Shown here: in pieces, positions 1 through 32,576 of the stretch
Numbering within the stretch: position 1 is the first letter of the stretch
Layout: every line of letters begins with the position of its first letter
Assembly (NCBI GenBank): GCA_019686135.1
Contig: JADGHL010000052.1
Location: 1 to 32,576 of the forward strand
Source of the DNA: Myxococcaceae bacterium
Lineage (GTDB): Bacteria; Myxococcota; Myxococcia; Myxococcales; Myxococcaceae
Reading direction: 5' to 3'
DNA length: 32,576 bases
Program-made: the position numbers and the translations under genes
Notes under the pieces: generated by a model
The model's database searches: none
What the model saw: the letters and a program-made list of their open reading frames with translations, nothing else
What the model was told of the DNA's origin: nothing

Positions 1-1911
1 CGTCAGGGGCGGGGCGGCGGCAGCGACGACCGGGGCCGGTTTCGCACCGGGGCGGACGGGCAGCGACGGCCAGGGAGCGCTGCCTTTCGCCCGGTCGAAC
101 ATCGCCCAGCCGGCAGGGACGTTCACCGGCACGACCCGAGTCTCGGGCTGTCCGGTCGCGAGCCGCGCGCCGGTGCGGTGCTCGATGACGACGAAGGACG
201 TGAACGCGGTCATCAGCTGGTGCTCCACCGCGAGGTCGACGATCCGCTGCCGGTTCGACTCGGCGCGCCGCCCGCGGAGGTCGGCGAACTCCAGATCGCG
301 CACCCGTTCGCGCGCCCACAGCCGCTGTACCCAGGGCGTGTCTGCGCGTTCGGGCAGCTCGATCGGAAGGGTGAGCGAGAACCGCTCGGGCGCGGTGTCT
401 CCCGGGATGTAGCGTGCGCCACGCACCTCGAGTCGGCCGCGACCGGGCCGGTCATACCGGCCGAAGATGACCCACGGCTCGCCGTCGACCAGCGCGCGCG
501 GCGGGGCGGGGGTGAGGTCCGAAACCGCGACGCCGTCGAACTGGACCGACATCTCGTCCACCCGCGGGGCGATCGCCCGCGCGAACTGGGCCACCACCTT
601 CTCGTCGACGCGCTCCCCGGGGTGGATGAACTCCACCGCGCCACCGCTGTGGCGGGCGAGATCGCGCAACAGCGCGTCGCTCACGTTGGTGCCGATGCCG
701 AACGAGTAGATCCGCGCACGGCGCCGCAGCGCCAACGCCTGCTCGAGCACCTCCTTCTCGTTCCCCACCTGCCCGTCGGTGAGCAGCACCAGCGTCGCGT
801 CCGGCGAAGCGCGGAGCGCGTGCCGCAGCGGCGCGAGGATCTCGGTGCCCCCGTCGGCGGAGAGCGATTGCACCCACGCGTCCGCGCGCTCCAGGGTGGC
901 CTGCGAGAACACCTCGGGGTGGTCGGAGAACGTGGTGAAGCGCTCGTTGAAAGCGATGACATTGAAGCGATCGCCCTCGCGCAGATGGCGCAGGCACAGA
1001 CGCAGCGCGCTCTTCGCCTCCGCGATCGAGGCGCCCTCCATGGATCCGGAGACGTCGATCAGGAACACCACGTCCTGGGGCGCGGCGCTGCGCTCCGGGG
1101 TGAAGAGGTCCGGCACGATCGTGACCATGAACGTGCCCGGCTTTCCCTCTTCGCGGTGGGCGGCGAAGGTCTGCAGCGGCGCGCCGTCCACGCCGCGCGC
1201 GGTGAGCACCACGTCGCGGGCGAGCGCGACCTGGTCCTGCGCGAAGTGCACCCGCGTCCGCGTGGGCTCGTCGATGACGGAGATCGCGTGCGAGGGACTC
1301 TCCACGCGGACCGGCTTGCCGGTCTCGAAGACGACCTCCAGCCGCAGCCCATATCGCGCGTCGCCGATGGGCGGGGTGATCCGATCGGCGTCCGGGACGC
1401 GGTCGGTGGGTTCCGCCGTGGCGTGCCCGGTCCGGTCCCCGCGCGGCGTGCCCGGGATGTAACGGGGCGCCACCAGCGTCGGCACCGCCCAGCGGAGCAC
1501 GCCCTCATCCGCGCGCACCGGCTCCACGTAGGTGACGTCGATGAGCGTCTCCTCGTTCGGAAGCAGATTGCCGACCTGCGCGGTGAAGACGTTGGGGCGC
1601 TCCTGGTCGAGCAGCCCGGCGCCGTGGCCGGAGGCGATGGCCTCGTCGTAGTCGCGGAACGCCTGTTCGCGTTCCTTCACGACGCCCTCCAGGGTGCGGC
1701 CGTCGCACGTCATCTGGAAGCCCATCAGCGTGGCGTCAGTGGGGAGCGGGAAGGTGTAGACCGCTTCGACCGGCTTCGGCTCGGCGTTGCGGTAGCGCTG
1801 GCGGACGCGGACCTGTGCGTGCGCGCCATAGACGTGGCCGTCGATCTCCACCCCCAGCAGCGGGACCTGCTGGCCCTGCTTCGTGGACAGCCCACAGCGC
1901 GTCTCGTTCAT
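1..1911 (-). CDS. VIT and VWA domain protein (3' end beyond the left edge)
   Basis: About 637 codons are visible on the minus strand with no stop before the window edge, so the C-terminus is missing. The first ~130 residues are a VIT (vault/inter-alpha-trypsin) domain, followed by a linker and a von Willebrand A domain. The VWA metal-binding MIDAS motif DVSGSM is intact, with its first Asp at about residue 286. The last visible part becomes Pro/Ala-rich. Such proteins are usually adhesion or assembly scaffolds; no enzyme activity is expected. No clear signal peptide is visible, so a cytoplasmic role is possible. The ATG overlaps the stop of the upstream MerR gene by 4 bp (ATGA), which fixes the start and implies translational coupling. 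The domain calls are firm; the cellular role is not known. Confidence 0.85.
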   Translation of the reverse strand, partial: MNETRCGLSTKQGQQVPLLGVEIDGHVYGAHAQVRVRQRYRNAEPKPVEAVYTFPLPTDATLMGFQMTCDGRTLEGVVKEREQAFRDYDEAIASGHGAGLLDQERPNVFTAQVGNLLPNEETLIDVTYVEPVRADEGVLRWAVPTLVAPRYIPGTPRGDRTGHATAEPTDRVPDADRITPPIGDARYGLRLEVVFETGKPVRVESPSHAISVIDEPTRTRVHFAQDQVALARDVVLTARGVDGAPLQTFAAHREEGKPGTFMVTIVPDLFTPERSAAPQDVVFLIDVSGSMEGASIAEAKSALRLCLRHLREGDRFNVIAFNERFTTFSDHPEVFSQATLERADAWVQSLSADGGTEILAPLRHALRASPDATLVLLTDGQVGNEKEVLEQALALRRRARIYSFGIGTNVSDALLRDLARHSGGAVEFIHPGERVDEKVVAQFARAIAPRVDEMSVQFDGVAVSDLTPAPPRALVDGEPWVIFGRYDRPGRGRLEVRGARYIPGDTAPERFSLTLPIELPERADTPWVQRLWARERVRDLEFADLRGRRAESNRQRIVDLAVEHQLMTAFTSFVVIEHRTGARLATGQPETRVVPVNVPAGWAMFDRAKGSAPWPSLPVRPGAKPAPVVAAAAPPLT

Positions 1912-2423
1912 GGGTTCCTCCGGGAGAGCAGCGAGTCGACAACGAACTGACGGATCCGCTCCGCCAGGTCCTTCAGCTCCGGGTCCGCGTCGTCGCCGAC
2001 GTGGAGCTCGAGCCCCCGGGCCAGCTCGATGCGCTGGTAGCGGGAGGTCGGCTGCGGCAACCAGATCGGCCCGGGTGCGTCGGCCGGCGGCAGCGGACGT
2101 GGCGGGACCCTGGGAGAGACGCTGACCGGCGCCGGAGCGTTCCCTTCCGCCAGCGCCCGAAGCTCCGCCATCGAACGCCCCTTCAGCTCGCGTTCGATCG
2201 CGTCGAGCGGCAGGAACCGCTCCTGCAACTTCTTGATCGCCAGAAGGCGGAGCCGGTGTTCCTCGCCATATGCGGTGTCACGTCCGCGGAAGACCGGCGC
2301 CGGGAGCAGTCCGCGCTGCACGTAGTACCGGACGGTGCGCGGCGACACGCCGCACGCTTCGGCCAGCTCCGGAAGCTTCCACTCCGGGGGATGCGAACCC
2401 ATGCCAACTAGCCGGGTCGGCAC
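1908..2423 (-). CDS. MerR-family transcriptional regulator
   Basis: The 171-residue product has an N-terminal MerR winged helix-turn-helix (about residues 12-80) that includes RTVRYYVQRGLLP, the helix and wing signature of the family, followed by a segment typical of MerR dimerisation regions. The middle is proline-rich (about residues 95-125) and the last ~40 residues form a separate small region. No cysteine pattern for metal sensing is visible. The listed start is GTG at 2423, with GGAG only two bases away; an ATG at 2402 would give 164 residues but lacks a ribosome binding site. The gene lies directly upstream of, and overlaps, the VIT/VWA gene, so the regulator probably controls that two-gene operon. 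The ligand is unknown. Confidence 0.85.
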   Translation of the reverse strand: MPTRLVGMGSHPPEWKLPELAEACGVSPRTVRYYVQRGLLPAPVFRGRDTAYGEEHRLRLLAIKKLQERFLPLDAIERELKGRSMAELRALAEGNAPAPVSVSPRVPPRPLPPADAPGPIWLPQPTSRYQRIELARGLELHVGDDADPELKDLAERIRQFVVDSLLSRRNP

Positions 2424-2511
2424 TACTCCGGGCCGACGCGCAGGCTCCAGTCCGTCGTGAGGTCGTGGGTCCTGGTCCCGTGGTGACTGAAAAGCGCGCG
2501 ACGCGGCCAGT

Positions 2512-2541
2512 GACGGGCTGATGCAGTTCGTCCGACGGGCT
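2512..2541 (-). promoter_or_regulatory. Direct repeat upstream of the MerR operon, possible operator
   Basis: The octamer GACGGGCT occurs at 2512-2519 and again at 2534-2541, exactly 22 bp apart (about two helical turns), 89-118 bp upstream of the MerR start. Two equally phased half-sites would suit binding of a dimer or a pair of dimers, and MerR regulators often control their own operon. No convincing -35/-10 pair was found beside it, so the operator role is inference. Confidence 0.25.
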
Positions 2542-2639
2542 CAAACATCAGGCCGCGCAGCGTCCGCCCCCGCGCAGGGTGATGCGCTCGTCGGGCAACC
2601 GAGCTGACCCATCCGTGTTCAAAAACGGCTCGGGCCGAC

Positions 2640-2670
2640 GTGATTCCTGGCCGAAGTGTCGTGGAATCAC
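2640..2670. repeat. 8-bp inverted repeat
   Basis: GTGATTCC (2640-2647) and GGAATCAC (2663-2670) are perfect reverse complements separated by 15 bases. No T-tract follows on either strand, so a terminator is unlikely. A regulator binding site is possible, but nothing ties it to a particular gene. Confidence 0.3.
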
Positions 2671-3208
2671 AGTCGGCTGCCGCAGTGGCAGCGGTCAGCG
2701 CGCCGGGTCAGACAGGTGCGGGCGACGAACTCGTCAGGCAGGTCGGCTCACCGGACGACGTCACAAAACGCACGCCCAACCCACGACCGCCCCAGATCGC
2801 ACCCGGCCCATCAACGCACTCGAGCCGGCGCGAAGTACTCCGGCGTCGAGGCGGCCGGGCAGGTCGGTCGAGATCAGAAGACGCAGAACCCTGGGCGGTG
2901 ATCTCCTCGGGGCCGGGGACGATCCGCCTCGCCGACTCACGGCAGCCCGCAGTCGGCACAACGCCCGTTGCGTCTCAGCGCTGAGCCACGAATCGGAACC
3001 GCTGCAACGCCCCGGAGACTGACCAGCGCGCGCGTTCCACCAGCGGGATCGGCGCCGGTCGCACCAGCGGCGCCGACTCAGACTGCGAGTGGAAGGCGAA
3101 GTAGCAGCACGTGGCGTGGGTCGTGGTGGAGAGCGCGTCCATCGTAAGACCGCATGATGATCGCGTGAACCCGTTGCGCCAGTTTTTGGCCGGCGCCTTC
3201 CGACCACG

Positions 3209-5818
3209 TCACTGTCCCGGGCCGACGATGGCGAGCGCCTCGCGGTCGAAGTCGATGACCCGCTGGGCGACCTCTTGCACATCCCGCGCGGTGACCGCGA
3301 AGACCTCGCTCGCGTACCGCTCCAGCGCGTCCGCTCCCAAACCGTAGAGGTACTCCAGAGCAATCAACCCCGCGCGCGCTCCGTTGCGCTGCAGGCCAAT
3401 CTCGTGCGCGCCCACCAGATGCCGCTTCGCGCGCAACAGCTCGTCGTCGGAGATCCGCTCGTCGCGCAGCCGCGCCAATTCGGTGCGGATGCCCGCCACG
3501 GCCGCGTCCACCTTCTCGGGGCTCGTGCCCATGTAGACGCCGAAGTAGCCCGGATCGACACCTTCCACCGAGAAGCTTGAGACGCTGTACGCCATCGAGC
3601 GCTTGTCGCGCAGCTCCACGAAGAGCCGCCCGCCCTGCCCGGAGAGCACCGTGGACATGACCTCCAGCGCGCGCCGCCACGGATCCATCACCGTCGCCGC
3701 CCGGAACCCGAGCACCAGGTGCGACTGCGCCCGGGCCAGCGCATGCCGCGTCACCCTCGGCTCCGAAGGCGGCAGCTCGGGCGCGACCTCTGGCTTCGTC
3801 ACCTCCGGGGCGGGCCTGTTCCCGAACGCCTCCTTCGCCAGCGCGATCACCTCGCTCGCCCGCACGTCGCCCACCACCGCGAGCACCATCTGGGTCGGAT
3901 CCATGTAGCGCCGGTGGTACGTCCGCAGCGCCTCCGGCCCCAGCTTCTCCACCGTCTCACGCTCGCCGAGCAGCGGCAGCCGGTACGGATGCTGCCGGTA
4001 CAGCGTTCGCGCGAAGAGGTCGAACGCGAGCCCCGAGGGCTTGTCCACGCGGGTGAGGATGTCCTGAAGCAACAGCGCCTTCTCCCGCGCCACCTCCGCC
4101 TCTGCGAACAGAGGATGCAGCAGGACGTCCGTGAACAGCTCGAAGCCGCGGTGGAAGTGCCGCGAGAGGAACTCCGCGCGCAGCGTCACCGAGTTGCGCC
4201 CGCTGCTCGCGGTGAGCGACCCGGCGAGATCGTCGATGAGGTGCGCGATCTCCTCGGCGTCCCGCGTGGGCGTGCCCCGCGTGATCGTCCGCGCGAGCAG
4301 CGTGCTCACCCCGTTGTCCGACGACCTCTCGTAGCGGAGTCCGCCCAGGAACACGGCGCGCATCGCGAACAGCGGGACCGCGCTCTCCTCGCGGATGAGC
4401 AGCGTCGCACCGCCGGGCAGCTTCTCGACGATCACCTCCCCCTCCGCCGTCTTCGGCGACAGGGGCGCGGTCACCTGCATCGGCGCGGGCGCCTTCGGCC
4501 GCGGGGCGCGCACGCCTGACGAAGCCTGTGCACCGGACAGCGCGCGATCGAGTGCCGACTCCACGTCCGCGGCCGTAAAGGAGGTGCCCTTCGGCAGAAG
4601 CCCGGTGACGATCGCCCGATCGAAGCGCAGATAGCGTTCGGCCACCTCCCGGAGCTGGTCCACCGTGAGCGCGGCGACCTGCTCGTAGTAGCGGGCCTCG
4701 CGCTCGAGCCCGCCGCCCGAGGCCTCGTAGAACCCCAGCTTCCGCGCCAGTCCCTGCACCGTCTCGCGCTGGTAGACGTTCTCCGCTTCGATCAGCGCCT
4801 GCACCGTGCGCAGCTCGCCCTGGCTGACCGGCGCCGCGCGCGCCTCCGCGAGGATCCGCGCGGACGCCTCCAGCGCCTGCGCCAGCTTCTCGGGCGGCAG
4901 CGTCAACGACACCGCGAACAGCCCCGGATCCTTCGGCGTGTAGGACCACGCGTGGACGGCGTTCGCCAGCTGCAGCTTGCGCTTGACCTCCAGCGACAGC
5001 CGCGAGGACTCGCCCTGTCCGACGATCATCGCCAGCACATCCAGCGCGGGCGTGTCCTCGTGCAGGACGTCGGGGACTGAAAATGCGAGGTTGAGCCAGG
5101 CCTCCTTCGCCTCATCCTCCTTGAGGTGCACCCGGCGGCCCTCCAGCGTCGGCTCGCGCGCGCGCACCACCGCGCCTTCATACGGCCGGCCCCAGTCGCC
5201 GCCGAAGATCGCCTCCACCCATTCGCGCACCTCCGCCTCGCGGAGATCGCCCACGATCGACAGCACCATGTTCGAGGGCGTGTAGTGGCGCCGGTAGAAC
5301 TCCAGCATCTTCTCGCGCGTGAAGCCGCGGACCGTCTCCTCCCAGCCGATGACCGGCCGCTGATACGGGTGGACCCGGTACGCGGTGGAGAACAGCTCGC
5401 GCGACGAGCGCCGCGACGGCGTGTCCTGGCTGCGCTTGATCTCCTCGCACACCACCTCGATCTCGCGCGCCAGCTCCTGTGCATCGAACGCCGGGTTCCG
5501 CACCGAGTCCCCGAGGATCTCGAGCCCGGTGCGCGCGAACGGCGAGGCGATGACGATGTGGTAGACGGTCTGGTCGAACGAGGTCCACGCGTTGATCTCG
5601 CCGCCGTGCGACTCCACGGTGCGGGCGATCTCCCCCGGGCCGCGCGTCGCGGTGCCCTTGAAGAGCATGTGCTCGTGCAAATGGGCGAGCCCTGCCTGAT
5701 CCGGCCGCTCGTCCGCGCTGCCGGCCCGCACCCACACCTGGAAGGCGGCCACCTTCGCCGCGTGCTGCTCCTCGAAGAGGACGGTCAGCCCGTTGTCGAG
5801 TCGGTACCGCGTGGTCAT
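3209..5818 (-). CDS. M16 family zinc metallopeptidase, two-copy type
   Basis: The 869-residue protein holds two tandem M16 (insulinase/pitrilysin-like) halves. The N-terminal half has the inverted zinc motif HLHEH at residues 46-50 and the downstream glutamates EE at 125-126 expected for the third ligand, so it is the catalytic copy. The second half (about 430-869) keeps the fold, for example VEKLPGGATLLI near its start, but lacks HxxEH and is the usual non-catalytic partner. There is no signal peptide, so the enzyme is probably cytoplasmic and may degrade peptides. The start is the ATG at 5818, immediately before the conserved YRLDNGLTVLFEE strand; the frame stays open upstream only because it is antisense to the coiled-coil gene. 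It is transcribed alone. Family certain, substrate unknown. Confidence 0.93.
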   Translation of the reverse strand: MTTRYRLDNGLTVLFEEQHAAKVAAFQVWVRAGSADERPDQAGLAHLHEHMLFKGTATRGPGEIARTVESHGGEINAWTSFDQTVYHIVIASPFARTGLEILGDSVRNPAFDAQELAREIEVVCEEIKRSQDTPSRRSSRELFSTAYRVHPYQRPVIGWEETVRGFTREKMLEFYRRHYTPSNMVLSIVGDLREAEVREWVEAIFGGDWGRPYEGAVVRAREPTLEGRRVHLKEDEAKEAWLNLAFSVPDVLHEDTPALDVLAMIVGQGESSRLSLEVKRKLQLANAVHAWSYTPKDPGLFAVSLTLPPEKLAQALEASARILAEARAAPVSQGELRTVQALIEAENVYQRETVQGLARKLGFYEASGGGLEREARYYEQVAALTVDQLREVAERYLRFDRAIVTGLLPKGTSFTAADVESALDRALSGAQASSGVRAPRPKAPAPMQVTAPLSPKTAEGEVIVEKLPGGATLLIREESAVPLFAMRAVFLGGLRYERSSDNGVSTLLARTITRGTPTRDAEEIAHLIDDLAGSLTASSGRNSVTLRAEFLSRHFHRGFELFTDVLLHPLFAEAEVAREKALLLQDILTRVDKPSGLAFDLFARTLYRQHPYRLPLLGERETVEKLGPEALRTYHRRYMDPTQMVLAVVGDVRASEVIALAKEAFGNRPAPEVTKPEVAPELPPSEPRVTRHALARAQSHLVLGFRAATVMDPWRRALEVMSTVLSGQGGRLFVELRDKRSMAYSVSSFSVEGVDPGYFGVYMGTSPEKVDAAVAGIRTELARLRDERISDDELLRAKRHLVGAHEIGLQRNGARAGLIALEYLYGLGADALERYASEVFAVTARDVQEVAQRVIDFDREALAIVGPGQ

Positions 5819-5993
5819 CCCGGGCAACCTGTCACCCGGCCCCGGGGTGCGCAACCGCTTCGGCTGTTCGATGAGAGTGGAGTGCTGGCGGCCTGCTGCA
5901 CCCGGCGGTCGAACGTGGTCGCGAGGCCTACCCGCACCCGGCGTGCAGAGCGAGCAGCCGGCCCCGCCGCGTGACGCCGACGTGAACGGACTT

Positions 5994-6022
5994 TTGGTGA
6001 CGCTCCGTCGACGCGTTACTGT
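5994..6022 (+). promoter_or_regulatory. Possible sigma70-type promoter giving a nearly leaderless mRNA
   Basis: TTGGTG (5994-5999) and TACTGT (6017-6022) are separated by 17 bases. Initiation about 7 bases downstream would fall almost on the ATG at 6032. That fits the lack of any Shine-Dalgarno sequence before this ATG. Both hexamers are imperfect, so the call is tentative. Confidence 0.3.
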
Positions 6023-6031
6023 CGGTCGGCC

Positions 6032-7912
6032 ATGGGCAACGCGCCCGATCAGGTGGATCCATTCGCGGAACTCCGCCAGAGCTTCGACGACGAGCCGCTG
6101 TTTCCGGTGGGCAACGCGCCCGCGAAGGCGGCGTCCGCCCCGCCGCCGGCAGGGCCACCTCCGCCCATCCCTACCGGCACGCAGTCGATTCCGCCGCCGC
6201 TTCCCCCGCGCCGCAACGCTGCGCCGAAGCCCGCCGCCACCTCCCACGCGGTGCCCAACCTCCCGCCGCCCTCGCACCGGCCGCCGGAGAGCGATCCGTT
6301 CCAGGAGCCGCCGGATCCGCGGCCGCCGCGCACTGCGCTCCCCGAGGAGAAGATCGAATTCCTCCGCACGGTCGTCCGCCTGAAGGACGAGACGCTCGCG
6401 CGCGCCCGCGCCGTCTACGCCGAGCGCGATCACGAAGCCCAGCAGCTTCGTCAGGTGGCCGAGCAGCTGCACACGCAGCTCGAGAACGCGCTGGGGCAGT
6501 TGGCCGCGCTGCGCGAGCTTCCGGCGAAGCTGGAGGAGGCGCAGAACCAGCTCGAGGCCGAGCGCGGGCGCGCTGCTCAGCAGCAGACGCGGATCGCCGA
6601 GCTGGAGTCGGAGCTTCAGGCGAAGGAGGACGAACGGAAGGAGCTCGCGCGGGCGGTGGCGGAGCTCGAGGGGCAGCTTCCGCCTCTCCGTGCGGAGCTC
6701 GAGTCCGAACGCCGCGCGCGCACCGAGCTGAGCGAGGAGCTCGCGGGAGCGAAGGAAGCGCTGGCGATGGCGCAGGATCGCGTCGCGGATCTTGCCGCCA
6801 CCCGCGCCGAGCTGGAGGGGAACCTCGAGGCCACCCACCAACAGTACGAACAAGTCTCCCAGGAGAACGCCCGCCAGCAGCTCGAGCTGGAGCGGCTGCA
6901 GCTCGAGCTTCCCACCGTCATCAGCGAACGCGACGCCGCGCAGACCGAACGCGACGTCCTCCGGGGCGAGGCCGAGGCCTTGAGCCAGCGCGTCGCCGAG
7001 CTCGAGGCGCAGCTCGCGGCGTCGGTGCAGAAGGTCCAGGCGCTGGAGGCGGAGCGGGAGTGGGCGCAGAGCTCCACGCAGGAGCTCGAAGCGCGGGCGC
7101 GCGCGCTGGACGCGGAGAAGCTCAAGGCCGACGAGCGTGCGCAGCAGCTCGAGACGCAGCGGGCCGCGTTGGAGGAGTCGGTGCGCGCGCTGGAGGCACA
7201 GCTCGGCGCAGCGCGCAGTGAGGCCGACACGCTTCGCGCGGAGCTCGCCGCCGCCGGGCCGCGCGCGCAGGAGGCGCTCGAGGCTGCGGTGCAGGCGGCC
7301 ATCGACGCCGAGCGGGCCGAGGCCGAGCGCCGGCTCAAGGTGGAGCTGGACGCGGCGCGGCTGGAGGCGCGCAAGGAGATCCAGGCCGCCCGCGCGGAGG
7401 CGGCGAAGCAGGTGCAGGCGGCGCAGGCGAAGGCCGCGGCGATGGAGCAGGAGAAGGGCCAGCTGGAGGCGGATCTGGCCGAGGTGCGCGGCGAGCTGGA
7501 GGCGGTCACGGCCGAGCTGCAGCACACGCGCAACGAGCTCGGGCAGCTGAACGCCGAAGCGGGCCCGGGCCCGATGAAGAAGCTCCGGGACGAGCTCCAC
7601 CAGGCCAACCGGAAAGCGATGGAGGCGCAGGCCGCGCTGCAGGCGGCGAACCAGGCGAAGGCGGCGCTCGAGGCGGAGCGGGACGCGCTCGCGCAGAAGG
7701 TCGCCTCGCTGGAGGCGGCGGCCCGGAACGCGCCCGCGGCATCGTCCGGCGGCGCGGACGCGGCGCTCGTCGCCGAACGCGACAAGCTCAAGGCGGACGT
7801 GGCGGCGATGAAGCGGAAGCTCGTCGCCGCGGAGAATGCGATCGAGGCGGCCGCCGCGCTCAAGGCGAAGGTGGCGCGGCTGGAGGCGCAGCTGAAGAAG
7901 GGGAAGGGTTGA
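6032..7912 (+). CDS. Proline-rich, long coiled-coil protein
   Basis: The product has 626 residues. Residues 1-110 are disordered and rich in Pro and Ala, and the short phrase GNAP occurs twice. From about 110 to 535 there is an almost unbroken heptad pattern rich in Glu, Ala, Leu, Gln and Arg, a break near AGPGPMKKL, a further coil to about 570, an Ala/Gly hinge, and a final coil to the end. No enzymatic motif, membrane segment or signal peptide is present, so a cytoplasmic scaffold or filament-forming role is likely. Coiled-coil similarity alone cannot assign function. The gene ends inside the hemW start codon (TTGA, 4-bp overlap), so the two are co-translated. Myxobacteria carry many such proteins in motility and polarity systems, but nothing here proves that role. 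Confidence 0.85.
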   Translation: MGNAPDQVDPFAELRQSFDDEPLFPVGNAPAKAASAPPPAGPPPPIPTGTQSIPPPLPPRRNAAPKPAATSHAVPNLPPPSHRPPESDPFQEPPDPRPPRTALPEEKIEFLRTVVRLKDETLARARAVYAERDHEAQQLRQVAEQLHTQLENALGQLAALRELPAKLEEAQNQLEAERGRAAQQQTRIAELESELQAKEDERKELARAVAELEGQLPPLRAELESERRARTELSEELAGAKEALAMAQDRVADLAATRAELEGNLEATHQQYEQVSQENARQQLELERLQLELPTVISERDAAQTERDVLRGEAEALSQRVAELEAQLAASVQKVQALEAEREWAQSSTQELEARARALDAEKLKADERAQQLETQRAALEESVRALEAQLGAARSEADTLRAELAAAGPRAQEALEAAVQAAIDAERAEAERRLKVELDAARLEARKEIQAARAEAAKQVQAAQAKAAAMEQEKGQLEADLAEVRGELEAVTAELQHTRNELGQLNAEAGPGPMKKLRDELHQANRKAMEAQAALQAANQAKAALEAERDALAQKVASLEAAARNAPAASSGGADAALVAERDKLKADVAAMKRKLVAAENAIEAAAALKAKVARLEAQLKKGKG

Positions 7913-9108
7913 TCGATCCGCTGACGTCGCTGGATGCCGCGCGCTTCGGGGTCTACGTCCACTTCCCGTACTGCCTCTCGAAGTGTCCGTACTGCGACTT
8001 CGCGTCGATCGTCGCGCGGCAAATCCCGGAGGCGCGCTACGCGGAGGCCATCGCCCGCGAGCTGGAGCTCAGGATCGCCGCAGTGCCGTCGCTGGCCGGC
8101 CGTGCGGTGGAGTCGGTGTACTTCGGCGGCGGCACGCCGTCTCTGTGGGACCCAACGCACGTGCGCCGGGTGCTGGACCTTCTGCGCGCGCGGTTATGGA
8201 TTGTTCCGGACGCGGAGGTGACGTTGGAGGCGAACCCGGGCGCCGCGGACGCCGAGCGCTTCGCCGGCTACCGCGCCGCGGGCATCAACCGCCTCTCCAT
8301 CGGCGTGCAGTCGTTCCAGCCTGCCACCCTGGCCTTCCTCGGGCGCTCGCACGACGGCGCGATGGCGGAGCGCGCGTACGCGGCCGCGCGGGCGGCGGGG
8401 TTCGACAACGTCTCGCTCGACTTCATCTACGGCGTGCCCGGACAGACGCTGGACCAGGTCCGCGAGGATGCGGTGCGGGCCACGGGGCTGGGGGCCGATC
8501 ACCTCTCGGCGTACGCGCTGACGCTCGATCGCGAATCGCTCGCCGAAGAGGTGCCGCTCGCGCGGCGGCTGGCGCGCGGAGAGGTGACCCTCCCGCCGGA
8601 CGAGGAGGTGCTGCAGATGCAGCGCACCGTCCGCGACGTGTACCGGGCCGCGGGGCTCCTGCGTTACGAAATCTCCAACTACGCCCGGCCGGGACGGCAC
8701 TCGCGACACAACGCGGCCTACTGGACCGGCGGCGAGTACCTCGCGCTGGGTACCGGCGCGACCGGCTTCATCCTCGAACCGGAAGGAACCGGCGGCGTGC
8801 GCTACGCCAACCACCGGAGCGCCGAGCGCTACCTCGTCCAAGTGGAGCAGGACAGTCTGCCGGTGGCCAGCGTGGAGACGCTCACCGCGCGCGAGCTGTT
8901 CTCGGAGCGCGTGGCGATGGGGCTCCGGCTCTCCACGGGCATCGACCTTCAAGCCACCTGTCGCGCGTTCGGTGAGGACTACGCCCCGCGCGCGAAGGTG
9001 GTGGAGGCGCTCGTGACCGGCGGGCTGGCAGTGCAGGACGGCCCGCGGCTCTTGCTCACCGATCGCGGCGCGGACGTGCACAGCGCGATCAGCGCGCGGC
9101 TCATGTAA
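7909..9108 (+). CDS. hemW: HemW-like radical SAM heme chaperone
   Basis: This is a 399-residue radical SAM enzyme of the HemN/HemW family. The [4Fe-4S]-binding CX3CX2C motif is C22, C26 and C29, followed by DF as in HemW; the SAM-contacting GGGTPS lies about 60 residues further on. Anaerobic coproporphyrinogen dehydrogenase HemN has a different CX3CX2CXC arrangement, so HemW, which binds heme and hands it to apoproteins, is the better call. The HemN C-terminal domain (about 290-395) is present. The start is an unusual TTG at 7909 that overlaps the stop of the preceding gene and sits after AAGGGGAAGGG; no ATG fits the conserved N-terminus. The stop is three bases from the stop of the convergent diguanylate cyclase gene. 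Confidence 0.9.
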   Translation: MIDPLTSLDAARFGVYVHFPYCLSKCPYCDFASIVARQIPEARYAEAIARELELRIAAVPSLAGRAVESVYFGGGTPSLWDPTHVRRVLDLLRARLWIVPDAEVTLEANPGAADAERFAGYRAAGINRLSIGVQSFQPATLAFLGRSHDGAMAERAYAAARAAGFDNVSLDFIYGVPGQTLDQVREDAVRATGLGADHLSAYALTLDRESLAEEVPLARRLARGEVTLPPDEEVLQMQRTVRDVYRAAGLLRYEISNYARPGRHSRHNAAYWTGGEYLALGTGATGFILEPEGTGGVRYANHRSAERYLVQVEQDSLPVASVETLTARELFSERVAMGLRLSTGIDLQATCRAFGEDYAPRAKVVEALVTGGLAVQDGPRLLLTDRGADVHSAISARLM

Positions 9109-9111
9109 CGG

Positions 9112-10362
9112 TCAGGCCCGGCGGATCGCGCTGCGCGCCCGCTTGTGCGCGTAGAGTTCGGCGTCCGCGCGCCGAAGGAGCTGCTCCGCGGTCTCGCTCC
9201 GGCTGGTCTCCCCGAACGCGGCCACGCCGAAGGAGGCGCGTACGCAGAAGGTGACGTTGCCCTCGACGGTGATGGGCGACCGATCGAGGTGTTCTTCGAT
9301 CCGCCGCAGCAGGCGATCGGCGCCGTCGCGGTCGCAGCCGGGGACGACCAGCGCGAACTCGTCGCCGCCCACGCGCGCGGCGCAGTCGCTCCCGCGGATG
9401 CTGGCGGCGAGCGCGCGCGCCAGCGTCCGCAGGCTCTCGTCGCCGGCGTGGTGCCCCCAGGTGTCGTTGATCCGCTTGAGCCCGTCCTGATCGGCCAGCA
9501 CCACGACCAGCCCGGACTGATCTGCCGCCGCGGCGCGCAGCGCGTGCTCGAGGAAGGCGCGGAAGCCGCGGCGGTTGGCGAGCCCGGTGAGATCGTCCCG
9601 TCCGCCGAGGAGCCGCTCGCGCCTCAACTGCTGCGAGTGCGCGAGCGCGTTGCGCACCCGGGCCACCAGCTCGCTGGGGGCGACCGGCTTGGCGATGACG
9701 TCGAAGGCGCCGGACTCGAACGCCGCCACCCGCGTCTCGGTGTCCGCGCGGCCGCTCACCACCACGAGCGGAGTGCGCAGCCCCTCATCCAGCGCGCGGG
9801 TGAGCTCCAACAGCGCCATCCCCCCGCCGTGCGGCATGTAGAGATCGGCCACGACGACGTCCGCGGGTTCCTCGCGGAGCACCTTGGCCGCCTCGCGCGC
9901 GTCCCGGCATGCGCGCACGTCGAACCAGGGGCTGAGGATCCGATCCAGCAGCGCCACCGAATCCGGATCGTCATCCACCACCAGCACGCGGAAGCGGCCC
10001 GAAATCTGCGTGGTGCCCGACAGCGGCATCAGGTCGTACCGCGGGGGCAGCGGGACGGTGTGGTCCTCCAGCAGGTTGGCGAGGTTGCGTGCACGCGCCT
10101 CCAGCTCGCGCGCGGCGGACGAGAGGCGCAGCCAGGTGGCGCGCCCACGCACCGTCGCCTCGAGGTCCTCCATCGCGCGCCGCACCAGGTCCAGCGCCGC
10201 CTCGACGCTCGTCGGCGGCGGGGTGAGCGCCCCCGGTACGCGGTCTCCCGCGGCGGCCGAAATCTCGTCCGTACCCACAGACATCCCCCCGGCAGCGTTG
10301 TGTCCGGCTGCCGCGTCGATCATGCCCGATGCATCTGGCCCTGCAATCCCGCTGATGCCCAT
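9112..10362 (-). CDS. Response regulator receiver-GGDEF diguanylate cyclase
   Basis: The 416-residue protein has an unassigned N-terminal region (1-120), a receiver domain (about 124-240) and a GGDEF domain (about 253-412). Receiver hallmarks are the acidic D130-D132, phospho-acceptor D173, S203 and K225. The cyclase motif GGDEF (332-336) is intact, and RGSD at 323-326 lies five residues before it, the position of the c-di-GMP inhibitory I-site. It should therefore make c-di-GMP from two GTP upon phosphorylation, with product feedback. No membrane segment is present. The start is uncertain: ATG at 10362, 10323 or 10284 are in frame and none has a good ribosome binding site. It is divergent from the pilin-like lipoprotein and has no adjacent kinase. 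Confidence 0.92.
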   Translation of the reverse strand: MGISGIAGPDASGMIDAAAGHNAAGGMSVGTDEISAAAGDRVPGALTPPPTSVEAALDLVRRAMEDLEATVRGRATWLRLSSAARELEARARNLANLLEDHTVPLPPRYDLMPLSGTTQISGRFRVLVVDDDPDSVALLDRILSPWFDVRACRDAREAAKVLREEPADVVVADLYMPHGGGMALLELTRALDEGLRTPLVVVSGRADTETRVAAFESGAFDVIAKPVAPSELVARVRNALAHSQQLRRERLLGGRDDLTGLANRRGFRAFLEHALRAAAADQSGLVVVLADQDGLKRINDTWGHHAGDESLRTLARALAASIRGSDCAARVGGDEFALVVPGCDRDGADRLLRRIEEHLDRSPITVEGNVTFCVRASFGVAAFGETSRSETAEQLLRRADAELYAHKRARSAIRRA

Positions 10363-10463
10363 GGGACGCCGGGCACGCAGGTCTGTCGAATAGGCTCCCG
10401 TCGCGTGGGTCCACGGAGTACATGCGCACCAATCTCGCCCAGCATCACTCCGGAGGGCCTCAC

Positions 10464-12032
10464 GTGTACCGAACCCTTATCCGCTGCGCCGCCGCGTGCC
10501 TGCTGGTCCCGGCATGCGCCCACCACCCAGTGGCGCAGAACGAGCCCCACGGGCCGCCGCTGAGCGCCGAGGCCCAGGCGATGCTGGCGCGCGCGCTCCA
10601 GCAGCCGGAGTCAAGCGGGGTCGTCGTCGACCTGGCGGCGTTCGAGGAGACGGGCCTCATGTCGCGCCGGGACGCCTTGAAGCGCGCGGCGCAGCTTCTG
10701 GTCATGAGCGTCCCGTGGATCGCGACGAGCGAGGAGGACCCCGAGATGCGCCGGTTCCTCGGGCGGTTCACCGTGTCCGCCGCGGCGTTGCGCGAGTGGG
10801 CGGATTGGCCGGACGTCCGCGGGCTGGCCATCAGCCTCCCGGACGTGGCCCGCGCCGCCGAATCCGGAGAGCCGCCGGTGAGCCGGGCGGTGGTGGTGCT
10901 CGCGGTCGCGCAGACGAAGGACGCCAACCGCCAGTTGCTGCAGGGCGTTTCGGCGTTGGGCCGCGCCTCGCTCGCGGAGGCGCAGCGGCGCGTGCGCTTC
11001 GAGGTGCGGGGCGACGACGTCTGTCTCGTCGAGGCGGAGGGCGAACCGTTCTGCATCCGGCCCGGCGATGGCGTTCTGCTGATGGGCTCGCCGGACGCGA
11101 TGAGCCACTACCAGCGCGCGGTGCCGCCGCCCGCCGCCGCCGCGGAGACGGCGTTTTCGGACGCCGAGGCGCAGGCGGAGCCGGTGATCCTCCACGCTCG
11201 CGTGGTGATGCGCGACCAGGGCACCGCGAACCTCTTCGTCCGCGGCAGAAAGCAGCTCGGCATCTACGCCAGTTTGGAGTCGAAGTCGCCCCTGTTGCTC
11301 GCCCGCGCCGAACAGGCCGTGCGCGAGCGGCTCGACCGGTACGACGCGCAGCGCGCCCAGCAGATGGAGCTGGTTACCGCGTCGCTGGCAGAGATGAAGG
11401 CGGCGCTCGAGGCGGATGAAAAGGCGCCGGGGAGCCTCAAGCAGGTCGTCCAGACGCTCACGCCGGAGAAGGTGCTGGATCCGCACGGCTGGTGGCAGAA
11501 GGCCCGCGCGTCGGTGAAGACCGAACGGATCGGCGAGCGGTTCGCCGCCTCGGTGGTGATTCCCCCCGGTGCGGTGAGCGCGCTCGGCGAGGCGTTGAAG
11601 AAGGGCGGCGGCGCGCTCGGCACCTCCGGCGTGCTGGCGGCGATCGCCGTGCCGGGCTTCATCGAATTCCAGTGCCGGGCGAAGCAGGCCGAGGCGAAGA
11701 GGCGGCTCGAGGCGCTGCTCGACGCGCAGCGCGCCTTCGCGCAGAAGCGCGGGCGCTACGCGAAGAACCTCGACGAGCTCGGCCTGGGCTCCGAAGAGGG
11801 GAGTCGCTACGTCGTCTGCCTCGGGCAGACCTGCACCCGGTGTGACGGCCCCGACTGCCCGGCCGTGGAGGGCGAGAACCCGTGCGTGGGGATGACCGGG
11901 GTGGGGCAGACCCTCGCCGACGGGTTCCAGGCGTGCGCCTACGGCAACACGGACGACGACGACGCTCTGGACATCTGGATCGTCGACGATCGCGGCGCGC
12001 CGGAGAACGGCCAGAACGACTGCGCGGACTGA
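10464..12032 (+). CDS. Lipoprotein with a C-terminal type IV pilin-like segment
   Basis: The best start is GTG at 10464, placed 7 bases after GGAGG, giving 522 residues. It opens with a short signal peptide ending VPAC, a plausible lipobox, so the mature protein should be lipid-anchored. Residues ~30-385 match nothing I recognise; they are mixed alpha/beta with a charged helical stretch near 280-320. From residue ~386 the sequence resembles a type IV pilin without its GFTLIE leader: GVLAAIAVPGFIEFQCRAKQ is the hydrophobic pilin helix, then AQRAFAQKRGRYAKNLDELG, and the end has paired Cys and the DALDIWIVDD pattern of myxobacterial pilin tails. The hydrophobic helix sits internally. Lipoprotein and pilin resemblance are seen; function is unknown. 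Confidence 0.8.
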   Translation: MYRTLIRCAAACLLVPACAHHPVAQNEPHGPPLSAEAQAMLARALQQPESSGVVVDLAAFEETGLMSRRDALKRAAQLLVMSVPWIATSEEDPEMRRFLGRFTVSAAALREWADWPDVRGLAISLPDVARAAESGEPPVSRAVVVLAVAQTKDANRQLLQGVSALGRASLAEAQRRVRFEVRGDDVCLVEAEGEPFCIRPGDGVLLMGSPDAMSHYQRAVPPPAAAAETAFSDAEAQAEPVILHARVVMRDQGTANLFVRGRKQLGIYASLESKSPLLLARAEQAVRERLDRYDAQRAQQMELVTASLAEMKAALEADEKAPGSLKQVVQTLTPEKVLDPHGWWQKARASVKTERIGERFAASVVIPPGAVSALGEALKKGGGALGTSGVLAAIAVPGFIEFQCRAKQAEAKRRLEALLDAQRAFAQKRGRYAKNLDELGLGSEEGSRYVVCLGQTCTRCDGPDCPAVEGENPCVGMTGVGQTLADGFQACAYGNTDDDDALDIWIVDDRGAPENGQNDCAD

Positions 12033-12087
12033 GCGGCTTACGCTCCGGATCGCGCATGTCCGACGCCGTGGCCGAGAAGACGCCGCA

Positions 12088-12768
12088 CTGCATCGGATCA
12101 AGACGCCGAGGTTCGCGCAGTCCTCGAAGTCCCGTCCCATCCAGACGCTGAGCGCGCTCAGGCCGCCGATGTTCATCAAGCCGGTGAACACGGAGAGCTC
12201 CGTCGGCATCTCCCAGGCCGCGCTGGCCCTGGACGAGAAGAGCGCGCTGGAGCGGGTGAGGTTCGTGCACGCCCACCTCGGCGCGGACGCGCTGGTGGAA
12301 GAGTACGTCGACGGACGGGAGATCTACTGCGGCGTCATCGGCGGCGAACGGCTGGAGGCGCTGCCGTTGATTGAACTTCTGGTGGGCGATCTACCCATCG
12401 ACGCCGAGGACGCGCCGCCCGGCGCGCCGCGCTTCTTCACGTACAAGGCGAAGTGGGACGAGGCGTACCGGAAGAAGTGGAACATCCGCGCCGGCCCGCC
12501 GCCGGATCTCGACCCGGCGCTGGCGAAGAAGGTCCAAACGGTGGCGCGGCGCGCGTGCCGCATCCTCCGGGTGCGCGGCTACGCGCGCGTGGATCTGCGC
12601 GTCACCCAGGACGGCGAGGTCCATGTGATCGAGGTGAACCCCAACCCCGGGCTCGCCTCCGACGACGAGTTCGCCCAGGCGGCGCTGCTGGGCGGGACGA
12701 ACTACCTGACGCTCATCGACCGGATCCTCGACCTCGGCCTGAGGAGCCGGTCCGCGAAGGGTGCCTGA
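12088..12768 (+). pseudogene. 5'-truncated D-Ala-D-Ala ligase-like ATP-grasp gene
   Basis: The only start, ATG at 12169, gives 199 residues and has no ribosome binding site. The product begins in the middle of the ATP-grasp fold, at the strand MFIKPVNTESSVGIS that normally follows ~150 residues of N-terminal and ATP-A domains. In the same frame, homology-like sequence continues upstream of the ATG to about 12088, including HRIKTPRFA, which matches the usual position before this strand; further upstream it stops making sense. The C-terminal part is well kept: LVEEYVDGREIY, VRGYARVDLRV and the metal-binding IEVNPNPGL. So the 5' half has been lost, probably by a deletion next to the pilin-like lipoprotein gene. 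Without the N-terminal substrate domain, ligase activity is unlikely. A functional short protein cannot be excluded. Confidence 0.7.
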
Positions 12769-12781
12769 TGCCTACAGGCAC
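12761..12781. terminator. Hairpin spanning two convergent stop codons
   Basis: GTGCCTG (12761-12767) and CAGGCAC (12775-12781) form a perfect 7-bp stem with a 7-base loop. The stop codon of the rightward ATP-grasp remnant and that of the leftward sulfur-fusion gene both fall within it. The right side is followed by a T-rich but interrupted run, so termination is possible rather than certain. Confidence 0.4.
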
Positions 12782-15246
12782 TTGAGGTTGTTCTGGATGG
12801 CCTCTCTCATCCGTGCCGGCGGCGGAAGGTTCATCTCTCGCATCGCCTTCACGAACTCGGGCGCGCTCTTGAGCTGTAGCCGCGGGTTGGACTTCCGTTC
12901 ACGGCCGATGGTGCTCGCGCGGCGGCCGTTGTACTCGTGCGCGGGGCACACGATGGCGTCGTCCGGGAGCGACATCAGCCGGTGCAGCGAGTGGTAGAGC
13001 GCCTCGCTGTCGCCGGTGGGCAGGTCCGTCCGGCCGCAGGCGTTGATGAGCAACGTGTCGCCGGTGAGCACGCGGCCGGGCAAAGACAGGCACACGCTGT
13101 CCGCGGTGTGGCCGGGCGTGGCGATGACGTCGATCCGGAGCTTCCCCAGTTCGATGGTGTCGCCGTCCTGCAGCCCGCGATCGACGCACGGCGCGGGCGA
13201 CTGCGCGTGCATCAGCATCTGGCAGCCGGTGAGGTCCTTCAGCCGCGCGGAGCCGGAGAGGTGGTCCGCGTGCGTGTGCGTCTCCACCGTGTAGCGGAGC
13301 CGCAGCCGCTTCGCCTGGAGCAGGTCCACGTACTCGTCGACCTTCTCGCGGAGCGGGTCCACCAGCATCGCGTCGCCGGTCTCCGGGTCGGCGACAAGAT
13401 ACGTGCGGCACCCGCCGTCGGGCTGGAGCACCTCGAAGAGGTAGCCGTACGCGGACGCGTCGGGATCGCTCATCGGGTGGTCGGCGTCCTGGGTCGACTC
13501 CATCCAGCGATCTGCGCAGCGGCCGGCGAACTCGGCGCTCACCGATTCACCCTTCACCCGGTAGCGGCCCATCCACTTCCGATCCCGGATCCGCTCGACG
13601 TATTCGAGCAGCCGGTCGATGTCGCTCTCGTCGTTGTAGAGCCCCACGCTCGCGCGCACCGCGCCGGTGGGAGCGGCCTCCGCGCTGCCCTGGGTCTCGC
13701 CGCCCTGCCGCTTCGCCGCCGCCGCGAGCAGCCGGTCCACGTAGATGTGCGAACAGAACCGGCCGTTGCGCACCGCCACCGCGCCCTCCTCGGAGAGCAC
13801 CGCCGCGGCGAGCAGGTCGGACACGCCGTTCACGTTGAACGACACCACGCCCAGCCGCTTCTCCGGATCCGCCGGGCCGTACAGCGTGATGCCGCCGATC
13901 CGCTTCAGCCCCCTCAACATCCGATCGACGAGCTTCACCTCGTGCGCGCGGATCTCCTTCATGCCGATCGACTGGAGGAACTGGAGCGCGCGCGCCATCC
14001 CGACGACGCCGGCGATGTTGGGTGTCCCGCCGTGGTGGCGGTCCGGCGCGCGGAGGTACTCGGCGCCGTGCGTGCTCACCTGGGCCGCGGTGCCGCCGCC
14101 CGGGATGTACGGCGGGGCCTCGTCCATCAGCGCGCGCGGGCCGTAGAGGAAGCCGGCGCCGAACGGCGCGTACGCCTTGTGGCCCGCGCCCGCGAGGAAG
14201 TCGATGTGCTCGGGATCGTCGAAGGGCTTGACGTCGATCGGCGTGCGCGCGAGCGCCTGCGCCGCATCCGCCAGCACCAGCGCGCCGTTCTCGTGCGCCA
14301 TCCGGGCGATCCGCCCGAGGTCCGGCATGATGCCGGTGACGTTGGAGCCCATCGTCACCGCCACCAGCTTCACCTCGTGCTTGCGCAACAGATCCTCGAG
14401 GTGGTCGAGGTCGAGCTCGCCGTCGTCGGTCACCCGGCACCGCAGCACCGGCCCATGGCGGCGGTGGGTGAGCTCGTTGGAGTGGTGCTCCATCTCGGTG
14501 GTGATGACCTTGCCGGGACGGTGCGCCATCACGTGCGCGGCGAGGTCGATTGCCTGCGTGGTGTTGGAGGTGAAGGCGATGCAGCCCTTGCGCAGCTCCG
14601 CGCCGATGAAGTCCGCGACGATGTAATACGACTCGTCGAAGCGCTCGGTCGCCTTGCGCGCGAGGAAGCTCGCGCCGCGGTGCACGTTCGCGTACTCCTG
14701 CGTGACGAAGTGGACGTACGCGTCCAGCACCGTCTTGGGCGCGTGGGTGGAGGCGGCGTGGTCGAGGTACACCAGCGCGCGCTCGCCCGACCCGAGCACC
14801 GGCACGTGCCGTCCGACGATCGCGAACTCGCGCCGGACCTCTTCCCAGTTCAGCCGCGCGTTCGGCACGCGGCACACCGCGCTCTGGCCCTCGAGCGGCA
14901 GGCCGAGGTGCTGCCAGCGTTCGATGCCGCCGGCCACGTTGAAGACCTTGCGGTAGCCCATCTTGAGCAGCGTGTCCGCGACGAGCGCGCTGCGGTTGCC
15001 AGTGGAGCAGTAGACGTAGATGGGGACGTCCTTCGCGGGGATGTGCTCGTGGGCGTGCTTCTCCACGAGCCCGCGCGGCAGCACGGTCGCGCCGGGGATC
15101 ATCCCCGTCTGCAGCTCGTCCGGCTCGCGCACATCCAGCACCACGCAGCGTTCGCGGCACTTCTCGCGGAGGACTTCGCAGCTCACCTCCGGCACACGCG
15201 TCAGCGCGTCCTTCACGAAGTCCTGGTAGGTCCACTCGCGCTGCAT
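12772..15246 (-). CDS. Rhodanese-cysteine desulfurase-persulfide dioxygenase fusion
   Basis: A single 824-residue frame joins three sulfur enzymes. Residues ~20-120 are a rhodanese with active-site loop C80-STGNRS. Residues ~158-555 are a class V PLP enzyme of the NifS/SufS group: LADAAQA, the PLP lysine K357 in GAGHK, and C498 in RNGRFCSH at the place of the catalytic cysteine. Residues ~598-824 are a metallo-beta-lactamase fold of the ETHE1 persulfide dioxygenase type, with HTHADH (657-662), H713, D730, H770 and the family signature CGRTDLPTGD. Every catalytic residue I can check is present. Expected chemistry: cysteine to alanine plus persulfide, transfer, then oxidation to sulfite. No signal peptide, so cytoplasmic. 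Start ATG 15246 follows GGGGAGAG; frames further upstream are not conserved-looking. Confidence 0.9.
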   Translation of the reverse strand: MQREWTYQDFVKDALTRVPEVSCEVLREKCRERCVVLDVREPDELQTGMIPGATVLPRGLVEKHAHEHIPAKDVPIYVYCSTGNRSALVADTLLKMGYRKVFNVAGGIERWQHLGLPLEGQSAVCRVPNARLNWEEVRREFAIVGRHVPVLGSGERALVYLDHAASTHAPKTVLDAYVHFVTQEYANVHRGASFLARKATERFDESYYIVADFIGAELRKGCIAFTSNTTQAIDLAAHVMAHRPGKVITTEMEHHSNELTHRRHGPVLRCRVTDDGELDLDHLEDLLRKHEVKLVAVTMGSNVTGIMPDLGRIARMAHENGALVLADAAQALARTPIDVKPFDDPEHIDFLAGAGHKAYAPFGAGFLYGPRALMDEAPPYIPGGGTAAQVSTHGAEYLRAPDRHHGGTPNIAGVVGMARALQFLQSIGMKEIRAHEVKLVDRMLRGLKRIGGITLYGPADPEKRLGVVSFNVNGVSDLLAAAVLSEEGAVAVRNGRFCSHIYVDRLLAAAAKRQGGETQGSAEAAPTGAVRASVGLYNDESDIDRLLEYVERIRDRKWMGRYRVKGESVSAEFAGRCADRWMESTQDADHPMSDPDASAYGYLFEVLQPDGGCRTYLVADPETGDAMLVDPLREKVDEYVDLLQAKRLRLRYTVETHTHADHLSGSARLKDLTGCQMLMHAQSPAPCVDRGLQDGDTIELGKLRIDVIATPGHTADSVCLSLPGRVLTGDTLLINACGRTDLPTGDSEALYHSLHRLMSLPDDAIVCPAHEYNGRRASTIGRERKSNPRLQLKSAPEFVKAMREMNLPPPARMREAIQNNLKCL

Positions 15247-15385
15247 CGTTCTCTCCCCGTCGGGACGGCCGGCCCGCATCCCTGCCATGTACCCGAACCG
15301 GGCGGGGAACCAAACCGCCTCCTTGTGACGCAGCCGCTCACGTCGAAGCGGCGACAACGCGCCCGCCCGGCCGCTTGGGAAGCGC

Positions 15386-15400
15386 CAACGCAATGCGTTG
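15386..15400. promoter_or_regulatory. 15-bp palindrome between divergent sulfur-fusion and ABC exporter genes
   Basis: CAACGCA and TGCGTTG form a perfect palindrome around one central A, 34 bases before the ABC exporter start and 140 bases from the start of the divergent sulfur-fusion gene. The symmetry and position suit an operator, but no adjacent regulator gene identifies the binding protein. Confidence 0.3.
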
Positions 15401-15433
15401 CGCCCAGGGGCCCCGCCCGATAAAGGGCCTGCG

Positions 15434-17238
<1,805 letters not shown>

Positions 17239-17242
<4 letters not shown>

Positions 17243-19047
17243 GGCGCCATGGCGACATCCACGCGATGGCCGCGCTGGAGGTGGAGCGCGCGCGCAACCG
17301 GTCCCGGGTGGCCCGGCGGCTCATCGGGGAGATGAGGCCGTGGCGCGGGATGATGTTCGCCGCGTTTTGCTTCATCGCCCTCAACGCCGCCGCGCAGGGC
17401 CTGGGCCCGTACCTGGTCAGCCGAGCCATCGACCACCACATCCTGCGCGGAGACGCCCGCGGGCTGGCGGTGACGCTGGCGTTGTTGCTCGGGGTCTACG
17501 TGCTCGGGTCGTTCTCCGGGCGAGCGCAGACGCTCCGGGTGGGCGCCGTCGGCCAGCACGTGCTGGCGTCGTTGCGCGCGCGGCTCTTCAGCCACCTGCA
17601 GAGCCTGCCTTTGTCGTACTTCGACCGCCGACCGGTGGGCGATCTGATGAGCCGGCTGCTCAGCGACGTCGACACGCTGAACCAGTTCTTCTCCCAGGGC
17701 CTGACCCAGTTGTTGGGCGCGCTGCTCGGGCTTGTGGGCGTGATGATCTTCATGCTGTGGCTCAACGTGAAGCTGGCGCTGGCCTGCTTCACGGTGATCC
17801 CGGTGATGCTCTTGACGACGTGGTTCTTCGCGGCGCGCGCCCGCGCGGCGTACCGCAAGGCCCGCGAGACGGTGGGAGACGTCACCGCCGAGCTGCAGCA
17901 GGAGATCGTCGGCATCCGCCAGGCACAGGCGTTCAACCGCACCGAGGTGAACATCGAGCGCTTCCGGCAGCGCAACGCGGCGAACCGCGACGCGAACGTG
18001 GCCGCCACCGGCGTGACCTCCGCGTTCTCGCCGATGATGGAGCTGCTCTCCACGCTCTCGATGGCGCTGGTGATCGGCCTCGGCGGGTGGATGGTGCTGC
18101 ACCACCAGCTGACCGTCGGCCTGGTGGCGGCGTTCCTCATCTACGTGCAGCAGTTCTTCCGGCCGGTGCAGCTCGCCGCCTCGGTGTACACGCTGATGCA
18201 GTCCGCGCTCGCGGGCGCCGAGCGCGTGTACGGCATCCTCGACGAACGCCCCGAGCCCGCCGACGCGCCGGAGGCGGTGGCGCTGGAGCGCATCGAAGGG
18301 CACGTTGTCTTCGACCACGTGGGCTTCTCCTACGAAGGGACCAACCGCAAGGTGCTGGACGACGTCAGCTTCGAGGTGAAGCCGGGTCAGACGGTGGCGC
18401 TGGTGGGGAAGACTGGGGCGGGGAAGACCACCATCGCGAGCCTCATCCCGCGGCTGTACGACGTGACCGAGGGCACGGTGCGGATCGACGGGCACGACGT
18501 CCGCCTGGTGAAGCGCGAGTCGCTGCGCCGCCAGATGACGATGGTGATTCAGGAGCCGTTCCTCTTCTCCGGGACCATCGCCGAGAACATCGCCTATGGC
18601 CGTCCGGATGCGACGCGCGAGGAGATCGAAGCGGCCGCGCGGGCGGTGTACGCGCACGACTTCATCGCCGCGCTCCCGCAGGGCTACGACTCGAGGCTGG
18701 GCGAGGGCGGGGCGACGTTGAGCCAGGGGCAGCGGCAGCTCATCGCCTTCGCGCGCGCGGTGATCGGCGATCCCCGGGTGCTCATCCTCGACGAGGCGAC
18801 CGCCAGCATCGACACCCGAACCGAGGCGCTGATCCAGCAGGCGCTGGCGACGTTGTTGAAGGGCCGCTCGAGCGTCGTCATCGCCCACCGGCTCTCGACG
18901 ATCCGCAACGCGGATCAGATCCTGGTGATCGACAACGGGCGCATCGTCGAACGCGGCACGCACGACGAGCTGATCGCGCGGCAGGGCGCCTACGCCGAGC
19001 TGTATTCGCGGCAGTTCCGGCCGATCGCGGCGCGTTCCATCGCGTGA
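17239..19047 (+). CDS. ABC exporter half-transporter, catalytic partner
   Basis: It is also 602 residues long, with six membrane helices (about 35-325) and a nucleotide-binding domain. Walker A GKTGAGKT is at 390-397; the Walker B glutamate E519 (LILDEATAS) and switch H550 (IAHRLST) are canonical. Its signature is LSQGQ (494-498) instead of LSGGQ. In a dimer with the upstream subunit this gives one complete ATP site (these Walker motifs plus the LSGGQ of the partner) and one degenerate site (partner Walker motifs plus LSQGQ), the standard layout of heterodimeric exporters. The start overlaps the upstream stop by 4 bp and follows GGAGGAGG. The N-terminal ~30 residues are basic and cytosolic. 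Substrate unknown. Confidence 0.94.
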
Positions 19048-19098
19048 GCGCTCGCCCGGGTTCGAGACAAGTAAGTCCGGGAACTGAAGCCAACCTCA

Positions 19099-19127
19099 TT
19101 GGGCGTTCATTCCCGTAGGGCTACACT
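19099..19127 (+). promoter_or_regulatory. Likely sigma70-type promoter for the histidine kinase gene
   Basis: TTGGGC (19099-19104), a 17-base spacer and TACACT (19122-19127) make a good housekeeping-type promoter. Transcription would start about 45 bases before the kinase ATG. It lies in the 131-base gap after the ABC exporter, suggesting the kinase is its own transcription unit. Confidence 0.45.
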
Positions 19128-19178
19128 GGGATTGTCGGTGCCAACTCCCTCCGTGCACGGACTTCCCGAGCCTCAGTC

Positions 19179-20810
19179 ATGCTCTCTACCGCCGACGTCC
19201 TGGTCATCGCAGACGACCCTCTGCTGTCCGAAGAGCTGGTCGCTGCGCTGAGGGACGGAGGCTTTCGCACGGCGGTGCGCGAGCAGCTCCAGAACGCCTC
19301 GGAGTACGAGCTCGTCGTCGTTGCCGACCCGTCCGGTCCGGGCCGCGCGCCGGAGGTGCTTCGCGTCGCACGGGAGCACGTGCTGCCTCCGGAGGTGGTT
19401 GCCCTCATCCCGCACGGTTCGGCCGCGGTCGCGCTGGAACTGTTGCGCGCGGGGTGCGCGGACTGCCTCACCGGTCCTTTGAATCCGGAGGCGCTGGTGG
19501 AGAGCCTCACCCGTGCGCTTCAGCGCAAGCGGTGGCGCGACGAAGCCGAGCTGCAGCGGGCAGCGAACGGACTTTTCGCAGCCCGCACGCTGGATGAGCT
19601 CGTGGCGGTCCTCGTCCGCGAGGGAGCCCGCCTGTTCGGCGCGGACGAGGCATCGCTCATTCTCTCCAGCGCCGACGGGAGCCTGCGCTGCCATCGGCCC
19701 GGCGTGAACGGGCTGACCATCTCCGCCGACGGCGTGGCCGCGCGCGTGCTCGAGCGGAACGCGCCGGCCCTTCTGGATGGGCCCGCCTCCGCTCACCCCG
19801 GCTTCGAGGGCATCTTCGACAACGCGCGCGTCCGCAGCAGCCTGGTGTGTCCGATCACCGGCGACGGCGTGCGCTTCGGCGTGTTCGCGCTGAACCGGCT
19901 CGGTGACCGCCCCTTCCGGCCGGCGGCGCTGTCCCGCGCGCAGGCTCTCGCCGCGCCGCTGGCACGGGCCATCGAACACCTCCAGCGCCACAACCGGTCG
20001 GAGAACCTCGAGCGGCTGGCGGCGATGGGCGAGCTGATTGCCGGCGTGGCGCACGAGATCAATAGCCCGGTGGCGTACGCGCTCTCCAACGCCGCCTACA
20101 TCCGCGAGCACGTCCAGAAGCTCTCCCGGTTCGTCGCGCGGCTGCGGTCGGTGCCCGAGCTCGAGTTCGTCGACCGCGCCTGGAAGGAGCTCTACGGCGA
20201 GGACGAACTCGACGACCTGGTGCAGGCGACGGCGGACTGTGAGGAGGGACTCGGAAGGGTGGCGCAGCTCGTCCGTGACATGAAGATGCTCTCGCGGCGC
20301 GGGTCGCCCGGGTTCCTCGATCTGGTCAGCGTGGTGGAGGCGGTGCGCGCGGCCACCCGGGTCGCCGCCACCGAGCTGCGCTCGTGCGAGGTGCAGATCG
20401 ACGTCTCCGAGGCGCTCGTGGTGCGCGCGGATCCCGGGCAGCTCTCGCAGATCTTCATCAACCTTCTGGTCAACGCCGCGCAGGCGATGGAGGAGGCGCG
20501 TTCGCCCCGGCGGCTCATCCGCGTACTGGGCACGCCCGGCGCCGGGGGAGAGGTGGCCGTCGAGGTCACCGACTCCGGGCCGGGCATCCCGCCGCAGGTC
20601 CGCTCGCGCCTCTTCGAGCCGTTCTTCACCACCAAGCCTCCCGGCAAGGGCACCGGGTTGGGGTTGTCGCTGGCGCGGCAGATCGTCGAGCGCTTCGGCG
20701 GAAAGCTGGAGGTGGGCGACGGGCAGCCCGGCGCCACGTTCCGGATCACCTTTCCGTCACCGGACCTCGCCATCCAGGACGAGGAGGAGGAGCGGGACGA
20801 GAGTGCGTGA
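19179..20810 (+). CDS. Soluble hybrid histidine kinase: pseudo-receiver, GAF, HisKA, HATPase
   Basis: The 543-residue protein has an N-terminal receiver-like domain (5-112), a GAF sensor domain (about 122-268), a HisKA dimerisation domain with H292 in VAHEINSP, and a HATPase domain with N-box FINLLVNAAQAM (N432 and neighbours), DSGPGIP, LFEPFFTTK and GTGLGLSLA. The kinase core is intact and resembles the NtrB/ZraS type. The receiver keeps an Asp at position 50, but the conserved Lys is replaced (LTGP where LTKP is usual) and the Thr/Ser position is also not canonical, so it may be regulatory rather than a phosphate acceptor. No membrane segment is present. No response regulator gene is adjacent; the partner is unknown. 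The acidic tail ends EEEERDESA. Confidence 0.9.
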   Translation: MLSTADVLVIADDPLLSEELVAALRDGGFRTAVREQLQNASEYELVVVADPSGPGRAPEVLRVAREHVLPPEVVALIPHGSAAVALELLRAGCADCLTGPLNPEALVESLTRALQRKRWRDEAELQRAANGLFAARTLDELVAVLVREGARLFGADEASLILSSADGSLRCHRPGVNGLTISADGVAARVLERNAPALLDGPASAHPGFEGIFDNARVRSSLVCPITGDGVRFGVFALNRLGDRPFRPAALSRAQALAAPLARAIEHLQRHNRSENLERLAAMGELIAGVAHEINSPVAYALSNAAYIREHVQKLSRFVARLRSVPELEFVDRAWKELYGEDELDDLVQATADCEEGLGRVAQLVRDMKMLSRRGSPGFLDLVSVVEAVRAATRVAATELRSCEVQIDVSEALVVRADPGQLSQIFINLLVNAAQAMEEARSPRRLIRVLGTPGAGGEVAVEVTDSGPGIPPQVRSRLFEPFFTTKPPGKGTGLGLSLARQIVERFGGKLEVGDGQPGATFRITFPSPDLAIQDEEEERDESA

Positions 20811-20868
20811 GCGCGCCGCAGCTCGTGCTTCGACGTCACCGTCGCGGCGTTCTGGTTCCTGAAAAACA

Positions 20869-20902
20869 ACGAGGTGGACCGGCCCGGGCCGATCCACCTC
20901 GT
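20869..20902 (-). terminator. Strong Rho-independent terminator of the CHAP hydrolase gene
   Basis: ACGAGGTGGA (20869-20878) pairs perfectly with TCCACCTCGT (20893-20902), and the loop contains a further CGGCCC/GGGCCG stem. Read on the minus strand the hairpin is followed by TTGTTTTTC, so it terminates the leftward gene that ends at 20926. The rightward kinase transcript would meet the same stem without a T-tract. Confidence 0.8.
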
Positions 20903-20925
20903 GCACGACGTCCAAAAGCGCGGGG

Positions 20926-22467
20926 CTACTTCACCGTGCCGTAGCCGGCGACCATGCTCCAGTTCACCGGGAAGTTGCGGCGCTTGACCATGTTCCCGTT
21001 GTTGCCCTCGATGGTCTGCACCCAGGTCTGGCCGTTCTTCCGGTAGACCTTCTCCACGATACCGGTGTGCTCGGCGGGGACGCCGCTGCCCGGGTGCCAG
21101 TCGAACACGACGATGTAGCCCGGCTTCGGCTTCGTCTTCGTGAAGGTGTGGTTCTTCTTGATGTAGCTGAGCAGCGTCGGCGTGTATGGGATGTTCAGCT
21201 TCTTGCCGGCCTTCGTGTAGCACCAGCTCACGAAGTCCGCGCACCACGGCTCCGGCGGCCGGCCGAAGAACGTCGAGTACTTCTGCCGGTTGGAGCCCAT
21301 CGGAGTCTCGCGCACGCCGAGCTGCGAGCGCGCCAGCTTCAGCACCTTCGCGAGGCTCCCGCCCTCCTTCTCCTTCACCACCTTCTCGATGGCGTGGAGC
21401 GTGCCGGAGCCCACTACCCCGGTCCTCTTCAGGTGGTACTTCTTGCCGTACTTCTTCTGGAAGGCCTTCACCGCCTTCTCGGTGTTGGCGCTGAAGTAGC
21501 CGTCCACCTTCCCGACCTTGTAGCCGAGCTTCTTGAGCAGCTTCTCCGTCCGCTTCACGGAGCCGGAGATCTCCCCTTCGCGCTGCGCCGGCGAGGTCGC
21601 GCTCTTCGCGGCGAAGAACGAATTCTTCAGCTTCGACCAGGTCCTCTCGTCGACGCGGCCGGTGACCGGCAGCTTCGCGTGCTGCTGGAAGGCGCGGACC
21701 GCCGCCTCGGTGCGGGTGCCGAACCGGCCGTCCTGCGCGCCCAGCTCGTAGCCCGCCGCCTCCAGGTGCTTCTGCAGCCAGTTCACCGAGCGGCCCTTCG
21801 CGCCCAGGCCGATCCCGCCGAGCTTCGCCTGCTTCTTCGCCGCCTTCGCCACCGCGGTGTCGAGCGCCTGGTGCTTCTTGATGCCCTTCGCGCTGGTCAC
21901 CTCACGGCGGCGGCGCGGCGCGTGGTCGTAGCTGGCGGCGGCTTTGGAGATCTCCTTGTAGACGTTCTGGCCGATCGTCTTGATGCCGTCCTTCACCTGG
22001 TGATCGGCGCGGGCGTAGCGCTGGATCGCCTTCTGGGTGTCCTTGTCGAACACCCCGTCGACCTCGCTCTGCTTGAGGAAGCCCAGCTTGGCCAGCTTCG
22101 CCTCGGCGGCGCGGACGTCGCTGCCGTTCTGGCCGATGCGGGCGTTGGTCTTGAACCCGTCCTTGACGAAGAGGTTGGTGCTCTTGAGCGCCTTCAGCGT
22201 GGCGCGGTCCAGCGCGCCGGTCACCTTCAGCTTCTTCGCCTTTTGGAACGCCTGCAGCGCGAGCTGGGTCGCATCGTCGAAGGTTCCGGAGATCTTCCCT
22301 TTGTACAGGCCGGTGCCCTTGAGCTGGCGCTGGAGCGCTTCGACCGCGCGGCCGGTGTCGCCAAGGTCGAGGACGTTCGTGGAGGAGGCGCGCTTGTCCA
22401 GCATCTTCAGGTCGGCCTTCACGGCTTTGGCCTGCTTCGGCAGCACGCGATGGGTCTGGATGGACAT
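20926..22467 (-). CDS. CHAP-domain hydrolase with four peptidoglycan-binding repeats
   Basis: The 513-residue, Lys-rich protein has four peptidoglycan-binding-1 repeats at about 35-95, 112-172, 218-283 and 300-362, then a CHAP domain (about 372-513). The likely catalytic residues are C409 in PEPWCADFVSWC, H467 in AEHTGIVEKV and a polar residue near E487. CHAP enzymes cut amide bonds in peptidoglycan. No signal peptide or membrane segment is present, so export would need lysis, a dedicated secretion machine or a non-classical route; this could equally be a phage-type lysin. ATG 22467 follows AGGGGA at good distance. The gene stands alone, with a strong terminator behind it and two palindromic repeats in front. 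Cell-wall hydrolase is a firm call; its target is unknown. Confidence 0.9.
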   Translation of the reverse strand: MSIQTHRVLPKQAKAVKADLKMLDKRASSTNVLDLGDTGRAVEALQRQLKGTGLYKGKISGTFDDATQLALQAFQKAKKLKVTGALDRATLKALKSTNLFVKDGFKTNARIGQNGSDVRAAEAKLAKLGFLKQSEVDGVFDKDTQKAIQRYARADHQVKDGIKTIGQNVYKEISKAAASYDHAPRRRREVTSAKGIKKHQALDTAVAKAAKKQAKLGGIGLGAKGRSVNWLQKHLEAAGYELGAQDGRFGTRTEAAVRAFQQHAKLPVTGRVDERTWSKLKNSFFAAKSATSPAQREGEISGSVKRTEKLLKKLGYKVGKVDGYFSANTEKAVKAFQKKYGKKYHLKRTGVVGSGTLHAIEKVVKEKEGGSLAKVLKLARSQLGVRETPMGSNRQKYSTFFGRPPEPWCADFVSWCYTKAGKKLNIPYTPTLLSYIKKNHTFTKTKPKPGYIVVFDWHPGSGVPAEHTGIVEKVYRKNGQTWVQTIEGNNGNMVKRRNFPVNWSMVAGYGTVK

Positions 22468-22570
22468 GGTTGATTCCCCTGCTCCCGCGCTGGCGCGGGC
22501 AATGGCGATGACGCAGATCAGCGCTCACATTTTCGGGAGGCGCGGAGGGCTGTTTCCAGACTCATGGAGG

Positions 22571-22596
22571 AGACACCTGGGTGTCTTTTCGAGGAG
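22571..22596. repeat. Palindromic intergenic element, copy 1
   Basis: AGACACC and GGTGTCT form a perfect 7-bp inverted repeat around TG (22571-22586), followed by TTT and CGAGGAG (22590-22596). A related element lies 88 bases downstream with the same order of motifs. It may be an operator or a member of a dispersed intergenic repeat family. Confidence 0.5.
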
Positions 22597-22659
22597 ACAG
22601 CCCGTAGTCCCATCTCCGCTGGGGAACGCGGCGATCGCGGGCGCGATGTCGCGGATGAG

Positions 22660-22685
22660 GACACCCCCGGTGTCACCCCGAGGAG
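22660..22685. repeat. Palindromic intergenic element, copy 2
   Basis: GACACC and GGTGTC form a 6-bp inverted repeat around CCC (22660-22674), followed by ACCC and CGAGGAG (22679-22685). It shares both the palindrome core and the CGAGGAG tail with copy 1, while the spacer bases differ, which points to conserved function or common origin. Confidence 0.5.
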
Positions 22686-22827
22686 TCGCCCGGTCGGCTC
22701 GCGGGTGCGCATTTTCCGAAGGAATTTCCAGCCGATTTCCGGCCGCGGATCAGCAGGACGCGAACACGTTCCCCGGCACCTACGCGTGAGATGGGGCCGA
22801 GACGATTCGCCGTGTCAGGGGCCGCGC

Positions 22828-23102
22828 ATGCTTGAGACCTTCTTCTTGATCTCGTTCGGCCGGAGGCTGGCGCAGCTCGCCTCCGGGAAGGGGCGGTCCC
22901 GGGGTGGGCGGCGCTCGGCGTGGGCTTCTGGATCGGTGGCGAGTTCATGGCGTTCATCGTCGGCGCGTTGCTAGGCGCGCAGCAGTTCGGCGCCTCCGGG
23001 ATAGCGATCTTCATGGCGATCGCCGGCGCGGTGGTCTCGTACCTGGTGGCGAATGCGCTGCCGCCGGTGACCGGGCCCGCCCCGTCGGTCCCGCCGGCCT
23101 AG
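22828..23102 (+). pseudogene. Small membrane protein gene with a one-base frame disruption
   Basis: ATG 22828 follows AGGGG at good distance. The first 25 codons (MLETFFLISFGRRLAQLASG then KGRSR) and the sequence from 22905 on (WAALGVGFWIGGEFMAF...) read as one typical small bacterial membrane protein with two hydrophobic segments, but they are in different frames. Stepping back one base at 22902-22905 restores KGRSRGWAALG and a 91-residue product ending in a Pro-rich tail. The site is a GGGG run, with no classical slippery heptamer, so a one-base deletion (in the genome or in the sequencing) is the simplest reading. The stop overlaps the stop of the convergent small gene. The family is one I recognise only as an uncharacterised small membrane protein. 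Confidence 0.6.
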
Positions 23103-23521
23103 AGCTCCGACGCGTCGGACGACGGCGCCCCGTGCGCCAAGTACTGGATGATCGCGTAGCCGATCAGCAGGCCGACGCCCGCGAGCACGATCGCGATCGC
23201 ATCCAGCATGCGCCCATTCCTTGCGCTGGCCGGTGACGGCGATCCGGACCAGATCGACGATCGCCATCACCGCCGGGGGCGACCGCGAACGGCGTGCACC
23301 GTGGCCCGATGAAGGAGGCGATCCCCGCGGCGATGGACAACCAGCTCCCGCCGAAGAGCGGCATCCGGCGCGAGCAGGCCGGGCAGCCCGAGCGCGACGT
23401 CGCACTCGAAGCAGTCGCACTCGAAGCAGAGGTACCGCCCGCATGGGTCCCATATCCGGTGCGCCTGCCGGACTGGGTGGTCCGGGCACACCGCGCCAGC
23501 CGCCTGGACGTCTGGGAACAT
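23099..23521 (-). pseudogene. Zinc-ribbon plus membrane-domain gene split over three frames
   Basis: Read leftwards from ATG 23521, the first frame gives CPDHPVRQAHRI and CGRYLCFECD, a zinc-ribbon start. A +1 step near 23390 leads to SGCPACSRRM, GSWLSIAAGIASFIG and CTPFAV; another near 23261 leads to VMAIVDLVRIAVTGQRKEWA; a third near 23210 returns to the first frame and gives MLDAIAIVLAGVGLLIGYAI to the stop. Joined, they make a ~140-residue protein with Cys-rich head and two hydrophobic hairpins, similar in plan to DUF4190-type proteins. Each piece keeps high third-position G/C. One expected Cys is Trp (RIWDPCG), and a 15-bp tandem duplication (23399-23428) repeats CFECD. Decay is likely, although the last 36-codon piece has AAGGA before its ATG and could be translated alone. 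Confidence 0.55.
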
Positions 23522-23606
23522 TCCGGCCGGAGCCTAGCCCAACGCAGAAAGAGCCCCGGGCGCTTGTCAGGAATTTCCCCTTCGCGACGTCCGTGCGCGT
23601 GCCGTG

Positions 23607-24308
23607 ATGCCCCTCGCCCGCTACACCCCTCCCATGCGCACCGCGTTCGCACACCAGAGCGAGGAAGAGCTCTTCGCGGAAATCCTCCGCCGCCGCGCCA
23701 TGCGCGAGGAGTACCGCACCGCGCTCGGCGAGCTCGTCGGGCGGTGGAGGGAGCCTGCGCGCACCGTGGTGCGCCGCATCCAGGGCAGCTACATGAGAGG
23801 TGCTCCCGAGGAGGCGGACGACGTCTTCCAGGAGGCGGTGGGCAAGCTCATCGCCCGCGGGCTGGACCAGTTCCGCGGCCTGTCCGAGCACAACGCGGGC
23901 AAGGCGGCCTCGCCGAAGACCTTCTTCCTCCGCATCGTGAAGCACGTCGCGATCGACCGCTACCGCCGGTCGCGCGAGGAGCTCGACGCCACGCCGCCCG
24001 GCGCCGACGACCAGTCGCCCGAGCACACTCCGCACGAGGTCGCGCAGGCCATCGCGCACGCGCAGCGCAAGGCAGAGCGGGAGGAGGCGATCGAGGAGTA
24101 CTGGATCGCCTTCGAGCGGCTGCGTCGTGAGCACCCGAACGAGGCGCAGGCCTGGGACCTCTACCACCACCAGGACGTGGAGGATCATGCCCAGGTCGCG
24201 CGGCTGCTCCAGATCTCCGTGGCCAACTCCTACAAGCGCGTCAGCCGCGCCCACGCGTGGTTGAAGCTGTACCTGCTGGAGCGCCGCGGTGAGGAGGAGT
24301 GGTCATGA
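23607..24308 (+). CDS. ECF-like RNA polymerase sigma factor
   Basis: The product has 233 residues from ATG 23607; GTG 23604 or ATG 23634 are alternatives and none has a good ribosome binding site. A sigma-2-like region spans about 50-125, with EEADDVFQEAVGKLI and FFLRIVKHVAIDRYRR (the -10-binding helix). A sigma-4-like region spans about 165-228, with the helix-turn-helix VARLLQISVANSYKRVSRAH. The spacer is long and charged, and the first ~45 residues are an extra helical extension. The stop overlaps the start of the next gene (ATGA), which encodes a protein with two zinc anti-sigma motifs, so this is very likely a sigma/anti-sigma pair. Target promoters are unknown. Confidence 0.82.
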   Translation: MPLARYTPPMRTAFAHQSEEELFAEILRRRAMREEYRTALGELVGRWREPARTVVRRIQGSYMRGAPEEADDVFQEAVGKLIARGLDQFRGLSEHNAGKAASPKTFFLRIVKHVAIDRYRRSREELDATPPGADDQSPEHTPHEVAQAIAHAQRKAEREEAIEEYWIAFERLRREHPNEAQAWDLYHHQDVEDHAQVARLLQISVANSYKRVSRAHAWLKLYLLERRGEEEWS

Positions 24309-25525
24309 TCGACAGCGACGTCCGCGTCCGCATCCAGCGCCGTCTCGAGGAACTCGTGCACCTCGAGGCGGCGGCGGGCGCGGGTTCCATCTGTGACGCC
24401 GAAGGCGCCGCGCGCGCGCTCCTGTGTGCGGGGGACCTGCTCCGGCGCCGGGGCCTTCTGGGGGACCACCGCGAGGTGGTGGAGCGCCTGTTGCGCAAGG
24501 TCTCCTCCGCCGGCGTCGCGGCGTTCGCGCGGAGCGTCGATCTGGATGCGCTGGAGACGCGGCTGAGGCGCGCCGCCGAAGAAGCGGTGGAGGCCACGCT
24601 CCCCGAATCCCCCGAGGACGCGGGCACCTGGGCGGCGTGGGCCGCCGAAGGCCTGGAGGAACGCGATGCGCTCGAGTCGCAGCTGTGGGCGCTCGAGGCG
24701 CGCGAGGTGCTCGGCTTCGAAGGCGACCGCTCCGCCCGCGAACGGTTGAAGGCCGCCGTCGCCGCGCAGGACCGCGCGCTGCGCGGATCCGCCCGCTGGT
24801 GGGTGGGGCTGAACGACCTGCGCCGCGCCGAACGCGACGCGCTGGACCCAATGGCCCGCGCGGCTGCCTGGTGGTACGTCGACCGCGCCGACTGTGACGA
24901 CCTTCTGCCGCTTCTGGCCGGTGAGCTCACCCACAGCGCGCACGCGGAGCGTTGTCCGGATTGTCAGCGCGACCTCGACGTCGTCCGCACGGCCAATCAG
25001 CCTCGCCCCCGTCACCTCTCCGAAGACGAGCTCTGGCGGTACGACCTCGGCACGCTCTCGCGGCAGGAGCGCGCCCTGGTGGACGCGCACGTGCGTATCT
25101 GCCTCGAGTGTTCCCGCGCGCTCGCCGCGCTCGAGGAGGGAGAGGAGGCGATTCGCGAGTTGACCGCCACCGCCACGCCGAAGACCGACATTCCCTTCGG
25201 CACCGTCATCGAGCTGCCGACCGCGCGGAATCGACCGCAGAACGACGAGCCGGAAGTCCTGGCGACCCACGCCGACTTCCGGCTCCTGCTTTTCCGGCGC
25301 GGTCCGCGCGCGAAGCTGGTGGTGCAGGAAGCATCTCCCGGCCGCGTCGCCGCCGCTGCCGTGTTTCTCCCCACCCGGCCGGACCGCGCGCTCTCCGCCC
25401 GCCCCGGCCCGGACGGCTTCGAGGTGGAGCTGCCCGGAGCGCTCCGGGCACACGGGGCGGCGCGCGTGCGCGTGCAGCTCGGTGGCCCGGCGCGCGCCGT
25501 GGAGCACGACGTCCCGCTGGCGTGA
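24305..25525 (+). CDS. Putative soluble anti-sigma factor with two HX3CX2C motifs
   Basis: The 406-residue protein starts at ATG 24305 after GAGGAG and overlaps the sigma gene by 4 bp. The N-terminal ~200 residues are helical and unassigned. Two copies of the zinc anti-sigma (ZAS) pattern HX3CX2C follow: H213-C217-C220 (HAERCPDC) and H262-C266-C269 (HVRICLEC); the second sits in the usual ZAS helix context (LWRYDLGTLSRQE before it). The C-terminal ~110 residues look like a beta-rich domain. There is no transmembrane helix, so it would act in the cytoplasm, unlike membrane ZAS proteins. A soluble zinc-redox or protein-bound switch is possible. The pairing with the sigma gene makes the anti-sigma role probable, though unproved. 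Confidence 0.75.
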   Translation: MIDSDVRVRIQRRLEELVHLEAAAGAGSICDAEGAARALLCAGDLLRRRGLLGDHREVVERLLRKVSSAGVAAFARSVDLDALETRLRRAAEEAVEATLPESPEDAGTWAAWAAEGLEERDALESQLWALEAREVLGFEGDRSARERLKAAVAAQDRALRGSARWWVGLNDLRRAERDALDPMARAAAWWYVDRADCDDLLPLLAGELTHSAHAERCPDCQRDLDVVRTANQPRPRHLSEDELWRYDLGTLSRQERALVDAHVRICLECSRALAALEEGEEAIRELTATATPKTDIPFGTVIELPTARNRPQNDEPEVLATHADFRLLLFRRGPRAKLVVQEASPGRVAAAAVFLPTRPDRALSARPGPDGFEVELPGALRAHGAARVRVQLGGPARAVEHDVPLA

Positions 25526-25619
25526 CGCTCCTTTTGGCCGCCCGTTGTCCGGCCCGGAGAGCAGCCGCAGACATCACCGCCGCCGCACGCTGCGCATCGA
25601 TCCTCCGTAAGGAGCTCGG

Positions 25620-27500
25620 ATGCAGCCGGACCCGCCCACCCGAATCAAGGACTACGCCGCCATCGGCGACGGCCGCTCGGTCGCGCTGGTGTCGAGCGCC
25701 GGGTCGATCGACTGGCTTTGCTGGCCGCGCTTCGACAGCCCGACGCTCTTCGCGCGCCTGTTGAGCCCCGATGCGGGGAGCTGGTCGTTGACCCCAGTCG
25801 GCGCCTTCCGCAGCACCCGGCGGTACCTTGAAGACACGAACGTCCTCGAGACGCGGTTCGACACGCCCGGCGGCGTCGCGGTGCTCACCGACTTCATGCC
25901 GGTGGCGAGCGAACAACAGAAGCGTCGGGAGCTGTGGCCCGAGTACGCGCTGATGCGCACGGTGCGCTGCGAACGTGGAGCGGTCCACATCTGCTTCCGC
26001 TTCGACCCGCGCCCCGGCTATGCGCGCGAGCGGCTGCGGATCCGTGAGCACGGCGCATACGCGCTGCGGATCGAAACCGGGCAGGGGCTCTTGACGCTGC
26101 AGGGCACCGAGCGCGCCTGCACGCGGCGTTCGCCCGACGGAGAGGTGGCCGCGGAGGCCTGCTTCCGGCTCCGGGCCGGCGAACGCGCGACATTCCTTCT
26201 AACGCTCTCCACCGAGGCGCCCGCGGTGCTGCCGCCGCCGGACCGCTGGTGCCATGTGGCGCTGGAGTCCTCCACCTCGTTCTGGAGAGCCTGGGCGGCG
26301 CGTGCGCGGTACGACGGGCCGCATCGTGACCGGGTGATCCGCAGCGCGCTCGCGCTCAAGCTGCTCTTCTTCGCTCCCAGCGGCGCGGTGGTGGCGGCGC
26401 CGACGACGTCGTTGCCCGAGCGCCCCGGCGGCGACTGGAACTGGGACTACCGCTTCGCCTGGCTGCGCGACGCCGCGTTGACGGTGCGCGCGCTGGTGGG
26501 GCTCGGGTATGTCGAGGAGGCGAACGCGTTCGTCTCGTGGCTGTTGCACACGACCCGTCTGACGCGTCCGGAGCTGCGCGTGCTGTACGACGTGTTCGGG
26601 CGGCCACCTCCGCAGGAACAGCGGCTGTCGGGTTGGAGCGGCTTCGCGCACTCACGCCCGGTGCGCATCCACAACGCCGCCGGCGGGCAACTGCAGTTGG
26701 ACGTCTACGGTGAGGTCATCGACGCGGTGACGCAGATGGTCCGGCTCGGCGCGACGCTCGATGGCGAGACGCGGTCGCTCCTCGGGGACTTCGGGCGCTT
26801 CGTCACCCGCAACTGGCAGCAGCCGGACCATGGGATCTGGGAGCTGCGCGGGGCGCCGCAGCACTACACGCACTCGAAGGTGCTGTGCTGGGTCGCGCTG
26901 GCGCGGCTGTGCGAGATGTGCCTGGGCGGCGCGTATCCGAAGGCACACCTTGCGGAGTGGATGGAGGAGCGCGATCGGATCGCCGCGACCATCCGCGCGC
27001 GCGCCTGGAGCGAACGGCGAAGGGCGTACACGGAACGGTTCGGCGGCGAGGACCTCGACGCGAGCGTCTTGCTCATGAGCTGGTACGGCTTCGAGCCGGC
27101 GACCACGTGGCGGATGCGCGCCACCGGCCAGAGGATCCTCGAGGCCCTCTCGCCGGGGCCGGGGCTTCTGTACCGCAGCGACTTCGGGCGGCGGATGCGG
27201 GAGGGGACCTTCGGCATCTGCGCCTTCTGGATGGCGGAGTTCCTCGCGCGCGGCGGTGGCACGCTCGAGGCGGCGCGGGCGTTCTTCGAGGCGGCGGCGC
27301 AGAAGGCCAACGACGTCGGGCTCCACGGCGAGGAGGTGGACCCGGCCACAGGCGAAGCGCTGGGCAACTTCCCGCAGGCGTTCACGCACGTCGGGTTGAT
27401 CGACGCGGCGATCGCGCTCGAGCAGCGCGCGGCGAAGGAGGGGAGGCGGCCGATCCCGCCCTCCGAGCGGCCGCCGCACTGGACGGAGGTGCGGGTATGA
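25620..27500 (+). CDS. Glycoside hydrolase family 15 enzyme (glucoamylase/trehalase-like)
   Basis: The 626-residue protein has the bacterial GH15 plan: a beta-sandwich N-terminal domain (about 1-245) that begins with IKDYAAIGDGRSVALVSSAG, and an (alpha/alpha)6 barrel (about 250-610). Catalytic residues are expected at E408 in HGIWELRG (acid) and E571 in HGEEVDP (base); NWDYRFAWLRDA is the family's substrate-pocket signature. It inverts alpha-glucosidic bonds; whether it prefers trehalose or maltodextrins cannot be told. There is no signal peptide, so cytoplasmic trehalose or glycogen breakdown is likely. ATG 25620 follows AAGGAG. The stop overlaps the start of a membrane-protein gene (ATGA). 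Confidence 0.93.
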   Translation: MQPDPPTRIKDYAAIGDGRSVALVSSAGSIDWLCWPRFDSPTLFARLLSPDAGSWSLTPVGAFRSTRRYLEDTNVLETRFDTPGGVAVLTDFMPVASEQQKRRELWPEYALMRTVRCERGAVHICFRFDPRPGYARERLRIREHGAYALRIETGQGLLTLQGTERACTRRSPDGEVAAEACFRLRAGERATFLLTLSTEAPAVLPPPDRWCHVALESSTSFWRAWAARARYDGPHRDRVIRSALALKLLFFAPSGAVVAAPTTSLPERPGGDWNWDYRFAWLRDAALTVRALVGLGYVEEANAFVSWLLHTTRLTRPELRVLYDVFGRPPPQEQRLSGWSGFAHSRPVRIHNAAGGQLQLDVYGEVIDAVTQMVRLGATLDGETRSLLGDFGRFVTRNWQQPDHGIWELRGAPQHYTHSKVLCWVALARLCEMCLGGAYPKAHLAEWMEERDRIAATIRARAWSERRRAYTERFGGEDLDASVLLMSWYGFEPATTWRMRATGQRILEALSPGPGLLYRSDFGRRMREGTFGICAFWMAEFLARGGGTLEAARAFFEAAAQKANDVGLHGEEVDPATGEALGNFPQAFTHVGLIDAAIALEQRAAKEGRRPIPPSERPPHWTEVRV

Positions 27501-27979
27501 ACGCGGCGCGCTGGTTGATCGTCGGCTTCATCGCCACGGTGGTGCTGACCACGCTGAGCGAAGGCAGCCAGGGCCTGAGGCTCACCCGGATGAACCTCCC
27601 GTACATGCTCGGGACGATGTTCACGCCGGATCGCGACCGCGCGAAGGTCTACGGCGCGCTGGTGCACTTCATCAACGGCTGGCTCTTCTCGCTTTTGTAC
27701 CTGGCCATCTTCCACACGCTGCACATCTTCAACCCGTTCTTCGGCGCGCTCGTGGGCTTCGCGCACGGGCTGTTCGTCCTGGTGGTGGGCCTGCCCGTTC
27801 TGCCGGGCATTCATCCGCGTATGGCCGGCAACACGCGCGGGCCCACGGTCGATCGCCAGCTCGAGCCGCCCGGCTTCATGGGGCTGCACTACGGAATCCG
27901 CACGCCCATCACCGTCCTCGTAGCGCACATCGCGTTCGGCGCGGTGCTCGGAGGCGTCTACCGCCCGCCCGGGAGTTGA
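27497..27979 (+). CDS. Four-helix membrane protein of unknown function
   Basis: The 160-residue protein has four hydrophobic segments, at about 5-20, 54-75, 80-105 and 135-155. A loop between the third and fourth (HPRMAGNTRGPTVDRQLEPP) is polar. Several His lie in or near helices (HFINGW, FHTLHIF, FAHGLF), which could bind metal or heme, but no known motif is matched. Its ATG overlaps the GH15 stop (ATGA), so the two are made together, yet no transport or sugar-binding motif links it to the glycosidase. I do not recognise the family. Confidence 0.75.
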   Translation: MNAARWLIVGFIATVVLTTLSEGSQGLRLTRMNLPYMLGTMFTPDRDRAKVYGALVHFINGWLFSLLYLAIFHTLHIFNPFFGALVGFAHGLFVLVVGLPVLPGIHPRMAGNTRGPTVDRQLEPPGFMGLHYGIRTPITVLVAHIAFGAVLGGVYRPPGS

Positions 27980-27985
27980 GCCCCC

Positions 27986-28813
27986 TCAAGCGCGGAGCCC
28001 GCGGTACAAAAGGTCGAGCGCCACCGCTCGCCGGCGCGCGGCGCGCTGCTCCTTGTCCGGGTCGCCGCGCAGGTGCAGCACGTAGGTGGCGACGTGCATC
28101 TCGAACATGATGGACGCCACCATCTCGACGTCCATGTCCGCGCGCAGGCGCTTCTGCTGGATGCCGACCTTGAGCGCGTCCTCGATCACCGCGGAGAACT
28201 TCATCCGAAGCGCGTAGAACTTCGCGTCCCACTCCGGCGCGACCTCGGAGAGCAGGCCCAGCATGAGCTGCATCAAGAGCGGGTGGTGGCCGATGTATTC
28301 GAACGCGCGCTCGGCGATCTGCTGGAGCAGCTGCATCGCCTCCACTCTCGGATGGACCCAGCGGCGCGCTTCGGCAAGGAAAGTCTCCACCTCTCGCGAG
28401 ACCGCTTCGTAGAGCAGCGCCTCCTTCGAAGGCGCCACCGCCAGCACCACCGCCTTCGACACCCCGGCGAGCGCCGCCACCTCGTCCAGCGACACCTTGC
28501 GGAATCCGCCGCGCGCGAAGAGGGTGATGGCGGTGGAGATGACCTGATCGCGTTCGACGGAGGAGACGCTGACAGTCCGTCCGGGCGGGTGGGCCGCGTC
28601 CCACAGCGGCTTGTTCGGGGCGACGGGCGTCTCCAGCACGCCCGGTACCACCACCTTCGGCCGCTTCACCTCGCCGAAGGCGTCGTCCGGATCGTCCTTC
28701 TTCCGCAGCTCCGCGGCCATGCGGGCGCGGGCACGTTTGAGGATCTCCTTCGGGTCTCCGCTCATCCCAAGGCGCTCGAATGGCGGGCTCGGATTGTAGC
28801 CCGGAGCGCTCAC
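27986..28813 (-). CDS. TetR/AcrR-family transcriptional regulator
   Basis: The product has 275 residues if it starts at GTG 28813, which has AGGAG eight bases upstream; ATG 28765 (259 residues) is an alternative. The TetR DNA-binding domain is not at the very N-terminus but at about 85-140, with FARGGFRKVSLDEVAALAGV and SKAVVLAVAPSKEALLYEAV. It is preceded by ~85 residues of Lys/Pro-rich, probably flexible sequence, unusual for the family. The C-terminal ligand/dimer domain follows to the end. It converges on the GH15-membrane protein pair. Ligand and targets are unknown; the divergent DNA upstream holds only a disrupted gene. Confidence 0.88.
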   Translation of the reverse strand: MSAPGYNPSPPFERLGMSGDPKEILKRARARMAAELRKKDDPDDAFGEVKRPKVVVPGVLETPVAPNKPLWDAAHPPGRTVSVSSVERDQVISTAITLFARGGFRKVSLDEVAALAGVSKAVVLAVAPSKEALLYEAVSREVETFLAEARRWVHPRVEAMQLLQQIAERAFEYIGHHPLLMQLMLGLLSEVAPEWDAKFYALRMKFSAVIEDALKVGIQQKRLRADMDVEMVASIMFEMHVATYVLHLRGDPDKEQRAARRRAVALDLLYRGLRA

Positions 28814-28819
28814 ATCCTA

Positions 28820-29244
28820 TGCTCCTTCGCGCCATGTGGACGAAGCAGGCGATACACTACGGGTTTGATTTCCCCGAAGAGGTGTTTGCCTTCCACTTCG
28901 TCCGATCGAGCGCCGAGCAGCTGGCCCCGCTCGAGGGCGCCGTGGCGTTCCGCGCCGAGTGCGATCGTTCGAGTTGAGCGCGGAGACGACATCACCGTCG
29001 TGAGGCACAGCCAGGGCGCCAACTTCGTGCCGCTCCTGATGGTGGACGAGCCGGGTGTCGTCGCGGGCGTGCAGCTCGAGGGAGATCGCTCCTGCTCGAT
29101 CAGCTCGTCCCCGGACAGCTCCGGGATCTCGCCGACTTCCTCGATGGACCGGGCGCGCAGTCTGCCCAGGACGTGGTTGCGCTCCGGGCGGAGGCCGCCA
29201 GGCTGGAGATAGACCTCCGGCAGATCCGCGCCGGCACCTTCCCC
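28820..29244 (+). pseudogene. Disrupted gene read in three frames, unknown function
   Basis: From ATG 28820 the first frame gives GFDFPEEVFAFHFVRSS and on to AFRAEC, then a stop. A +1 step near 28962 gives IVRVERGDDITVVRHSQGAN and FVPLLMVDEPGVVAGVQLEG; a further one-base change near 29090 gives LLDQLVPGQLRDLADFLDG and ALRAEAARLEIDLRQIRAGT. Each piece shows the strong third-position G/C of local genes and they join smoothly into about 140 residues, so this looks like one gene damaged by two indels, or two sequencing errors. No stop closes the last frame nearby, and it runs into a convergent broken gene. I do not recognise the protein; its end is helical. Confidence 0.4.
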
Positions 29245-29258
29245 CGGGCCGCTCCGTC

Positions 29259-29511
29259 TCACGGGCCGGGCGCCCTCGGCGTGCGCAGCGGCGGGCGTAC
29301 GCGCCCGGTCTCCACGGGCAGCGGCTCCGGAAGCGGCGGCGACTCCGCGAGCTTCTCCACCGCGCCGCGCAGAACGCCGAGCTGTCGCGGCACGCGCTCG
29401 ATGAGGGCGCACGCCACCGGGTCGTCCTCGGTGGGGCAGACCGCGATGCGGGGCGGCGGCGGGACGTCGTGGCCCTCCTCCAGCGCGCCGGCGAGCGCGG
29501 ATGTCCAACAA
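29259..29511 (-). pseudogene. Small gene downstream of the Clp-RF2 fusion, disrupted near its 5' end
   Basis: After the Clp-RF2 stop, a TTG at 29511 or 29508 begins LDIRA, and a +1 step near 29496 enters a frame that gives ALAGALEEGHDVPPPPRIAV, CPTEDDPVACALIERVPRQL and GVLRGAVEKLAESPPLPE up to a TGA at 29259. The frame has the local third-position G/C bias and a plausible soluble, ~85-residue product, but no start codon of its own before its conserved-looking part. It could be a decayed gene, a sequencing error in a real gene, or a chance open frame. Function unknown. Confidence 0.35.
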
Positions 29512-29535
29512 CAGCCCGCGCTGCGCGTCGGTCTC

Positions 29536-32355
29536 CTACCGTGAACCCGCCGCTCGCGCAGATCTCGACACCCACGCGGCGATGAAGACCTCGAGCTCGC
29601 CGCGCAGCACGTCCTTCACGCGCGGCGTGAAGGCCCCAGTGCGTGGATCTTCCACGTGTGGTGCGCGTCCGACGAAGTAGCGGCGCACTTCCCCGGTGGG
29701 GACCTGGGCCGGATCCAAAAGGGCGCTTGCCGCCGCTCGCAGCTCCGCGAGGTTGCCGGTACCCTCCAGCACCACCGCGCGGCCGCTCTGTTCGTCCCGC
29801 GCGCTCACCTCCGCGCCCACGCGTTCGAGGAACCTCCCCGGCCGGCGCCGGAACTCCTTCGCGCTCACGAGCTCCGCGTCGGGCTCGAGCGCCGGCCAGC
29901 GGCGAGGTCGCACGTACGCGCCCACCCGCGCGTCCTCGTCGATCCGCCGGTGCAGCCCCGCCTCGCCGGCGAGGAACCCGAGCACTCCGGGACCGGACAG
30001 GCGCAGCAGCACGCGGGTCGGGTCCCGGCCTTCGGCGATCGCGCTCTTCTCGTACCCGCGGCGCTCGGCCCAGCCGAGGTACATGTGCAGCAGCTCCTTC
30101 ACCCACGCCTGCGCCCCCGGGGTCTCCGCCGCTGCCTCCACCTCCAGCAGCACGTCATCGATCCCCGTGGACGCGCCCGCGGCGGTGCGCGCCTCCAATA
30201 GCTGCACCTCCCGCGCGACGTCCTCCACCGTCTTCGCCACCGCCACCAGGTGCTGTTCGGTCTTCGCCTCCCGCACCAGCCGCCGCGCCGAGCCCGCCGC
30301 GCGCACGACGCGGTCCATGTCCCCGAGCTGTGCGTCCAGAGCACGGTAGCCGCGGAGGATGCCCGCCGCGCGCTGCGGGTCGTCCCAGAAGTCGGGCGCC
30401 TGCGACTGGTCGAGGAGCGCGCGCCGCCGCGCCTCCAGCTCGGCGCGTCCCGCCGCCACGGCGATGGCGTTGGCGCGCTCCCAGAGCGCTTCCACCTCGT
30501 GCTGCAACGAACGCTTGTCCAGCCGGCGCCGCACCGTCGCCGCGCCGCGGGTGGGGAGGACGAGCTGCGCGGTCGCCTCTTTGGGCGGAGCGATGGGCTC
30601 GGCACGCGCGACGATGTCGCCGGACGGCTTCGCCTCCACGCGCACCGGCGTGCCCGGCTGGAGCGGGCGCTTGACGATCTCCACCGCCAGCGCCGCGGTC
30701 AGCGTCTTTTCGATCTCCCGCTTGAGGAACCGCGCGCCGAAGAGCGGCGAGTACCCGCGCTCCACCAGGAGGTCGACGACCTCCGGCGCCACCTCCACGT
30801 CCAGCCCGCGCGAGCGGATTCCCTCGCGTTCGATCACCCGCCCCACCTCGCGCTGGGCGATCTTCCGGATCTCGATGCGGGTGAGCGGGTGGAAGTGGCA
30901 GATGGCGTCGAAGCGGTTGAGGAACTCGGGGCGGAACGCGTCGGCGATCCGCCGGTCCACCTCGTTCAACAGCTCCGCCTGCGTGCGCGATCCGGAGAAG
31001 CCGATCGGTGGATCGCGGTACACCTCCGCGCCCACGTTGGACGTGGCGACGATCAGCGTGTTCGCGCACTGCACGGTCTCGCCGGCGGCGTTGATGAACT
31101 GCCCTTCGTCGAAGAGCTGGAGGAAGCGGTCGTGCACCCCGCGGTGTGCCTTCTCGAACTCGTCGAGGAGGAGGACCGCGAACACCTTCCCGTCCAACAG
31201 CCGGGTCAGCTCGCCGCGCTTCTGCTGCCAGGAGGCGCCCCACGGCGCGCCGAAGGGGATGGCCTCCGCGCCCTCGTGCGCGTAGTCCGCCATGTTCAGG
31301 CGCACCAGCCGGTCCGCGCTGCCAAACAGGTACTCCGCGAGCAGCTTGGCGAGGTGGGTCTTCCCCACGCCGGTGGGCCCTGCGAACAGGAACACGCCCA
31401 GAGGTCGCCGCGGATCGTTGAGGCCGGCCTTGAGCAGCGCCACCGAGCGCAGCACCGCGTTCACCGCCTCGTGCTGCCCGAGGATCCGGTCGGCGAAGAA
31501 GCGCGCGGTCTGGTCGAGATCCAGCGGCATCGCGTCGTCCACCACGAAGCGCGGCAGCCGCGTGGCCGAACAGAAGCGGGTGAGGACGTCCCGCGCCGTC
31601 ACCCGTTCGCGCCCCGCCGCCGCGACCTCCGCCACCGTCTCGCGCAGAAGCTCGATCGCCTTGCGCGGCATCCTTTGCGCCAGGAGGAACTTCGCCGCCA
31701 GCCGGTGGGCCATGTCGCAGGCCTCCGGGTCGATCGGCAGCGCGTGCTCGATCTCCAGATCCTCGGCGACGCGGGAGAGAATCCACCGGACCTGTTCCGG
31801 GTCCGGTTCGGAGATGACCAGCAGGTGTGCGCGCTCGGCGAGCGCCTCGTTGGAGCGGAGCAGCTGGTGCCCGTGGCGGAGATCGCTCTCGAGGATGAAG
31901 CGGACGCCGCCCGAACGGAGCGCGCGCACCATCACCGGCATCAGGGGGCCGCCCTCCGCCACGGCGAAGTCGGGCACGTAGACGATCGCCCCCGGCTGAC
32001 GGGAGAGGTGGTCGATGAGCTCGTCCGTCGCCTCCACCGCGCGGCGGCCTTCGCGCGCGAGCAGCGTGGCCAGCGACACCTCCACCACCCGCGCGCCCTG
32101 CAGCGCCGGCTCGACCCTGCCCTCGACGATGCGCCGCGCCGCCTCCTGCACCAGCGCGGTCTTCCCCACGCCGGGGTCGCCCGCGAGCAGCGGGTGCTTG
32201 TCGCCGCGGCCGATCAGCGCGAGCAGCTCGGTGACGGCCTCCTCCACGCCGAACGCCTGGGGCAGCTTCCCTGCACGCGCGAACGCGGTGAGATCGCGGT
32301 CGACCAGCCGGGCGACGTCGGCGTCGGTGGCGGTCACGGTCTTCTTCCGGGCCAT
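29536..32355 (-). CDS. ClpA/ClpC-like AAA+ ATPase fused to an RF2-like domain lacking GGQ
   Basis: The 939-residue protein starts at ATG 32355. AAA domain 1 (about 35-270) has Walker A GDPGVGKT (59-66), but its Walker B is VYVPDF, without the catalytic Glu. AAA domain 2 (about 285-570) is complete: GPTGVGKT (326-333), LLLDEFEKAH (D398, E399), sensor N440, Arg finger R481, sensor-2 GAR. IGF (451-453) lies where ClpA and ClpX carry the ClpP-binding loop; ClpB lacks it. There is no Clp N-domain and no long M-domain. Residues ~615-931 follow release factor 2: DFWDDP, LLHMYLGWAERRGYE, LSGPGVLGFLAGEAGLHRR and the RF2 tail RRYFVGRAPHVEDPRTGAFT. The GGQ and anticodon-like SPF motifs are missing. Function unknown; ribosome-linked unfolding is inferred. 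Confidence 0.88.
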   Translation of the reverse strand: MARKKTVTATDADVARLVDRDLTAFARAGKLPQAFGVEEAVTELLALIGRGDKHPLLAGDPGVGKTALVQEAARRIVEGRVEPALQGARVVEVSLATLLAREGRRAVEATDELIDHLSRQPGAIVYVPDFAVAEGGPLMPVMVRALRSGGVRFILESDLRHGHQLLRSNEALAERAHLLVISEPDPEQVRWILSRVAEDLEIEHALPIDPEACDMAHRLAAKFLLAQRMPRKAIELLRETVAEVAAAGRERVTARDVLTRFCSATRLPRFVVDDAMPLDLDQTARFFADRILGQHEAVNAVLRSVALLKAGLNDPRRPLGVFLFAGPTGVGKTHLAKLLAEYLFGSADRLVRLNMADYAHEGAEAIPFGAPWGASWQQKRGELTRLLDGKVFAVLLLDEFEKAHRGVHDRFLQLFDEGQFINAAGETVQCANTLIVATSNVGAEVYRDPPIGFSGSRTQAELLNEVDRRIADAFRPEFLNRFDAICHFHPLTRIEIRKIAQREVGRVIEREGIRSRGLDVEVAPEVVDLLVERGYSPLFGARFLKREIEKTLTAALAVEIVKRPLQPGTPVRVEAKPSGDIVARAEPIAPPKEATAQLVLPTRGAATVRRRLDKRSLQHEVEALWERANAIAVAAGRAELEARRRALLDQSQAPDFWDDPQRAAGILRGYRALDAQLGDMDRVVRAAGSARRLVREAKTEQHLVAVAKTVEDVAREVQLLEARTAAGASTGIDDVLLEVEAAAETPGAQAWVKELLHMYLGWAERRGYEKSAIAEGRDPTRVLLRLSGPGVLGFLAGEAGLHRRIDEDARVGAYVRPRRWPALEPDAELVSAKEFRRRPGRFLERVGAEVSARDEQSGRAVVLEGTGNLAELRAAASALLDPAQVPTGEVRRYFVGRAPHVEDPRTGAFTPRVKDVLRGELEVFIAAWVSRSARAAGSR

Positions 32356-32445
32356 GGCGCGGCACACCATAGGACGGGACGCGCGGCGCCCGCTTGGCAA
32401 TCGTTGGAGCAGGAAGGGTATGGTCCCGCGCCTCACGAGGGACGG

Positions 32446-32576
32446 ATGCAAACGACCACGAGGCTTATCGGCATCGCCAGCATGGTGGCGGTGTTCACCC
32501 TGGGCTGCCCGGCACCGAAGGAGCTCCCGCCGGAACCGGATGCGGGCTACTCTCCGGTCGGTGGTGGGGGCGGGGG
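32446..32576 (+). CDS. Lipoprotein N-terminus (cut by the right edge)
   Basis: From ATG 32446, after GAGGGACGG, the 43 visible codons give a signal peptide with a short basic start, a hydrophobic core (IGIASMVAVF) and the lipobox TLGC, then a Pro/Glu-rich and Gly-rich linker. The frame is open to the window edge. It is divergent from the Clp-RF2 gene with a 90-base gap. The mature domain is not visible, so nothing more can be said of function. Confidence 0.65.
   Translation, partial: MQTTTRLIGIASMVAVFTLGCPAPKELPPEPDAGYSPVGGGGG

Follow-up and report, generated by a model that had tools for sequence, protein, structure and literature searches.

The stretch of DNA analysed here (the window) comprises 32,576 nucleotides of a contig from a Myxococcaceae bacterium. 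Its minus strand carries, from 32355 down to 29536, a single continuous open frame of 939 codons which runs from two AAA+ modules of the Clp type into a body derived from release factor 2 (RF2). The original prediction for this locus had proposed such an unfoldase continuing in one frame into an RF2-like region, and the open reading frame, with its AAA+ and RF2 domain matches, confirms it. The N-terminus is a conserved, K/R-rich start of the form M(A/V), common to the homologs. The gene and its elements are located as follows.

29536..32355, minus strand: whole fusion gene (939 aa), two AAA+ modules and an RF2-derived body
31546..32304, minus strand: D1 AAA+ module, residues ~18-270, without Clp_N ahead of it (NCBIfam ClpA model and motif alignment)
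32158..32181, minus strand: D1 Walker A GDPGVGKT, residues 59-66, intact
31969..31980, minus strand: D1 Walker B position YVPD, residues 126-129, with P-D at the canonical D-E pair
30901..31407, minus strand: D2 AAA+ module (AAA_2, PF07724), residues 317-485 (Pfam, 1.1e-37)
31357..31380, minus strand: D2 Walker A GPTGVGKT, residues 326-333, invariant in 15 of 15 aligned fusions
31159..31173, minus strand: D2 Walker B LLLDE, residues 395-399, invariant in 15 of 15 aligned fusions
30997..31005, minus strand: IGF tripeptide, residues 451-453, at the position of the ClpA/ClpC ClpP-docking loop
30913..30936, minus strand: FRPEFLNR, residues 474-481, D2 arginine-finger segment
30637..30885, minus strand: ClpB_D2-small domain, residues 491-573 (Pfam, 3.3e-14)
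29947..30435, minus strand: PCRF domain (PF03462), equivalent to RF2 domain 1 and the start of domain 2, residues 641-803 (4.7e-13)
30103..30132, minus strand: position of the alpha5 N-terminal tip, residues 742-751, RF2 GAGGTEAQDW replaced (RF2 alignment)
29926..29952, minus strand: position of the stop-codon (SPF) loop, residues 802-810, six residues deleted (RF2 alignment)
29815..29850, minus strand: GGQ position RRRPGRFLERVG, residues 836-847, one Gly retained and the Gln lost (RF2 alignment)
29557..29691, minus strand: RF2 C-terminal signature RRYF...EDPRTG...VLRGELEVFIAAW, residues 889-933

A TetR-like regulator is found at 27986-28813 on the minus strand of the window, and the interval between it and the fusion gene (28810-29535) shows no clear coding signal. 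On the plus strand, a divergent frame (MQTTTRLIGIASMVAVFTLGCPAP...) at ~32446-32576 resembles a lipoprotein signal peptide and is truncated by the contig end.

The NCBIfam ClpA model spans residues 18-574, across both AAA+ modules, with a score of 308 bits against a cut-off of 993, far below the NCBIfam cut-offs. The C-terminal part is matched by the NCBIfam prfB model (TIGR00020) at 3.3e-20 and by RF2 chains of the PDB at 3.6e-15, with a second, weaker segment aligning the C-terminal tail to the tail of RF2. The tail alone (residues 804-939) obtained 15.6 bits against an RF2 profile, and those of four relatives obtained 17.8-19.3 bits, whereas none of 50 shuffles exceeded 0.2 bits. The motifs cited in the original prediction (DFWDDP, LLHMYLGWAERRGY, RRRPGRFLERVG and RRYFVGRAPHVEDPRTG) were all located where it had placed them. 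A structural model of residues 593-939, built with 42 RF2s added to the alignment, reached a pLDDT of 87.6 and a pTM of 0.82; its best Foldseek matches were RF2 chains (3.1e-17), and VIA-align superimposed it onto E. coli RF2 (1gqe) with a Z of 25.1 at 3.6 A over 316 residues. The predicted fold therefore matches RF2, and the mismatch named at the outset as counter-evidence did not occur; however, aligning with RF2s biases the model in their favour, so that it agrees with the RF2 ancestry while the sequence evidence carries the claim. An earlier model of this region, for which two fusion sequences served as input, reached a poor pLDDT of 53 and was set aside.

The loss of both signature motifs of RF2, also part of that prediction, is borne out by an alignment with 42 true RF2s, in which the SPF loop is missing, PGRF stands at the GGQ position and a cut has taken out the long helix joining domains 3 and 4. 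The GGQ catalytic motif and the SPF recognition loop are absent from all fusions aligned, and the GGTE of the alpha5 tip is replaced in all of them; in RF1, the alpha5 tip and the recognition loop read the first base of the stop codon (PMC3418547). Largely retained across the fusions are FW, W..L..MY..WA, E.G.H, RxY and the D.R.G tail. The 79 other relatives examined on the genome contigs are, without exception, ordinary RF2s with the GGQ context. The fusion shares with RF2 (prfB) the PCRF domain, the overall fold and the C-terminal tail, but differs from it in the loss of GGQ, SPF and alpha5 tip in every member, in being joined to an ATPase and in forming a separate clade.

Of the 96 genomes of the myxobacterial family of the window, 83 carry the joined gene, as does one genome of another family; it was not found at an E-value of 1e-100 in the remaining Myxococcota genomes searched. 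Fifteen aligned fusions are 58-64% identical to the window protein and contain ATPase and RF2-core positions that never vary among them, and the RF part diverges faster (~51-58% identity to the window protein) than the ATPase part (~70%). Distant members, at ~35% identity and with the match continuing into the RF2 part, were detected in Chloroflexota (11 of 301 genomes, two further matches being ordinary Clps without an RF part) and in Pseudomonadota (two matches in 398 genomes of the phylum of an alphaproteobacterial MAG, one more member in a class sample and further members in two order samples, with 9 of 200 genomes in one of the two), phylum-wide rates not to be read from any of these samples. 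Among 297 genomes of a further phylum no member was found at 1e-80, a threshold that may miss distant members. The PCRF domain scores above the Pfam cut-off in the distant fusions L160, L165, L182 and L185 (e.g. 4.9e-16, 2.5e-18 and 5.3e-15), just above it in L156 and L157, and below it in L166 (20.9 versus 24 bits).

Both parts stay joined in the homologs, and the separate, unrelated genes that had been anticipated as possible counter-evidence were not seen; nor were the RF2 part and the ATPase seen as separate neighbouring genes, the one RF part standing alone (G083) being frameshifted. An assembly or frameshift artefact as the source of the joint was rejected, as dozens of independent genomes show the same one-frame joint. 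The solitary RF2-like part in G083 (L132, 8233-9272) has its frameshift near the start, lies between xerC and hslV/hslU, and may be either a remnant or a free-standing form. In G147 (L137, genus g7), a one-base frame shift at ~9132-9137, at the ATPase/RF2 joint, may reflect a sequencing error or a real split.

Domain 3 has been reduced to three different grades. It is shrunken, with GGQ replaced, in myxobacteria and in Chloroflexota members L182, L183 and L187, all three of which still end in a WG-x-VVR-x-Y tail resembling that of RF2; L160 and L165 retain a remnant with GGR or EGR; and in a Pseudomonadota branch the domain is completely deleted, with the RF2 core and tail retained. Most members of this branch (L156, L157 and L166-L174) carry an N-terminal transmembrane segment. 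Because these membrane-anchored members deleted domain 3 and retained core and tail, the part that has been kept is the non-catalytic one. In L156 and its relatives, the ~250 residues before D1 consist of the transmembrane segment and an unnamed, helical-looking region.

In a D2 tree with ten control Clps, a branch with support of 98/99 separates all fusion D2 modules from the Clps, in a tree where long branches meet and controls are few; in an RF-part tree with fifteen RF2s, all fusion RF parts are likewise set apart from the RF2s (support 99/98). Both trees are compatible with a single ancient fusion event, without proving it, and from the recurrence in three bacterial phyla we infer that the fusion is an old, maintained architecture.

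The ATPase part combines intact and broken motifs. In D2, the Walker A, Walker B and arginine finger are intact in nearly all fusions (L187 is devoid of the finger segment), and a D2 so equipped is predicted to provide ATP-driven force. D1 retains its Walker A across the fusions, whereas its Walker-B Asp-Glu pair, intact in control Clps, is intact in no fusion examined: it reads P-D in the window and R-D, S-D, E-D, P-E, E-Q, D-R or P-H in other fusions. The tyrosine of the D2 pore-loop GYVG, present in most control Clps, is lost in every fusion examined (GASW in the window), and the myxobacterial fusions possess an invariant Trp two positions upstream of it. The pore aromatic of D1 is retained in the Pseudomonadota and Chloroflexota fusions and lost in the myxobacterial ones. 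These pore changes make threading of substrates by D2 uncertain. Consequently, while the original view of a fusion between a Clp-type ATPase and a GGQ-less, SPF-less RF2 body stands, and the fusion is conserved, its suggestion of pulling on the nascent chain is weakened, where threading would do the pulling, by the universal loss of the D2 pore tyrosine and the broken D1 Walker B among the fusions examined, and further so in the myxobacterial group, where the D1 pore aromatic is lost as well.

In common with ClpA/ClpC, the fusion has two AAA+ modules followed by a D2-small domain, the D2 Walker A and B, the arginine finger and the docking-loop tripeptide; unlike them, it has no Clp_N domain (just 58 residues precede the D1 Walker A), a broken D1 Walker-B pair, no D2 pore tyrosine and a 340-residue RF2-derived C-terminus, and it forms a separate clade. 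In known Clps the C-terminus lies on the side of the ring that meets ClpP. By analogy, the RF2 bodies would surround the ClpP-facing face, and six bodies of the size of RF2 on that side might hinder ClpP. The ClpP-docking motif is (L/I/V)-G-(F/L) (PMC8745299); the tripeptide is IGF in the window and L/I/V/M-GF in all myxobacterial fusions examined. Since it reads PGF, AGF, WGF or GGF in some non-myxobacterial fusions, ClpP use does not seem to be universal in the family; to judge from this loop, feeding of ClpP is plausible for the myxobacterial fusions and doubtful for members in which it is altered. The genome of the window also encodes a normal RF2 with GGQ and SPF, as well as ClpA, ClpB, a ClpC-like protein and ClpP.

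Around the fusion loci examined, we found no conserved neighbourhood pointing to translation or proteolysis, and no neighbour gene shared outside myxobacteria. Genes named from their sequences as RNase J-, YajQ- and RimO-like lie directly downstream of the fusion in one genus and, in a second genus, at a distance of a few genes (loci L126, L133 and L134), and not elsewhere; an operon logic based on them was rejected, as the arrangement is limited to these two genera. An origin from mobile elements was likewise dismissed: the RF part of L160 gave 22 plasmid matches, those named among the 15 listed being ordinary prfB, and none of the phage records reaches a coverage of 80% on the RF part of the window protein. 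A role as a defence system was also discarded, the PADLOC matches being AAA modules that match other AAA proteins and nothing more.

We consider it slightly better than an even bet (probability of about 0.55) that the fusion belongs to an ancient Clp/Hsp100 branch in which a captured and stripped RF2 acts as a built-in recruiting domain. The RF2 body itself is probably a non-catalytic recruiting (adaptor) domain rather than a release factor: as core and tail are retained and the known functional loops removed across three phyla, it does not appear to serve decoding or hydrolysis. In the cell, RF2 contacts the ribosome, RF3 and the stalk, which are for this reason the first candidate partners; that the ribosome is the target of recruitment is possible, if somewhat short of even odds. 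Docking of the fusion on ribosomes is plausible, and since GGQ, SPF and the alpha5 tip are all lost, only a codon-independent contact with the A site or the stalk would remain. With greatest confidence, we picture a ring-shaped ATPase in which D2 would be the main motor, while D1 would bind ATP and hydrolyse it poorly. With less confidence, the RF2 body would bring this ring to a usual partner of RF2; the ribosome, contacted at its A site or stalk base independently of the codon, is the likeliest one, and a termination or rescue factor the alternative. The least confident steps are that D2 would then remodel or remove the partner and that members with an intact hydrophobic-GF loop would pass it on to ClpP. 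A fuller scheme is unlikely as a whole: an Hsp100 ring bearing several non-catalytic RF bodies would dock on ribosomes regardless of codon, so that a single polypeptide would both recognise the A site and use ATP to remove the nascent chain or a stuck factor, with ClpP in some members.

Alternatively, the RF2 fold might now serve structure, oligomerisation or substrate binding, its link to translation gone. The loss of every functional loop, the faster evolution of the RF part relative to the ATPase part and the existence of a membrane-anchored branch make this a serious contender, albeit one we hold at clearly less than even odds, for RF2-typical core and tail residues are conserved over three phyla and plain scaffolding would not obviously need them. 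Carried to its full form, the original idea would have the pseudo-RF2 enter or cap the A site of stalled ribosomes, while the ATPase supplies ClpP with a nascent chain, or a bound factor, that it has extracted. RF2 ancestry and the retained core fold speak for such quality control, as do the ClpP gene in the window genome and the hydrophobic-GF loop in all myxobacterial fusions examined and several others; it is nevertheless rather improbable in view of the lost alpha5 tip, SPF, GGQ and pore tyrosines, the lack of a rescue-gene neighbourhood and the whole deletion of domain 3 in one branch. Retention of RF2 domain 1 and of intact D2 ATPase motifs would also suit a non-proteolytic regulator of termination, which would act as a decoy for the partners of RF2 (RF3, stalk proteins) and be freed by ATP hydrolysis, but conservation of domain 1 is poor beyond the myxobacteria and we regard such a decoy as quite improbable. 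As for an ordinary ClpA/ClpC that gained its C-terminal extension by chance, or a fusion in decay, the frameshifted solitary RF part of G083 and the one-base shift at the joint in G147 are what would be expected of it; the single open frame in dozens of genomes, the monophyly of both halves and the invariant motifs leave it hardly any credibility.

A search of open-licence papers retrieved no earlier description of the Clp-RF2 architecture, in agreement with the original prediction, which named no characterised protein of such a design, although an unseen description is possible. A review of release-factor evolution nowhere mentions Clp (PMC6514570), and a study of M. xanthus Clps, which counted eight clpA/B/C copies, leaves release factors unmentioned (PMC11423568). 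ClpI of Actinomycetota, a non-canonical Clp class in which some members have the ClpP loop and others lack it (PMC10149685), resembles the fusion family in being non-canonical and variable in this loop, but no RF2-derived part has been described for it. In eukaryotic ribosome quality control, the release-factor-like Vms1 works with the AAA+ Cdc48 on ribosomes (PMC6514570). This pairing of an RF-like protein with an AAA+ ATPase is a functional analogy and no homology: Vms1 and Cdc48 are separate proteins, Vms1 belongs to an unrelated RF superfamily and is itself a hydrolase. Through the fusion, bacteria have physically tied protein remodelling to a factor of translation termination, a tie that is ancient and has been kept repeatedly. 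Were the RF2 body to target ribosomes, the protein would match, in one bacterial chain, the eukaryotic RF-like/AAA+ quality-control pair; otherwise, it would be a striking conversion of a release factor into an adaptor domain. As the fusion is a single gene in myxobacteria amenable to laboratory work, either reading is directly testable.
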